Shown: in pieces, positions 1 to 61,079 of the stretch
Layout of the letters: each line of letters opens with the position of its first letter
How positions within the stretch are numbered: the stretch's first letter is position 1
DNA from: Pseudomonas rhizophila
GTDB lineage: Bacteria > Pseudomonadota > Gammaproteobacteria > Pseudomonadales > Pseudomonadaceae
Reading direction: 5' to 3'
DNA length: 61,079 nucleotides
Assembly: GCF_003033885.1 (NCBI RefSeq)
Contig: NZ_CP024081.1
Coordinates: forward strand, 4,169,427-4,230,505
Position numbers and translations under genes: made by a program
The notes under the pieces: generated by a model
The model's input: only the letters and a program-made list of their open reading frames with translations
Database searches by the model: none
What the model was told of the DNA's origin: nothing

Positions 1-44
1 TGGATCGGTGGTGGACGCCAATCTTGCAACCGCCCGAGATCCCT

Positions 45-67
45 GTGGGAGCGAGCCTGCTCGCGAT
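45..67. repeat. REP element (single)
   Basis: One copy of the P. fluorescens-type REP palindrome (GTGGGAGCGAGCCTGCTCGC then GAT). It lies beyond the terminator of the atoB operon. Its usual inverted partner is not visible in the first 44 bases, so it is either a singlet or half of a REPIN cut by the window edge. Confidence 0.85.
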
Positions 68-100
68 GAGGCCGGCAGATCATGCTCAAAACCAGCAGGC

Positions 101-134
101 AAAAAAAACCGGCGCAACCCAGGTTGCGCCGGTT
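101..134 (-). terminator. Rho-independent terminator of dhcA-dhcB-atoB
   Basis: A 13-bp perfect inverted repeat (AACCGGCGCAACC, 2-nt loop, complement) is followed on the minus strand by eight T residues. It lies about 60 bp past the atoB stop, so it ends that operon. Confidence 0.9.
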
Positions 135-197
135 GTGTTGCCAGTGGATGGGCGGATGTTCGTGGGTCCGCTCAACCACTGTTGAACCCTTTGCCGG

Positions 198-1379
198 TTA
201 CGCTCGTTCCAGCGCCAAGGCCACGCCTTGTCCGCCGCCGATGCACAGCGTGGCGAGGCCTTTCTTGGCGTCGCGCTTGATCATTTCATGGAGCAGCGAC
301 ACCAGCACTCGGCAACCCGAGGCACCGATCGGGTGGCCCAGGGCGATGGCGCCGCCATTGACGTTGACCTTCTCCATGTCCCATTTCAGCTCTCTGGCCA
401 CGGCCAGTGACTGGGCGGCGAAGGCTTCGTTGGCTTCGATCAGGTCCAGTTGGTCCAAAGACCAGCCGGCCTTGTCCAGGCAGCGGCGGGTAGCCGACAC
501 CGGGCCGATGCCCATGATTGCCGGGTCTACCCCCGCATTGGCATAGGCGCTGATTTTCGCCAGTACCGGCAAGCCCAATGCCTTGGCTTTTTCCGCGCTC
601 ATCAGCAGCACGGCGGCGGCGCCATCGTTCAGCGACGAGGCATTGCCGGCGGTAACGCTGCCGTCCTTCTTGAACGCCGGCTTGAGCTTGCCCAGGGATT
701 CGGCGGTGGTGCCGGCCCGGGGTTGTTCGTCGGTGGCGAAGGCCACAGGATCGCCTTTGCGCTGGGGAATCAGGATCGGCGTGATCTCATCGGCAAACCG
801 GCCACCTTCAATCGCCGCCACGGCCTTCTGCTGGGAAGCGGCGGCAAAGGCGTCCTGCTCCTCGCGGCTGATCTCGTACTTGTCCACCAGGTTTTCGGCG
901 GTGATGCCCATGTGGTAATCGTTGAACGCATCCCACAGACCATCGGTAATCATGCTATCGATCATCTGCGCATGGCCCATGCGCAGGCCAGTGCGGGCAG
1001 CCGGCAGTACGTACGGAGCCAGGCTCATGTTTTCCATGCCGCCGGCAATGATCACCTCGGCATCGCCACAGCGGATCGCCTGGGCACCCAGGTGCAAGGC
1101 CTTGAGCCCCGAGCCGCAGACCTTGTTCAGGGTCAGCGCCGGCACCGCGTGGGGTAGGCCGGCGAGGATCGACGCCTGGCGCGCCGGATTTTGTCCGGAA
1201 CCTGCGGTCAGCACTTGGCCAAGAATCACTTCATCGACCTGCTCGCCGGACAAACCGGTCTGTTCCAGCAACCGACGAATCACCGCGGCACCGAGTTGCG
1301 GTGCGGGAATGGAGGCCAGCGAACCCTGGAAACTGCCAATGGCGGTACGGGTGGCGGCGACAATCACGACTTCTTGCAT
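198..1379 (-). CDS. atoB: Acetyl-CoA C-acetyltransferase (thiolase)
   Basis: A 393-residue biosynthetic-type thiolase that cleaves acetoacetyl-CoA to two acetyl-CoA, or runs in reverse. The nucleophilic Cys88 lies in NKVCGSG, the thiolase signature [17 protein letters not shown] follows, and the second catalytic Cys sits in CIGGGQG near the C-terminus. I chose ATG 1379 because GAGGAG lies at the right distance; the reading frame extends five codons further without a better site. The dhcB stop is 11 nt upstream, so the two are co-transcribed. As last gene of the CoA-transferase unit it would turn the acetoacetyl-CoA made by the transferase into acetyl-CoA. Confidence 0.96.
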
Positions 1380-1390
1380 CGAATCTCTCC

Positions 1391-2056
1391 TCACTGGGCA
1401 GCGAACTGCATTTCAGGCACGTGGTCCGGCACGATCAGTTTGCCGGCAGTCTTGGCGACGATTTCCTCGACGCTGACGCCTGGGGCACGTTCTTTGAGAA
1501 TGAAGGCGCCGTCCTGGATTTCCAGGTAGGCCAGGTCGGTCAGCACGCGCTTGATGCAACCGGCACCGGTCAGCGGCAGGCTGCACCGGGGCAGCAGTTT
1601 CGACTCACCGTCCTTGGACGCGTGAGTCATGGTGACGATGATGTTCTCGGCACCGGCCACCAGGTCCATCGCGCCGCCCATGCCCTTGACCAGCTTGCCA
1701 GGGATCATCCACGAGGCAATGTTACCTTCCACGTCTACCTCGAAGGCGCCCAGCACGGTCAGGTCGATGTGCCCGCCACGGATCATGGCAAAGGATTCTG
1801 CCGAAGAGAAGATCGAGGCGCCGATGCGTGCGGTGACGGTCTGCTTGCCGGCGTTGATCATGTCGGCATCGACCTCGGCTTCGGTAGGGAACGCGCCCAT
1901 GCCGAGCAGGCCGTTTTCCGACTGCAGCATGACTTCCATGCCTTCGGGGATGTAGTTGGCGACCAGGGTCGGAATGCCGATGCCCAGGTTCACGTAGTAG
2001 CCGTCCTGCATTTCGCGGGCGACGCGTTGAGCCATTTGTTCGCGGGAAAGTGCCAT
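1391..2056 (-). CDS. dhcB: 3-oxoacid / dehydrocarnitine CoA-transferase, subunit B
   Basis: The 221-residue beta subunit of a class I CoA-transferase (ScoB/AtoA type). The glutamate that carries CoA as a thioester is Glu47 in the SENGLLGMG motif. It pairs with the alpha subunit encoded 35 bp upstream. The start has AAGGA seven bases before ATG. The order LysR, subunit A, subunit B, atoB matches dhcR-dhcA-dhcB-atoB of P. aeruginosa, where the enzyme transfers CoA in carnitine breakdown; from sequence alone, succinyl-CoA:acetoacetate transfer is equally possible. An AANAANAA motif sits just before the start codon. Confidence 0.93.
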
Positions 2057-2057
2057 G

Positions 2058-2065
2058 TTGTTATT
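2058..2065 (-). promoter_or_regulatory. Candidate Hfq/Crc (CA) motif before dhcB
   Basis: AATAACAA on the minus strand fits AANAANAA exactly and lies between the Shine-Dalgarno site and ATG of dhcB. In pseudomonads Hfq with Crc binds this motif and blocks translation when preferred carbon sources are present. The motif is short, so the call rests on its placement. Confidence 0.45.
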
Positions 2066-2091
2066 CCTTCATTCGGGCCGGGGGCAGGGGA

Positions 2092-2790
2092 TCACTTACG
2101 CACGGTGCGCTGTTCGATGCGCTTTTCGAACGTGCCGCAAATGATCCGGTCGACGTAGATGCCTGGGGTATGGATCTGCGTCGGGTCCAGCTCGCCGGGT
2201 TCGACGATTTCTTCGACTTCAACCACAGTGATCTTGCCGGCTGTGGCCGCCAACGGGTTGAAATTCTGGGCGGTGTGGCGATAGACCACGTTGCCGAAAT
2301 GGTCGGCTTTCCAGCCTTTGACGATGGCGAAGTCGCCCGTGATGGATTCTTCCATCAGGTACTGGCGGCCATGGAATTCACGCACTTCCTTGCCTTCGGC
2401 CACTGGCGTGCCGACCCCGGTGGCGGTGAAGAAGGCCGGAATGCCCGCGCCGCCGGCGCGCATTTTTTCGGCGAGGGTGCCTTGGGGGGTGAGGACGACT
2501 TCGATTTCGCCGCTCAGCAGCTGCTTTTCGAAAAGAGCGTTTTCGCCGACGTAAGAGGCAACCACCTTGCGGATCTGCCGATCTTCCAGCAATACACCCA
2601 GACCGAAACCGTCTACGCCGCAGTTATTGGAAACCACGGTGAGGTCGCGGATACCCTTGCGCTTGATCTCGGCGATCAGGTTCTCCGGGATGCCGCAGAG
2701 GCCGAAGCCGCCAGCGATTACCGTCATGCCGTCTTGCAAGCCTTCCAGCGCTTCTTCGTAGCTACTCACACGTTTGTCGAAACCTGCCAT
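2092..2790 (-). CDS. dhcA: 3-oxoacid / dehydrocarnitine CoA-transferase, subunit A
   Basis: The 232-residue alpha subunit of a class I CoA-transferase (ScoA/AtoD type). The N-terminal [13 protein letters not shown] stretch is the family signature, and the [11 protein letters not shown] region is typical of subunit A. ATG 2790 has AGAGG upstream; a GTG two codons earlier is possible but overlaps that site. It is the first gene of the dhcA-dhcB-atoB operon and is divergent from a LysR regulator across about 170 bp. The dhc name comes from gene order shared with P. aeruginosa; the substrate cannot be read from sequence. Confidence 0.93.
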
Positions 2791-2801
2791 AGACACCTCT
2801 T

Positions 2802-2809
2802 TTATTCTT
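2802..2809 (-). promoter_or_regulatory. Candidate Hfq/Crc (CA) motif before dhcA
   Basis: AAGAATAA on the minus strand matches AANAANAA just upstream of the dhcA Shine-Dalgarno site. With the similar motif before dhcB, it suggests that both transferase subunits are under catabolite repression. Confidence 0.4.
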
Positions 2810-2957
2810 GATGGGGTCGCAATGAAACGCAGTGTTGCGCCAAGTCATATATTTGTTAAGTTGATTTTTAGGTTGGATTGATTGATAAAACTCACTAATT
2901 GCCGATATCCGTTTGCGGCTTGAAACTGACCGCTTGCCGCCGGGAGCACAGCGACCC

Positions 2958-3860
2958 ATGACCCTCAAGCAAATCCGCGCTTTTCTCGCCGTGGCCCAAA
3001 GCCTGAGCTTCGCCGTGGCCTGCGAGCGGCTGCACCTGTCCCAGTCGGCCCTGAGCTTGACCATCAAGGCCTTGGAAGAAGGCTTGGGCGGGCGTCTGTT
3101 CAGTCGCAATACTCGCAACGTGGCGCTGACGCCTGAAGGCGAATCGCTGCTGCCCCTGGCCCGGCGCCTGGTTGCCGATTGGGACAACGCCGAGGATGAA
3201 ATGCGCCAACGCTTCACCTTGCAACGCGGCCGCGTCACCTTGGCGGCGATGCCGTCCTTTGCCGGCAACCTGCTGCCGCCGATCCTCAAGACCTTCCGCG
3301 CCCGCTATCCGAATGTCAACGTCACGGTCAACGATGTGATCAACGAACAGGTGCTGGAAATGGTTCGTGATCGGCACGTTGAACTGGGGGTCGCGTTCGA
3401 GCCGATGCAGAGCTCGTCGCTGGCCTTTACCCCGTTGTATCTGGACCGCTTCGTCGCGGTGGTGCCGCTGGACTCGCCACTGGCGCAGCGCAGTGAGATC
3501 CAGTGGCAGACGCTGCTGGAGCAGCCGTTTATCACGCTGCAAAGGCCCTCCACCGTGCGGGTGATGCTGGAGGAGCATTTGCAAAGCCGAGGCATGAAAC
3601 TGCCGGTGGAATTCGAGAGCCATCAGTTGGCGACGGTTGGACGGATGGTCGCCAGCGGGTTGGGGGTGAGTGCGGTCCCGGCGCTGTGTGTCGGGCAGAT
3701 GCATGAGTTGGGCGCCCGCTGCATCACCCTCAGCGATCCAGTGATAGAACGGGCCATCGGTGTGCTGACCAAGCCGGGGCATGAACTGTCGGCGGCGGCG
3801 CAGGCGTTGTTCGATACGCTCAGGGATCAGGACATCGGTGCGCAGTTGACCACGCGGTAA
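2958..3860 (+). CDS. dhcR: LysR-family regulator of the dhc operon
   Basis: A 300-residue LysR protein with a winged helix-turn-helix at residues 1-60 (LKQIRAFLAVAQ, then the recognition region LHLSQSALSLTIKALEE) and a periplasmic-binding-like effector domain. I start at ATG 2958 because the protein then begins with the family-standard MTLKQIRAFL and has GGGAG upstream. It is divergent from dhcA, the usual layout for a LysR regulator and its target. P. aeruginosa has a LysR gene (dhcR) in the same place. The effector is probably a carnitine-pathway intermediate or a 3-oxoacid, by inference only. Confidence 0.88.
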   Translation: MTLKQIRAFLAVAQSLSFAVACERLHLSQSALSLTIKALEEGLGGRLFSRNTRNVALTPEGESLLPLARRLVADWDNAEDEMRQRFTLQRGRVTLAAMPSFAGNLLPPILKTFRARYPNVNVTVNDVINEQVLEMVRDRHVELGVAFEPMQSSSLAFTPLYLDRFVAVVPLDSPLAQRSEIQWQTLLEQPFITLQRPSTVRVMLEEHLQSRGMKLPVEFESHQLATVGRMVASGLGVSAVPALCVGQMHELGARCITLSDPVIERAIGVLTKPGHELSAAAQALFDTLRDQDIGAQLTTR

Positions 3861-3874
3861 ACCACGGTTCCCTT

Positions 3875-3962
3875 GTGGGAGCGAGCCTGCTCGCGATTGC
3901 GGTGGTTCAGCTAGCCTCTATGCTGGATGTGCCGCCGCAATCGCGAGCAGGCTCGCTCCCAC
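3875..3962. repeat. REPIN (two inverted REPs)
   Basis: GTGGGAGCGAGCCTGCTCGC followed by a variable middle and the inverted copy. It lies between the convergent dhcR and sirtuin genes. The transcript could fold into one long hairpin. Confidence 0.9.
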
Positions 3963-3981
3963 AGGGGGGGCTGCGGTGCTG

Positions 3982-4821
3982 TTAGAACTGGCGTTGAGTC
4001 AGCAGCGGCAGCAGTTGCTCACAAGGCTCTTCAAGCTTGAGATCCAGCAACTCATCGGCCCGTGTCTTGCCTCTGTTGATCGCCAGCAGCGGCTTGCCCT
4101 GTTCCTTGATCGCCCGGCACAGGCGAAACGCCGACCAGGCCATCAGCGACGAGCCCACCACCAGCAGGCCGTCGGCCTGTTCGACGGCTTGCATGGCGCG
4201 AGCGGCGGTGACGGCGGCGACGTTTTCGCCGAAAAACACCACGTCGGGTTTCAAGCGCTCGCCGTCGCAATGAGGGCAGCGGGGCACCTGGAAGCGCGCC
4301 TCGAACGCGGCATCCAGCAGGGTATCGCCGTCCGGCGCCTGAACCGCGTCGACACCGGCCAGGTAAGGATTCTGCGCTTGCATCAACAGCTGGATCTGCT
4401 GGCGCTCACTGCGCTGCTCGCAATCCAGACACAACACCCGATGCAGGCTTCCGTGAAGTTCGATCACGTCGTGGCTGCCAGCCTGGTCATGCAGGGTGTC
4501 GACATTCTGGGTGATCAGACCGCTGATGCGTTGGTGCGCCTGCAACTTTGCCAACGCCTCGTGGGCCACGTTCGGCCGGGCCTGACGGACCCGCGGCCAG
4601 CCCAGCATCGCCCGCGCCCAGTAGCGCCGCCGTGCTTCGGGTTTGGCGAGAAACTCCTGGTACATCATGGGTTGCCGACCCCGTCGCACACCCTCGCTGT
4701 CCCGGTAGTCGGGAATGCCCGACGGGGTGCTGATGCCGGCACCGGTGAGCACCAGAAAACGGCGCCCGGCCATATGCTCCAGCAATTGATCGATCGGTTG
4801 ACGGTGAAAGTCGTCGGGCAT
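3982..4821 (-). CDS. SIR2-family NAD-dependent protein deacylase (sirtuin)
   Basis: A 279-residue sirtuin, expected to remove acyl groups from protein lysines using NAD+ in the cytoplasm. The NAD site reads GAGIS (27-31) and TQNVD (104-108), the catalytic base is His123 in ELHGS, and a zinc ribbon uses Cys131/Cys134 (CLDC) and Cys182/Cys185 (CPHC). The spacing between Cys pairs is long, as in SIRT4-like bacterial members. The start is ATG 4821 with GGAG about ten bases upstream. It is a monocistronic gene convergent with dhcR; nothing nearby names a substrate. Confidence 0.93.
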   Translation of the reverse strand: MPDDFHRQPIDQLLEHMAGRRFLVLTGAGISTPSGIPDYRDSEGVRRGRQPMMYQEFLAKPEARRRYWARAMLGWPRVRQARPNVAHEALAKLQAHQRISGLITQNVDTLHDQAGSHDVIELHGSLHRVLCLDCEQRSERQQIQLLMQAQNPYLAGVDAVQAPDGDTLLDAAFEARFQVPRCPHCDGERLKPDVVFFGENVAAVTAARAMQAVEQADGLLVVGSSLMAWSAFRLCRAIKEQGKPLLAINRGKTRADELLDLKLEEPCEQLLPLLTQRQF

Positions 4822-5066
4822 AGATGTCGCTCCGCTGGCCTGGAGTCGTTGAGGTTAGCACCGTGGTTCGTCGAGAGGGCGGTGGGAATGCCTTTCGTCG
4901 CACTGCGTTGTTGTTTCTTCAAACTTTCCCCGGCTGCGCGACATCCACCTCTATGTACGGCACTCAAAACTGTCGTGTTGCAATGCTGTGTCGACCCAAG
5001 CGCTGAGCGTGACACATGCGGCCGCTGACGTGCTTCGGCATCTAACGCACCGAGAAGAGGAGGCGT

Positions 5067-5330
5067 ATGAAACAGACCACCGGTGAAGTACGGGCCATCA
5101 ATCGACAGAGAGCAATGGTCGGTGTGTACGTCGAGGAAGAAGACAACCACACAGTCCTTGAGCTCGATTCCGCCAACGACATCGATATTGGTGACGTCAT
5201 GGAGTGGGACAGTGGCAAGGCCTTGGGCACCCAGTCTTATCGCAACCTGACCAAAGGCTGGACCGCCGAGGTTTATGTGGCGAACCATGGCGTTGCGGCG
5301 GCGAACCTTGAGGTTCAATTGCTGGTGTGA
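5067..5330 (+). CDS. Small conserved protein, unknown function
   Basis: An 87-residue acidic protein with no signal peptide, cysteine or membrane segment. Its beta-rich pattern (GVYVEEEDNHTVLELDS, then a run of alternating hydrophobics) suggests a small beta-barrel fold. A strong GAGAAGAGGAGG site precedes ATG. It lies 41 bp before the metallothionein gene on the same strand and may share its transcript. I do not recognise a characterised family. Confidence 0.8.
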   Translation: MKQTTGEVRAINRQRAMVGVYVEEEDNHTVLELDSANDIDIGDVMEWDSGKALGTQSYRNLTKGWTAEVYVANHGVAAANLEVQLLV

Positions 5331-5371
5331 TCCTGACGACAGCTTTAAAACCGGAACCCAGGAGAACGAAC

Positions 5372-5566
5372 ATGAGCGAGTTAAAGTGCGGTTGCCCCGA
5401 TTGCCAATGCGATGTGGACCCGCAACAGGTGTTCAATCGCGATGGCGAGGCCTATTGCAGTCAAGCCTGCGCCGACCAACATCCAAACGGTGAACCTTGT
5501 CCGGCACCGGATTGCCATTGCGAACGCAGCGGCAAGAATGGCGGGCCAGACATGGATGGAAATTAA
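5372..5566 (+). CDS. Bacterial metallothionein
   Basis: A 64-residue SmtA-type metallothionein that binds Zn/Cd-type ions through thiolates. Nine cysteines (6, 8, 11, 13, 29, 33, 43, 48, 50) and His37 and His49 match the nine-Cys/two-His ligand set of cyanobacterial and pseudomonad family members, with the zinc-finger-like centre (EAYCSQACADQH). The Gly/Asp-rich tail after residue 52 is the variable end found in Pseudomonas forms. AGGAG lies seven bases before ATG 5372. It sits in a run of stress genes; no metal-regulator gene is adjacent. Confidence 0.95.
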   Translation: MSELKCGCPDCQCDVDPQQVFNRDGEAYCSQACADQHPNGEPCPAPDCHCERSGKNGGPDMDGN

Positions 5567-5857
5567 CGGGATGAAGCGCTGGAGGACACCTTTGCGCCCA
5601 GCTATCCCATTTCATCCTGAATATAAACCGAGATTGCGGCCCGCTAACGATGGGTATCGCTCAAGTTGAGTAGTTGAATTCATTATTGGGCGTCATTTCT
5701 TTGAAAGGCCGTTGTAACTCGACGCCGCAGTGAGAGTGTGGGATTGCATGAGCCGTTCGTCGCTGTTTTCAAGATGTGTTTAAAACCTTGTCGGCGCCAG
5801 ACTTTCAGATTGTTAGGAGTCAGCAGGTTCGCAACATCAACTAACGAGGTGAATGAA

Positions 5858-6172
5858 ATGGCTAACACAGGAAATAAGAATCCTGGCAATTTCGCTAACG
5901 ATCGTGAAAAGGCATCGCAAGCGGGGAAGAAGGGCGGCCACGTGTCAGGTGGTAACTTCGCGAATGATCCGCAGCGCGCATCCGAGGCCGGGCGCAAGGG
6001 GGGGCAAGCTTCGGGCGGCAATTTTGCCAATGACCCGGAACGAGCCGCCGCCGCCGGCCGAAAAGGTGGCCAAGCCTCGGGTGGCAATTTTGCCAAAGAC
6101 CCTGAGCGGGCCTCCGAGGCCGGTCGAAAGGGCGGTCAGGCATCCGGCGACAACGTTACCAGCGACCGCTAG
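5858..6172 (+). CDS. KGG-repeat general stress protein
   Basis: A 104-residue hydrophilic protein made almost wholly of four tandem repeats of about 23 residues (GNFANDPERA-x-AGRKGGQASG), each with the KGG motif of the stress-induced family that includes GsiB and YciG. It has no cysteine or hydrophobic core, so it is probably intrinsically disordered and protective in stress or stationary phase. ATG 5858 is chosen because GAGGTG lies seven bases upstream and the repeats begin directly; the frame is open 40 codons further but reads as non-coding. The repeats are nearly identical at DNA level too, so copy number may vary between strains. Confidence 0.93.
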   Translation: MANTGNKNPGNFANDREKASQAGKKGGHVSGGNFANDPQRASEAGRKGGQASGGNFANDPERAAAAGRKGGQASGGNFAKDPERASEAGRKGGQASGDNVTSDR

Positions 6173-6503
6173 ACAGTTTCCGAAACAAGTCAAAAAGGCC
6201 CTGGAAACAGCCAGGATCATGGGCGCAACTCTGAATACTCAATGACGTTACGGGCCCTGTGTTAATCGCATGGGGCCTGTCGGATTTATATACAACGGGA
6301 TCGCGGCAAGGAATGTCTTCAAGCGTGAGGGGAGGGTAAGTTGTTCAGTTACCTGGCATTTCTGCAAGTGCGCCTTACCGATTACCGTTCGTCTCGTTTA
6401 TTAAATAAAAGATAAATTTTAACTGTTTAACTTCTTCAGATTTTCTGTGGGCCTGCCCCCGGCAGTGTCCCTTTGGCTTGTGTCCTGAACGAGGAGTTTC
6501 ATC
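6173..6503. other. Intergenic stretch without a supported gene
   Basis: 331 bp between the KGG-protein gene and the Mn-catalase gene. It contains a small CCTGG/CCAGG hairpin near 6198 without a T-run, an AT-rich block at 6395-6440 that probably carries the catalase promoter, and a 24-codon TTG-started frame at 6341-6415 behind a GGGGAGGG site. I do not call that frame a gene. Confidence 0.5.
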
Positions 6504-7385
6504 ATGTTCTTACATAACAAAAGACTGCAGTACACCGTACGTGTCGCCGAGCCTAACCCAGGGCTGGCTAATCTGTTGCTTGAACAGTTCGGCGGTGCCC
6601 AGGGCGAGTTGGCGGCGGCGTCGCGCTACTTCACCCAGGCCCTGTCCGAGGATGATCCCGGCCGCAAGGATTTGTTGATGGACATTGCCACCGAAGAGCT
6701 CAGTCATCTGGAGGTGATCGGCTCGATCATCGTGATGCTCAATAAAGGCGCCAAGGGCCGAATGGCCGAGGGTGTGGAAAAGGAAGGCCAGCTATACCGG
6801 GACATCAACGGTGCCGGCAACGACTCTCACATCACCAGCCTGCTTTATGGCGCCGGTTCCCCGCTGACCAATTCGGCCGGTGTACCTTGGACAGCCGCTT
6901 ACGTCGACACCATAGGTGAGCCGACAGCGGACATGCGGTCCAACATCGCCGCCGAGGCACGGGCGAAAATCATCTATGAGCGCCTGATGAATCTCACCGA
7001 TGATCCTGGGGTAAAAGAAGCGCTGGGCTTTTTGATGACCCGTGAAATCGCGCACCAGATGTCCTTCGAGAAAGCCCTGCACTCGATCCAGCCGAATTTC
7101 CCTCAAGGTAAACTGCCAGGCATGCCAGAGTTCACCAACGTGTACTTCAACATGTCCCAAGGCGAGCCTTCGGTGCGTGGCCCATGGAACCAGGGCGATG
7201 AGTGGGAATTCGTCGAGAACCCAACGCCGGCGGTGGATGGCGGCGATGGTCTGGCGAGTGTGCAACTGAGCAAGAAAGACGAAGCGCTGCTGATGGACAT
7301 GAAGGCGCGGACCATGTCCAACCCGGAAAGCGACCCCATGACAGGTGCCGACTTGGGTTCAGGGATGCAAGGTGACAAACTGTAG
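6504..7385 (+). CDS. Manganese catalase
   Basis: A 293-residue non-haem catalase that disproportionates hydrogen peroxide with a di-manganese centre inside a four-helix bundle. The five metal ligands are in place: Glu35, Glu65 and His68 (EELSHLE), Glu151, and His184 (REIAHQMSFEKAL). Length and C-terminal extension match the KatN/YjqC group. The start MFLHNKRLQ is the family start, with GAGGAG upstream of ATG 6504. Its place next to metallothionein and KGG genes fits a general stress regulon. Confidence 0.95.
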   Translation: MFLHNKRLQYTVRVAEPNPGLANLLLEQFGGAQGELAAASRYFTQALSEDDPGRKDLLMDIATEELSHLEVIGSIIVMLNKGAKGRMAEGVEKEGQLYRDINGAGNDSHITSLLYGAGSPLTNSAGVPWTAAYVDTIGEPTADMRSNIAAEARAKIIYERLMNLTDDPGVKEALGFLMTREIAHQMSFEKALHSIQPNFPQGKLPGMPEFTNVYFNMSQGEPSVRGPWNQGDEWEFVENPTPAVDGGDGLASVQLSKKDEALLMDMKARTMSNPESDPMTGADLGSGMQGDKL

Positions 7386-7494
7386 GAAACCGGCGAGGGG
7401 GCCTGGCTCCTTCGCCTGAAAATTGCGTTTGAGCGTACCCCTCGTTGCGGGAACGATCAGACATGACCTGGCGCAAAACCAGTAAGGATATTCG

Positions 7495-8424
7495 ATGGAC
7501 CAGCCCACCTCCCGGATCCGATCGCCCTGGCGTACCTGGCTGGATCCTGTGCAAAACAACCTGCTGCTGGGGGTGAGCTTCTGGCTGGGGCTGGCGGTGA
7601 TCGCCGCGTTGTTGCTCTACAGCGGTTACAACGCATTGGTGGGGGCCGACCGGCACAACCTGGGCTACGCCGTTCTGGGCGGCACCGCCGGTTTCGCCGC
7701 CACGGCCCTGGGCGCGTTGATGGCGGTGGTGCTGCGTGATATCTCCTCGCGGACCCAGGACATCATGCTCGGTTTTGCTGCGGGCATGATGCTCGCCGCC
7801 AGTTCGTTTTCGCTGATCCTGCCGGGTATCGAAGCGGCACAAAGTATCGTGGGCAATCAACTGCTCGCCGCGTTTGTCGTTGTGGTCGGCCTGGGGCTGG
7901 GCGTGCTCCTGATGATCGGCCTTGACCGTTTCGTGCCCCACGAACATGAAGTGAGTGGCCGGCGCGGTCCGCAATCGGAACGCATCAACCGTGTCTGGTT
8001 GTTCGTGCTGGCCATCACCTTGCACAATTTGCCCGAGGGCATGGCCATCGGCGTCAGTTTTGCTAACGGTGATCTGCGGGTCGGCATGCCCCTGACCACT
8101 GCCATTGCGATCCAGGACATCCCCGAAGGGCTTGCCATCGCCATGGCGCTGCGAGTCACCGGGATCAGTGCGCTGCGTGCCGCGCTGATCGCGGTGGGCT
8201 CGGGGCTGATGGAGCCGCTGGGTGCGGTGATCGGGTTGGGCATGTCCTCGGGCGTGGCCGTGGCGTATCCCATCAGCCTGGGGCTGGCGGCGGGGGCCAT
8301 GATCTTCGTGGTGTCCCACGAAGTGATTCCGGAAACCCACCGCAACGGCCACGAAACGCCAGCCACGCTGGGGTTGATGATGGGGTTTGCGGTGATGATG
8401 TTCCTCGACACGGCACTGGGTTAG
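7495..8424 (+). CDS. ZIP-family metal transporter
   Basis: A 309-residue inner-membrane protein with about eight hydrophobic helices. The ZIP metal path is visible as HNLPEG (177-182) in one helix and QDIPEG (207-212) in the next, with SHEVIPETH in a later one. It is expected to take up divalent metals such as Zn, Mn or Fe. The cytoplasmic loop around residues 145-165 is short, with only a PHEHE cluster instead of a long His-rich run. It follows the Mn-catalase gene by 109 bp, so supply of manganese to that enzyme is possible but unproven. A terminator follows. Confidence 0.93.
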   Translation: MDQPTSRIRSPWRTWLDPVQNNLLLGVSFWLGLAVIAALLLYSGYNALVGADRHNLGYAVLGGTAGFAATALGALMAVVLRDISSRTQDIMLGFAAGMMLAASSFSLILPGIEAAQSIVGNQLLAAFVVVVGLGLGVLLMIGLDRFVPHEHEVSGRRGPQSERINRVWLFVLAITLHNLPEGMAIGVSFANGDLRVGMPLTTAIAIQDIPEGLAIAMALRVTGISALRAALIAVGSGLMEPLGAVIGLGMSSGVAVAYPISLGLAAGAMIFVVSHEVIPETHRNGHETPATLGLMMGFAVMMFLDTALG

Positions 8425-8470
8425 CAGGCCGTCGAGCACTGAACCACGAAGGGTATCAGCAGGATCGAAA

Positions 8471-8507
8471 TCGGGCCTGGCGAATGCGCCAGCGCCCGAT
8501 TTTTTTG
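8471..8507 (+). terminator. Rho-independent terminator after the ZIP gene
   Basis: TCGGGCCTGGCG, an AATG loop and the near-complementary arm (one bulge) followed by seven T residues, 47 bp past the ZIP stop. Confidence 0.88.
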
Positions 8508-8673
8508 TGCCCGCAGACAAACCAGCGGCCTGTGATACCGCACGGCGTCCCGCAGTGAAACTCGTTTGAACTACGCCTCAACCTGCTCCGTCATCTGTAC
8601 TGAGAGGCACGTAGTCGGGCACCCCTCGGGGCTTCCCGGTATCGAGTATTCATCACGGAGGCGATGGGCAGAC

Positions 8674-9330
8674 ATGACTATCCCGGACAACAACCCCGAG
8701 CGAGAAAACGGCACGTCGGGCCAGGCCCGACCCGAGGATCACCTGAACCACATCAAGGAGGACGTGAGCGAGGCCATCGGCAGCGCTCGTGAGCAGGCCG
8801 ATGCGCATTTCGGCCAATACCGCGATACGGCAGCGGATCAGATCGATGCACTGGCGCGTGGTGCCAAGTCAGCCGTGTCGGAAATCGAAGCCAACGACAC
8901 CCTGGGCCTGTCCCACTATTTGGCAGACATGGCCGATTCGATGAGCGGCCTGTCCAGCAAATTACGCCACATGAGCGCCGAGCAATTGCTGCACGATGGT
9001 TCTCGACTGGCTCGGGAAAACCCGGGTCTGTTCCTGGTCGGCAGCGTAGCGGTGGGGTTTGGCCTGTCGCGGTTTCTGAAGGCCGGCAGCTCGCCTGTCC
9101 CGGCCGAAGTAGTCGATCCCGCCGCCGGCCACTCAAGCCCGCCAAGCGGAGGATTTGCCGCCCGTGGACCCTTTGATCCGAACCCGGATCCTATCGCACC
9201 GGGCGTCAATTCTGCCGGCGGCCACGCCACCGCCAGCACTCCCGCTGCGTCCGGCACCCAGGACCAGCCCAGTGATGCCACTACCGGCTCGTTGCCCGGT
9301 TCGGCCAATACCCGAGGAGAATTGCAATGA
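8674..9330 (+). CDS. ElaB/YqjD-like membrane-anchored protein
   Basis: A 218-residue protein with a long charged amphipathic region (residues 15-105, rich in Ala, Asp and Glu, likely coiled coil), then ENPGLFLVGSVAVGFGLSRFLK, a single Gly-rich membrane segment of the ElaB/YqjD type, and a Pro/Ser/Gly-rich tail. E. coli YqjD is a stationary-phase ribosome-binding membrane protein; the match here is in layout, not a proven orthology. ATG 8674 is chosen because the acidic family-like sequence starts there; the Shine-Dalgarno site is not ideal. It is the first of three overlapping genes. Confidence 0.78.
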   Translation: MTIPDNNPERENGTSGQARPEDHLNHIKEDVSEAIGSAREQADAHFGQYRDTAADQIDALARGAKSAVSEIEANDTLGLSHYLADMADSMSGLSSKLRHMSAEQLLHDGSRLARENPGLFLVGSVAVGFGLSRFLKAGSSPVPAEVVDPAAGHSSPPSGGFAARGPFDPNPDPIAPGVNSAGGHATASTPAASGTQDQPSDATTGSLPGSANTRGELQ

Positions 9331-9758
9331 ACCGACCAGACCCAGATATTCAGCGTCCCGTCGGGACGTCGGTGCCCGATAACGATGCGTCAGTGATGGG
9401 GCTGTTAAAGCAATTGACCCATGAAGTCCCCTCGCTTTTTACCAAGGAGCTGGCACTGGCCAAGGCCGAATTCCAAGCGAGCCTGAACACTTTGAAAGCG
9501 GGTATCGCCGGGGTGGCCGGTGGCGCGATGGTGCTGCTGGCCGGTTTTATCATCTTGCTGATGGCGGTGGTCTATGGCTTGAGCACGATCATGCAGCCCT
9601 GGCTCGCGGCGTTGATCGTCGGCGCAGTGGTCATGATCATTGGTTTCATCATGGTGCAGTCGGGCAAGAAGCAATTCGAACCGTCCCACTTCAAGCCTGA
9701 GCGAACGCTCGATGCGTTGAACAAAGACCAGGAAGCCCTGCGGAGGAAAGTCTCATGA
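9327..9758 (+). CDS. YqjE / holin-superfamily inner-membrane protein
   Basis: A 143-residue protein with a cytoplasmic amphipathic N-terminal helix (LKQLTHEVPSLFTKELALAKAE) and two membrane helices (GIAGVAGGAMVLLAGFIILL and the stretch WLAALIVGAVVMIIGFIMV). This is the layout of YqjE and of phage-holin-like family members found in cell-envelope stress operons. The ATG overlaps the previous stop by four bases. It is not a phage gene in context: no lysis or structural genes are near. Confidence 0.85.
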   Translation: MNRPDPDIQRPVGTSVPDNDASVMGLLKQLTHEVPSLFTKELALAKAEFQASLNTLKAGIAGVAGGAMVLLAGFIILLMAVVYGLSTIMQPWLAALIVGAVVMIIGFIMVQSGKKQFEPSHFKPERTLDALNKDQEALRRKVS

Positions 9759-10555
9759 AGGATGAATTCAAAACCGAATCCCAGAAGAGCCCGGAAACCA
9801 TCGAGCGCGAGATCGACGAGCAACGGGCCCACATCAGCCATATCGTCGACGCCCTGGGCAGCAAGTTCACGCCGGGGCAGATGCTCGACCAGGCGCTGAC
9901 CCTGGCCAAAGGCAACGGGTCGCAGTTTTTTGGCAACCTGGGTACCACCGTGCGCAACAACCCAGTGCCCACCGTGCTGACCACCGTGGGGCTGTGCTGG
10001 CTGATGCTGGGTCAGAACCGTCCGCCACGGGTCGGTTATCGCGTCGGGCCGGACCAGGATGCCAGCGGCTGGAGCGAAGGGCTTGCCGGTGGCCTGGACA
10101 GTGCCAAGGAGCATCTGCACAGCACCACCGACTCGTTGCGCGACGGGTTTCATCATCTCAAGGACAAGGCTTCGCATCTGGCCGACGGTTTGGGCGCCAG
10201 CGCCAGCCATGCCCGGAGCAAAGCTCACGAGACGGGTGAGCGCGTGGCCCATGGCTCGCAGGACCTGGGTGATCAATTCAGCCGTCTGCTCAAGGAGCAA
10301 CCGTTGATGATGGCGGCCGCGGGAATCGCGCTGGGCGCCATGCTCGGCGCCGCACTGCCCAGTACTGCCACTGAGCAGCGGGTGATGGGCAAGACCAGCG
10401 CCGATCTGGCCGACAAGGCCAGGCAAGCGGCACGCGAGGGGTATGCAACGGTGCGCGATAGCGTGAGCAAGACCACCGAGCATCGTGACGAAACTTCACC
10501 GCGTGCTCAGGCGCGTTCCGGTACGGACCTGTCTGAGGGGCTGGGCACGTCTTAA
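9755..10555 (+). CDS. DUF3618-type membrane-associated protein
   Basis: A 266-residue protein. Its N-terminus (SPETIEREIDEQRAHISHIVDALGSKFTPGQMLDQ) is the DUF3618 motif, a short amphipathic helix often placed beside YqjE-like genes. There is a hydrophobic segment near residues 65-85 and a second near 180-205 (MMAAAGIALGAMLGAALP); between them lies an Ala/Ser/His-rich helical region. The four-base ATGA overlap with the gene before shows co-translation. The three genes probably build one envelope-associated complex; function is unknown. Confidence 0.82.
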   Translation: MKDEFKTESQKSPETIEREIDEQRAHISHIVDALGSKFTPGQMLDQALTLAKGNGSQFFGNLGTTVRNNPVPTVLTTVGLCWLMLGQNRPPRVGYRVGPDQDASGWSEGLAGGLDSAKEHLHSTTDSLRDGFHHLKDKASHLADGLGASASHARSKAHETGERVAHGSQDLGDQFSRLLKEQPLMMAAAGIALGAMLGAALPSTATEQRVMGKTSADLADKARQAAREGYATVRDSVSKTTEHRDETSPRAQARSGTDLSEGLGTS

Positions 10556-10681
10556 GTTGAACGCGGTCCACGGCGCAGGGCCGGCAACGCCTGCGCCGGG
10601 TGCCTGTCGAGCCTGACAGTAGCCAAAGTCCGGTGACCGGTATTTCATGGCTCCATCGTCAACGTTCCGGGGAGACTGCAC

Positions 10682-12088
10682 ATGAAGCACCGGGTCAGGT
10701 TTTCGGGCCATCTGATCTTCATCGGATTTGGCTCCATTACCCGGGCCACGCTGCCGCTGCTGTTGCGGCAGGATCACGTCCCGGTCAATCAGATCACGGT
10801 CATTGCGCCCGTGATCGAGAAAAATATCTGGTTCAAGGAGCGGGGCATTTGCTTTGTCCGCAAAGCGCTGACTGAACACACCTTCACGCAGACCCTGGAC
10901 CGCTTCATCAAACCTGGCGACTTCATCGTCAACCTGTCGGTGGAAGTCAGTTCGCTGGCCCTGATGACTTATGCCTTCGGCAAGGGCGCGCTGTACCTGG
11001 ATACCTGCATTGAGCCTTGGGCCGGCGGCTACGATGACCCTTCATTGGATTTATCGCATCGCACCAATTACGCGTTGCGCTACCAGATGCTGGGCCTGCG
11101 CAAAAAACTGGGCCATGGCCCGACCGCCGTCGTGGCCCATGGCGCCAACCCCGGTTTGATCACTCATCTGCTCAAGGCTGGCCTGGTGGAACTGGCCGTG
11201 CAATTGAACCATCGCTTGCCACAGAACCGCGAAGGCGTGGACTGGGCCAGGCTGTGCATGGAGACCGGCATCAAGGTGATTCATTTTGCCGAGCGCGACA
11301 CTCAGCGCTCCAGCCGCCTCAAGCAGGACGATGAGTTCGTCAATACGTGGTCGGTGGAAGGCTTGATCAGCGAGGGCCACCAACCGGCCGAGTTGGGCTG
11401 GGGCACCCACGAGCGCACCTGGCCAACGTCTGCCAGGCGCCACCGCTTCGGCAGTCGCAATGCCATCTACCTCGAGCGCCCGAGCGCCACTGTGCCGGTC
11501 AAGACCTGGACACCGTTGGGCGGGCCGTGCCTGGGGCTGATGATCACCCATCACGAAACCGCCTCTACAGCGGATCTGCTAACACTCAAGGACCAGCAGA
11601 AACTGATCTATCGCCCCACACTGCATTACGCCTATCACCCGTGCAACGATGCTTTGCTGTCGATCCATGAGTTGATCGGTCGAGACTGGCAGAGCCAACA
11701 GCAGCAACGCATTCTCAACGGTGAAATCGACAGCATCGGAGCCGATGCGCTGGGCGTCTTGCTGATGGGGCATGAACTCAATGCCTACTGGTTCGGCTCG
11801 GTATTGACCATCGATGAAGCCCGGGCGCTCTTGCCCTTCAACAATGCCACCAGTTTGCAAGTGGCGGCGGGGGTTTTGTCGGGGATTGTCTGGGCGGTGG
11901 AAAACCCGGATCGCGGCATCGTCGAGCCAGAGCACATGGACTACGAACGTGTGCTGGAAGTGGCCAGGCCTTACCTCGGTACCTTGGTGGGCAAGCAGAC
12001 CGACTGGAGACCGACCGGCGCGGTGCACACGTGTTCCCTGGACGGGGCGGCGGATGATTGGCAGTTCGAGCATTTCACGCGGTTTTGA
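10682..12088 (+). CDS. hss: Homospermidine synthase
   Basis: A 468-residue enzyme of the saccharopine-dehydrogenase fold that joins two putrescine (or putrescine and spermidine) aminobutyl units with NAD+ as a recycled cofactor to give sym-homospermidine. A Rossmann motif is at the N-terminus (IFIGFGSITRATLPLL), followed by the conserved LDTCIEPW and VAHGANPGLITHLLK stretches; the length is full for the family. GGGGAG lies nine bases before the start. It is a single gene. Homospermidine in a pseudomonad is less common than putrescine and spermidine. Confidence 0.92.
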   Translation: MKHRVRFSGHLIFIGFGSITRATLPLLLRQDHVPVNQITVIAPVIEKNIWFKERGICFVRKALTEHTFTQTLDRFIKPGDFIVNLSVEVSSLALMTYAFGKGALYLDTCIEPWAGGYDDPSLDLSHRTNYALRYQMLGLRKKLGHGPTAVVAHGANPGLITHLLKAGLVELAVQLNHRLPQNREGVDWARLCMETGIKVIHFAERDTQRSSRLKQDDEFVNTWSVEGLISEGHQPAELGWGTHERTWPTSARRHRFGSRNAIYLERPSATVPVKTWTPLGGPCLGLMITHHETASTADLLTLKDQQKLIYRPTLHYAYHPCNDALLSIHELIGRDWQSQQQQRILNGEIDSIGADALGVLLMGHELNAYWFGSVLTIDEARALLPFNNATSLQVAAGVLSGIVWAVENPDRGIVEPEHMDYERVLEVARPYLGTLVGKQTDWRPTGAVHTCSLDGAADDWQFEHFTRF

Positions 12089-12094
12089 GCCGCC

Positions 12095-12117
12095 ATCGCG
12101 AGCAGGCTCGCTCCCAC
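12095..12117. repeat. REP element (single)
   Basis: One REP copy, in the ATCGCGAGCAGGCTCGCTCC orientation, seven bases after the hss stop. No inverted partner follows within 100 bp. Confidence 0.85.
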
Positions 12118-12204
12118 ATGGGTTGTGTGTATTCCTTCTAAGCCCGTGTTCCTCGCGACCTATACTCAACCCCGTGGATGACTTGACCTCGGGATGGCGC
12201 AATC

Positions 12205-13224
12205 GTGCTGCGTTCACTGATGCTGGCCGTTTTGTTGGTTCTGGCGGGGTGCGCCACGTCGCCGCGCGAGCAGCAGGTCGCCACCGTGGCGGTTTCCCAG
12301 GATACCTGGCGGCAGGTTGACCGGCAGATCGTCGCCGCGTCGAAAAGCGCTATCGAACAGGCCGGGCTCTACGCTCGTGGTTCGATGGAGCATTGGCGCC
12401 GGCTCGTGTATGAACGGACCGAGATTCAATTCATCCCCTGGTTCAGCAGCTACTGGACCCAGGAATGGCTGGCGGTGAAGGTCAGTTGGTATGCCGCCAG
12501 TGCCGAAGGCGAAGAGGACTCCGCGGCCAGACGTCTGGCCGTTTACCTGCAAGAGCAGTACCGCGAGCAGGTGCTGGCACCTGTGGCGGTGGAAATCGAC
12601 CCCGAGGCGATCAGGGCCAACGCGACGGGCTACTACGTGCGCCTGCTCAATCAACAGGTCCAAGTGATTGCCCGCCAGCACCGAATCCCGCCGGAGCTGA
12701 TGAGTCGGCGCCTGCACGGCATTCCTGCCATCAGCCTGGGGCCGCCAGCGGCGCGTAACGCTTCGTTGTATGAGATGGCGCATACCGAGCCCCTCAATAC
12801 ATTGCCGGCGTACGCCGCGCTGATCGACCACGTCAACAAAGCCGCTGTGACAGGTTCGGGGCCATCGGATGCGGTGATCGCCACGGTGGCACAACGCACC
12901 AGTGAAAAAATCGAAGCGCAATTTGCCACGCGAGGTGCGGCCGGGGCGGCGGCGGCCGTGGCCGGGAAAGCGGCGGGGGCGTTGATCTCAGTTGGCGTGG
13001 CGGGGATTCGCGCGATCATTCATGAGGGCGAGCGTCCGGAAATGGAGACTCAAATCCGCAAGAGCCTCAGCGCAGCGTTCGACGAAGCCTGGTTCCAGTC
13101 GCTCAAGCATCCCCTCAGCGGGGTGATGGCACCGGTGTACTACCTGGCCGAGGAAATCGAAGGCAGCCTGGTGGCGGCGGACCTGGCCAATCGCGCGGTG
13201 GAGTTGCCAGCCATCAAACCGTGA
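12205..13224 (+). CDS. Lipoprotein, unknown function
   Basis: A 339-residue protein with a clean lipobox (LVLAGC, Cys16), so it should be lipid-anchored at the outer membrane or in the periplasm. The body is helical, with a Trp/Tyr-rich stretch at 65-90 and an Ala/Gly-rich hydrophobic segment near residues 245-270 (AAAAVAGKAAGALISVGVAGI) that could insert into a membrane. GTG 12205 is used; ATG 12220 would also leave a shorter signal peptide. It stands alone between hss and a convergent small gene. I do not recognise the family. Confidence 0.8.
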   Translation: MLRSLMLAVLLVLAGCATSPREQQVATVAVSQDTWRQVDRQIVAASKSAIEQAGLYARGSMEHWRRLVYERTEIQFIPWFSSYWTQEWLAVKVSWYAASAEGEEDSAARRLAVYLQEQYREQVLAPVAVEIDPEAIRANATGYYVRLLNQQVQVIARQHRIPPELMSRRLHGIPAISLGPPAARNASLYEMAHTEPLNTLPAYAALIDHVNKAAVTGSGPSDAVIATVAQRTSEKIEAQFATRGAAGAAAAVAGKAAGALISVGVAGIRAIIHEGERPEMETQIRKSLSAAFDEAWFQSLKHPLSGVMAPVYYLAEEIEGSLVAADLANRAVELPAIKP

Positions 13225-13232
13225 CGGACGGT

Positions 13233-13427
13233 TCATTCTGCCCCGAGGGTGACGCGGCAACCCTTGCGATGACGGATCTGTTCGTCCGAGGGCCGCTCCT
13301 TGATGAATTCGAAGCGCGGCTCTCCTTCGCTGTAGATCACCAGCCAGCCCCATTCCAGCTCACTTTCATCTTGACCGGGTCTGGGGGGCGAGGCCCACCA
13401 GGGTTCCTTCTGCATGATCTGTCGCAT
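13233..13427 (-). CDS. Small conserved protein, unknown function
   Basis: A 64-residue protein starting MRQIMQKEPWW. GGAGA lies eight bases before ATG 13427, which decides against two upstream ATGs. The sequence is Trp-rich at the N-terminus (EPWWASPPRPGQDESELEWGW) and basic at the C-terminus. There is no signal or membrane segment. The stop lies nine bases from the stop of the lipoprotein gene on the other strand. No family is recognised. Confidence 0.7.
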   Translation of the reverse strand: MRQIMQKEPWWASPPRPGQDESELEWGWLVIYSEGEPRFEFIKERPSDEQIRHRKGCRVTLGAE

Positions 13428-13507
13428 CGATGTCTCCTGCCGATTGATCCCTTCAACTATAGACCGCTCGATTGGATGACAAGCGCCCATGAAATCTCTT
13501 GAATTCT

Positions 13508-13592
13508 GTGGGAGCAAGGCTTGCCCGCGAAGCAGGCGATTCGGTTACAGACAGACCGCGTGAGCTTGATCGCGAGCAAGCTTTGCTCCCAC
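13508..13592. repeat. Degenerate REPIN
   Basis: A REP pair with drifted arms (GTGGGAGCAAGGCTTGCCCGCGA and CGCGAGCAAGCTTTGCTCCCAC). It belongs to a variant of the main REP class of this window. Confidence 0.75.
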
Positions 13593-13706
13593 GGATCGCC
13601 TCGCAACAGATGTTGCTGGTCTATTGAGTGTGCTCTGATCGCACCCATCAGCGTCTAGCGTCTGTATCCCCGCACTCGAACGGGGAATGATTGGACCCAT
13701 GCGCAT

Positions 13707-14615
13707 ATGCAAGCATTGTTGAACGAGATCCTCGATGCGGTTCGCCCCCTGATCGGTCAGGGCAAGGTGGCCGACTACATTCCCGCCCTTGGCACCGTTG
13801 CGGCCAACCAGTTGGGCATTGCCGTCTACGGCAACGATGGCGAAATGTATTGCTCAGGTGACGCTGAAACGCCGTTTTCGGTGCAGAGTATTTCCAAGGT
13901 TTTCAGCCTGGTGCAGGCCATCGGCCATTCCGGCGAGGCAATCTGGGAGCGTTTGGGCCATGAGCCCTCCGGCCAGCCCTTCAATTCTCTGGTGCAGCTG
14001 GAATTTGAACGCGGTCGGCCGCGCAACCCGTTCATCAACGCCGGCGCCTTGGTGATCTGCGACATCAATCAGTCGCGTTTTGCCGCGCCAGCGCTTTCGA
14101 TGCGTGATTTCGTACGGCGCCTGTCGGGCAATCCACAAGTCATGGTGGACGGCAAGGTCGCTGAGTCGGAATACCAGCACCGCGCCCGCAATGCGGCGAT
14201 GGCCTACCTGATGCAGTCCTTCGGTAATTTTCATAACGACGTGGAAGCGGTGCTGCGCAGCTATTTCAGTCACTGCGCGTTGCGCATGAGCTGCATCGAT
14301 CTGGCCCGGGCGTTCTGCTTCCTGGCCAACGACGGCTTCTGCAAGCACAGTGGCGAACAGATCCTGAGCGCCCGCCAGACCCAGCAGGTCAACTCCATCA
14401 TGGCCACCAGCGGGCTGTACGATGAAGCCGGCAATTTTGCCTATCGCGTTGGCCTGCCGGGCAAGAGCGGGGTGGGCGGCGGGATTGTTGCCGTGGTGCC
14501 GGGGCGTTTCACGGTGTGCGTCTGGTCGCCGGAACTCAATGTCGCGGGCAATTCCCTAGCAGGCATGGCGGCGCTGGAATTGCTCAGCCAACGAATCGGC
14601 TGGTCGGTGTTCTAA
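13707..14615 (+). CDS. glsB: Glutaminase
   Basis: A 302-residue serine-dependent glutaminase that hydrolyses L-glutamine to glutamate and ammonia. The nucleophile Ser61 and Lys64 form the SxxK motif in [20 protein letters not shown] and the C-terminal [15 protein letters not shown] are family signatures. Length fits the GlsB/YneH type. The ATG at 13707 gives the usual N-terminus ([12 protein letters not shown]). A strong bidirectional terminator follows at once, so it is a single-gene unit. Confidence 0.95.
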
Positions 14616-14627
14616 CGCCCAAAAAAA

Positions 14628-14664
14628 GGGCCCGTTCCAATCAGGAACGGGCCCTTTGTTTTAA
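14628..14664. terminator. Bidirectional terminator between glsB and the 109-aa gene
   Basis: GGGCCCGTTCC, a loop of AATCA, and the complement, flanked by A7 on the left and a T-rich run on the right. It can end transcripts from both convergent genes. Confidence 0.9.
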
Positions 14665-14670
14665 GCGCGA

Positions 14671-15000
14671 TCAGCAGAGGCGGTCGATGACCCGAACTTC
14701 AGAGGTGTTCTGCATCGACTGCCACGCCTGGGTCAGCGTTTGCAGCACGCGACCCATGAAGTCTTTGTCGGCCGCGGCCTTCTTGCCGACGTAGCCCTGG
14801 CCACGACGGTACATCTTCAACCGGGCACACAGGTCCTGCTGATTCTTCTCGAATTCGTCTTCCTGGGTGAACGGCGACAGGCAGTCCATATGGACCTGGC
14901 CATTCTTGCTGATCCACAGGATATGGCTGTCCAGGGTGTCTTTGTGTGCTGCGAACATGCGAGCCAGTTCATCAATAGATGGTTGATTATTCAGATTCAT
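14671..15000 (-). CDS. Small conserved protein, unknown function
   Basis: A 109-residue soluble protein (MNLNNQPSIDELARMFAAHKDTLDSHI...). AAGGGG before ATG 15000 decides the start; the open frame reaches 49 codons further upstream without support. It has three cysteines or fewer, no membrane segment, and a helical C-terminal half (FMGRVLQTLTQAWQSMQ). It is convergent with glsB. It resembles uncharacterised Pseudomonas-wide proteins; no function is suggested. Confidence 0.8.
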   Translation of the reverse strand: MNLNNQPSIDELARMFAAHKDTLDSHILWISKNGQVHMDCLSPFTQEDEFEKNQQDLCARLKMYRRGQGYVGKKAAADKDFMGRVLQTLTQAWQSMQNTSEVRVIDRLC

Positions 15001-15535
15001 GTGTAAGCCCCTTGACCATTTGGTTGATCTGTCTGGTGGTTCGCAAAAACTTCGCTTCTTTCGGTAAGTGCCTGTCCAGTGCTGCATGGCTAGCACCGAA
15101 ACCAGGCCGTCAGCACCCGGCCGTCTGACTTCGACGGGGTCGTGCATCGGTTGTGTAGTGTTATCGAAGGGCTGCTACGCAAATGCGCTACAACGAAGAG
15201 AAACAGCGAAGAACCTTCAGGCATTGTCAACTTTCGAGGGTCGACCACGCGCGTCATGAGGATCGTCGCCGACGTTTCTCGTCCTTGTCACCGGACGGTC
15301 ATGCCAGGTCAGCACCTTCAATCTGCCTTGTGGGCAGTCCCTTATCCAAAAAACAGCTCGGCGGTCAGACGAGCTTGCTCAAGCATTTACCTGTACTCCC
15401 GATCGGGGAGACGTCTGCATCATGCAAGGCCAAATCGGAGGCGTCAACGGTTTTGTAGTGATTATTTTTGGTCACTACATATTGTCGGACAAAATGGTTT
15501 TGTTATGAAAATTCTGGATCAGGGCAGATATCCCT
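15001..15535. other. Long intergenic region with an inverted repeat
   Basis: 535 bp without a supported gene. A perfect 8-bp inverted repeat (TGTAGTGA, ten-base AT-rich spacer, TCACTACA) lies at 15454-15479 and looks like a repressor site or small hairpin. A 28-codon hydrophobic frame (15422-15508, MQGQIGGVNGFVVIIFG...) overlaps it, with only GGGAGA at poor spacing. The first 200 bp carry the promoter of the minus-strand 109-residue gene. Confidence 0.5.
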
Positions 15536-15623
15536 GTGGGAGCGAGCCTGCTCGCGATGGCGGTGTATCAGTCGGTATCCATGGTGACTAACATAACGCT
15601 ATCGCGAGCAGGCTCGCTCCCAC
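15536..15623. repeat. REPIN
   Basis: A full REP pair, GTGGGAGCGAGCCTGCTCGC first and inverted copy second, just beyond the topB stop. Confidence 0.9.
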
Positions 15624-15649
15624 AGGGCGACGCGTCGAACATGTATTTA

Positions 15650-17596
15650 TCAGGTCGTCTTGGCTTTGCTCGCCTTGCGAGGTGTACCGCTGGCCTTGCG
15701 CTTGGCCGGCTTGCGTTTGCTTTTCCATGGGGTGGCCCCACGGCCGGCAGGGCTGGCCGGGCCGTTGATGGTCAGGCTCATGCCCTGGCAGCGGGCGATG
15801 TGTTTGCTCATCCAGGCGGCCTGGCGGGTCACGAACTCTTCCAGGCTCATCTCTCCGCTTTGCACCATGTCCAGCGCCTGCTCCCAGATGGCGGTAGTGC
15901 CTGGATCGGCGATGGCGCGGGGCACCGCATCGATCAGGCTGAAGGCCGCCGGTGTGGCGGACAGGGCCTTGCCGTTTTTCACCAGGTAACCCCGGTCGAG
16001 CAGGCCCTGGATGATCGAGGCCCGGGTCGCTTCGGTGCCGATGCCGGTGGTGTCCTTGAGCTTTTGCTTGAGCAGCGGATCCTCCACCAGCCGGGCAACG
16101 TTCTTCATCGCCTTGATCAGGTCGCCCTCGGTGAACGGTTTGGGGGGCTGGGTCCACAGGTCCTTGAGTTTGACCTCGTCCACGGCGCAGTCGCGACCTT
16201 CGACCAGGGCCGGCAAGGTTTGTGGTACCGGTGCTTCACGGCCTCGTGCCGGAGCCAGCGCTTCGGGCAGGGCGCGTTTCCAGCCGGGTTCGACGATTTG
16301 CTTGCCAACGGCCCGCAATGCCTGGGCGGCGCAGTCGAAGTCGGCCTGGGTCCGGTCGTATTCGTGGGTGGGCAGGAACTGCGCCAGATACCGCGCCCGT
16401 ATCAGCGTATAGACGGCCCGCTGCTTGCCGGCGAGCTTGTCGAGGTTCTTCGCCGCAGCGGTAGGGATGATGCCGTGGTGGGCGCTGACCTTGGCGTCGT
16501 TCCAGGCCCGGGATTTGCGTTGGGGCTGCAAGTGCTCGCGCAGCGGCGCCAGACCCGGGTCGGCCTGGGCGAGGGCGGCGAGGATGGCCGCAGCTTCGCT
16601 GTGCTGGCTCAAAGGCAGGAAACCGCAATCGCTGCGCGGATAGGTAATGAGCTTGTAGGTCTCATAGAGCGACTGGGCAATGTCCAGGGTTTCCTGGGCG
16701 CCGAGGCCGAGTTTCTTCGAGCAGACTTCCTGCAGGGTGCCCAGGTCGAACGGCAACGGCGCCGCTTCGCGCAAGCGCTCGGTGCGCACTTTCATCACCC
16801 GGGCGGTGGCAGCGTTGCCCATGGCTTGGGCGGCGTCCTGGGCGAGGGCCTGGTTCAAACAACGTTCCTGATCGTCGCAGGCATCCGGGTCGGCGCGCCA
16901 CTGGGCGGTGAACACAGTGCCGTCGTGGCGCAGTTGCACGTCGATGGCCCAATAGGCGACCGGTACGAAATCCGCGATGCTGCGGTCGCGATCCACCACC
17001 AGGCGCAGGGTGGGGGTCTGCACGCGGCCCACCGGCAGCACGCCCTGATAACCGGACTGACGCCCCAGCAGCGTGAACAGGCGGCTCATGTTCATGCCGA
17101 TCAGCCAGTCGGCCCGGGAGCGGCCGAGGGCCGAATGGTAGAGGTTGAAGGTTTCGGCGCCCGGCTTGAGTGCGGCCAGGGCCTTGCGGATCGACGCTTC
17201 GTCCAGGGCCGACAGCCACAGACGCTGGATCGGTCCACGGTAGCGGCAATGCTCCACCAGTTCCCGGGCAATCATTTCGCCTTCACGGTCGGCGTCGGTG
17301 GCGATGACCAGCGTCTTGGCTTCCCCCAACAGGCGCTTGACCGCCTTGTACTGGCCCGCGGTTTTCGGCTTGACCGTCATTTTCCACTGCGTCGGCACGA
17401 TAGGCAGGTCTGCCAGTACCCAGCGCTTGTAGCGGGCATCGTAGGCGTCGGGCGGGGCGGTCTCCAGCAGATGGCCGATGCACCAGGTGACTGTGATGTT
17501 CGCGCCCAGCCAGCAACCGTCACCGCGGCGCGTGGCACCAAGCACGGCAGCGATGTCTTTGGCCTGGGACGGTTTTTCACACAGGTACAGCTGCAT
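15650..17596 (-). CDS. topB: DNA topoisomerase III
   Basis: A 648-residue type IA topoisomerase that resolves single-stranded crossings and recombination intermediates. The Toprim metal site is DADREGE at 101-107, and the catalytic tyrosine is Tyr319 in ITYPRSD. The GMNMSRLFT and PVGRVQTPTL stretches are family signatures. The C-terminal tail is Lys/Arg-rich without the zinc fingers of TopA. A perfect palindrome that matches the LexA box lies about 70 bp upstream, so damage induction is possible. No partner helicase gene is adjacent. Confidence 0.96.
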   Translation of the reverse strand: MQLYLCEKPSQAKDIAAVLGATRRGDGCWLGANITVTWCIGHLLETAPPDAYDARYKRWVLADLPIVPTQWKMTVKPKTAGQYKAVKRLLGEAKTLVIATDADREGEMIARELVEHCRYRGPIQRLWLSALDEASIRKALAALKPGAETFNLYHSALGRSRADWLIGMNMSRLFTLLGRQSGYQGVLPVGRVQTPTLRLVVDRDRSIADFVPVAYWAIDVQLRHDGTVFTAQWRADPDACDDQERCLNQALAQDAAQAMGNAATARVMKVRTERLREAAPLPFDLGTLQEVCSKKLGLGAQETLDIAQSLYETYKLITYPRSDCGFLPLSQHSEAAAILAALAQADPGLAPLREHLQPQRKSRAWNDAKVSAHHGIIPTAAAKNLDKLAGKQRAVYTLIRARYLAQFLPTHEYDRTQADFDCAAQALRAVGKQIVEPGWKRALPEALAPARGREAPVPQTLPALVEGRDCAVDEVKLKDLWTQPPKPFTEGDLIKAMKNVARLVEDPLLKQKLKDTTGIGTEATRASIIQGLLDRGYLVKNGKALSATPAAFSLIDAVPRAIADPGTTAIWEQALDMVQSGEMSLEEFVTRQAAWMSKHIARCQGMSLTINGPASPAGRGATPWKSKRKPAKRKASGTPRKASKAKTT

Positions 17597-17662
17597 AGCG
17601 CCCTTTTCCTAAGCAGATTTCATGGGGCTGTAGCATGGTCATGGATGGGCGTCGGAGCAAGT

Positions 17663-17688
17663 TTTATCTGTATGGATATACAGATAAA
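17663..17688. promoter_or_regulatory. LexA-box palindrome (SOS operator candidate)
   Basis: The core CTGTATGGATATACAG fits CTGT-N8-ACAG, and the palindrome extends to perfect 11-bp arms around GGAT. It lies 72 bp upstream of topB (minus) and about 150 bp upstream of the response regulator (plus). Topoisomerase III is the likelier target by distance. Confidence 0.7.
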
Positions 17689-17837
17689 GCGTTGCGATGC
17701 GTTGCTCCAGGGCGGTTATCGCAACGTTTGGCGGTGTATTTGCACGCAGAATGAATTTCTCGCAAGGGCATCGCTCATAACTTGCAGAGCGGTTGAAACC
17801 GCAAAGAACGTTTATGGGGTCAAGGAGAGTCACTTAC

Positions 17838-18245
17838 ATGAATTCGATGCCAAAGGGCAACGGACAGGCGGCCGCGCGTTTGATTCTCGTCGTTGAAGAT
17901 GATCAGACCATTCTGGAGTTCCTCTGTGAGATCCTGCAAGACGAGGGCTTTGCCGTGGAGCCCCGGGAAAGCGCCGACGCGGCGCTGGAATTCCTCAAGC
18001 AGAGCGCTGACGATGTGGACTTGTTACTCACCGATATCACCATGCCCGGCAAACTGAACGGCGCGGACCTGGCCAATTTGACCGGCGACCGGTGGCCACA
18101 GATACCCTTGTTGATCATGTCCGGTTTCGAAACCCCGGAAAGCGCCGGGATCAAGCATCATGCCTCGTTCATCGCTAAGCCCTGGGCGCTGGGGCAGATG
18201 CTGGATCTGGTGGAGAGCACGGTGAAAAATCACTCTGTGCATTGA
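17838..18245 (+). CDS. Single-domain response regulator
   Basis: A 135-residue CheY-like receiver with no output domain. The acid pair is at Glu20-Asp21-Asp22, the phospho-acceptor is Asp66 (LLLTDITMPG), and the conserved lysine is in FIAKPWA. It starts at ATG 17838 behind AAGGAGAG. No kinase gene is adjacent; the hybrid kinase at 38.4 kb has a receiver of similar type (TDVVMPG, LSKPYG), so a shared phosphorelay is conceivable. It probably acts by protein contact. Confidence 0.9.
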   Translation: MNSMPKGNGQAAARLILVVEDDQTILEFLCEILQDEGFAVEPRESADAALEFLKQSADDVDLLLTDITMPGKLNGADLANLTGDRWPQIPLLIMSGFETPESAGIKHHASFIAKPWALGQMLDLVESTVKNHSVH

Positions 18246-18317
18246 GCAATGCCAAGAGGGTGAGGTGGCAGGCCTGGGACTGTGCATGTTTGGGTTGCAA
18301 GCGGCGATGCGCTCCAT

Positions 18318-18336
18318 GACAATGCGAGTCATTATC
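18318..18336. promoter_or_regulatory. Fur-box candidate upstream of the ECF sigma gene
   Basis: GACAATGCGAGTCATTATC agrees with the 19-bp Fur consensus GATAATGATAATCATTATC at about 15 positions and lies 23 bp before the sigma-factor start. This would place the sigma/anti-sigma pair under iron repression, as in fecIR-type systems. Confidence 0.65.
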
Positions 18337-18358
18337 AGTCGCGAATTATTCCATTGCC

Positions 18359-18880
18359 ATGCCCGCCAACGATCTGTCCTTACGCAGTGCCGTCGACGTT
18401 CTGTACAGTGATCATCACAGTTGGCTCCAAGGCTGGCTGCGCAAGCGTTTGGGCAATGCTTTCGATGCCGCGGACCTGACCCAGGATACCTTCGTGCGTG
18501 TCATTAAGGCTCGCTCCGCGTTGGATATTCGTGAGCCGCGACCGTACCTGTCGATGATCGCCAAGGGGCTGTTGATCGATCTGTTTCGCCGCCGTTCGTT
18601 GGAACAGTCCTACCTCGAAGCCTTGGCCGCCATGCCGCAAGAGCAGCACCCGTCGCTGGAAGAACAGGCCATCCTGCTCCAGGCCCTGATGGAGATCGAC
18701 CGCTTGCTGCTAGGGTTGGGGCCGCGTGTCAGGCAGGCGTTCATCCTGTCGCAGTTCGACGGCCTGACTTACCCGCAAATTGCCGAGCGCCTGGGCGTCA
18801 GCGTACGTACGGTGAATAACCACATGGCCAAGGCCATGGAACATTGCTGCCTGATGCAGATTCAATTACAACTTTCATGA
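18359..18880 (+). CDS. ECF sigma factor, FecI type
   Basis: A 173-residue iron-starvation sigma factor. Region 2 (LYSDHHSWLQGWLRKRL... DLTQDTFVRVI) and region 4 (GLTYPQIAERLGVSVRTVNNHMAKAM) are complete. It should direct RNA polymerase to the TonB receptor promoter when its anti-sigma partner signals. The start at 18359 has no strong Shine-Dalgarno site. The stop overlaps the FecR-like gene by four bases (ATGA). Confidence 0.94.
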   Translation: MPANDLSLRSAVDVLYSDHHSWLQGWLRKRLGNAFDAADLTQDTFVRVIKARSALDIREPRPYLSMIAKGLLIDLFRRRSLEQSYLEALAAMPQEQHPSLEEQAILLQALMEIDRLLLGLGPRVRQAFILSQFDGLTYPQIAERLGVSVRTVNNHMAKAMEHCCLMQIQLQLS

Positions 18881-19836
18881 ACCTGCCAGCCGAAGAGTTG
18901 CAAGCCATCCGTGTGGCGGCGCAGTGGTACGCCCGGCTTCACTCCGGCATCACGACCGACGCGGATCGAGCCGGGTGGAATGCCTGGCTGAGTGCAGACC
19001 CGCTGCATAGCCAGGCCTGGCAACGAATGACAGCGGTGGCTGAACAGATGGCGAGTGTGCCGGGCGCCCTGGCGGCACCGACCTTGAGCGAACGCCACAA
19101 TCGATCCCGTCGCCAGGTATTGCGCAGCGTCTTGTTACTAACGTCCGCCAGCGGCCTGGGTTGGTTGGGCTGGCGCAGCCAGGCTACGCAGAACCTGCTT
19201 TGCGATTACCGCACCGCAGTGGGCGAGCGCCGCGAGTTTCAGCTGGCGGACGGCAGCACCGTGCTGCTCAACACCGACACCTCGGTCAATGTTCGTTTCG
19301 ATGGGCGCCAGCGGCTACTGGAGCTGTTGTGGGGGGAGATCCTCGTCACGACGGCGATCGATCCCTTGCAGCGGCCTTTCAAGGTCATCACCGGTCATGT
19401 CGAAGTGCTTGCGCTGGGCACGCGTTTTATCGTCCGAGGCCAGGCGCGGGGCGGTGAGGTGGCGGTGCTTGAAAAAGCGGTCGAGGTGAGTCTCCCGACG
19501 ATTGGCTCGAGGATGCGCGTCGAAGCCGGCCAGCGCCTGGATTTCAATGACCGGTCGCTGGGTACGCTGCGCGGCAACGATGTGTCGGTCGGTGCCTGGC
19601 AGAAGGGAAGCATCATCGCCATTGACCGTCCTCTGGCGGCGCTGCTGGACGAACTGTCGCGTTACCGCAACGGCGTGTTGCGTTGTGATCCGGCCATTGC
19701 CGACTTGAAGGTTTCCGGCGTGTTTCCCGTCGATAACACCGATCTCGCCCTGGCGGCGCTGGAGAGTGGCTTTTCGTTACGCGTGACCCGCTACAGCCGA
19801 TTTTGGGTCCGGGTATCGAGCGGCGATCAGCGCTGA
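18877..19836 (+). CDS. FecR-type anti-sigma / signal transducer
   Basis: A 319-residue inner-membrane regulator. The N-terminal cytoplasmic domain (AAQWYARLHSG...DRAGWNAWLSADPLHSQAWQRM) binds the sigma factor, a membrane segment follows near residues 85-105 (VLLLTSASGLGWLGW), and the periplasmic part has the FecR domain (DYRTAVGERREFQLADGSTVLLNTDT) and a C-terminal secretin-like domain that touches the receptor. The start overlaps the sigma stop. It completes the receptor-FecR-sigma signalling chain. Confidence 0.94.
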   Translation: MNLPAEELQAIRVAAQWYARLHSGITTDADRAGWNAWLSADPLHSQAWQRMTAVAEQMASVPGALAAPTLSERHNRSRRQVLRSVLLLTSASGLGWLGWRSQATQNLLCDYRTAVGERREFQLADGSTVLLNTDTSVNVRFDGRQRLLELLWGEILVTTAIDPLQRPFKVITGHVEVLALGTRFIVRGQARGGEVAVLEKAVEVSLPTIGSRMRVEAGQRLDFNDRSLGTLRGNDVSVGAWQKGSIIAIDRPLAALLDELSRYRNGVLRCDPAIADLKVSGVFPVDNTDLALAALESGFSLRVTRYSRFWVRVSSGDQR

Positions 19837-19937
19837 CGTGGCGGCGCGATAAAAAAGAACACTGTCCTGCACTTTTTATCTCCATCGTTCGGCTCTTCCT
19901 CAGTGAGTTTTTATCGACCGTTTGGGGGAGGGGAAGC

Positions 19938-22415
19938 ATGTCTTGGGTAAGCGCGCCAGGTCGTCTGGTGTTTGCAGTGAAAATCGGCTTGCTGGCAGCC
20001 GTGACCGGCAGCGTCGGGGTCGTGAATGCCAGTCCGGCTCCAGGTGCCTCGGCGCAGCAGCGTTCGGTGCAGGCCTACGATATCGGGGCCGGCAGCCTGG
20101 TGGATGTGCTGACCCGGTTCTCCAGTGCCGCCGGTGTCGCCATTTCGTTTGATGCCCGGCAACTCCAGGGCCTGCAATCGCCCGGCCTGAGAGGTTCGTT
20201 CGGCGTGGGCGATGGGTTTGCCCGCATTCTTGGCGGTAGCGGCCTGCAAGCCGACCTCCAGGCCAATGGCACGTACGTGCTGCGCTCCGTGCCAGCCAAC
20301 GGTTCGGCCATGCAACTGGGAGCAACCACCATCGAGGCGCAGATGCTCGGAGCGACCACCGAGAACAGTGGCTCCTACACGACGGGGGCGGTCACGATCG
20401 GCAAAGGCGAGCACTCCCTGCGCGAGACGCCGCAATCGGTGACAGTGATCACTCGCAAGATGCTCGATGACCAGAACCTGAACACCATCGATCAAGTGAT
20501 GGAAAAAACGCCCGGCATTACCGTCTACGACTCGACCATGGGCGGCAAATATTTCTACTCCCGTGGGTTCCGGATGTCCGGTCAGTATCAATACGACGGT
20601 GTTCCGCTGGACATGGGCAACAGCTATGTCCAGGCCGACAGTTTCAGCAGTGACATGGCGTATTACGATCGGGTCGAAGTCCTGCGCGGTGCCGCCGGGA
20701 TGATGAAGGGCGCCGGCGGCACGTCCGGTGGCGTCAATTTCGTCCGTAAACGCGGCCAGGCCACGGCCCAGACCGAACTCAGCCTCTCGGGTGGCACCTG
20801 GGACAACTACCGCGGGCAGGTCGATACCGGTGGCCCGCTGAACGATTCCGGCACCCTGCGGGGCAGGGCGGTGATCGCCGAACAGAGCCGGCATTATTTC
20901 TACGACGATGCTCGGCGCAAGGACCAGATTTACTACGGTGCCCTGGACTTCGACCTGACGCCCGACACCACCCTCGGCCTGGGCCTGGCCTATGAGGACG
21001 TCGATGCGAGTCCTTGCTGGGGCGGGCAGCCGCGCTACAGGGATGGCAGCGATTTGAAACTCAGTCGCTCTACTTGCCTGGATCCGTCGTGGAACACTTG
21101 GCGTAGCCAGCGGACCACGGTGTTCAGCGATCTCAAGCATCAACTCAATGACGACTGGGCCGTGAAGGTGGCCGGTGTCTATACGAAAAACACCCAGGAC
21201 ATCAAATACGCCTTTGCATCCGGCTCGGTGACGCCGGGTGTCTCGACCACCAATGTGCTGGGCAGCATGTACGACTATGACCAGGTCGATTACGGCCTCG
21301 ACGCCTATCTGGACGGCAAGTTCGACGCCCTCGGGCAGCAGCATGAATTGATCGTCGGCTTCAACGCCAGCCGTTCGGACAAGGACGATTTTTTCTCGGT
21401 CGCCTTCCTGCCGCAGCAACAGAACGTATTCGATCCGGATCGACACATTCCGGAACCGGATGACAGTTACTTCATCGAGAACTCAACGCGCGGTGGCCCG
21501 GTGAAAACCGTCACCCGGCAACAAGGCCTGTATTCGACCCTGCGCCTGAAACTGGCGGACCCGTTGACGTTTGTCGTGGGCAGCCGGGTGAGTTGGTACA
21601 ACTCCAAGACCGACTCGGTGTTCCTCACCGGCGGTTCGGAACACGCCAAGAGCACGGAGACAGGCCAGGTCACCCCGTTTGCCGCCGTGTTGCTGGATCT
21701 CAACGAACACCTGACGGCCTACGCCAGTTACTCGGACATTTTCACGCCCCAAGGCAACTACCGTTCCGAAAGCGGTTCGGCACTCAAGCCCCTGGTGGGT
21801 GAAAGCTATGAGCTGGGGATCAAGGGCGAATGGTTCGAGGGACGCCTGAACAGCGCCTTCAACCTGTTCCGCACGTTGCAGAAAGACCAGGCCCAGACCG
21901 ACTACAACTCAAGCTGTGCGTCCTCGGACGGTTACTGCTACGAGAACGCCGGCAAGGTTCGCGCCCAGGGTTTCGAAGCCGAGATCAGCGGTGAAGTCAT
22001 CGAGCGCCTGCAACTGCTTGCCGGTTACACCTACACCCAGACCAAGACCCTGAACGACATTGATACCAGCCTCAACGGCGGCTCGTTCAACAGCTATGTG
22101 CCGCGTCATGTGCTGCGTCTGTGGGGCGATTATGCCCTGGGTGGGGCGTTCGAACGGTTCAGCGTCGGTGCGGGGGTCAATGCCCAAAGCGACAATTTCC
22201 GGGTATCGCCGGCGACGGGGGAGAAGATCACCCAGGCCGGTTATGCCGTGTGGAATGGTCGCGTCGGCTACCGCATTGATGACACCTGGTCGCTGGCCCT
22301 CAACGGCAACAACCTGTTCGACAAGCGCTACTACAGCACCATCGGGACCGAGAGCTTCGGTAACTATTACGGTGAGCCGCGCAACCTCACCATGACTCTG
22401 AAGGCGCACTTCTGA
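19938..22415 (+). CDS. TonB-dependent ferric-siderophore receptor with signalling domain
   Basis: An 825-residue outer-membrane transducer. After a signal peptide (cleavage near NASPAPG), residues about 45-115 form the STN signalling domain (VQAYDIGAGSLVDVLTRFSSAAGV), then the plug (LRETPQSVTVITRKML... VEVLRGAAGMMKGAGGTSGGVNFVRK) and a 22-strand barrel that ends in Phe (TLKAHF). The STN domain is what lets such receptors speak to a FecR protein, and the FecR/sigma pair lies directly upstream. ATG 19938 has GGGGAGGGG before it. The ligand is not readable; the FpvA/FhuE/FoxA group is the nearest by layout. Confidence 0.94.
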   Translation: MSWVSAPGRLVFAVKIGLLAAVTGSVGVVNASPAPGASAQQRSVQAYDIGAGSLVDVLTRFSSAAGVAISFDARQLQGLQSPGLRGSFGVGDGFARILGGSGLQADLQANGTYVLRSVPANGSAMQLGATTIEAQMLGATTENSGSYTTGAVTIGKGEHSLRETPQSVTVITRKMLDDQNLNTIDQVMEKTPGITVYDSTMGGKYFYSRGFRMSGQYQYDGVPLDMGNSYVQADSFSSDMAYYDRVEVLRGAAGMMKGAGGTSGGVNFVRKRGQATAQTELSLSGGTWDNYRGQVDTGGPLNDSGTLRGRAVIAEQSRHYFYDDARRKDQIYYGALDFDLTPDTTLGLGLAYEDVDASPCWGGQPRYRDGSDLKLSRSTCLDPSWNTWRSQRTTVFSDLKHQLNDDWAVKVAGVYTKNTQDIKYAFASGSVTPGVSTTNVLGSMYDYDQVDYGLDAYLDGKFDALGQQHELIVGFNASRSDKDDFFSVAFLPQQQNVFDPDRHIPEPDDSYFIENSTRGGPVKTVTRQQGLYSTLRLKLADPLTFVVGSRVSWYNSKTDSVFLTGGSEHAKSTETGQVTPFAAVLLDLNEHLTAYASYSDIFTPQGNYRSESGSALKPLVGESYELGIKGEWFEGRLNSAFNLFRTLQKDQAQTDYNSSCASSDGYCYENAGKVRAQGFEAEISGEVIERLQLLAGYTYTQTKTLNDIDTSLNGGSFNSYVPRHVLRLWGDYALGGAFERFSVGAGVNAQSDNFRVSPATGEKITQAGYAVWNGRVGYRIDDTWSLALNGNNLFDKRYYSTIGTESFGNYYGEPRNLTMTLKAHF

Positions 22416-22457
22416 TCCGCTGGCGAGGGAACAAACGCCCTCGCCACGGTTTTGCCC

Positions 22458-24080
22458 TCAGTTTTTATCCAGGTCCACGTTCCGGGTTTCCCGCAGGCAA
22501 ATCATGCCCACCACCAGGCTCACCCCGGTGATCATCACCGGGTACCACAGCCCGTAGAAAATGTCCCCGGTGTAGACCACCAGGGCAAACGACACGGTGG
22601 GCAGGAAACCGCCGAACCAGCCGTTGCCGATGTGGTAGGGCAGGGACATGGAGGTGTAGCGGATCCGAGTGGGAAACAGTTCGACCATCAGCGCCGCCAG
22701 TGGGCCGTAGCACATGGCTGAAATGATGATCAGCGCCACGATCAGTGCCACGATCATCGGCCGGTTGATCTGCTGGGCATCGGCCTGTTGTGGGTAGCCC
22801 GCCAGGGTCACCGCGCCGCGCAGGGCGGCTTCGTCGTAGCCTTCAAGCTTCACATCACCGACGCTGACCTGCACATCACTGCCGGCCGGCGCCGCGACAC
22901 TGCTGTAGGGCAGGCCTTGCTTGACCAGGAAGGTCTTGACCTTGTCGCATGGGCTATCGAAACGGGCCTTGCCCACCGGGTCGAACTGGAAGGTGCACGT
23001 GGCCGGATCGGCGATCACGGTGATCGGCGCCTGACGGCTCGCCAGGTCAATGGCCGGGTTGGCGTAGTGGGCCAGTGTCTTGAAGATCGGAAAGTACAAC
23101 GCCGTCGCCAGCAACAGGCCAATCATCAGTACCGGTTTGCGCCCGACCTTGTCCGACAGCCAGCCAAAAAAGATGAAGAACGGTGCGCCGATGACCACGC
23201 TGACGATCAGCAGGCTGTTGGCCAGGGCCGGATCCATCTTCAGGAACTGGGTGAGGAAAAACAGCACATAGAACTGCGCGGCATAGAAGGTCACCGCTTG
23301 CCCGGCGTTGATGCTGAACAGCGCGATCAGCACCACCTTGAGATTTTCCCACTTACCAAAGGATTCGCGGATCGGCGCCTTGCAGCACTTGCCTTCTTCT
23401 TTCATTTTCAAGAAGGACGGCGATTCATGCAGGCTCAGGCGGATCCAGGTGGAGATGCCCAGCAACACGATCGACAGCAGAAACGGAATGCGCCAGCCCC
23501 AGACTTCGAACTGATCGCCCGTGAAATAACGACAGCCCAGTACCACCAGCAGCGAAAGCAGCAGCCCGAGGGTGGCGGTGGACTGAATCCAGCTGGTGTG
23601 GAAACCGCGCTTGCCCATCGGCGCGTGTTCGGCGACGTAGGTGGCAGCACCGCCGTACTCACCGCCCAAGGCCAGGCCCTGGAGCATGCGCAGCACCACG
23701 AGGATGATGGGCGCGGCAATGCCGATGCTGGCGTAGTTGGGCAACAGGCCGACGCAGAACGTCGCCAGGCCCATGAGTACGATGGTGGCCAGGAAGGTGT
23801 ATTTGCGTCCGATCATGTCTCCCAGCCGTCCGAATACCAGTGCGCCGAAAGGCCGCACGATAAAGCCGGCGGCGAATGCCATCAGGGCGAAGATGAATGC
23901 CGTGGTGTCGTTGACCCCGGCAAAGAACTGCTTGCTGATCACCGCCGCCAGGGCGCCATAGAGGAAAAAGTCATACCACTCGAACACCGTCCCCAAGGAC
24001 GAGGCGAAGATGACTTTCTGGGTTTCCTGGCTGGTGCCGGCGCTACGCGTGGCTTCCAGGGACTGAACATGTTCAGACAT
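22458..24080 (-). CDS. MFS metabolite:H+ symporter with a periplasmic insert
   Basis: A 540-residue transporter of the MHS family (KgtP/ShiA/ProP). Signatures are SSLGTVFEWYDFFLYG in helix 1, GRLGDMIGRKYTF after helix 2, RMLQGLALGGEYGGA in helix 4 and DKVGRKPVLM later. Between helix 9 and helix 10 lies an insert of about 90 polar residues (roughly 350-440) with two cysteines that could form a disulphide. GAGGG lies eight bases before ATG 24080. The frame is open 25 codons further upstream. The substrate is probably a small organic acid or zwitterion. It is separated from the GMC gene by a REPIN. Confidence 0.92.
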   Translation of the reverse strand: MSEHVQSLEATRSAGTSQETQKVIFASSLGTVFEWYDFFLYGALAAVISKQFFAGVNDTTAFIFALMAFAAGFIVRPFGALVFGRLGDMIGRKYTFLATIVLMGLATFCVGLLPNYASIGIAAPIILVVLRMLQGLALGGEYGGAATYVAEHAPMGKRGFHTSWIQSTATLGLLLSLLVVLGCRYFTGDQFEVWGWRIPFLLSIVLLGISTWIRLSLHESPSFLKMKEEGKCCKAPIRESFGKWENLKVVLIALFSINAGQAVTFYAAQFYVLFFLTQFLKMDPALANSLLIVSVVIGAPFFIFFGWLSDKVGRKPVLMIGLLLATALYFPIFKTLAHYANPAIDLASRQAPITVIADPATCTFQFDPVGKARFDSPCDKVKTFLVKQGLPYSSVAAPAGSDVQVSVGDVKLEGYDEAALRGAVTLAGYPQQADAQQINRPMIVALIVALIIISAMCYGPLAALMVELFPTRIRYTSMSLPYHIGNGWFGGFLPTVSFALVVYTGDIFYGLWYPVMITGVSLVVGMICLRETRNVDLDKN

Positions 24081-24100
24081 TTGGGTATCCCTCACAGTGA

Positions 24101-24114
24101 TTGTTTTTGTTGTT
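24101..24114 (-). promoter_or_regulatory. Candidate Hfq/Crc (CA) motifs in the MFS leader
   Basis: AACAACAAAAACAA on the minus strand contains two overlapping AANAANAA matches, 21 bases before the start codon. This is a plausible catabolite-repression site. Confidence 0.45.
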
Positions 24115-24180
24115 CCACTGTCGACGCCGGTACAGCGTCTCCTGTTTTGCTGCATACCTTGAATTCAAAGGGTTCTCCTT

Positions 24181-24268
24181 GTGGGAGCGAGCCTGCTCGC
24201 GAAAGCGGTATGCCGGTCGACATCATCGTGAGCTGATACACCGCCTTCGCGAGCAGGCTCGCTCCCAC
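24181..24268. repeat. REPIN
   Basis: A REP pair with arms GTGGGAGCGAGCCTGCTCGC and its inverse, located between the GMC stop and the MFS promoter. Confidence 0.9.
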
Positions 24269-24287
24269 AGGGGGATTCTGTTGTTCT

Positions 24288-25931
24288 TCAGACCGTGGCA
24301 GGTTCCTTTTGGGGCGTGGTGCTGCGGATGTCCGCCTCGAGGATCATCTGCGCCGCCTTCTCGGCAATCATCAGCGTGGGCGAGCAGGTGTTGCCCGAGG
24401 TGATGCGCGGCATGATCGAGGCGTCGGCGATGCGCAGGCCGTTGATGCCGTGAACCCGCAGTTGCGCATCCACCACCGCGTCGCGGTCCAGGCCCATGCG
24501 GCAGGTGCCCACCGGGTGGAAAATCGTCGTGCCTATACGGGCGGCGGCCTGGTGCAGTTCTTCCTCGGTTTGCAGGCTTGGTCCCGGCAGGTATTCCACC
24601 GGCTTGAAGGCGCTCAACGCCGGGGCGGCGACGATGCGTCGGGTCAGGCGGATGGCGTCGGCGGCGACCCGCAAGTCTTCGGGATGGCTCAGGTAGTTGG
24701 GCTGGATCAGCGGCGCCTCGTGCGGGTTGGCTGAGCGAATGTCCACCCGGCCACGGCTTTGCGGACGCAGGTCACAGACCGACGCAGTGAACGCCGGGAA
24801 ACTGTGCAGTGGTTCGCCAAAGCGTTCCAGCGACAAGGGCTGCACGTGGTATTCGAGGTTGGCCGAGGTCTGTTCCGGCCCCGAGCGGGCGAACGCGCCG
24901 AGTTGGCTGGGGGCCATGGACAGCGGGCCGCTGCGATCATAGAGGTAGCGCAGCCCCATGCCCATCTTGCCCCATAAAGTGCCGGCGATCTGGTTCAGGG
25001 TACGGGCGTTTTCCAACTGGTAGATCAGCCGCAGTTGCAGGTGGTCCTGCAAGTTGCCGCCCACGCCGGGCAGCTCATGAACCACGCCAATGCCCAGGCG
25101 TTGCAACAGGTTGCGCGGACCGATTCCCGAGCGCTGCAAAATACCCGGCGAGCCGACGGCGCCGGCGCACAGCACGATTTCCTTGCGCGCCTTGAACGTC
25201 ATGCCTTTGCCTTGCCAACGGGCGCTGACGGCGTGGGCCCGGTTGTCACGCAACAGCACGCGGTCGACTTCGATATCGGTCATTACCGTGAGGTTGGGGC
25301 GCTGACGAACCGGTTTGAGGAAGGCCTTGGCCGCGTTCCAGCGCACCCCGGCTTTCTGGTTGACCTGGAAATAGCCGCAGCCTTCGTTGTCGCCGCCGTT
25401 GAAGTCGTCCACGCTGGGGATACCGCTCTGCTCGGCGGCGGTGCGAAACGCATCGAGAATCGGCCATGACAGGCGCTGGCGTTCGACCCGCCATTCCCCG
25501 GCGGCGCCATGGAGCTCGGAGTCTCCGGCAAAGTGGTTTTCGCTCTGTCTGAACAACGGCAGCACGTCTTTCCAGGCCCAGCCAGGGTTGCCCTCGGCGG
25601 CCCAGCTGTCGTAATCCGCGGCCTGGCCGCGCATGTAGATCATGCCGTTGATGGAGGAGCAGCCACCCAGCACCTTGCCCCGTGGGTAACTCAGTGCGCG
25701 CCCTTGCAAACCCGCTTGCGCCTCGGTCTTGAAGCACCAGTCGGTGCGCGGGTTGCCGATGCAGAACAGGTAGCCGACCGGGATGTGAATCCACGGATAG
25801 TTGTCGCGCCCGCCCGCTTCAAGCAACAACACCCGGTGCTGCGCGTTGGCGCTAAGCCGGTTGGCCAGCAGGCATCCGGCAGGGCCGGCGCCCACGATCA
25901 CGTAATCGTATTCATCGACGACAGGTTGCAT
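24288..25931 (-). CDS. GMC-family FAD alcohol/choline-type oxidoreductase
   Basis: A 547-residue flavoenzyme. The FAD dinucleotide motif is at the N-terminus (VIVGAGPAGCLLANRL), the GMC signature 1 at YPRGKVLGGCSSINGMIYMRG, signature 2 at GAVGSPGILQRSGIG, and the catalytic His region is FHPVGTCRMG, with the second conserved residue in SGNTCSPTLMIAEKAA. It oxidises an unidentified alcohol; the BetA/AlkJ group is close. ATG 25931 has GAGGT upstream. The divergent LysR gene probably controls it. Confidence 0.93.
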   Translation of the reverse strand: MQPVVDEYDYVIVGAGPAGCLLANRLSANAQHRVLLLEAGGRDNYPWIHIPVGYLFCIGNPRTDWCFKTEAQAGLQGRALSYPRGKVLGGCSSINGMIYMRGQAADYDSWAAEGNPGWAWKDVLPLFRQSENHFAGDSELHGAAGEWRVERQRLSWPILDAFRTAAEQSGIPSVDDFNGGDNEGCGYFQVNQKAGVRWNAAKAFLKPVRQRPNLTVMTDIEVDRVLLRDNRAHAVSARWQGKGMTFKARKEIVLCAGAVGSPGILQRSGIGPRNLLQRLGIGVVHELPGVGGNLQDHLQLRLIYQLENARTLNQIAGTLWGKMGMGLRYLYDRSGPLSMAPSQLGAFARSGPEQTSANLEYHVQPLSLERFGEPLHSFPAFTASVCDLRPQSRGRVDIRSANPHEAPLIQPNYLSHPEDLRVAADAIRLTRRIVAAPALSAFKPVEYLPGPSLQTEEELHQAAARIGTTIFHPVGTCRMGLDRDAVVDAQLRVHGINGLRIADASIMPRITSGNTCSPTLMIAEKAAQMILEADIRSTTPQKEPATV

Positions 25932-26060
25932 TCGCGACCTCATTTTTGTTCTTGTGGGATGCATCCTAGTTGTTAGGTTTCGTCAAAAGAATGTTAGTTT
26001 TTGCGCAACCACTGTGCGTTTTTAAACAGTCCTGCCTTCAGGCGTGTTCAAGGATGGCCC

Positions 26061-26945
26061 ATGTTCGACTGGAATGACCTGCGCTACTTTCTGGAACTGC
26101 AACGCAGCGGCCGTTTGCTCACGGCCGCACGACGCCTGAACACCACCCATGCCACTGTGGCCCGGCACATCGAAGCCATCGAGAAAAGCCTGGGCACTGC
26201 GTTGTTTGTCCAGCATGCCCAGGGTTATGAACTGACCCCCGCGGGCGAATCGTTGCTCAAGCACGCCGAAGCCATGGAAAACGTGGCGCTACTGGCTCAG
26301 GAGGACATCACCCAGTCCAGCGCGCCCTTGGGCAAGATCCGCGTGGGGGTGACGGAAGGGCTGGGCATCATGTTTTTAGCCAGCCGCATGGAGGGTCTGT
26401 TCCAGCGCTATCCGGGGCTGGAGGTGGAGTTGGTGGCGGTGCCGCGTTTTGTCAGCATCCTCAACCGCGAAGTGGAAATCAGCATTCACCTCGAACGCCC
26501 GGTGGCCGACCTGCTGGTGACCCGCAAGCTCACCGACTACAGTCTGGCGCTCTACGCCAGCCAGGCCTACCTGGACCGCTCGCCACCGTTGCGCAGTCGC
26601 GAAGACCTGGCCCGCCATGCCTGGATCGGGTATGTCGACGACCTGCTGTTCAGCCAGGAACTGATGTTTCTCAACAGCTTTTGCCGCAACCCTCGGGTGG
26701 TGTTCCACAGTACCAGCGTCATCGCCCAGCAACAGGCTGCACGCTCGGGATTGGGGATTGCCGTACTGCCTTGCTACATGGCCAGCAGCGACCCGGCCCT
26801 GGTCCCTTTACTGCCCGATGAAACCATCCGCCGCAGCTACTGGATCAGCACCCGCCGCGAACTGCACAAATCCGTGCGCCTGCGGGTGCTCTGGGATTAT
26901 GTGGTGCAGTTGTGCGAGCGCGAGCAGGGGCTGCTGCTGCCCTGA
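26061..26945 (+). CDS. LysR-family regulator
   Basis: A 294-residue LysR protein with an N-terminal helix-turn-helix (FDWNDLRYFLELQRSGRLLTAARRLNTTHATVARHIEAIEKSLG) and an effector domain. The ATG start at 26061 gives the family-standard N-terminus; the open frame runs 20 codons upstream. It is divergent from the GMC oxidoreductase across 129 AT-rich bases, and this is the target its position suggests. The sphD promoter lies just downstream, but nothing ties this regulator to it. Confidence 0.9.
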   Translation: MFDWNDLRYFLELQRSGRLLTAARRLNTTHATVARHIEAIEKSLGTALFVQHAQGYELTPAGESLLKHAEAMENVALLAQEDITQSSAPLGKIRVGVTEGLGIMFLASRMEGLFQRYPGLEVELVAVPRFVSILNREVEISIHLERPVADLLVTRKLTDYSLALYASQAYLDRSPPLRSREDLARHAWIGYVDDLLFSQELMFLNSFCRNPRVVFHSTSVIAQQQAARSGLGIAVLPCYMASSDPALVPLLPDETIRRSYWISTRRELHKSVRLRVLWDYVVQLCEREQGLLLP

Positions 26946-26979
26946 TCGCCAATGTCCCTGGCCATCGATCATCCAGCGC

Positions 26980-27011
26980 TGGCCGCGCAAGTCCCCTTTT
27001 ATGGCCCCCAA
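26980..27011 (+). promoter_or_regulatory. Proposed SphR operator upstream of sphD
   Basis: The block TGGCCGCGCAAGTCCCCT, four spacer bases, then TGGCCCCCAA. Nearly the same block occurs upstream of sphA (16 of the first 18 bases identical). The two TGGCC half-sites lie 22 bp apart, about two helical turns, as expected for an AraC-type direct repeat. A partial copy lies at 26948-26963. The block ends 93 bp before the sphD ATG. Confidence 0.65.
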
Positions 27012-27104
27012 TGACCTCAAGCCAACGCGCGGGCGTGCCTTAGTGTGAGTCTGTCTGACCCAACACAATAAAGGCGTGCTCATTGCGCCACCAAGAGGGG
27101 CCCC

Positions 27105-27476
27105 ATGTCGGTACCAACGTCTTCAGCCTGGACTCACGCCGCGGCGATTCTTTCGCTTGGCGTATTGCTCGCCGGTTGCGGCGAAGAGGCCAAAACGAGC
27201 CCGCCCAGGGCCTTAACGAGTGTGCCCGCCGACGGAGCGCTGGCACAAATCTACGACAGCAGTTGCAAGCTCTGCCACGCCAACCCCGGCGCCGGAGCGC
27301 CCCTGACCGGCGACGCCAACGCCTGGGCGCCGCGAGTGGCCCAGGGCAGCGACACCCTGCTTGATCACACGATCAACGGCTACAACGGCATGCCGCCGAT
27401 GGGTCTGTGTATGCACTGTTCCGAAGAGCAGTTCCTGGCCCTGATCGGCTTCATGTCCGGCCAGCCATTGCAATGA
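27105..27476 (+). CDS. sphD: Lipoprotein cytochrome c, c5 type
   Basis: A 123-residue exported monohaem cytochrome. A lipobox (LLAGC, Cys25) anchors it in the envelope; haem binds at CKLCH (54-58), with a likely Met ligand in NGMPPMGLCMHC, whose cysteine pair is typical of cytochrome c5. GAGGGG lies at 27095-27100, four bases before ATG. It is the first gene of three, 19 bp before the FAD oxidase. The cytochrome, oxidase, PLP-fold and porin-like order matches P. aeruginosa sphD-sphC-sphB-sphA, genes induced by sphingosine. Confidence 0.88.
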   Translation: MSVPTSSAWTHAAAILSLGVLLAGCGEEAKTSPPRALTSVPADGALAQIYDSSCKLCHANPGAGAPLTGDANAWAPRVAQGSDTLLDHTINGYNGMPPMGLCMHCSEEQFLALIGFMSGQPLQ

Positions 27477-27495
27477 CCAACAGGGGAACGACGGC

Positions 27496-28890
27496 ATGAC
27501 GATGGACTATTCACGGCGCCAGTGGCTGCAACGGGCCGCCGCTGTCGCGGCCTTCACGGCGCTGGGCAGCCAGGGTGCCCTGGCCGAGTTGATGCGCGCC
27601 CCGCGACTGATTCCGTGGCGCAATTGGTCCGGTGCGCAAAGTTGCCTGCCGGCAGCGCGTCTGGCTCCCAAGAATCTGGATGAACTGGTGCAAATCGTGG
27701 CCCGCGCCGAAGGGCGGATTCGTCCGGTGGGTTCAGGCCATTCCTTCAGCGCCCTGGTGCCCACGGACGGGACTTTGCTGTCGCTGAGTTTTTTCAGCGG
27801 TCTGCTGGATCACGATGTCGTCAGCCTGCAGGCCGAGTTCGGTGGCGGCACGCCCATGTCGCGCATGGGCCCGGCACTCAAGGCCATCGGTCAGGCGCTA
27901 CCGAACATGGCCGACGTGGATTACCAGACCCTGGCCGGGGCCATCGCCACCTCGACCCACGGCACTGGCAAGGCATTCGGTTCGTATTCCGCGCAGGTGG
28001 TCGGGCTGCAACTGGTGACGGCCGGCGGCGAGGTGCTTGATTGCGATGCCAACCGCCATCCCGAAGTGTTCAAGGCCGGGCGGGTGTCACTGGGTGCGCT
28101 GGGGCTGGTGACCCGTGTGCGTTTGCAGAACCGTCCTGCTTATCGGCTGCGCGAGCGCCAGTGGGTGGCGAAAACCGAAGAGTTGCTCGAGGACCTGGAC
28201 ACCAACACTCGGGACAACCAGCATTGGGAAATGCAGGTGGTCACCCATTCCGACTATGCGTTGTCGATTGCCTTGAACGAAACCACCGATCCGGCCACTG
28301 CACCGGTGAGCCCCGAGGAGGAGGGTGGCAACGAATTCGTCACCCTGATCGAAAAGCTCGACAAGTATGGCAGCGACTTTCCGACGATCCGGCGCACGTT
28401 GCTCAACAGCCTGCGACTGGTGGCCGACTTCGAGGATCGGGTTGGCGATTCCCACGACATCTACGCCAATGCGCGCACCGTGCGCTTCAACGAGATGGAA
28501 TATTCGGTGCCAGCTGAACACGGTCCGGCGTGCCTGCGGGAAATCCTCAAGCTGATCCGCGACAAAGACCTGCGCACCTGGTTTCCCATCGAATACCGCT
28601 ACGTGAAGGCCGATGACATCGCCCTGAGCATGTTCGAAGGCCGCGACAGTTGCTCGATCTCCGTGCACCAGCATTACCAGATGGACCATCACAATTTCTT
28701 CGCCGCCATCGAGCCGGTCTTCTGGAAATACCAGGGGCGCCCGCATTGGGGAAAACTGCATTCCTTGAACGCCAGGACGCTCCAGGCGCTCTACCCACGC
28801 TGGAATGAGTTTGCCCAGGTGCGCCAGGCCCTGGACCCTGGCGGAAAATTCCTCAACGGGCATCTTTCAACGATTCTGGGAGCGAGCTGA
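27496..28890 (+). CDS. sphC: Tat-exported FAD lactone-oxidase-like oxidoreductase
   Basis: A 464-residue protein of the gulonolactone / arabinono-lactone oxidase family. The N-terminus (SRRQWLQRAAAVAAFTALG) is a twin-arginine signal. The FAD-binding PP-loop region is RIRPVGSGHSFSALVPTDGT, where the His of GSGHS is the residue that carries covalent FAD in family relatives. The C-terminal HWGKLHS is the ALO signature. It should work folded in the periplasm and pass electrons to the neighbouring cytochrome. The true substrate is unknown; gene order points to sphingoid-base metabolism. Confidence 0.88.
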   Translation: MTMDYSRRQWLQRAAAVAAFTALGSQGALAELMRAPRLIPWRNWSGAQSCLPAARLAPKNLDELVQIVARAEGRIRPVGSGHSFSALVPTDGTLLSLSFFSGLLDHDVVSLQAEFGGGTPMSRMGPALKAIGQALPNMADVDYQTLAGAIATSTHGTGKAFGSYSAQVVGLQLVTAGGEVLDCDANRHPEVFKAGRVSLGALGLVTRVRLQNRPAYRLRERQWVAKTEELLEDLDTNTRDNQHWEMQVVTHSDYALSIALNETTDPATAPVSPEEEGGNEFVTLIEKLDKYGSDFPTIRRTLLNSLRLVADFEDRVGDSHDIYANARTVRFNEMEYSVPAEHGPACLREILKLIRDKDLRTWFPIEYRYVKADDIALSMFEGRDSCSISVHQHYQMDHHNFFAAIEPVFWKYQGRPHWGKLHSLNARTLQALYPRWNEFAQVRQALDPGGKFLNGHLSTILGAS

Positions 28891-30173
28891 TGGGTTTCAA
28901 TCGTCGAGGGTTCCTGGCTGGGACGGTGGGCGCCGGACTGTTGCTGACCGGCGTCGGTGCCTGGCTGCGACCGCGGGACCAGGGCGGGCCGTACAGCGAT
29001 TATTTCCGCCAGTTGAACCGGGAACTCAAGGCCCACGGTCCCATGCGACCGGTGATGCTGATTGACCTGGACCGACTCGATCACAACATCGACGTGGTAA
29101 TGGCCTCGGTCCGGCGCGCCGGCAAACAGCTGCGCTTGGTGGAGAAGTCCCTGCCATCGCCGGGGCTGTTGAACTACATTGGCCAGCGAGCCGAGACTCG
29201 ACGGTTGATGTCGTTCCACCAACCGTTTCTCAACCACGATGCGTTGCAGTTTCCCACGGCTGATATTTTGCTGGGCAAACCTCTCCCAGTGCGCAGCGCC
29301 GCGTTGTTCTATGAGCTTCACAAAGGACCCTTCGATCCGTCACGCCAGTTGCAGTGGCTGCTGGACACACCTGAACGGCTTGAGCAATACCGGGCCCTGG
29401 CCCAGGGGCTTGGTACTCGCTTGCGGATCAATATCGAACTGGATGTAGGCCTGCACCGGGGCGGAGTAGCCGACGATGCCACGCTGGAGGCAATGCTCAA
29501 GCTGATCCGGGCGAACCCGACGCACTTGGAATTTGCCGGGTTCATGGGCTACGACCCGTTCGTGGGCATGGGCGTGCCCGAGCTGCTGGCAACCCCTCAG
29601 GAGCTGCTGGCGCGGGTCATGGCGATCTACACCGCACGGGTGGATTTCGTGCGTCTGCGCTACCCCGACCTCTGGCATCCTGGCCTGACCCTCAACACCG
29701 CCGGCAGCCCCAGCTATCGCTTGCACGAACGGGAGAAACTGAGCAGTGAAGTCTCGGTGGGCACGGCCATGCTTAAACCCAGCCACTACGACCTGCCATC
29801 GTTGAACGAGCACGTACCGGCCGCCTACATCGCCACGCCGGTCTTGAAGCGCACCGGCCCGGTCAACATCCCGGCACTGGACGACAAGTCGCGGATTTTT
29901 TCCTGGTGGGACGTGAACCAGCGCGGGACTTTTTTCATCTACGGCGGCAACTGGATGGCCGATCTCGAATCACCCTCAGGCTTGAAGCACAACGACCTCT
30001 ACGGTCGCAGCTCCAATCAGGAAATGGTCAACGGTTCTGAAACGGTGGGGCTGGCGGTGGAGGACCAGGTGTTCCTGCGACCGACCCAGAGCGAGTCGGT
30101 GCTGTTGCAGTTCGGTGATCTGCTGGCCGTGCGCGGAGGGCGGATAGTCGAGATGTGGCCGGTCTATAGCTGA
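28890..30173 (+). CDS. sphB: Exported DSD1/alanine-racemase-fold PLP-type protein
   Basis: A 427-residue protein of fold type III. A twin-arginine-like leader (NRRGFLAGTVGAGLLLTGVG) suggests periplasmic export. The N-terminal barrel (PVMLIDLDRLDHNIDVVM) and a lysine in RLVEKSLPSPG at the expected PLP position are present. The C-terminal region (SESVLLQFGDLLAVRGGRIVEMWPVYS) lacks the His-x-Cys metal pair of D-threonine aldolase and D-serine dehydratase. ATG overlaps the sphC stop by one base. It may act on the amino-alcohol head of sphingosine, or it may only bind it. Confidence 0.82.
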   Translation: MGFNRRGFLAGTVGAGLLLTGVGAWLRPRDQGGPYSDYFRQLNRELKAHGPMRPVMLIDLDRLDHNIDVVMASVRRAGKQLRLVEKSLPSPGLLNYIGQRAETRRLMSFHQPFLNHDALQFPTADILLGKPLPVRSAALFYELHKGPFDPSRQLQWLLDTPERLEQYRALAQGLGTRLRINIELDVGLHRGGVADDATLEAMLKLIRANPTHLEFAGFMGYDPFVGMGVPELLATPQELLARVMAIYTARVDFVRLRYPDLWHPGLTLNTAGSPSYRLHEREKLSSEVSVGTAMLKPSHYDLPSLNEHVPAAYIATPVLKRTGPVNIPALDDKSRIFSWWDVNQRGTFFIYGGNWMADLESPSGLKHNDLYGRSSNQEMVNGSETVGLAVEDQVFLRPTQSESVLLQFGDLLAVRGGRIVEMWPVYS

Positions 30174-30184
30174 CCACGGATCTT

Positions 30185-30272
30185 GTGGGAGCGAGCCTGC
30201 TCGCGATGACGGCGGTACATTCAGCATCAATGCAGGCTGATCCACGGCTATCGCGAGCAGGCTCGCTCCCAC
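30185..30272. repeat. REPIN
   Basis: A REP pair placed between the convergent sphB and sphA genes, arms as in the other copies. Confidence 0.9.
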
Positions 30273-30312
30273 AAGGAATTGCTGGTGAGCCTGCCGGAAT
30301 CGAATAGAGCGT

Positions 30313-31251
30313 TCACAACGCAAACGGAATACTGATCTTGGCCCAGAGCATTTCGCCTTCGGGGCGGTTCTCTACGTTGAACTCCTTGGCCCAGCGGATC
30401 TCGGCGCTGGCGTATTTGAGAAAGGTCAGGTGCAGCGCCGGACCGATGGCGAACACCTGGCCGCGCACGCCGTCATCCACGTCCTGACCGGCGAACTGCA
30501 CGGTGCGGCCGTATTGTTTGTCGTCGGTGGTCTGCTTGAGGTAGTAACCGTTGAGCCCCAGCATCACGTTGTCCGTCAGCCGGTAACTGGCGGAGTAATC
30601 GAAGTGGAAAATCTGCCCTGAGCGGTAGTCGGTGTCCTTGTTCTCGCGATTGAAACTGTAAGTGCTTTTCATCGACACCTCGGTGTTTTCCGTGGGCAAC
30701 CAGGTGAAGGAAAACAGCGGCTTGTAGGTGTAGAAATTGGTGCTGGTGTTGGCCAGGCGGTCGGTGCTGTATTCGCCGGTCGGCACGGTGATTTCCAGTG
30801 CGGCGGCCAGGGTCAGGTTTTTGCCCATGTCCCACAGCACGATGGGCGAAATGGTGGTATCGCCCATGCCTTCGCGAGTGTCCTGCAGGCCGAACACCGA
30901 GATTTCCTGTTTGATCCAGGGCTGGCCAACGTAGATACCCAGGCGTCCACCGGCCACCCGCAAAGGGCTCAGATAATCGATCCGGGGGACCACCGCCGTG
31001 GATTCGATTTCGACATCCGGGACTTCGCCGCCCAACGAACTGATGTTGAATTTCCTGGCCTTGTAATGGTTGTAGTAGAGGTTGAACGCAAACATGTGGT
31101 CGGGAAGGTTGTCGACGTCCAGCGGCAACACGAAGAAACCGTCGGTGCCGGTGCCGATGTTATCGACTCCGGTTTCGGTGGCCAGGGCCGGCAGGGCACA
31201 GGCCAGGCCGAGGGTCAGTTGCAAGGCGAATGTCGTGCGGGTCGGGTTCAT
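30313..31251 (-). CDS. sphA: SphA-like outer-membrane channel
   Basis: A 312-residue exported protein: signal peptide (LTLGLACALPALATE), then alternating amphipathic strands (FNLYYNHYKARKFN, PRIDYLSPLRVAGGRLGIYVG, IFHFDYSASYRLTDNVMLGLNGYY) and a C-terminal IPFAL ending as in beta-barrels. It belongs to the phenol-degradation MetA-like porin family. The start is set at ATG 31251; a second ATG lies 12 bases earlier, and no good Shine-Dalgarno site decides. It is divergent from the AraC-type sphR. By gene order it matches P. aeruginosa sphA, which responds to sphingosine. Confidence 0.85.
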   Translation of the reverse strand: MNPTRTTFALQLTLGLACALPALATETGVDNIGTGTDGFFVLPLDVDNLPDHMFAFNLYYNHYKARKFNISSLGGEVPDVEIESTAVVPRIDYLSPLRVAGGRLGIYVGQPWIKQEISVFGLQDTREGMGDTTISPIVLWDMGKNLTLAAALEITVPTGEYSTDRLANTSTNFYTYKPLFSFTWLPTENTEVSMKSTYSFNRENKDTDYRSGQIFHFDYSASYRLTDNVMLGLNGYYLKQTTDDKQYGRTVQFAGQDVDDGVRGQVFAIGPALHLTFLKYASAEIRWAKEFNVENRPEGEMLWAKISIPFAL

Positions 31252-31265
31252 GCGGGGGCTCATTA

Positions 31266-31273
31266 TTATTGTT
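31266..31273 (-). promoter_or_regulatory. Candidate Hfq/Crc (CA) motif before sphA
   Basis: AACAATAA on the minus strand, a perfect AANAANAA, 15 bases before the chosen sphA start. Catabolite repression of sphA is suggested. Confidence 0.4.
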
Positions 31274-31334
31274 GGAAATGCACCAAAGGTCCGAGCCATA
31301 CAAATAAGCCGTTCGCCGCCGACAGGGCAGGGTA

Positions 31335-31365
31335 TTGGCGGCCACACAGGGGACATGGGCGGCCA
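31335..31365 (-). promoter_or_regulatory. Proposed SphR operator upstream of sphA
   Basis: On the minus strand TGGCCGCCCATGTCCCCT, three spacer bases, TGGCCGCCAA. It is oriented toward sphA and ends 84 bp before its start, close to the spacing seen at sphD. The half-sites are 21 bp apart. Confidence 0.65.
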
Positions 31366-31457
31366 GATTTTTGTGCCCCTCTATACGCTGGGTCATGCTA
31401 ACGTTTATGAAACAACCGGTTACAAAGACGCCGCCTAACGTACCCCGGAACCCGCCC

Positions 31458-32498
31458 ATGCAGATGAAAGTCATCGACCCGACCTATGAACTGGCGCTGG
31501 TGTCGCCGTTTCTTTTGCAAACCTTGGCCGACGTGGTGGCAGACCAGGGTTTCGATGCCGCCAGCCTGTGTCGCGGCCTTGGTTTCGGGCTCGACGATCT
31601 GCAGGATCCTGCCCAGCGGATTTCCTATCGCCAGGCCGTGGTCATGATCCAGCGGGCGCTCAAGCTGTTGCCTGATCGGGGCCTGGGCTTGTGGGTTGGC
31701 GATCGCAATGTATTGGGTACCCTGGGCCTGCTGGGCCACGTGTTGTCGCTGTGCGAAACCCTGCGCGATGCCTTTGCCCTGGGGATTCGGTATCAACACA
31801 CCACCGGCGGTATCGCAGTCTCGAGTGTTGAAGAGGCCAGTGACCGGATCATGGTCGAGGCGACTTGCCGCCTGCCTTTTGCCGAGGTCCAGGTCTTTGC
31901 GGTCGAAGAGTTTTTCGCCAGCCTGATGGTGTACGGCAGGGCGTTGGCAGGGCCTGACTTCAGGCCCCAGGCCGTGGAGTTCATGCACGCTGCGCCGTCT
32001 TATGCCCAGGAATACCAAAGGGTCCTGGGGCCGGATGTGCGTTTCGGTTGTCGTCACAATCGCATGCTGATCGATGCCTGCTGGCTCGGCGTACGCCTGC
32101 CCAACCATCACCCGCTGGCCTTGCGTCAGGCCCTGGCCTTGCTGGAACAGGAGGCCACTGAGGTCCATCGCAAGATCGATCTGATCCAGGCGGTGGAGCG
32201 GGCGATTGCCCGGGACCTGACCCGTGGCAGCCACATCGAGAAAATCGCCAGCGACCTCAACATGAGCAGCCGCACCCTGCGCCGACGCTTGACCGAGCAC
32301 AACCTGACCTTCGAAGCCTTGCTGGAACAGGTGCGTCGTGGCCGGACCCTGAACCTGCTGGCCAACCCCGACTGGTCCATCGAGCGCATCACCGAAGAGG
32401 TCGGCTACAGCGATGTGCGCAGTTTCCGCCGGGCGTTCCGGCGCTGGACCGGGATGAGCCCGAGCGCGTTTCGGACCGAGGGGTCGACACCGGCTTAG
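31458..32498 (+). CDS. sphR: AraC-family regulator, SphR-like
   Basis: A 346-residue regulator. An N-terminal arabinose-binding-like sensing domain (residues 10-200) precedes a C-terminal pair of helix-turn-helix motifs (HIEKIASDLNMSSRTLRRRLTEHNLTFEALLEQVRRGRTLNLL and SIERITEEVGYSDVRSFRRAFRRWTGMSPSAFR). I use ATG 31458; ATG 31464 and 31395 are also possible. It is divergent from sphA. In P. aeruginosa SphR binds sphingosine and activates sphA and sphBCD. Confidence 0.85.
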   Translation: MQMKVIDPTYELALVSPFLLQTLADVVADQGFDAASLCRGLGFGLDDLQDPAQRISYRQAVVMIQRALKLLPDRGLGLWVGDRNVLGTLGLLGHVLSLCETLRDAFALGIRYQHTTGGIAVSSVEEASDRIMVEATCRLPFAEVQVFAVEEFFASLMVYGRALAGPDFRPQAVEFMHAAPSYAQEYQRVLGPDVRFGCRHNRMLIDACWLGVRLPNHHPLALRQALALLEQEATEVHRKIDLIQAVERAIARDLTRGSHIEKIASDLNMSSRTLRRRLTEHNLTFEALLEQVRRGRTLNLLANPDWSIERITEEVGYSDVRSFRRAFRRWTGMSPSAFRTEGSTPA

Positions 32499-32546
32499 CC
32501 GGGACGGTCAATGGTCGGCTCCCTGTGGTTGACTGACTGGCGGTGC

Positions 32547-32581
32547 TTGTCAGAAAAAACCGACAAGAGTACAAATGTACT
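32547..32581 (+). promoter_or_regulatory. lexA2 promoter and LexA2 operator
   Basis: TTGTCA (32547-32552), 17 bp, TACAAA (32570-32575) make a fair sigma-70 promoter. The palindrome AGTACAAATGTACT (32568-32581) covers the -10 box and matches GTAC-N4-GTRC, the type of site known for LexA2 of P. putida. Repression by LexA2 over its own -10 box is the simple reading. Confidence 0.7.
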
Positions 32582-33192
32582 CCATGACGACTCTCACCCC
32601 CCGCCGTACCGCCATCCTGACCTTCATCCGCGAACGCATCGCCGAGCAGGGGCAGCCCCCCAGCCTCGCTGAAATCAGCGAGGCGTTCGGTTTCGCCTCC
32701 CGCAGCGTGGCGCGCAAGCATGTGCTGGCGTTGACCGAAGCCGGTTTCATCGAAGTCAATCCGCACCAGGCCCGGGGTATCCGCTTGCTGAACCAGCCGC
32801 CGCGTCCCGAGCTGCTGGACGTACCGGTGCTGGGGCGGGTGGCCGCCGGCCTGCCGATCGGTGCGGATGCCGAGGTCCACAGTCGCCTGATGCTTGACCC
32901 GGCGATGTTCACCAAGGCGCCAGATTACCTGCTACGGGTCCAGGGGGACTCGATGATCGAGGATGGCATTCTCGACGGCGACCTGGTGGGCGTGCAGCGT
33001 ACGCCCCAGGCCTCCAACGGCCAGATCGTCGTGGCGCGCCTGGACGGTGAAGTCACCATCAAGCGCTTCGAGCGAATCGGCGAGCGGATACGTTTGCTGC
33101 CGCGCAACCCGGCCTACCAGCCGATCATTGTCGAAGCCGACCAGGACTTGGCCATCGAAGGCGTGTTCTGTGGCTTGCTGAGGCAAGGCTGA
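32575..33192 (+). CDS. lexA2: LexA2 SOS repressor
   Basis: A 205-residue LexA. The N-terminal winged helix (residues 5-70, SLAEISEAFGFASRSVARKHVLAL) binds DNA. The self-cleavage site is Ala91-Gly92 (GRVAAGLPIG), the catalytic pair Ser126 (GDSM) and Lys163 (TIKRF). Start 32575 has AAGAG five bases upstream; ATG 32584 (202 residues) is the alternative and would lie at the predicted transcription start. The recognition helix differs from typical gamma-proteobacterial LexA, in keeping with its GTAC-type operator. First gene of the mutasome operon; the stop overlaps imuA (TGATG). Confidence 0.95.
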   Translation: MYSMTTLTPRRTAILTFIRERIAEQGQPPSLAEISEAFGFASRSVARKHVLALTEAGFIEVNPHQARGIRLLNQPPRPELLDVPVLGRVAAGLPIGADAEVHSRLMLDPAMFTKAPDYLLRVQGDSMIEDGILDGDLVGVQRTPQASNGQIVVARLDGEVTIKRFERIGERIRLLPRNPAYQPIIVEADQDLAIEGVFCGLLRQG

Positions 33193-33824
33193 TGGGCGCT
33201 GTCGTTGCGCTGGACACGCTGTTCAACGGTGGCCAGGTCTGGAAGGGCCGGCCCGCGCCCCCGGCTGCCAGCCCGCAGCCCACCGGTCATGCGGCCCTGG
33301 ACGCGGCGTTGCCCAGCGGTGGCTGGCCGGAAGCGGCGTTGACGGAACTGCTGGTCGCCGCGCCGGGCGTGGGCGAGTTGCAACTGGTCTGGCCAACCTT
33401 GGCGCGACTGACGGCGGCGGGGGAGCGGATCGTGCTGGTGGCGCCGCCATTCGTGCCCTATCCGCAGGCCTGGCAGAACGCTGGGGTGGACCTGCGCCAG
33501 TTGTCAGTGATCCGGGCCGATGAGCGCGATGCCTTGTGGGCCGCCGAACAATGCCTGCGTTCGGGCAGTTGTGGCGCGGTGCTGTGCTGGCCCCGCCAGG
33601 CTGATGATCGCGCCCTGCGCCGCTTGCAAGTGGCGGCGGAAACCGGCCAGACCCTGGCGTTCGCCTGGCGCTCGATTCAGGAAGCCATCAACCCCTCGCC
33701 GGCGGCCCTGCGCATCGCCATCGATGGCCGGCCAGGGCAATTGCGGGTGCTCAAGTGCCGGGGCGGGCTGGCCCGTTCGACGCCGATTGCCTTCGCCACG
33801 CTCAGCACACCGACCGAGCATTGA
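33192..33824 (+). CDS. imuA: Mutasome protein ImuA
   Basis: A 210-residue RecA/SulA-like protein. HAALDAALPSGGWPEAALTELLVAAPGVGELQLVWPTLA resembles the start of the RecA core, but there is no good Walker A lysine, as in other ImuA proteins. It helps ImuB and DnaE2 in damage-induced error-prone synthesis. The start is the ATG overlapping the lexA2 stop, and imuB begins seven bases after its end. Confidence 0.93.
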   Translation: MGAVVALDTLFNGGQVWKGRPAPPAASPQPTGHAALDAALPSGGWPEAALTELLVAAPGVGELQLVWPTLARLTAAGERIVLVAPPFVPYPQAWQNAGVDLRQLSVIRADERDALWAAEQCLRSGSCGAVLCWPRQADDRALRRLQVAAETGQTLAFAWRSIQEAINPSPAALRIAIDGRPGQLRVLKCRGGLARSTPIAFATLSTPTEH

Positions 33825-33831
33825 GGTTGCG

Positions 33832-35253
33832 ATGCGCTGGGTCTGCATACTCTTCCCGCAACTGGCGCTGGACGCCGCGCTGCGTCAGCGTCCCGATCCC
33901 GACGAGCCCTTGGCGCTGTTGACCGGTCCGGCCCAGCGCCGGGTCCTGCAAGCGGTCAATGACCCGGCACGGGCCCTGGGTTTGCGCCCCGGCCAGACCA
34001 TGACGGCCGCCCAGGCCCTGAGCAAAGGCTTTGCCACGGCCGAATACGATGCGGCGCAGATCGAACACTGGCAACAGTTCCTGGCGGCCTGGGCCTACCG
34101 TTTCAGCTCCCAGGTCAGCGTGCATTACCCGCGCACGGTGGTGTTCGAGATCGAGTCGAGCCTGGGCCTGTTCGGCCCCTGGCCGGTGTTCGAGAAGCGC
34201 CTGCGGGCCGAGCTGACGCAACTGGGATTCCGGCATCGCATTGTCGCCGCCCCCAACCCGGTGGCGGCGCGGGTGTTGGCCAATGCCTACGACGCCCTGG
34301 TGGTGCCCGATATTGAAACCCTGCAAGCCTGCCTGGGGCAGATGCCGGTGGAGCGTATCGGCCTGGAACCCGACGTCGCCACGGCACTGTCACGCATGGG
34401 GCTGCGCCAGTTGAGCCAGGTCCAGGCCTTGCCCCGACACACCCTGGCGCGGCGTTTTGAAGCCCAGGTGCTCAAGCATCTTGATGCGCTGACGGGCTGC
34501 CGCACCCTGGCGCTGTCGTTTTACCTGCCGCCGGACCGTTTCGATGTGCGCATCGAGCTCAATTACGACGTGCAATCCCACCAGGCGTTGTTGTTTCCGT
34601 TGCGCCGGTTGACCGGTGATCTCTCGGCTTTCCTGTGCGGTCGCGACAGCGGCGTGCAACGCTTTGACCTGCACCTGGAACACGCCGGGTTGCCGGACAC
34701 GCTGATCAAGGTCGGCTTGCTCAGCGCCGAGCGGGATCCTGCGATGCTTTTCGAACTGGCCCGTGGTCGGCTGGAACAGGTGCAGGTCGAGGCACCGGTA
34801 CGTGGCTTTCGTTTGTGTGCCGAAGACCTGCCCAGTTTCGTGCCCCAACGCCTGGAGCTGTTCGACGAGCGTCCTCAACAGTCCTTGCCTTGGGAGCAAT
34901 TGCGCGAGCGGCTGCGGGCCCGGTTGGGGGACGACGCAGTGCAGGGCCTGGGGTTTCGCGATGACCATCGGCCTGAATGTGCCTGGCAGATGACCTCTCA
35001 ACGCCAGGCCCTGGCATGTCCGGTGCGCGAGGGCGTCCGGCGTCCCGGCTGGCTGCTGGACGAACCCCAGGCCTTGCAGGAGAGCCAGGCGCGAATCCTC
35101 ATGGGCCCGGAGCGCATCGAGTCCGGCTGGTGGGACGGCGCCGACGTGCGCCGGGATTACTATCTGATCGAAACCCGCGCTGGCCAACGGGGCTGGGCCT
35201 ATCGACCGGTGGGCGAGGGTGGCCCGCTGTGGCTGCAGGGCTGGTTCGCATGA
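33832..35253 (+). CDS. imuB: Y-family polymerase-like ImuB
   Basis: A 473-residue Y-family homologue. The N-terminus ([17 protein letters not shown]) lacks the DxDxFxAS acids of active Y-family polymerases, and the second SLDE-type motif is replaced by [11 protein letters not shown]; the protein is thus a catalytically dead scaffold that brings DnaE2 to the beta clamp. ATG 33832 is the family start; the frame is open 104 codons further through imuA and that part is shadow. It overlaps dnaE2 by four bases. Confidence 0.94.
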
Positions 35254-38200
35254 ACATCGAATATGCCGAGCTGCATTGCCTGTCGAACTTCAGTTTCCAG
35301 CGCGGTGCCTCCAGCGCCCTGGAGCTGTGCCGTCGTGCGCAACAACAAGGTTACAAGGCCCTGGCAATCACCGATGAGTGCACCCTGGCCGGGATTGTCC
35401 GGGCCTGGCAGGCTGCCCGGGAGCTGGACCTGCACTTGATCGTCGGCAGTGAGATCCAGATCGAGAACGGTCCGAAACTGGTGCTGCTGGTGGAAAATCT
35501 GCAAGGCTATCAAGCCTTGTGCCGGCTGATCACCCGCGCCCGCCGCCGCAGCGAGAAAGGTCGCTATCGCATCGTGCGAGAAGACTTCGACGAGCCCTTG
35601 CTGGGGTTGCTGGCGTTGTGGGTGCCCGGTGACAACGATTCCGAAGAGCAGGGGCGCTGGTTGCGGAAGATATTCGCCGAGCGCTTGTGGCTGTCGGTCC
35701 AGTTGCATTGCGGGCAGGACGACCGGCGTCGGCTGGCGGACTTGCTGGCGCTGGCCGAGCGTTTGGACCTTCCGGCCGTGGCCACGGGAGACGTGCACAT
35801 GCATGTGCGCGGCCGGCGCGCCCTGCAGGACACCATGACCGCCATTCGACACCACGTCACGGTGGCCGAGGCCGGTCAGCGCCTGCACCCCAACGGCGAG
35901 CGCCACCTGCGCAGTCTCCCGGCCCTGGCCGAAATCTACCCGCGCGCCTTGCTCGACGAAACGTTGAACATCGCCCGGCGCTGTACGTTCGACCTTGGCC
36001 AACTGCGTTATCAATACCCCCGTGAACTGGTGCCTGAGGGGCATGATCCAGCGTCCTGGCTGCGGGAATTGACCGAACGCGGTATGCGCGAGCGATGGGC
36101 CAAGGGTGTGGAAGACAAAGTACGGGTACAAATCGATAAAGAACTGACTCTGATCGCCGATCTGGGCTACGACAGCTATTTCCTCACCGTACAGGACATC
36201 GTCAGCTTCGCCCGCAGCCGCAATATTCTTTGTCAGGGGCGTGGCTCAGCGGCCAACTCGGCGGTGTGCTACGCCTTGGGGATCACCGAAATCGACCCGA
36301 GCCAGACCAGCATGCTGTTCGAGCGATTCCTGTCCCGGGAGCGCAACGAACCGCCGGACATCGACGTCGATTTTGAACACGAGCGTCGTGAAGAAGTGCT
36401 GCAGTACGTGTTCCAGCGCTACGGCCGCCATCGTGCGGCATTGACGGCAGTGGTCAGCAGCTACCACGGTGCCGGCGCGGTGCGGGACGTCGCCAAGGCC
36501 TTGGGCTTGCCGCCGGATCAGGTCAACGCGCTGGCCGACTGTTGTGGGCGCTGGAGTGACGAGGCGCCGCCAGTGGATCGCCTGCGCGAAGGTGGCTTCG
36601 ACCCGGACAGCCCGGTGTTGCGCCGGGTCCTGAGCCTGACCCAACAACTGATCGGTTTTCCCCGGCATCTGTCCCAGCACCCTGGCGGCTTCGTGATCTC
36701 CGAACAGCCTCTGGACACTCTGGTGCCGGTGGAGAACGCCGCTATGGCCGAGCGCACCATCATCCAGTGGGACAAGGACGACCTGGACGCGGTCGGGTTG
36801 CTCAAGGTGGATATCCTGGCCTTGGGCATGCTCAGCGCAATTCGTCGATGTTTTGATCTGATCGCGCAGTACCGCGGCCAGCACTACACCTTGGCGACGT
36901 TGCCCAAGGACGACGCGGCCACTTACGAGATGATCACCCGCGCCGACACCATTGGCGTGTTCCAGATCGAGTCGCGCGCACAGATGGCGATGTTGCCTCG
37001 GCTCAAACCCGAGTCCTTTTATGACCTGGTTATTGAAGTGGCCATCGTGCGACCGGGGCCGATCCAAGGCGGGATGGTGCACCCGTATCTGCGGCGTAAA
37101 AATAAGGAAGAAGCGGTGACTTACCCCTCCAAAGCGTTGGAAGAAGTGCTCAAGCGCACCTTGGGCGTGCCCCTGTTTCAGGAGCAGGTCATGCAGATCG
37201 CCATCGTTGCGGCGGATTACAGCCCCGGCGAAGCTGACCAGCTGCGTCGTTCCATGGCGGCCTGGAAACGTCACGGCGGCCTGGAACCGCATCGGGAACG
37301 CCTGGCGGCGGGGATGGCGAAAAACGGCTACACAGCCGAATTCGCCGCGCAGATCTTTGAACAGATCAAGGGCTTCGGCAATTACGGTTTTCCCGAGTCC
37401 CATGCCGCCAGCTTCGCCTTGCTGACCTACGCCAGCAGTTGGCTCAAATGCCATGAACCGGCGGCGTTCGCCTGTGCCCTGATCAACAGCTGGCCCATGG
37501 GGTTCTACAGCCCGGACCAGATTCTGCAGGATGCCCGCCGGCATCAGTTGCAGATCCGCCCGGTGGACGTGCGCGCCAGTGACTGGGATTGCAGCCTCGA
37601 ACCCATGGAAGGCCGACAACCGGCGCTTCGCCTGGGGTTGCGCATGATCAAGGGCTTTCGCCAAGAGGATGCCCATCGCATCGAAGCGGCCCGCCGGCAT
37701 CGGCCCTTCAGTGACGTGGCCGACCTTGGCGAGCGCGCGCAACTCGATGCCCGGGCCCAGGCGCAACTGGCCGACGCCGGTGCCTTGCGGGGCTTGGCCG
37801 GTGATCGTCATCGCGCTCGCTGGGAGGTGGCCGGGGTACAGAAACAGCTGGGCTTGTTCGCCGGTTTGCCCAGCCAGGAAGAACCGCCCGTGGACCTGCC
37901 AAAACCTACGGTGGGGGAGAATCTGTTCGCCGATTACGCCAGCGTCGGTACGACACTGGGCCCCCATCCACTGGCTTTGCTGCGCCCCGAACTGCGCGCC
38001 CGGCGCTGTCGCAGCTCGCGGGAGCTGCAGGATGTGGAGCATGGCCGCAACGTCAGCGTCGCCGGGCTGGTCACCGGCCGCCAACGGCCAGGTACGGCCA
38101 GCGGCGTGACTTTTGTCACCCTGGAGGATGAGTTTGGCAACCTCAATGTGGTGGTCTGGCGCGACCTGGCCGAGCGCCAACGCAAAGCGTTGGTGGGTTC

Positions 38201-38327
38201 GCAATTGCTCAGGGTCGACGGGCGTTGGGAAAGTGTCGGTGAGGTTCGTCACCTGATCGCCGGCCGCCTGAGCGACCTGACCGAGTTGCTGGCGGGTATC
38301 CAGGTGCATAGCCGCGATTTCCGCTGA
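35250..38327 (+). CDS. dnaE2: Error-prone DNA polymerase III alpha, DnaE2
   Basis: A 1025-residue C-family polymerase. It opens with the PHP domain ([18 protein letters not shown]), then the polymerase core with the acidic pair in [13 protein letters not shown], ahead of helix-hairpin-helix ([25 protein letters not shown]) and an OB-fold near the C-terminus ([26 protein letters not shown]). DnaE2 makes translesion synthesis with ImuB. The start overlaps imuB (ATGA), closing the four-gene operon. Confidence 0.96.
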
Positions 38328-38438
38328 ACCCGGCTGCCACACAGCAAGCATGTCGCCAGCCCGGACAGGTTTGCATCATGACCTGCCCATGAAACCAAAC
38401 GCCAGCGCAGCGCTCGAAGCTCTGAGCACAAGGGACTT

Positions 38439-40598
38439 GTGGTATGCCGATTCCCTGCTGGCATTTTCGAGGTTCAGAATCGACTCATGCAGTTCTTATC
38501 CCAGAATCATGGATGCCCCGGTTGGGGCGGTGAAATGGCCGGGCGTATCCGGTCGTTCGATTGGAGCCAGACCGAACTGGGTGCCATCGAGCACTGGTCC
38601 GCCAGTCTGCGCAGCGCAGTCCAGGTGCTGCTGGCGTCGCCTTTGCCGATGGTCATGTTGTGGGGCCGTCAGGGCTTCATGATCTACAACGATGCTTATG
38701 CCGAGTTCGCCGGCGGGCGCCATCCGTACCTGCTGGGCTGCGCGGTAGAGTTGGGCTGGCCGGAAGTGGCCGAATTCAATCGTCACGTACTGGATGTCTG
38801 CCTGGCCGGTGGCACCTTGTCCTATCGCAGCAAAGAGCTGGTACTGCTACGCAATGGCAAGCCCGAAGATGTCTGGATGGACCTTTATTACAGCCCGGTG
38901 CCCGACGATGATCAGTCTCCGGGCGGCGTTTTGGCGATCGTCGTGGAAACCACCGAGCTTGTGCTGACCGAGCGTGCCCGCCAGGAGGCCGAACGCAGCT
39001 ACCGCGCCGTCAACGAGCGCATTCAGTTGGCCCTCTCGGCCGGGCCACTGCTGGGGTCGTTTGTCTGGGATATCCAGAACGACACACTTTCCGGCGATGA
39101 GCGTTTTTCCCGCACGTTCAATTACCCGCCAGACACGCCTCTGGATGCACTGCCTGTCGAGATTGCCCGCCAGAACATCCACCCCGATGATCTGGAGGAG
39201 GTGAACCGGCGGGTCGAACTGACCTTGCGTACCGGAACCCCCTACAACGCTGAGTATCGGGTGCGTCGACTCGGCGGTGATTACCTGTGGGTGCTGGCCA
39301 GCGGCCGATGTGAATTCGATACGTTGGGCCGGCCGTTGCGTTTCCCCGGTGTGCTGATTGATATCAACGAACGCAAGGCGGCTGAAGCATCGCTGCTCAA
39401 GTTCACCCGTGATCTGGAGCAGCGTGTCGCCGAGGAAGTGCATGCGCGGTTGACGGCCGAAGAGCAGTTGCGCCAGTCGCAGAAACTCGAAGCCATTGGC
39501 GGACTCACCGGCGGTGTGGCTCATGACTTCAACAACTTGCTGCAGGTGATCGCCGGCAACCTGCACCTGTTGGCTCGCCACGAACCGCACAACGCCAATG
39601 TGCAGCGGCGGGTCAGTGCCTCCATCGAAGCGGTGGAACGGGGCGCCAAACTGTCCTCGCAATTGCTGGCGTTTGCCCGCCGCCAACCGTTGTCACCGGC
39701 GGTCTACAACCCACGACGAATCTTCGACGGTCTGGGCGAATTGTTGCAGCGGGCCTTGGGCGAAACCATCCAGATCGAAGTGACCTTGCCCGCCGAGCCC
39801 TGGTGCATCCACGTCGATCGCAATCAGCTTGAAAACGCTTTGCTGAACCTGGCGATCAATGCCCGCGATGCCATGTGTGGTGAGGGCACCATCGGCCTGA
39901 TCGGCGAAAACATCGTGCTCGACGAATCGTCCTGCGCCGGTAAAGACATTCCGGCCGGTGACTATGTGCGCCTGTCGGTGATCGACCGCGGCGCGGGCAT
40001 GCCACCCGATGTCCTGGACCATGTGTTCGAGCCGTTTTTCACCACCAAGACTGACGGCCAGGGCACCGGGCTTGGGTTGAGCATGGTGTTCGGGTTCGTC
40101 AAGCAAAGTGGCGGGCATATCGAGATTACCAGTGACGTGGGAGAGGGCACGCGAGCGCAGATGTATTTCCCCCGCAGTCGGCAACCTGAAACAGGTGAAG
40201 AGGCCCCACACAGCCCGCTTCTGACCGGTGGGCAAGAGACGATTCTGGTGGTGGAGGATAACGAAGAGGTGCGCAGCGCGTCGGTGGAGCTGCTGGAACA
40301 GTCCGGTTATCGGACCCTCACGGCCGCCAACGCTGATGCGGCCATGGCGCTTTTGCTCGAAGGTGCCTCGGTGGATCTGATTTTTACCGATGTGGTCATG
40401 CCTGGCCTGATCAAGAGCTCTGACCTGGCGGCCTGGGCCAGGGTACAGACTCCGCCTATGCCCATACTGTTCACCTCGGGCCACACCCGGGACATCATCT
40501 CCCGCAACCACCAGTTGAGCCCCGATACCCATCTGCTGAGCAAACCTTACGGCCCGGATGCCTTGATCACCATGGTGAGGACTGTGTTGGGCAGTTGA
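38439..40598 (+). CDS. Hybrid PAS-sensor histidine kinase
   Basis: A 719-residue cytoplasmic hybrid kinase without membrane segments. A PAS-like sensory region (residues 50-175), a second PAS fold (about 200-310, ending in the PAC motif RPLRFPGVLIDINERK), a short coiled coil, the H-box near residue 362 (GGVAHDFNNLLQVIAGN), the ATPase domain (NALLNLAINARDAM, DRGAGMPPDV, GQGTGLGLSMV) and a C-terminal receiver with Asp near residue 651 (FTDVVMPG). AAGGGA lies eight bases before ATG 38439; ATG 38487 and 38535 are alternatives. The output partner is not adjacent. Confidence 0.92.
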   Translation: MVCRFPAGIFEVQNRLMQFLSQNHGCPGWGGEMAGRIRSFDWSQTELGAIEHWSASLRSAVQVLLASPLPMVMLWGRQGFMIYNDAYAEFAGGRHPYLLGCAVELGWPEVAEFNRHVLDVCLAGGTLSYRSKELVLLRNGKPEDVWMDLYYSPVPDDDQSPGGVLAIVVETTELVLTERARQEAERSYRAVNERIQLALSAGPLLGSFVWDIQNDTLSGDERFSRTFNYPPDTPLDALPVEIARQNIHPDDLEEVNRRVELTLRTGTPYNAEYRVRRLGGDYLWVLASGRCEFDTLGRPLRFPGVLIDINERKAAEASLLKFTRDLEQRVAEEVHARLTAEEQLRQSQKLEAIGGLTGGVAHDFNNLLQVIAGNLHLLARHEPHNANVQRRVSASIEAVERGAKLSSQLLAFARRQPLSPAVYNPRRIFDGLGELLQRALGETIQIEVTLPAEPWCIHVDRNQLENALLNLAINARDAMCGEGTIGLIGENIVLDESSCAGKDIPAGDYVRLSVIDRGAGMPPDVLDHVFEPFFTTKTDGQGTGLGLSMVFGFVKQSGGHIEITSDVGEGTRAQMYFPRSRQPETGEEAPHSPLLTGGQETILVVEDNEEVRSASVELLEQSGYRTLTAANADAAMALLLEGASVDLIFTDVVMPGLIKSSDLAAWARVQTPPMPILFTSGHTRDIISRNHQLSPDTHLLSKPYGPDALITMVRTVLGS

Positions 40599-40693
40599 TC
40601 GCGGCGCGCTAAACAAATGGAACCGAAGCCGCCATGCCACCTTCAAATGACCATGACCGGTCATCAATCCGGCCTGTCATGAATGAGGTGCCT

Positions 40694-40975
40694 ATGAACC
40701 AAGATCCTGCAAACACCCAGCAACAAGGCCAGACGCAGGCCCCGTCACCGCGCAATGATCCGGCGATCGATCCTCAGGTTTCCCCTGAGCCCGCTGGCAC
40801 CCAGCCAGTCAGCCCGGCTGGGGCAGGCAAGGCCCAAAGCGCCGACAGCGAAGTCGATCAAAAAAATCACCACCAGGACAACGACAACACCTTCAGCCCT
40901 GGCTTCAAGCCTGACCCGGACCGCCCGGAATCCGGTGAGAGCACTGACGCCGATATCGATACGGATGGCGGTTAG
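40694..40975 (+). CDS. Small disordered acidic protein
   Basis: A 93-residue protein with almost no hydrophobic residues. It is rich in Gln, Pro, Asp and Ser, with QKNHHQDNDN in the middle and an acidic Asp/Gly tail. GAGG lies five bases before ATG 40694. Such proteins beside stress genes in Pseudomonas are unclassified; it is probably disordered. It lies 95 bp after the kinase on the same strand. Confidence 0.65.
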   Translation: MNQDPANTQQQGQTQAPSPRNDPAIDPQVSPEPAGTQPVSPAGAGKAQSADSEVDQKNHHQDNDNTFSPGFKPDPDRPESGESTDADIDTDGG

Positions 40976-40980
40976 CCAAT

Positions 40981-41012
40981 GAGCCCTGCTTCTTTTCTTG
41001 AAGCTGGGCTTT
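40981..41012 (+). terminator. Weak intrinsic terminator
   Basis: AGCCCTGCTTC, TTTTCTT loop, GAAGCTGGGCT with a short TTT run. One mismatch per arm; the T-run is poor, so termination may be partial. Confidence 0.5.
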
Positions 41013-41046
41013 CGGATTTCACGACGCCGTTGGGTGGCTGGCGCAT

Positions 41047-42207
41047 CTATTGAGTGGATGAGTGAGGCGACAGGTCCATCCGATACCCAGCCCCCGGCTT
41101 GCCTTCATGTAATGCCGACTGGATTTTTTCATACAATGCATTGGCCTCGGCAGTCGTGATTGACCGCGAGCAATCCCGCAATACGACGCGCAACAGAGCA
41201 TTTTCCTGGCCGGGTAACAGCCCGAGTCGCTCGATGGCTTGTGGTGGTAATTCAGACGAAGTCCAACGACCTTTGACTTGCATCTCCTCAATCCAACCAG
41301 AGCAGTCGCCAGCCGCCTGGAGCATTTTCTCAGTCAGTACTTCCTCACTCAAACCCGGAGTCACGGCCACTGAAATGTCCCGAGTAATTGAAGGCAAACG
41401 CGAAACCGTACTCCAAGGACGTAAATCTTGCATCTGGGCCTGAACTCGCTCATTAGGGTCACGCAACAGGCGAATATCCGGGATTCCCTTTCGTAGCATA
41501 GTCAACCGGTCCAGCCCCATCCCCAACGCCAGACCGCCATGGCGCTGCGCATCGATTCCCAGCCGTTGCAATAACGAAGTGGCAATAAGCCCACACTCCA
41601 GCACTTCGACAGCAGAACCATCGTTTATCACATTCACCTCAATGCCACCTTCGGTGTAATGATGCGGACTGTCGCTGTAAACCCAAGGTTTATCGGGGAC
41701 GGCGACCCCAAGGATATCGCCGACCAAGCGCAAAAGGTGTCCGCGCGCCGAGAGCTCGGGTTCACCCAGCACCCATATGTCCATCTGATGTGGCTCGGCG
41801 CAGTGCCAACGATCACGACTGTCGCGGCGGAACGTGATGCCCGGAGCGGCCAGCAAAATGACCTCTCCAGGCTTGCGTTCCTGAGCCGAACGTTGCAGCA
41901 CAATTGGAATCTGGCTAGTGGTTTGTGTACGCAACAGTGAATGTTCGTCTATCCACCGGGTGTGTTCGCTGCCTAGAGTGATTTCTGCCGGGTCATAACC
42001 GAGCAGTCCGTAGTTCTCTTCGGCGGATACGATTCGTGGGCCGGTCTGTATTAGAGCCTGCGGCCACCCAGCACTGACCAGCCCTTCAATTATTTCGTTC
42101 ATGATCAGGCGGACTGCATGTGTGGGCGAGTGCGCCTCAGTCAGATCTGTAATGGATAACGCCTGCTGAAGCGCGACGTCAGTCAGGTATTTCTTGGTAA
42201 CACCCAT
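41047..42207 (-). CDS. Stand-alone PheRS-like protein (PheS core + FDX-ACB)
   Basis: A 386-residue class II synthetase relative. Residues 27-240 are a PheS-type catalytic core: DEHSLLRTQTT (87-97), motif 2 FRRDSRDRWH ending in HQ (126-141), and motif 3 LGMGLDRLTML (228-238). Residues about 268-370 are the FDX-ACB domain normally found at the C-terminus of PheT (RLPSITRDISVAV ... ANALYEKIQSALHE). This single-chain plan is that of mitochondrial PheRS. Bacterial PheRS is an alpha2beta2 enzyme, so this is an extra, special-purpose copy. The Phe-pocket motif FPFTEPS is HHYTEGG here (182-188), so the amino acid may not be Phe. AAGGGG precedes ATG. Confidence 0.85.
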   Translation of the reverse strand: MGVTKKYLTDVALQQALSITDLTEAHSPTHAVRLIMNEIIEGLVSAGWPQALIQTGPRIVSAEENYGLLGYDPAEITLGSEHTRWIDEHSLLRTQTTSQIPIVLQRSAQERKPGEVILLAAPGITFRRDSRDRWHCAEPHQMDIWVLGEPELSARGHLLRLVGDILGVAVPDKPWVYSDSPHHYTEGGIEVNVINDGSAVEVLECGLIATSLLQRLGIDAQRHGGLALGMGLDRLTMLRKGIPDIRLLRDPNERVQAQMQDLRPWSTVSRLPSITRDISVAVTPGLSEEVLTEKMLQAAGDCSGWIEEMQVKGRWTSSELPPQAIERLGLLPGQENALLRVVLRDCSRSITTAEANALYEKIQSALHEGKPGAGYRMDLSPHSSTQ

Positions 42208-42447
42208 TATTGGCCCCTTTGAATCAGTGTTTGCTACGGCTTGAACAGTCGGAGGAAAAACCTATCAACACTAGACCAAACAAACAACTTAATAAGGCGG
42301 ATTTTGGTGTTTTCAGAACTCAGCTACAGATGCTTCCTACATAAATAATCTATTTTTATTTTCTGCTATTCTCAGTAGAAGTATTGGTTCTAAAAAGCGA
42401 TCAAAAAATCATTTAAAAATCAGCATGAATTTGAGCTAATACGACCA

Positions 42448-42468
42448 CCCCCTTGAGCCGCAAGGGGG
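42448..42468 (+). promoter_or_regulatory. GC-rich 5' leader hairpin of the peptide gene
   Basis: CCCCCTTG, loop AGCCG, CAAGGGGG: a perfect 8-bp stem in an otherwise AT-rich leader, 22 bases upstream of the ATG and just ahead of the Shine-Dalgarno site. It could stabilise the messenger or gate translation. No T-run follows, so it is not a terminator. Confidence 0.7.
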
Positions 42469-42490
42469 AAAATAAGGTAAAGGTGAAATC

Positions 42491-42592
42491 ATGAAGAAGC
42501 AGAAAGTAATTCAGGAAAAACTTAATCGTATTACCTCAGGTCCAGAAAATTTTGGGTGGGCTCCATTGGCTTGGGCCTATATGGGTGATTGA
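42491..42592 (+). CDS. 33-residue peptide, possible precursor peptide
   Basis: Encodes MKKQKVIQEKLNRITSG followed by PENFGWAPLAWAYMGD. The N-terminal half is basic and helix-prone, as in a leader, and the C-terminal half is rich in aromatics (Phe21, Trp23, Trp28, Tyr30) and Gly/Pro, as in a modified core. AGGTG lies six bases before ATG. A hairpin precedes it and an intrinsic terminator follows 15 bases after the stop, so the peptide could be made in excess over the downstream gene. The alternative is a leader peptide that controls attenuation. No homologue is recognised from memory. Confidence 0.65.
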   Translation: MKKQKVIQEKLNRITSGPENFGWAPLAWAYMGD

Positions 42593-42607
42593 TATCGTTT
42601 GATTCAG

Positions 42608-42636
42608 AAGGGTGGCATGGATCAGCCACCCTTTTT
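42608..42636 (+). terminator. Intrinsic terminator between peptide gene and M29-like gene
   Basis: AAGGGTGGC, loop ATGGATCA, GCCACCCTT and further T residues: a perfect 9-bp stem. It sits between two genes read in the same direction, only five bases before the next Shine-Dalgarno site, so read-through or regulated antitermination must supply the downstream gene. Confidence 0.85.
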
Positions 42637-42652
42637 CATAAGGAGCTACTTT

Positions 42653-43579
42653 ATGTCGTCCATGACAAATATCCATACACTTTTTGGCGCTGAGGAATTC
42701 TGGGTTGTCGCCGATTCAGAGCAATTTCTTAACAAGTGTTCTAATCAAGGGCTAAAAACTGCGCATATCACCAAGGTCGAAGCTCTGCCTCGCAATAGCA
42801 TAATTTTCTCCTTCAGCAACAGTGCCGCCAAACTCACATTAGAGATTGCGCAAGCCACACCCAGAAAGAGAAGTGTTTTTTGTGCTGCACAAGTTTTCGA
42901 GCCCTCCCTGAGTTGTGCAAGTTATAGTCTGAATTTATTGCTAAATAGCGATTTCAAGAAGGCGCTGAAAAAACAGCGCGCCGTATTAAATATGCTTAAT
43001 TCTTATGATTTGTTTTCAGTTACAGGCAACGGTTCTTGCGGGCGCGTTACTCTATTGCCCAAGGCAGAGCCTTATGCGCTGATTGCCGAGGATGTCTCTG
43101 GCGATTTCATACATTCCGTCGCCGAATTTTTCGAAGTTCATTATGCTCACATGAAGCCTCAAGAACCCTGCCCATTTTTTTTTAGTGGGGAGCTAAATAT
43201 TTCTGGAATTCTGACTGTCCTGAGAAAGCCTAATCCGATGTTGCCCGAAGATATGAAAATGAAACTTCAGCAGCTATCTGATACCCTTTCTGAGAACGGA
43301 GGATTGCTGACTGTCGTGGAGAATAAGGTAACGTCTCTACGAACTGGTAATGGTGAATATATAGAAGTCTTGAAAATGGCCGCAGGAACTCGAGGTCTCG
43401 AATTAACCGAATTCGCCATCGGTGTCAACGATGAAATAGCGCCTCTTATAGATTACAAGATGAACTCGCAATTGAATGAGGGTGTCGGCGGTGTTCACTT
43501 GGCTATCGGAGATGGCTCTAGTGGTTATCACATTGATTTTCTTAGCCCAGCGGCCAATGTCAGCCCCATAACTCAATAA
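42653..43579 (+). CDS. M29/AmpS-like putative metallopeptidase
   Basis: A 308-residue protein. Its C-terminal third (ELTEFAIGVND ... NEGVGGVHLAIGDG ... GYHIDFL) resembles the COG2309/M29 aminopeptidase core; the residues expected to hold metal are Glu253, Glu276, His282, His293 and Asp295. The N-terminal 200 residues are unlike anything I know. AAGGAG lies seven bases before ATG 42653; the upstream extension to 42599 covers the terminator and is not used. Base composition is AT-rich against the flanks. It may trim the peptide or release an amino acid from it. Confidence 0.68.
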   Translation: MSSMTNIHTLFGAEEFWVVADSEQFLNKCSNQGLKTAHITKVEALPRNSIIFSFSNSAAKLTLEIAQATPRKRSVFCAAQVFEPSLSCASYSLNLLLNSDFKKALKKQRAVLNMLNSYDLFSVTGNGSCGRVTLLPKAEPYALIAEDVSGDFIHSVAEFFEVHYAHMKPQEPCPFFFSGELNISGILTVLRKPNPMLPEDMKMKLQQLSDTLSENGGLLTVVENKVTSLRTGNGEYIEVLKMAAGTRGLELTEFAIGVNDEIAPLIDYKMNSQLNEGVGGVHLAIGDGSSGYHIDFLSPAANVSPITQ

Positions 43580-43824
43580 CCTTAATAACGGCGTATGGCA
43601 AAGAGAGCAACTCCTCACTGGGGCAGGACTAATACTCTCTTTTTGGTGAAGTAAAATATCAAGGGGGCGCTTCTCGAAGTTGCTCAGAGACATTTCGGTA
43701 TGCTGAGAGGTCCTCACGTTTGAAACCAAGAATGCCCTGCCAGATTAAACCAGCAGGGCTTCTCGGTCAGGCTGATGATCTCGTTAAACCCTACGTTATG
43801 ATCGGGCTTTTTTTACATTCTCTG

Positions 43825-44346
43825 CTATTTACTTGGATGAGCGGCCTGGAGTTTCTTGGCCATTTCCAGATGTTTTTCCAAGTCTGGAAGCATTTTTTGC
43901 GCGAACGCCTTCAGCTCGGTGTTGCCGGGCTTCTTGTCGTCAGTGACGGTCTCGGCTTCTTTCTTGAACAGGGCAATGGTTTCTTCGTGGGCCATCACCT
44001 GGTTGTTGGCGTAGGCCGCATCAAACGATTCCTCGCGCATATCGAGAATCTTGGCCTTGGCCTTTTTCACCAGCGTGGTTTCGTCCGGCACTTCGATATC
44101 GTGTTTTTTCGCCAGCGAGATCAACTCCTCGTTAGCTTTGGTGTGGTCGGAAATCATCATGTTGGCGAATTCCTTGACGTCCGCCGAACTGCTTTTTTCC
44201 AGGGCCAGTTTGCTGGTTTCGATTTCCGCGATACCACCGGCCGCCGCGTTGTCGACGAAGTCGCTGGAAGTCGCGGCCCAAGCCATTCCCATACTGGTGC
44301 TCAAGGCAACTGCCAGGCCGAGTTGACGCAGGTTGAATCCGTCCAT
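43825..44346 (-). CDS. DUF4142 exported protein
   Basis: A 173-residue protein with a signal peptide (LGLAVALSTSMGMAWAA) and a ferritin-like four-helix DUF4142 body (SSDFVDNAAAGGIAEIETSKLALEKSSSADVKEFANMMISDHTKANEELISLAKK). The conserved helix with DHTKANEEL is the family hallmark. GGAG lies eight bases before ATG 44346. It should act in the periplasm; family members are linked with stress, function unproven. The 245 bp before it on the other side hold no gene. Confidence 0.9.
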   Translation of the reverse strand: MDGFNLRQLGLAVALSTSMGMAWAATSSDFVDNAAAGGIAEIETSKLALEKSSSADVKEFANMMISDHTKANEELISLAKKHDIEVPDETTLVKKAKAKILDMREESFDAAYANNQVMAHEETIALFKKEAETVTDDKKPGNTELKAFAQKMLPDLEKHLEMAKKLQAAHPSK

Positions 44347-44563
44347 AGGTAAGTCTCCACACAGGTTGTACAAGGGACTTGTGTCGTCCTGTTCAATGGA
44401 GAGCGGCGGGCGGACAAAGGTTTGATTGCAAAGCGGTGCGGTACGACGAACGGTCACCGCTGGTCGGATTGGCGGTCGACAGAACCCCGTCGGCGAGGCC
44501 ATTCTGATAGTCGACGAGCGCCGTAGAAGGCGTTAGCCATCGTTCTACCAAAGGAGGTGTTCC

Positions 44564-44800
44564 ATGCCGGTGATCCACGATTTGTGCCAGGATCTCAACT
44601 GCACAAAAGACGACATCCAGCAAAAGCGCAGCGAGAATCCCAGGCTCGACTCGTTACTTCTCAAGTATTCCCAAATAGATGCCGAAGTGGTCGACGCCGA
44701 GAAACCGTCCTCCGCGGCACTGTCCGATGTTGCCCTGAAGACGCTCAAGGAGAAACGTTTGCAGGTCAAGGACGAGATCGCGCAGTACTTGCAGGGATAG
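44564..44800 (+). CDS. Small cytoplasmic helical protein, unknown function
   Basis: A 78-residue protein, helical and charged (DLCQDLNCTKDDIQQKRSENPRLDSLLLKYSQIDAEVVDAEK ...). It has two cysteines (8 and 13) and no signal. AAAGGAGGT precedes ATG. The layout resembles small DUF465/YdcH-like coiled-coil proteins. A terminator follows 27 bp after the stop, making it a one-gene unit divergent from DUF4142. Confidence 0.78.
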   Translation: MPVIHDLCQDLNCTKDDIQQKRSENPRLDSLLLKYSQIDAEVVDAEKPSSAALSDVALKTLKEKRLQVKDEIAQYLQG

Positions 44801-44826
44801 TCCTAGGGCCGGGCTGTCGGTGAGGA

Positions 44827-44853
44827 GCCCTCTGCTTGCAGGAGGGCTTTTTT
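44827..44853 (+). terminator. Rho-independent terminator
   Basis: AGCCCTC, loop TGCTTGCAGG, GAGGGCT and T6, after the 78-residue protein gene. Confidence 0.88.
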
Positions 44854-44864
44854 CGGCAGACTCG

Positions 44865-45728
44865 TCAGGTCAGCGGGTCCCAGCGCTGGGACCAGTCGCT
44901 GCCGGTCGTGACGATCTGGCGCAGCACTTCGAACGCTTGCTGCAACGCCGCCGAATCCCGATCCCTGGAGTACACGAGGTAAGTCGGGTAGTTGAATTCC
45001 GGCGCCTTGGGCACCCGCTCCAGGATGCCGCTGTCCAGGTAGCTTTGCACCACTCGGGTCCGGAAGTAGCCGCTGCCGCCGTTCTCCAGGATGTACTGCA
45101 GGGCCAGGGGGCCGAGGTTGAAGGTCACAGCCGCCTTGGCCTTGTCCGGCAGCGCAGTGTCGTGCTGACGACGGAAGTCGGCACTCCAGTCGATGTACAC
45201 GTAGGGCTCTGGACGGGTCGCCAGGCGCACCAGGATCAGTTTCTCTTCCAGCAACTGTTCCACTTGCAGCCTCGGCCAGTATTCGGGCTGATACACCACG
45301 GCGGCATCCAGCAGGCCCAGTTCCAGTTGTTGCAGCAGTTTTTCGCCATCGCGGATGTCCATGCGCAGGGCATGGCCGGGGATTTTATGGCGCAGTTCCT
45401 CGGCCCAGGCGAGCATCAAGGGGTTGCATAGACTGACCTCGCCACCGAGGTGCAAAACGTTGCGAAAGCCTTCGGGCAAGGGCAGGTCTCGGCGGGCCGC
45501 TTCCCAGGTCTGCACCAGTTGATTGGCATACACCACGAACGTTTCACCGTCGGCAGTCAGGCGCGCGCCGGCACGGTTGCGCACAAACAGCACGCAGCCA
45601 AGCTGGCTTTCAAGCTTCTGGACTCGCGCCGTGATAGCCGTCTGGGTGACGTGCAGCTTGTCGGCCGCGGCGGCGAGGCTGCCGTGGCGGACGATTTCCA
45701 GAAAGGTGCGGGCGAGGTCGATGTCCAT
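44865..45728 (-). CDS. LysR-family regulator
   Basis: A 287-residue LysR protein (MDIDLARTFLEIVRHGSLAAAADKLHVTQTAITARVQKLESQLG) with the usual effector domain. ATG 45728 gives the conserved N-terminus; the open frame runs 71 codons upstream through a REPIN and is shadow. No divergent target lies next to it: a REPIN and the end of the SCP2 gene are upstream. The target is unknown. Confidence 0.9.
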   Translation of the reverse strand: MDIDLARTFLEIVRHGSLAAAADKLHVTQTAITARVQKLESQLGCVLFVRNRAGARLTADGETFVVYANQLVQTWEAARRDLPLPEGFRNVLHLGGEVSLCNPLMLAWAEELRHKIPGHALRMDIRDGEKLLQQLELGLLDAAVVYQPEYWPRLQVEQLLEEKLILVRLATRPEPYVYIDWSADFRRQHDTALPDKAKAAVTFNLGPLALQYILENGGSGYFRTRVVQSYLDSGILERVPKAPEFNYPTYLVYSRDRDSAALQQAFEVLRQIVTTGSDWSQRWDPLT

Positions 45729-45809
45729 GGTCAGGCCGATACGGGGAAAGCGGGGATTGTACGACACCTGCGAACTACCGCAGGGTCCTTTGCTGAATGT
45801 ACCGGCGCT

Positions 45810-45899
45810 ATCGCGAGCAGGCTCGCTCCCACAATTGCTCCGGGTGATGAGGATTGAGCGTCGCTCCAGATCCCCTGTGGGAGCGAGCCTGCTCGCGAT
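45810..45899. repeat. REPIN, inverted arm order
   Basis: Here the arm order is reversed: ATCGCGAGCAGGCTCGCTCC comes first and GTGGGAGCGAGCCTGCTCGC second. All other REPINs in this window have the opposite order, so the arms face the other way. Confidence 0.88.
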
Positions 45900-45931
45900 A
45901 GCGATGGATCGGCCAGTGGAAATGCTCAAGT

Positions 45932-45964
45932 AAAAACACAAATCCCGCCACAGAGGCGGGATTC
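45932..45964 (-). terminator. Rho-independent terminator of the SCP2 gene
   Basis: On the minus strand AATCCCGCC, loop TCTGT, GGCGGGATT followed by a T-rich tract (TGTGTTTTTA). Confidence 0.85.
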
Positions 45965-46002
45965 GTTTGCAGCCAGGGCGCCCGTAGAAAGGGCAAGCAG
46001 AC

Positions 46003-46320
46003 TCAGGCCGGGAACAATTCGGACAGCTTCATCGACAGCATCATGTCGCCTTCGACGCGCAGCTTGCCGCCCATGAACGCTTGCATGCCGTCGGTATCGC
46101 CGCTGACGATGCCCTTGAGGGTTTCGCTGTCCATGATCAGCGTGCAGTTGGCGTTCTCATTTTCGCCTTCTTGCAGCTCACAGGTGCCATCCTTGACGAT
46201 CAGGGCGTATTGCTTGTCTTCGTCGGTGATGTTGAAACCAAATACCAGGTCCAGGCCGGCAGCGGCGGCAGGGTTGAACTTGGCTTTCATGGCTTGTACG
46301 GCGTCGGCTACGGAGGTCAT
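46003..46320 (-). CDS. SCP2 sterol-binding-domain protein
   Basis: A 105-residue single-domain SCP2-fold protein (MTSVADAVQAMKAKFNPAAAAGLDLVFGFNITDEDKQY ... GKLRVEGDMMLSMKLSELF). Such bacterial proteins bind fatty-acyl-CoA or hydrophobic ligands in a tunnel; role unproven. It has its own terminator. A phosphatase gene lies 51 bp upstream on the same strand and may be co-transcribed. Confidence 0.93.
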   Translation of the reverse strand: MTSVADAVQAMKAKFNPAAAAGLDLVFGFNITDEDKQYALIVKDGTCELQEGENENANCTLIMDSETLKGIVSGDTDGMQAFMGGKLRVEGDMMLSMKLSELFPA

Positions 46321-46371
46321 GGTTTCGATCCTTATTTGGGTTATACAGCAAGGGTCTACAGTGATCCGGAC

Positions 46372-47082
46372 TCAGCGAAAGGTGATGAGGTCCGGGGCCT
46401 TCAGCAGTTGCAGGTGGGCATGACTGTTGAAGGAAGCCAGGGCCACCTCGCGGCCCCTGAATTTCAGGTGGTTGAGCGAGGTGTTGACGATTTGCCAGTT
46501 CAGTTCGAAGGCCTGCCGCGCAGGCATCTGGGTGATCAGGTGGAGCAGGGCGGTGATGGTCCCGCCGGAAGTGAACACGGCGATTTTCTGGGAATTGTCG
46601 GCTTGCTCCAGAATGCGCTGCAGGCCGGTCTGCACGCGTTCGACGAAACCCAGCCAGCTTTCCAGTTCGGGCGGGTCGTACTGGCCGCTGAGCCAGCGCT
46701 CGATGATCAACGCGAAGATGCGCTGGAACTCGGCGCGGTTCTGTGCGGCATTGCGCAGAATGTACAGGGCTTCGGGTTCCTGGGGCAGCATGTCCGGCAG
46801 CAGGGCGCGGATCACCGCGTCGGCATCGAACTCATTGAACGCCGAATCGATCTCCAGCCCGGGAACCGGCAGCCCGGCGGCGGACATCTGGCCCAGCGCA
46901 CCGGTGGCGGTATCCTGCTGGCGACGCAGGTCGCCCGAGAGGCAGCGATCGAACACGACACCCAGTTCGGCCAGGTGGCTGCCCAGCACTTGCGCCTGGC
47001 GTACACCGTTTGGCGAAAGGACATCGTAGTCGTCCGCACCAAAGGAGGCCTGGCCATGTCGAATCAGATAGATACTGCCCAC
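46372..47082 (-). CDS. Histidine phosphatase family protein
   Basis: A 236-residue phosphoglycerate-mutase-like phosphatase. The catalytic motif LIRHGQ is at residues 6-11, with the second His in FTSGGTITALLH and Arg/Glu contacts between. I choose GTG 47082 because the protein then starts VGSIYLIRHGQASFG, the family N-terminus; the open frame is longer by 125 codons without support. The Shine-Dalgarno site is weak. The substrate is unknown. Confidence 0.9.
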   Translation of the reverse strand: MGSIYLIRHGQASFGADDYDVLSPNGVRQAQVLGSHLAELGVVFDRCLSGDLRRQQDTATGALGQMSAAGLPVPGLEIDSAFNEFDADAVIRALLPDMLPQEPEALYILRNAAQNRAEFQRIFALIIERWLSGQYDPPELESWLGFVERVQTGLQRILEQADNSQKIAVFTSGGTITALLHLITQMPARQAFELNWQIVNTSLNHLKFRGREVALASFNSHAHLQLLKAPDLITFR

Positions 47083-47311
47083 GTCCGCGTCATCCCGGTA
47101 CGTTGAAGGTTTGGCGAGGTTATGAGGATGGCGGTGAGCTGTCAATGAAAAAACATACGCTTGTTTGAAATGCCTGTTACAGCCTTGTCCAGCTGCGCTC
47201 CCGTTAAGGTAACCACAGGTTTCACGGCTGGTCGTGGCGCAGGCGCATGGGTATGCTGAACGTGTTGAGTGCCCGCCCTTGAGCGGCGTTTTGAATTTAT
47301 TAGGAGCCATC

Positions 47312-48343
47312 GTGGAGTTTTTCATCGAATACGCCAGTTTCCTGGCCAAGACCGTGACGCTGGTGATCGCCATCCTGGTGGTGCTGGCCAGTTTTGCTGC
47401 CCTGCGCAGCAAGGGCCGGCGCAAGTCTGCCGGCCAGTTGCAGGTGAGCAAACTCAACGACTTCTACAAGGGACTGCGTGAGCGCCTGGAGCAGACGCTG
47501 CTGGATAAAGACCAGCTCAAGGCCCTGCGCAAGACCGAAGGCAAGGCTGAAAAGGCCGCCAAGAAACACAAGGACAAGCCGGCGGCCAAGCCTCGGGTAT
47601 TCGTGCTGGATTTTGACGGTGACATCAAAGCCTCGGCCACCGAGAGCCTTCGTCATGAAATCACCGCATTGCTGACCCTGGCGACCCCGAAGGATGAAGT
47701 GGTGTTGCGCCTGGAAAGCGGTGGCGGCATGGTCCACAGCTACGGTCTGGCCTCCTCGCAACTGGCCCGGATCCGTCAGGCCGGCGTGCCGCTGACGGTG
47801 TGCATCGACAAGGTCGCGGCCAGTGGCGGCTACATGATGGCGTGCATCGGCGAGAAGATCATCAGCGCGCCTTTTGCCATTCTTGGCTCCATCGGCGTCG
47901 TGGCCCAGTTGCCAAACGTCAACCGTCTCCTGAAGAAGCACGACATCGATTTTGAAGTGCTGACGGCCGGTGAATACAAGCGCACGTTGACGGTGTTTGG
48001 CGAAAACACCGAGAAGGGTCGGGAGAAGTTCCAGGAAGACCTGGACATCACCCATGAGTTGTTCAAGAACTTCGTGTCCAACTACCGTCCGCAACTGGCC
48101 ATTGATGAAGTGGCGACTGGCGAAGTCTGGCTGGGCGTCGCAGCATTGGACAAGCGCCTGGTGGACGAGCTGAAAACCAGCGATGAATACCTGGCCGAAC
48201 GAGCCAAGAGTGCCGAGCTGTACCACTTGCACTACGCCGAGCGCAAAAGTTTGCAGGAGCGTATTGGCATGGCGGCCAGTGGTTCGGTGGACCGGGTGCT
48301 GCTCAGTTGGTGGAGCCGCCTGACCCAGCAGCGGTTCTGGTAA
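47312..48343 (+). CDS. sohB: Inner-membrane peptidase SohB
   Basis: A 343-residue S49 protease. One N-terminal membrane helix (FLAKTVTLVIAILVVLASFAAL), a Lys-rich linker (KAEKAAKKHKDKPAAK), then the protease fold with Ser in DKVAASGGYMMA and Lys in LTAGEYKRTLTVFG. It should cut peptides or stress-damaged proteins at the periplasmic face. GTG 47312 is chosen because AGGAG lies six bases upstream. A REPIN follows. Confidence 0.94.
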   Translation: MEFFIEYASFLAKTVTLVIAILVVLASFAALRSKGRRKSAGQLQVSKLNDFYKGLRERLEQTLLDKDQLKALRKTEGKAEKAAKKHKDKPAAKPRVFVLDFDGDIKASATESLRHEITALLTLATPKDEVVLRLESGGGMVHSYGLASSQLARIRQAGVPLTVCIDKVAASGGYMMACIGEKIISAPFAILGSIGVVAQLPNVNRLLKKHDIDFEVLTAGEYKRTLTVFGENTEKGREKFQEDLDITHELFKNFVSNYRPQLAIDEVATGEVWLGVAALDKRLVDELKTSDEYLAERAKSAELYHLHYAERKSLQERIGMAASGSVDRVLLSWWSRLTQQRFW

Positions 48344-48354
48344 CGGCTAACACT

Positions 48355-48441
48355 GTGGGAGCGAGCCTGCTCGCGATGACGGTGGTTCATCCAGCATCAC
48401 CTGCTCAGGCGAGCCGCTATCGCGAGCAGGCTCGCTCCCAC
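48355..48441. repeat. REPIN
   Basis: A REP pair between the sohB stop and the terminator that it shares with the DUF934-cysI operon. Confidence 0.9.
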
Positions 48442-48493
48442 ATTGGGTTCAGGGTGGGCTGAAGATCAGGTTCCGCACCAATCATCCATCCAT

Positions 48494-48535
48494 AAAAAAG
48501 CCCTGAACCGGAACACCCGGATCAGGGCTTTTTTT
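48494..48535. terminator. Bidirectional terminator
   Basis: AAAAAAGCCCTGA and TCAGGGCTTTTTTT arms with an extra CCGG/CCGG pair inside. It ends sohB from one side and DUF934-cysI from the other. Confidence 0.9.
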
Positions 48536-48545
48536 GTATCAGGTT

Positions 48546-49040
48546 TCAGCGACGACGAAACAACGGCAACGGTTCGTCAGTGGCAGCCTGGTAGGTCACC
48601 GAGAAATCCTTGAGGCTTTCGAGGGCTTCAAAGGGGTCCTTGTCGGCGCGCAAGGCAAAGGCGTCGAAACCGCAACGGCGCATGTAGAACAGTTGGTCGC
48701 GCAGCACATCGCCAATCGCCCGCAATTCGCCCTTGAAGCCATAACGCTCACGCAGCAGGCGAGCGTTGGAGTAGCTGCGACCGTCGGTGAAGGCCGGGAA
48801 GTTCAGGGCGATGACCTGGAACTGATTGGCGTCATCACCGATTTCCTCCGCCTCTTCGTCGGCGTCCAGCCACACACCCAGGCCGCCATCGCGGGCCTTG
48901 AGGGCGTGAGCATGATCGCGCCACAGGGCCAGGGGCACGATCAGGTCGTCGCAGTTGGAAATACCATCGAGGGTCGCGTCCTTGGGCAGCAGGTGCCAGG
49001 TTTCGTCGATAACCTCGTCGTTCTTAATTATTCGCTGCAT
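48546..49040 (-). CDS. DUF934 sulfur-assimilation protein
   Basis: A 164-residue protein with the DUF934 pattern (LPKDATL, DDLIVPLALWRDHAHAL, ALNFPAFTDGRSYSNARLLRERYGFKGELRAIGDVLRDQLFYMRRCGFDAF). It overlaps the cysI end by 17 bp, the arrangement usual in pseudomonads, so translational coupling is likely. It probably supports sulfite reduction, role not defined. Confidence 0.93.
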   Translation of the reverse strand: MQRIIKNDEVIDETWHLLPKDATLDGISNCDDLIVPLALWRDHAHALKARDGGLGVWLDADEEAEEIGDDANQFQVIALNFPAFTDGRSYSNARLLRERYGFKGELRAIGDVLRDQLFYMRRCGFDAFALRADKDPFEALESLKDFSVTYQAATDEPLPLFRRR

Positions 49041-50682
49041 AGACGCGTTCCTTGAAGAGGTCGATGCCGATACGTTGATAAGTGTCGATGAAACGCTCGT
49101 CTTCGGTACGTTGTTCGATGTAAACGTCGATCAGCTTCTCGATCACGTCAGGCATGTCGTCCTGGGCAAACGATGGGCCGAGGATCTTGCCCAGGCTGGC
49201 GTCGCGGCTACCGCTGCCGCCCAGGGAGACCTGGTAGAACTCCTCGCCTTTCTTGTCCACGCCCAGGATGCCGATGTGGCCGACGTGGTGGTGACCACAG
49301 GCGTTCATGCAACCGGAAATGTTCAGGTCCAGCTCGCCGATGTCGAACAGGTAGTCCAGGTCGTCGAAACGACGCTGGATCGACTCGGCGATAGGGATCG
49401 ACTTGGCGTTGGCCAGGGAGCAGAAATCGCCGCCCGGGCAGCAGATTATGTCGGTCAGCAGGCCGATGTTCGGCGTGGCGAACCCTTGCTCGCGCAACTC
49501 GCCCCACAGGGTGAACAACTGGCTCTGTTCAACGTCCGCCAGGATGATGTTCTGTTCGTGGGAGGTGCGCAGTTGACCGAAGCTGTAGCGCTCAGCCAGA
49601 TCGGCCACGGCGTCCAGCTGCTTGTCGGTGATGTCGCCCGGCGCGACGCCGGTCGGCTTCAGGGACAGGGTCACCGCGACGTAGCCCGGCTTCTTGTGGG
49701 CCAGGGTGTTGCGGGTGCGCCAGCGGGCGAAGCCCGGATGTTCTTTGTCGAGCGCGGCCAGCTCGGCGTCCTGGTTGCTCAGGGCCTTGTAGTCCGGGTC
49801 GACGAAATGCTTGGCTACGCGATGGACTTCGGCTTCGGTCAGGGTGGTCTGGCCGCCGCGCAGGTGAGCCATTTCGGCCTCGACCTTTTCGGCGAACACT
49901 TCTGGCGTAAGGGCCTTGACCAGGATCTTGATCCGCGCCTTGTACTTGTTGTCACGACGGCCGTAGCGGTTGTACACCCGCAGGATGGCGTCGAGGTAGC
50001 TCAGCAGGTCCTGCCATGGCAAGAACTCGTTGATGAACGCGCCGACCACCGGCGTACGGCCCAGGCCGCCGCCCACCAGCACACGGAAGCCCAGCTCGCC
50101 CGCGGCGTTGTAGACCGTCTCCAGGCCGATGTCGTGGACTTCAATGGCCGCACGGTCCGAGGTCGAGCCATTGATGGCGATCTTGAACTTGCGCGGCAGG
50201 TAGGCGAATTCCGGGTGGAAGGTGGTCCACTGGCGAACGATCTCGCACCAGGGGCGCGGGTCGATCAACTCATCGGCCGCGACACCGGCGAACTGGTCGG
50301 TGGTGACGTTGCGCAGGCAGTTGCCGCTGGTCTGGATCGCGTGCATCTGCACGGTGGCCAGTTCAGCCAGGATCTGGGGCACATCTTCCAGGGCCGGCCA
50401 GTTGTACTGGACGTTCTGGCGGGTACTGATGTGGGCATAGCCTTTGTCGTAGTCGCGGGCAATCTTGGCCAGCATGCGCACCTGACGCGAGGTCAGTTGG
50501 CCATAGGGCACCGCTACGCGCAGCATCGGGGCGAAGCGCTGGATATACAGGCCATTCTGCAAACGCAGAGGGCGGAATTCTTCTTCGCTCAGCTCGCCTG
50601 CCAGATAGCGTCGGGTCTGATCACGGAACTGCTTGACGCGGTCCTCGATGATCCGCTGATCGTACTCGTCATATACGTACAT
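49024..50682 (-). CDS. cysI: Sulfite reductase hemoprotein
   Basis: A 552-residue siroheme/4Fe-4S enzyme that reduces sulfite to sulfide. The two ferredoxin-nitrite/sulfite reductase repeats are complete; the cluster cysteines are in CCPGGDFCSLA and GCMNACGHHHVGHIG. ATG 50682 gives MYVYDEYDQRIIEDRV, the common Pseudomonas start; the longer frame to 50772 lacks support. The electron donor gene is not next to it. DUF934 is downstream and overlaps. Confidence 0.95.
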   Translation of the reverse strand: MYVYDEYDQRIIEDRVKQFRDQTRRYLAGELSEEEFRPLRLQNGLYIQRFAPMLRVAVPYGQLTSRQVRMLAKIARDYDKGYAHISTRQNVQYNWPALEDVPQILAELATVQMHAIQTSGNCLRNVTTDQFAGVAADELIDPRPWCEIVRQWTTFHPEFAYLPRKFKIAINGSTSDRAAIEVHDIGLETVYNAAGELGFRVLVGGGLGRTPVVGAFINEFLPWQDLLSYLDAILRVYNRYGRRDNKYKARIKILVKALTPEVFAEKVEAEMAHLRGGQTTLTEAEVHRVAKHFVDPDYKALSNQDAELAALDKEHPGFARWRTRNTLAHKKPGYVAVTLSLKPTGVAPGDITDKQLDAVADLAERYSFGQLRTSHEQNIILADVEQSQLFTLWGELREQGFATPNIGLLTDIICCPGGDFCSLANAKSIPIAESIQRRFDDLDYLFDIGELDLNISGCMNACGHHHVGHIGILGVDKKGEEFYQVSLGGSGSRDASLGKILGPSFAQDDMPDVIEKLIDVYIEQRTEDERFIDTYQRIGIDLFKERVYAANN

Positions 50683-50973
50683 ATAAGTCTCGTTCTCAGG
50701 CTTGGGCCGATCAGAAACAGCTGCGTGTTGGCTCGCTGGAATCGGATTCTGCCTCGGCAATTCTGCGCGCACGGCCGCGCACTCCTACAGGAGCCGGTGC
50801 AAGATACCTGTTTTGAGTTATGCGCAAAAGTGATGTTTGAGTATATGTAAAGAACCAAATCGACTAATGGGATTGATTATTGCCTAACCCACATTTGTCG
50901 TGCGGGCAATCATCGTCTTAACTGTGGTCGAGTCCCTATGCAATCACCTACAAAACCGACAAGAGGCGATGCA

Positions 50974-51087
50974 ATGAGCAATCCGACCAAAGCAAGGAAA
51001 AGCGACAGTACTGTTGATGCCTGGGCCATTTTGTTCTTGATTATCCTGGTGGTGGGCACCGCGGTGTTCTGGGTCAGTCACCAATAG
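50974..51087 (+). CDS. 37-residue single-pass membrane peptide
   Basis: Reads MSNPTKARKSDSTVDAWAIL then FLIILVVGTAVFWVSHQ: a short basic head and one membrane helix. GAGG lies eight bases before ATG 50974. It sits alone between cysI and the DUF2970 gene and is followed by a REPIN. The strong Shine-Dalgarno site and single helix support a real gene. The role is unknown. Confidence 0.65.
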   Translation: MSNPTKARKSDSTVDAWAILFLIILVVGTAVFWVSHQ

Positions 51088-51105
51088 AGCGGTGGTGAAA
51101 AAACT

Positions 51106-51192
51106 GTGGGAGCGAGCCTGCTCGCGATAGCGGTGGTTCAGTCAATCATGAAGTGACTGACAAACCGCTATCGCGAGCAGGCTCGCTCCCAC
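51106..51192. repeat. REPIN
   Basis: A REP pair between the convergent membrane-peptide and DUF2970 genes. Confidence 0.9.
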
Positions 51193-51220
51193 AGGGGGGT
51201 TATGTGTGTCGTAGACAGAT

Positions 51221-51439
51221 TTACAACCCCGCCAGATGCACCACCAGCTTGACGATGCCAAACAGTGTCAGGGCGAAGATCACCGTGAAGGCGATGCCCA
51301 ATACCACGAAGTGACTCGGCTTGCCGTGGGTGAAGTCACGGGCGCGATTCTTGCCGCTCTGCACGCCGAAGGCGGCAGCCAGCACACTGTGCACCATCTG
51401 CCACAGGGTCGGCGGCTTGTTGTCGATCGGATCGTCCAT
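51221..51439 (-). CDS. DUF2970 membrane protein
   Basis: A 72-residue protein (MDDPIDNKPPTLWQMVHSVLAAAFGVQSGKNRARDFTHGKPSHFV ...) with the DUF2970 layout: a short amphipathic helix, the GVQSGKNRARDF motif and one membrane helix (VLGIAFTVIFALTLFGIVKLVVH). GAGGG lies five bases before ATG 51439, better than the ATG six codons upstream. It lies downstream of metH and is read in the same direction after about 110 bp. Confidence 0.88.
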   Translation of the reverse strand: MDDPIDNKPPTLWQMVHSVLAAAFGVQSGKNRARDFTHGKPSHFVVLGIAFTVIFALTLFGIVKLVVHLAGL

Positions 51440-51552
51440 AAATCCCTCGTCTGCCATGGGTTTGGAACAAGCATAGACAAAAGATCGCAACCTGCGGCAG
51501 CCCCTACAGCAATACACAAAACCCTGTAGGAGCCTGCGATCCATTAAGGCTC

Positions 51553-55263
<3,711 letters not shown>

Positions 55264-55416
55264 AGGACTACCTGGAAAAAGACCATTACGAAGGCGGGGA
55301 TGATAGCAAACCTGTACAGGATTTGATCATGGGTGGCTTTTGCATGAATCCTGCTCATGTTTGCATCGCGATGGCGGCCCGGTAGAATCGCCGGATTATC
55401 TCTTAGGACCCGAGAC

Positions 55417-57708
55417 ATGCCGTACCGCGTCTTATTCGGCAGTCTGTTGCTGCTGTTGTCTTTTCACTCAGTGGCAAAGGATCCCGCCCCGGCGATTTCC
55501 TACACTCGCGATATCCAGCCGATCTTCACGGAAAAATGCGTCGCCTGCCACGCCTGCTATGACTCTGCGTGCCAATTGAACCTGGGCAGTGGCGAAGGCG
55601 TGTCCCGGGGCGCGAGCAAGCTGCCAGTCTATGACGGTGAACGACGCCAGGCTGCCGAACCCACCCGTTTGTTCTATGACGCCTCCGGCCAGCGGGCCTG
55701 GCAGCGCAAAGGCTTCTATTCCGTGCTGGATGCTCAAGGCAGTCAGGCCGCGCTGATGGCGCAGATGCTCGAACTGGGCCACAACACACCGTTGCAGCCC
55801 AACGCCAAGCTGCCCCAGGACATCGTGCTTGGGCTTGAGCGTGACAACAGCTGCCCGATGCCGGGGCAATTCGACGAGTACGCCGCCGCGCATCCCAAGG
55901 AAGGCATGCCTCTGGCGGTCACTGGCCTGACCGACCAGCAATATCAGACCTTGCAGCGCTGGCTGGCCGCGGGTGCACCCATCGATCAGCAAGCGCTGGC
56001 GCCGAGCGCCGCCGAAGCGTTGCAGGTGGTGCAGTGGGAAAACCTGCTCAACGCCCCCGGCGCCCGGGAAAGCCTAGTGGGCCGGTGGTTGTTTGAGCAC
56101 TGGTTTCTGGCGCACATCTATTTCAAGGATGGCGAGCCGGGGCATTTCTTCCAGTGGGTACGTTCGCGCACGCCTACCGGCCAGCCAATCGATCTGATCA
56201 ACACCCGCCGCCCGAACGATGACCCAGGCACCCGTGTGTATTACCGGCTCTGGCCGGTACAAGGGGTGATCGTGCACAAGACCCACATCACCTACGGGTT
56301 GAGCGCGGCGAAAATGGCGCGGATCAAGAGCCTGTTCTACAGCGGCAGATGGCAGGTCACTGCGTTGCCAGGGTACGGCCCGGAGCGCCGGGCCAACCCG
56401 TTTTCCACCTTCGAGGCGATCCCGGCCCAGGCCCGCTATCAGTTCATGCTCGATAACGCCGAGTATTTCGTGCGCACATTTATCCGCGGCCCGGTTTGCC
56501 GGGGCCAGATCGCCACGGACGTGATTCGCGACAACTTCTGGGCGTTGTTCCAGGCCCCGGAACATGATCTGTACATCACCGACCCCAATTACCGCGGCCA
56601 GGCCACGCCGTTGCTGGCGATGCCGGGGCAGAATGACGACGTGGGCAGTGTTCTGAGCCTGTGGCTGGACTACCGGGACAAGCGCAACGAGTACGAAGCC
56701 TTGCGTCGCGACAACTACGCCGACCTGCCTGCGCCCAGTTGGTCGACGCTGTGGGCCGGCAACGACAATGCCTTGCTGAGCATTTTCCGGCATTTCGACA
56801 GTGCTTCGGTCACCAAGGGCCTGATTGGCGAGGTGCCACAGACGATGTGGCTGTTCGACTTTCCATTGCTGGAGCGCACTTATTATCAGTTGGCGGTGAA
56901 CTTCGACGTGTTCGGCAACGTGTCCCACCAGGCCCAGACGCGACTGTATTTCGACCTGATTCGCAACGGTGCGGAGCAGAACTTCCTGCGCCTGATGCCA
57001 GCCGATTCCCGCGAGGACTACCTCAACGATTGGTATCAGTCGGGCGGAAAATTCAAGATGTGGCTCGATTACGAGGCTATCGACGACGATAAACCCACCG
57101 CTCTCAAGCTTGACGAAGATGATCCCAAGCGCGATTTCGTCCAGCAATTGCTGGTTCGTTATGGCGACTTGAACGCGCGGCCCGATCCGATCAACCGGTG
57201 TAATGGCGCCTATTGCTCGCGTCCGAACATTGATCCGGCCTTACAGAACGCCGAACAGGCCCTCAGTCGCCTGGCTTCCAGACCGGCGGCGGGCCTGAGC
57301 GTCATCAACCAGTTGCCGGAAGCGACCATGCTGCGCGTCGAAACCGTCAGCGGTCGCCGTGAGGTCTACAGTCTGCTGCGCAACCGCGCTCACAGTAACG
57401 TGGCATTTTTGCTCGGCGAGGCGCTGCGATACCAGCCGGGGCTGGACACCTTGACGGTCTTTCCGGGTGTGCTGAGCAGCTATCCGAACTTCATCTTCAA
57501 CATCCCCGCCGAGCAAGTGCCGGCCTTTGTCGACGCCATGGAGGGCGCCCGGGACGGGCAGGCGTTCGAGCGAATTGTCGAGCGCTGGGGCATTCGGCGC
57601 AGTCACCCGCAGTTCTGGCAGTACTTCCATGACCTGAGCCACTACCTGCAGGAGACGGAGCCGCTGGAAAGTGGGGTGCTGGACATGAATCGCTACCAGA
57701 ACCTCTGA
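55417..57708 (+). CDS. cti: Fatty acid cis/trans isomerase
   Basis: A 763-residue periplasmic haem enzyme that turns cis unsaturated phospholipid acyl chains to trans, stiffening membranes under solvent or heat stress. A signal peptide (VLFGSLLLLLSFHSVAK) precedes the haem-binding CVACHACYDSACQ. The body matches Cti in length. ATG 55417 has AGGA at the usual distance. It is divergent from metH over about 150 bp. P. aeruginosa has tse1/tsi1 between metH and cti; they are absent here. Confidence 0.94.
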   Translation: MPYRVLFGSLLLLLSFHSVAKDPAPAISYTRDIQPIFTEKCVACHACYDSACQLNLGSGEGVSRGASKLPVYDGERRQAAEPTRLFYDASGQRAWQRKGFYSVLDAQGSQAALMAQMLELGHNTPLQPNAKLPQDIVLGLERDNSCPMPGQFDEYAAAHPKEGMPLAVTGLTDQQYQTLQRWLAAGAPIDQQALAPSAAEALQVVQWENLLNAPGARESLVGRWLFEHWFLAHIYFKDGEPGHFFQWVRSRTPTGQPIDLINTRRPNDDPGTRVYYRLWPVQGVIVHKTHITYGLSAAKMARIKSLFYSGRWQVTALPGYGPERRANPFSTFEAIPAQARYQFMLDNAEYFVRTFIRGPVCRGQIATDVIRDNFWALFQAPEHDLYITDPNYRGQATPLLAMPGQNDDVGSVLSLWLDYRDKRNEYEALRRDNYADLPAPSWSTLWAGNDNALLSIFRHFDSASVTKGLIGEVPQTMWLFDFPLLERTYYQLAVNFDVFGNVSHQAQTRLYFDLIRNGAEQNFLRLMPADSREDYLNDWYQSGGKFKMWLDYEAIDDDKPTALKLDEDDPKRDFVQQLLVRYGDLNARPDPINRCNGAYCSRPNIDPALQNAEQALSRLASRPAAGLSVINQLPEATMLRVETVSGRREVYSLLRNRAHSNVAFLLGEALRYQPGLDTLTVFPGVLSSYPNFIFNIPAEQVPAFVDAMEGARDGQAFERIVERWGIRRSHPQFWQYFHDLSHYLQETEPLESGVLDMNRYQNL

Positions 57709-57745
57709 CCAGGATATCCGGGCGCTTTCCTGACAAAAATACTAG

Positions 57746-58387
<642 letters not shown>

Positions 58388-58407
58388 TAGGTGTTCGCTG
58401 CGGATAG

Positions 58408-58439
58408 AAAAAACGGCGCCCGTGAGCGCCGTTTTTTTT
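58408..58439 (+). terminator. Rho-independent terminator of nfuA
   Basis: AAAAAACGGCGC, loop CCGTGA, GCGCCGTTTTTTTT directly after nfuA; the A-run makes it usable in both directions. Confidence 0.92.
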
Positions 58440-58476
58440 GGGCGGATCCGACATCCGCGCAAGCTGATCCACCGCT

Positions 58477-58563
58477 TTCGCGAGCAAGCCCGCTCCCACA
58501 TTGGGGCGGCGGTGATGTTCGATTTTTTAATCGCCGCAAATCCCTGTGGGAGCAAGCTCGCTC
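58477..58563. repeat. Degenerate REPIN
   Basis: A drifted REP (TTCGCGAGCAAGCCCGCTCC) and, 46 bp later, a shortened inverse (GTGGGAGCAAGCTCGC). The arm order is like that at 45.8 kb. It lies just beyond the cobM stop. Confidence 0.65.
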
Positions 58564-58577
58564 TTAAAGTTGTGTTT

Positions 58578-59324
58578 TCAGGGTCTGTAGAGATGCGCGT
58601 GCCCGGCGCGGTAGAGCGACGACTCACTGAACACATCATTACCCAGCACGCGTCCCACCAGGATCAGCGCCGTGCGTCGAAAGCCCTTGGCCTGGACCTT
58701 TTCGGCAATGTCAGCCAGCGTACCCACCACCCAATCCTGATCCGGCCATGTCGCCCGGTGAATCACGGCAATCGGGCAATCCGCGCCGTAGTGGGGCAGC
58801 AGTTCGCTGACGATTTTTTCCAGATGATTGACGCCCAAGTGAATCGCCATGCTCGCCCCGTGCTGCGCCAGGCTGCCCAGTTCTTCGCCGGCGGGCATCG
58901 CGGTTTTGTCTGCGTAGCGGGTGAGGATCAGGCTTTGGGACACGTCCGGCAAAGTCAGTTCGGCGCCCAGCAGGGCGGCGCAGGCGGAGGTCGCGGTCAC
59001 GCCGGGGATGATCTCGAACGGGATGTCCAGTTCCCGCAGGCACCGAATCTGCTCGCCAATGGCGCCATACAGGCTCGGGTCGCCGGAGTGCACCCTGGCC
59101 ACGTCCTGGCCCTTGAAGTGAGCGGCCTTGATCAGCTCGATAATCTGCTCCAGATGCAGTTCGGCGCTGTTGACCACCTGTTCGGCGCTGTGGCCTTCCA
59201 GCACGGCTGTGGGCACCAGGGAGCCGGCGTAGATGATCAGCGCGCAGCTGCGGATCAGTCGCTGACCTTTGACAGTGATCAGTTCCGGGTCGCCAGGGCC
59301 GGCGCCAATGAAATATACGGTCAT
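58578..59324 (-). CDS. cobM: Precorrin-4 C11-methyltransferase
   Basis: A 248-residue SAM-dependent methyltransferase of the tetrapyrrole family. The N-terminus MTVYFIGAGPGDPELITVKG is the family signature 1 with the SAM loop, and VHSGDPSLYGAIGEQ is signature 2. It methylates C11 of the precorrin-4 ring in the aerobic B12 pathway. AGGAA lies seven bases before ATG. It follows cobE with a 75-base gap and is probably in the same unit. Confidence 0.95.
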   Translation of the reverse strand: MTVYFIGAGPGDPELITVKGQRLIRSCALIIYAGSLVPTAVLEGHSAEQVVNSAELHLEQIIELIKAAHFKGQDVARVHSGDPSLYGAIGEQIRCLRELDIPFEIIPGVTATSACAALLGAELTLPDVSQSLILTRYADKTAMPAGEELGSLAQHGASMAIHLGVNHLEKIVSELLPHYGADCPIAVIHRATWPDQDWVVGTLADIAEKVQAKGFRRTALILVGRVLGNDVFSESSLYRAGHAHLYRP

Positions 59325-59399
59325 GACCGGTTCCTAAAGGTGAGTCGGCGACCCTTTGAATGAAGATCGCTCATGATCCAGGGCGCGAATTATCGGGTT

Positions 59400-59804
59400 T
59401 TACGACGTCACCGCCAATGCCAGTGTGGCGCTTGGGGTCTTTTGGCGAGGAATCAACAGCGTCGCAGGTGTCGCGCCCAACCGGTCGGCCAGGGCCAGGG
59501 CAGCGCTTTCGGCGATGCCATAGCAACCGGTGCGTTCAAAAGCGATCTCGGAGCGGTGACTGAGCCGCTGCTGGTAGCTGGACAATTGCTCGGCATTGAA
59601 ACAGGTCAGCGGCAACTCCAGTTGCTCGGCCAGCTCCAGCAGGCCCGGCTCGTCACGCTTGAGGTCGATACTGGCCAAGGCGCGAACCTCAGAGAGCTCG
59701 ATGCCGTGTGCCCGCAAAGTCTGATCAAGCAGTTCTCGCAGCGTGCTGGCCGGGCAGCCGCGTTGACAGCCCAGGCCGACCACCAGGATCGGCCCGGTGC
59801 TCAT
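59400..59804 (-). CDS. cobE: Cobalamin biosynthesis protein CobE
   Basis: A 134-residue CobE/GbiG C-terminal-type protein (PILVVGLGCQRGCPASTLRELLDQTL ... ERTGCYGIAESAALALA). ATG 59804 overlaps the cbtA stop by four bases (ATGA), which fixes the start and shows coupling. In the aerobic B12 route CobE is thought to assist ring contraction or opening; the exact role is unsettled. Confidence 0.92.
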   Translation of the reverse strand: MSTGPILVVGLGCQRGCPASTLRELLDQTLRAHGIELSEVRALASIDLKRDEPGLLELAEQLELPLTCFNAEQLSSYQQRLSHRSEIAFERTGCYGIAESAALALADRLGATPATLLIPRQKTPSATLALAVTS

Positions 59805-60496
59805 GCGTCGTGCTGAGCCTGGTCGCCACGCCGGAACAACCATGCGCTGACCAGGCCCAAGGCCAGCCAGAACGCAACGTTGGTCACTTGCGAGGCGAGC
59901 TTGAACTGGCTTTCAAGTGCTTCGGGCGCCAGCATCGAGTGGACCTCAGGCTGCGGCGCACCGATGACATGGGGCACCAGCAAGGTCGCCACGCCCAACA
60001 GTTTGAGCAACCAATGCCTGCCGAAGACAATCAGGGCGATACCTACCGCAGTGGAGGCTGCCGTGCCGATCCACCACATCTGCCGCTGGGCCAGATCGGC
60101 CGCCGCCGTGCCGGGCAGCTCCGGTGGCAGGCCGAGGGTGGGGGCCAGGACAAACGTGGCATAACCGGCCAAACCCCAAAGCAATCCCTGGGACGTGCGA
60201 GTCGGCGCCCGCAGGGTGTACAAGCCCGCCAACATCAGGGCGAAACCCACCGCGACCACCAGATTGCCGCCGGTGGTGGAGAGCAGTCGTTGCCAACCGT
60301 CTTCCGGCTCCCACGCTTGGGCATCATGGGAGTGAACGGCCCCAGCGGCGTGCTCATGGTGCTCGGTAGCCGGTGCGCTTTCGTAGGTTTCGGCCTGCAG
60401 AATCAGCGGCGATACCCAGAAACTCTGGAGGAGGGTTAGCAGCAGGGCGGCCAGCAACCCGCTGAAACCGGCGGTTTGCGCGATACGCTTGATCAT
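59801..60496 (-). CDS. cbtA: Cobalt transporter subunit CbtA
   Basis: A 231-residue inner-membrane protein with about five helices (LLAALLLTLLQSFWVSPLIL; LVVAVGFALMLAGLYTL; GLLWGLAGYATFVLAPTLGL; STAVGIALIVFG; VAFWLALGLVSAWLF). A His-rich stretch near 40-60 (TEHHEHAAGAVHSHD) probably meets cobalt. It starts 11 bases after cbtB. With CbtB it should import cobalt for B12. Confidence 0.93.
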   Translation of the reverse strand: MIKRIAQTAGFSGLLAALLLTLLQSFWVSPLILQAETYESAPATEHHEHAAGAVHSHDAQAWEPEDGWQRLLSTTGGNLVVAVGFALMLAGLYTLRAPTRTSQGLLWGLAGYATFVLAPTLGLPPELPGTAAADLAQRQMWWIGTAASTAVGIALIVFGRHWLLKLLGVATLLVPHVIGAPQPEVHSMLAPEALESQFKLASQVTNVAFWLALGLVSAWLFRRGDQAQHDA

Positions 60497-60507
60497 GTCG
60501 TCAGGTC

Positions 60508-60696
60508 TCAATGGCACGGGAATGCGGCGCTGTGGCGGGTGTCGTGGGCCGCGTTGTGCACCGCTTCGATGTGGGAGAAACCGGCGAAATAGACCAGGCC
60601 TGCACCGAGGATCGAGGCGAAAATCGCCGCGCTCAGGCGCTGGCTCAGGGTCGTGGAGCTGCTGGCGGTACGGGCGGTGCTGCTGATGGTCGACAT
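60508..60696 (-). CDS. cbtB: Cobalt transporter subunit CbtB
   Basis: A 62-residue protein with one membrane helix (LSAAIFASILGAGLVYFAGF) and the C-terminal His cluster HIEAVHNAAHDTRHSAAFPCH that is the CbtB hallmark. GGAAG lies five bases before ATG 60696. It is the first gene after the cobalamin riboswitch. Confidence 0.94.
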   Translation of the reverse strand: MSTISSTARTASSSTTLSQRLSAAIFASILGAGLVYFAGFSHIEAVHNAAHDTRHSAAFPCH

Positions 60697-60810
60697 GGCG
60701 CTTCCCTATGGTCTCTTGTCATCGGGTGAAGCGAGCGCAATGAAACCCCGGGCGCAGGCCCGCCAAGGTTCGAACAGCGCCCGCCCACCGCGGGTTTGTT
60801 GATGCATGAG

Positions 60811-61010
60811 TCATGGGCCGGTCTCCGGGCTCGCGAGGGGCAGGGCTTGTGCCTGGCCGACAAGCGTCACCTTCCCATGCCGTGAGGCACAGTGGATCTG
60901 ACGCTTCTCTCGCTTACCGTTGCGGGGGCAGCACCGGACTGACGTGGCCTTGAAGTAAAGCACACGATTCACCGGTTTCCCGTTTCACCCTGTGAAGGGC
61001 ACCCGTAACT
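60811..61010 (-). promoter_or_regulatory. Cobalamin riboswitch upstream of cbtB
   Basis: On the minus strand the leader has GGGAAACCGGTGAATC, the core GGTGCTGCCCCCGCAACGG then TAAGCGA, and the B12 box GAGCCCGGAGACCGGCCC. These are the conserved blocks of the cobalamin riboswitch. High B12 would shut down cbtB-cbtA-cobE. The 5' start is close to the window edge and the exact limits are approximate. Confidence 0.94.
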
Positions 61011-61079
61011 AGGCGCACAGGAGAGCATGGGCGGGGGCGGGGCGTCAATTGGCTGATACCCGTTGCGCCCATCGCGAGC

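Follow-up and report, generated by a model that had tools for sequence, protein, structure and literature searches.

A small inserted island in Pseudomonas joins a conserved 33-residue peptide and a CgnB-type protein to a PheS-related ligase: a candidate ribosomal-peptide module with self-protection

The closest described relatives of the locus analysed here come from crocagin biosynthesis and from a family of proteins related to phenylalanyl-tRNA synthetase (PheRS). In the crocagin pathway, CgnB holds a dinuclear metal site formed by E161, E252, E274, H280, H291 and D293, and CgnB and CgnE deliver the precursor to another enzyme, CgnC (PMC10070186). The second relative is the NCBI family NF051887 ('PheS-related mystery ligase', here SrmL), whose name carries no function. 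Members of both groups lie on either side of a short peptide gene in the window, a stretch of 61,079 nucleotides of Pseudomonas rhizophila (contig NZ_CP024081.1, positions 4,169,427 to 4,230,505). A first-pass annotation of this DNA had singled out the three genes as unlike their surroundings and had proposed a linked peptide system, acquired by transfer and laid out like a ribosomal-peptide locus, that matched no named system. Each gene was found where it had been placed, the proposed layout was borne out, and our literature searches returned no named system combining SrmL, peptide and CgnB-type protein; a search on the name SrmL gave, among the matches listed, other meanings of the term only.

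Table 1. Features of the three-gene locus (positions within the window).
Feature	Position	Strand	Basis
Trio island	40974..43824	.	Flanks close together in relatives G010 and G011; composition
SrmL, single-chain PheRS-like protein, PheS catalytic plus ferredoxin-fold anticodon-binding domain, 386 aa	41047..42207	-	NF051887, PF01409, model
Hairpin before the peptide gene, 8-bp stem	42448..42468	+	Folding z-score
33-aa precursor peptide, MKKQKVIQEKLNRITSGPENFGWAPLAWAYMGD	42491..42592	+	Similarity and profile searches, conservation, codon turnover
Hairpin between peptide stop and CgnB start, 11-bp stem	42606..42635	+	Folding z-score, conservation
CgnB-type protein (crocagin CgnB/CgnE family, M29-like), 308 aa	42653..43579	+	PDB 6zsv/6zsu by sequence; metal ligands

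The three genes form a low-GC inserted island, with SrmL transcribed away from the peptide and CgnB-type genes. In relative G010 window position 40973 is joined to 43825 by 76 bp, leaving an empty site, and the flank gap is of similar size in G011 (76 bp in locus L190, 59 bp in L194). Taken over stretches of 500 bases, the GC content between 42.25 and 43.75 kb lies at 39-45%, compared with roughly 60% farther away, which agrees with the transfer already suggested for an AT-rich part from 42.2 to 43.6 kb. Besides the trio, the longest open reading frame within the island is of 114 aa, leaving no room for CgnC, CgnD, CgnI or CgnL; there is no exporter among the trio genes and no regulator was seen within the island. 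The trio, a small and mobile set, is also present at other sites in Pseudomonas.

The peptide recurs in 7 of 95 genomes, its own included (the other six peptides are 66-78% identical), and its first third is variable while a core F-x-W-x-P-L-x-W is conserved, preceded by a mostly conserved R-x-T-S, so that the region mostly reads R-I-T-S-G-P-x-N-F-G-W-A-P-L-A-W-A. Across 37 loci, a set collected by similarity to the window peptide and hence favouring conserved ones, codons turn over synonymously while the residues are kept; therefore the peptide is, on this comparative evidence, translated. A conserved precursor gene of this kind next to the gene of its putative handling protein is the arrangement of a RiPP cluster. 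Both hairpins flanking the gene had been noticed before. The upstream one, which had been called strong, is the weaker of the two (z of -1.9 in the window and a median of -1.0 over 37 loci) and is weak as a class. The downstream one is genuine and conserved (z of -4.0 in the window and a median of -3.8, n = 37 loci), its structure being retained while the stem sequence varies, but its designation as a terminator is doubtful, because a T-run after it is missing in most loci and it did not come up in the terminator scan.

The protein annotated as M29-like is a member of the already described crocagin CgnB/CgnE peptide-binding family. The best start of its gene is the ATG at 42653, with AAGGAG upstream, and not the TTG at 42599 of the mechanical ORF list. 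The protein matches PDB 6zsv (8.4e-15, residues 76-302 of 308) and 6zsu, 'CgnE' (2.5e-10, residues 81-303), and its relatives carry PF26231, some under the UniRef name 'Crocagin biosynthetic protein CgnE/B domain'. By alignment, and assuming that chain and published numbering differ by 8, all six CgnB ligands are present as E161, E253, E276, H282, H293 and D295, which are invariant in 19 rows. There is a single CgnB per locus. An opposite-strand peptide near CgnB (ending FGFMMPDGRII) was considered and set aside: with a ribosome-site filter it appeared only in L164 and L165 among L161-L167, and we read its frame as apparently broken in L166 and L167.

Linkage was examined in 398 Pseudomonas genomes, with a profile for the peptide. 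The peptide was found in 20, SrmL in 38 and a CgnB relative in 34; SrmL and the CgnB relative occur together in 21, and all 20 peptide genomes are among these. A peptide without SrmL and CgnB was found in none of the 398, and the lack of co-occurrence that the annotation had named as refutation was not seen. Among the 18 SrmL genomes without peptide, two have only a partial SrmL (G688, G734) and one a distant type (G689). Related peptide/CgnB pairs without SrmL, with the core FG[FY]YPLTKW, exist in three genomes (L168-L170), adjoining a LuxR-type regulator gene whose product has an autoinducer-binding domain. The CgnB tree includes 11 of the 13 genomes of the genus survey with CgnB but without SrmL (G505 and G564 were left out) and counts as 'with SrmL' the locus L105, whose contig stops short of SrmL.

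The PheS/FDX-ACB synthetase-like protein of the annotation is indeed a single chain, though one already held in a named NCBI family: it scores 422.9 bits against NF051887, whose curated cut-off is 300. Its PheS core matches PF01409 above the cut-off (90.9 bits), its FDX-ACB domain falls below that of PF03147 (25.5 against 31.1), and it stays under the curated thresholds of pheS_mito TIGR00469 (83.0 against 258.35) and pheS TIGR00468 (81.2 against 237.45). The best fold matches of its AlphaFold model (pLDDT 88.9) are human mitochondrial PheRS, with an rmsd of 4.6 to the tRNA-bound structure 3tup over 395 alignment columns, gaps included, and SrmL is predicted to be built like this one-chain enzyme. 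PheRS-inhibitor complexes are also among its PDB fold matches. The motif-2 and motif-3 arginines are invariant in 25 rows and the alanine of GFAFG is retained. In the alignment, the two pocket phenylalanines of bacterial PheS, which we take to be T. thermophilus F258/F260, are replaced by H and Y, and the HQxE of motif 2 reads HQxD; because of these changes the amino acid of SrmL may not be phenylalanine. The same pocket is N-P-Y in archaeal and eukaryotic PheRS. The producer genome also encodes PheT, with a PheS-type match just beside it.

SrmL outlives the peptide/CgnB pair. Among 38 CgnB-anchored loci, CgnB is intact in 30 and broken in 8, although some broken frames could be sequencing errors. 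SrmL is intact in 28 of the former (of the other two, one lies at a contig edge and one has a CgnB from outside the clade) and in 7 of the latter. Within the SrmL-linked Pseudomonas clade the reverse loss, with CgnB and peptide kept and SrmL gone, was not seen: SrmL is kept where the putative inhibitor genes are lost and is not absent where they are present, as expected of a self-resistance gene. In the sister genome G035 window positions 42354-43510 are missing and a CgnB stub is left, while SrmL is identical at 385 of 386 residues (dN 0.001, dS 0.050). Mapped onto an SrmL tree with 56 rows from the Pseudomonas clade, the state 'intact CgnB' requires 16-17 changes, or at least 10 when well-supported branches are counted, and the 10 rows with a visible or broken CgnB remnant need at least 8; the intact-CgnB label is almost random on this tree (18 of 500 shuffles were as clustered) and some changes could be regains. 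The tree is a quick search with SH-aLRT only; it omits L010-L013, which duplicate named loci, L141, at 38% identity, and the SrmL fragments L137 and L160; L158 and L159 gave no ORF, and L133 and L172 are identical rows. The median dN/dS of SrmL is 0.086 without intact CgnB (54 pairs) and 0.066 with it (63 pairs, the list including L117, whose CgnB is broken), values that indicate purifying selection in both groups and slightly faster evolution of the orphans. They come from pairs with dS of 0.05-1.5 (54 of 171 and 63 of 325, against 14 of 300 for CgnB), which are not independent.

Two plasmids and five viral loci carry distant SrmL relatives without CgnB or peptide, neither of which was found nearby in the 9 loci searched. 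Plasmid searches found SrmL in two records, CgnB in two others and both together in none; a pattern-limited scan of viruses gave no CgnB. Three of the five viral loci lie among tRNA genes that include tRNA-Phe. In L185 SrmL sits between two tRNA-Phe genes, the sole two Phe among 26 tRNAs there, and in L186 it is next but one to a tRNA-Phe. In L184 it belongs to a run of genes or gene fragments with matches to Lys, Trp, Ser, His, Gly, Ala and Tyr synthetases, and two tRNA-Phe lie some 8 kb from it. No tRNA was shown at the other two loci. FDX-ACB is absent at E 0.001 in both phage SrmLs adjoining tRNA-Phe, and the phages of L185 and L186 are related to each other. A very long branch (2.88 changes per column; 32-39% identity) separates the Pseudomonas clade from the other SrmLs, because of which the phage findings may not apply to it.

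We tentatively propose, at somewhat less than even confidence, that the product of the peptide and CgnB disturbs phenylalanylation and that SrmL is a substitute PheRS for self-protection. The CgnB-type protein would bind the precursor and probably process or present it, as crocagin CgnB and the intact ligands suggest. The product would act on phenylalanine charging, most likely by inhibiting the ordinary two-subunit PheRS. SrmL, if insensitive to it and able to charge tRNA-Phe, an activity to which its family, fold and phage context point, would protect producers and, as an orphan gene, non-producers. Linkage, one-sided loss (the behaviour expected of an immunity gene), the PheRS fold and arginines, and the viral tRNA-Phe context argue for this proposal; against it count the failed pheS and pheS_mito cut-offs, the changed pocket, the weak or missing FDX-ACB, the long branch, the label scatter, the slightly faster orphan SrmL, the relatedness of L185 and L186, the two viral loci showing no tRNA, the lack of an exporter, the peptide/CgnB pairs without SrmL and the strict conservation of the peptide core. 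That the whole family, on plasmids and in large phages, consists of spare PheRS enzymes proof against such a ribosomal-peptide inhibitor is a wider claim, which we consider possible and rather doubtful.

The annotation had suggested that the synthetase adds or exchanges a residue on the peptide and that the M29-like protein releases or trims the product. In its present form, with CgnB presenting the precursor and SrmL attaching an adenylate-activated amino acid (or acid), orphan SrmLs having another substrate, this is unlikely, yet it has real points to it: SrmL accompanies the peptide in 20 of 20 genomes, its amino-acid pocket is changed, and it is the sole other large gene of the island, in the place where crocagin has CgnC to receive the precursor from CgnB/CgnE (PMC10070186). 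It is not the best fit, since purifying selection on SrmL persists where CgnB is not intact and its distant relatives do without peptide or CgnB, three of them within viral tRNA arrays. A cell-internal arrangement, in which peptide and CgnB, once freed from control, poison the cell's own phenylalanine charging as a toxin-antidote or abortive-infection system, SrmL is the antidote and nothing is secreted, would suit the missing exporter, the divergent antidote gene and its one-sided retention, and SrmL of large phages could then be a counter-measure; we hold it improbable. PADLOC, run on the trio only, gave no match for the three proteins, and a defence system listed there is rejected. So strict a conservation of the core fits a single ligand or signal better than a toxin that diversifies, and the related pair adjoins a LuxR-type regulator; a matured peptide signal with SrmL as an unrelated helper is nevertheless a poor prospect, given an SrmL island without a regulator and an SrmL outliving the pair, which it leaves unexplained. 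That a stray pheS copy, a spurious short ORF and an unrelated peptidase are chance neighbours has only the ORF's length in its favour and is refuted by the linkage counts and the conservation of the peptide; we give it practically no credence.

The self-protection proposal would provide a testable function for the 'mystery ligase' family and raises the possibility of a natural PheRS inhibitor of ribosomal-peptide type. Single-copy CgnB proteins gain a conserved precursor, and with a smallest version of three genes the entire idea is testable in a laboratory strain. We would, with the same reserve, describe the locus as a minimal CgnB/CgnE-class ribosomal-peptide module with built-in self-protection. 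It shares with crocagin (PMC10070186; PDB 6zsv, 6zsu) a CgnB-type protein with six metal ligands beside a short Trp-containing precursor gene. Crocagin has paired CgnB/CgnE copies, the CgnC dioxygenase and a C-terminal IYW core, whereas here SrmL stands in place of the extra genes and the core is FGWAPLAWA, ending W-A (W-P in one) plus 0-4 residues; with no second CgnE copy and no CgnC in the island and no terminal Tyr-Trp in the precursor, a crocagin cluster proper is rejected. SrmL resembles human mitochondrial PheRS (3cmq/3tup) in domain order and in fold across the entire chain, but shares 18-19% identity with it, has H-x-Y for its FPF pocket region and lies under the pheS_mito cut-off. 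Within NF051887, of which it is a member by sequence, it represents one Pseudomonas clade linked to a precursor and CgnB. The agrocin 84 self-immunity LeuRS is presumably AgnB2. That LeuRS is reported to be a second, insensitive synthetase protecting an inhibitor producer (PMC5059758), the role we suggest for SrmL; in our case the PheRS inhibitor is a proposal, and SrmL is partnered by a ribosomal peptide and a CgnB-type protein.

In the single 5.95-Mb contig of the P. rhizophila genome, a gene for a PheS-like protein and, divergent from it, genes of 33 and 308 codons form a trio inserted between an open reading frame and a DUF4142 gene. GC content is 39-45% around the 33-codon and 308-codon genes, 54-57% in the PheS-like gene and about 60% further out. 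In one relative (G010) window positions 40973 and 43825 are joined with 76 bp between, and in another (G011), whose trio is located elsewhere in the genome, the flanks are joined with 59 bp between; these junctions define the island listed below. As its longest ORF besides the trio has 114 aa, the island lacks an integrase of usual size. Neither immediate flanking gene turned up in the first six other loci retrieved, and the trio thus occupies other sites there.

Coordinates of the trio, its surroundings and related features
Feature	Sequence	Position	Strand
Open reading frame flanking the trio	Window	40634-40975	
Island	Window	about 40974-43824	
PheS-like gene (SrmL)	Window	41047-42207	-
33-codon peptide gene	Window	42491-42592	+
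308-codon gene (CgnB-type)	Window	42653-43579	+
DUF4142 gene	Window	43825-44502	
Cobalamin riboswitch (98.4 bits)	Window	60799-61021	-
Related short peptide	L168	about 7578-7501	-
Related short peptide	L169	about 6709-6786	+
Related short peptide	L170	about 7699-7622	-

The PheS-like protein belongs to NCBIfam NF051887, 'PheS-related mystery ligase SrmL' (422.9 bits, cut-off 300), and falls far short of the cut-offs for true pheS models. The PheRS core is recognised by Pfam, as is the FDX-ACB domain at a score under its cut-off. The seven best matches of its AlphaFold model (pLDDT 88.9) are all human mitochondrial PheRS, of which 3tup, the tRNA-bound open form, superposes at 4.6 Å over 395 columns including gaps and the other six at about 18 Å. 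Across 25 SrmL rows the arginines of motifs 2 and 3 never vary, nor do many positions in the FDX-ACB region, and the bacterial phenylalanine pair of the Phe pocket is H and Y in every aligned row except L156. This SrmL (genome G043), with its near-copy L157 (G668), is an orphan and carries CGFTRDG instead of the H-x-YTE-x-G of all others aligned, a change of pocket motif that perhaps reflects altered function. Genome G641 carries two different orphan SrmL genes (L144, L145).

The 308-codon product, without a match in the Pfam copy used, matches the crystal structures of CgnB/CgnE, and its listed relatives carry PF26231. The first-pass annotation had seen an M29 metal pattern here; its form was right, since all six CgnB metal ligands are present, and invariant in 19 aligned rows, but the family was already known. 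Passages of PMC10070186 describe binding of the crocagin precursor by CgnB and CgnE, their possible derivation from M29-type aminopeptidases with no aminopeptidase activity detected, the occurrence of the family in Gammaproteobacteria among other groups, and retention of the metal site in single-copy genomes.

The 33-residue peptide is translated: aligned on the last Trp, F -7, P -3, L -2 and W 0 are unchanging in 37 loci, while Leu -2 is encoded by six codons and Pro -3 by four, so that selection acts on the protein. The first ten and last three residues vary, and two distant copies terminate at SWP and AWA, indicating that the tail is dispensable. The 37 loci retain, with differing stem sequences, a hairpin between the peptide gene and CgnB, which is plausibly a way to obtain precursor in excess over CgnB; since most copies lack the T-run, it need not be a terminator.

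The three genes are linked across genomes. Among 398 Pseudomonas genomes SrmL passed the cut-off in 38 and a CgnB relative was found in 34, both together in 21. The odds ratio for this is 33 and p is 3e-16, although such p-values overstate the significance, as genomes are not independent. The peptide occurs in 20 of the 398, all within those 21, and the remaining genome (G688) has a decayed locus. A protein search found the peptide in 7 of 95 genomes, own counted, and 33 of 38 CgnB-anchored loci hold a copy. In a sample of 398 genomes from across the phylum, the SrmL cut-off was passed by the own genome alone; one linked copy (L127) lies in a MAG called Paucimonas, which may be misbinned.

CgnB relatives also occur without SrmL. 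In three Pseudomonas genomes (L168-L170) a short peptide of related sequence, with FG[FY]YPLTKW at its end, is encoded just upstream of the CgnB relative. Beside them lies a LuxR-type gene, in which Pfam finds an autoinducer-binding domain (L168 and L170), and the set may be a sister peptide system linked to signalling. In at least five of seven further genomes (L161-L167) an alpha/beta hydrolase, read as proline iminopeptidase (Pfam on two), adjoins the CgnB relative, and a search of these loci gave no convincing precursor. Distant relatives adjoin ABC-transporter genes on a Thermus plasmid (L176) and a methyltransferase gene plus short hypothetical genes on a Deinococcus plasmid (L177).

Loss within the trio is one-sided. 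SrmL is intact in 28 of 30 loci with intact CgnB, the other two being L105, where the contig ends, and L131, an Alkalilimnicola CgnB from outside the clade; in eight loci with broken CgnB, SrmL is intact in seven and the peptide kept in four. Across the genus the peptide is missing from 18 of the 38 surveyed genomes with SrmL (among these, G688 and G734 carry a partial SrmL and G689 one of distant type), whereas SrmL is missing from none of the 20 with the peptide. The sister genome G035 lacks the peptide and roughly the first 286 codons of CgnB, yet only one residue of its SrmL is changed. Mapped on the SrmL tree, an intact CgnB requires 16 changes (17 counting the outgroup; at least 10 by well-supported branches; at least 8 from CgnB-remnant rows alone), and the label comes close to being scattered, 18 of 500 shuffles being equally clustered. 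On the CgnB tree SrmL-linked forms cluster, except L171 (branch length 10, placement unsure). SrmL dN/dS is about 0.09 without intact CgnB versus 0.07 with it. A tailoring enzyme, the role implied by the first-pass proposal of peptide modification, would be expected to decay once its substrate is gone, whereas an immunity gene could persist. Persistence of orphans may instead mean that SrmL simply does another job.

Two plasmids, one from Azotobacter and one from Glutamicibacter, and five viral sequences (181-635 kb) carry SrmL relatives, with neither CgnB nor peptide found nearby. The Glutamicibacter plasmid, pGnB68 (L175; sludge near a pharmaceutical plant), has a lone SrmL after a chloramphenicol efflux gene. 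Three of the viral sequences, L184-L186, are large IMG/VR contigs (415-578 kb) in which tRNA genes are densely arrayed, with 26-29 of them in 21 kb. In L185 two tRNA-Phe genes, the sole Phe pair among 26 tRNAs in 21 kb, flank SrmL (chance of both nearest being Phe, 1/325). The related phage L186 (SrmL 67% identical) has one tRNA-Phe two genes upstream and another at a distance of about 1.9 kb. SrmL of L184 sits within a run of genes, several apparently partial, that best match ligases for Lys, Trp, Ser, His, Gly, Ala and Tyr, the cut-off being passed for Ser and Tyr alone. These are accompanied by tRNAs for those amino acids, and two tRNA-Phe lie some 8 kb upstream. L183 has a tmRNA and no tRNA, and LR745206 no tRNA in 50 kb, so three of five viral cases lend support. 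It counts against this that the two phage SrmLs beside tRNA-Phe gave no FDX-ACB match at E 0.001, although their C-terminal parts align. Taken together, the evidence favours reading SrmL as a putative one-chain PheRS.

The analysis establishes linkage, translation, the family of each protein, the insertion and the one-sided loss. Beyond these we propose a tentative scheme, a little short of probable, in which CgnB would bind the peptide and then process or present it, the product of both would disturb phenylalanylation, and SrmL would stand in for PheST, the ordinary two-subunit PheRS, as a self-protecting substitute. The bolder case, a product poisoning the ordinary PheRS with the one-chain PheRS as immunity enzyme, looks rather doubtful; our confidence in both the scheme and the bolder case was slightly lowered by the missing FDX-ACB matches and the scattered intact-CgnB label.

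Self-immunity synthetases are reportedly known for other inhibitors, agrocin 84 among them; monomeric PheRS is mentioned in the literature. The literature searched gave no PheRS self-resistance, the match obtained being on ThrRS, and no combination of CgnB, Pseudomonas and 'precursor peptide'. In that literature no description was found of the trio, of its conserved precursor, of the pattern of orphan SrmL genes or of their tRNA-Phe setting in phages. The SrmL and CgnB families are already named, and we file the trio as a variant of the CgnB-class ribosomal-peptide systems.
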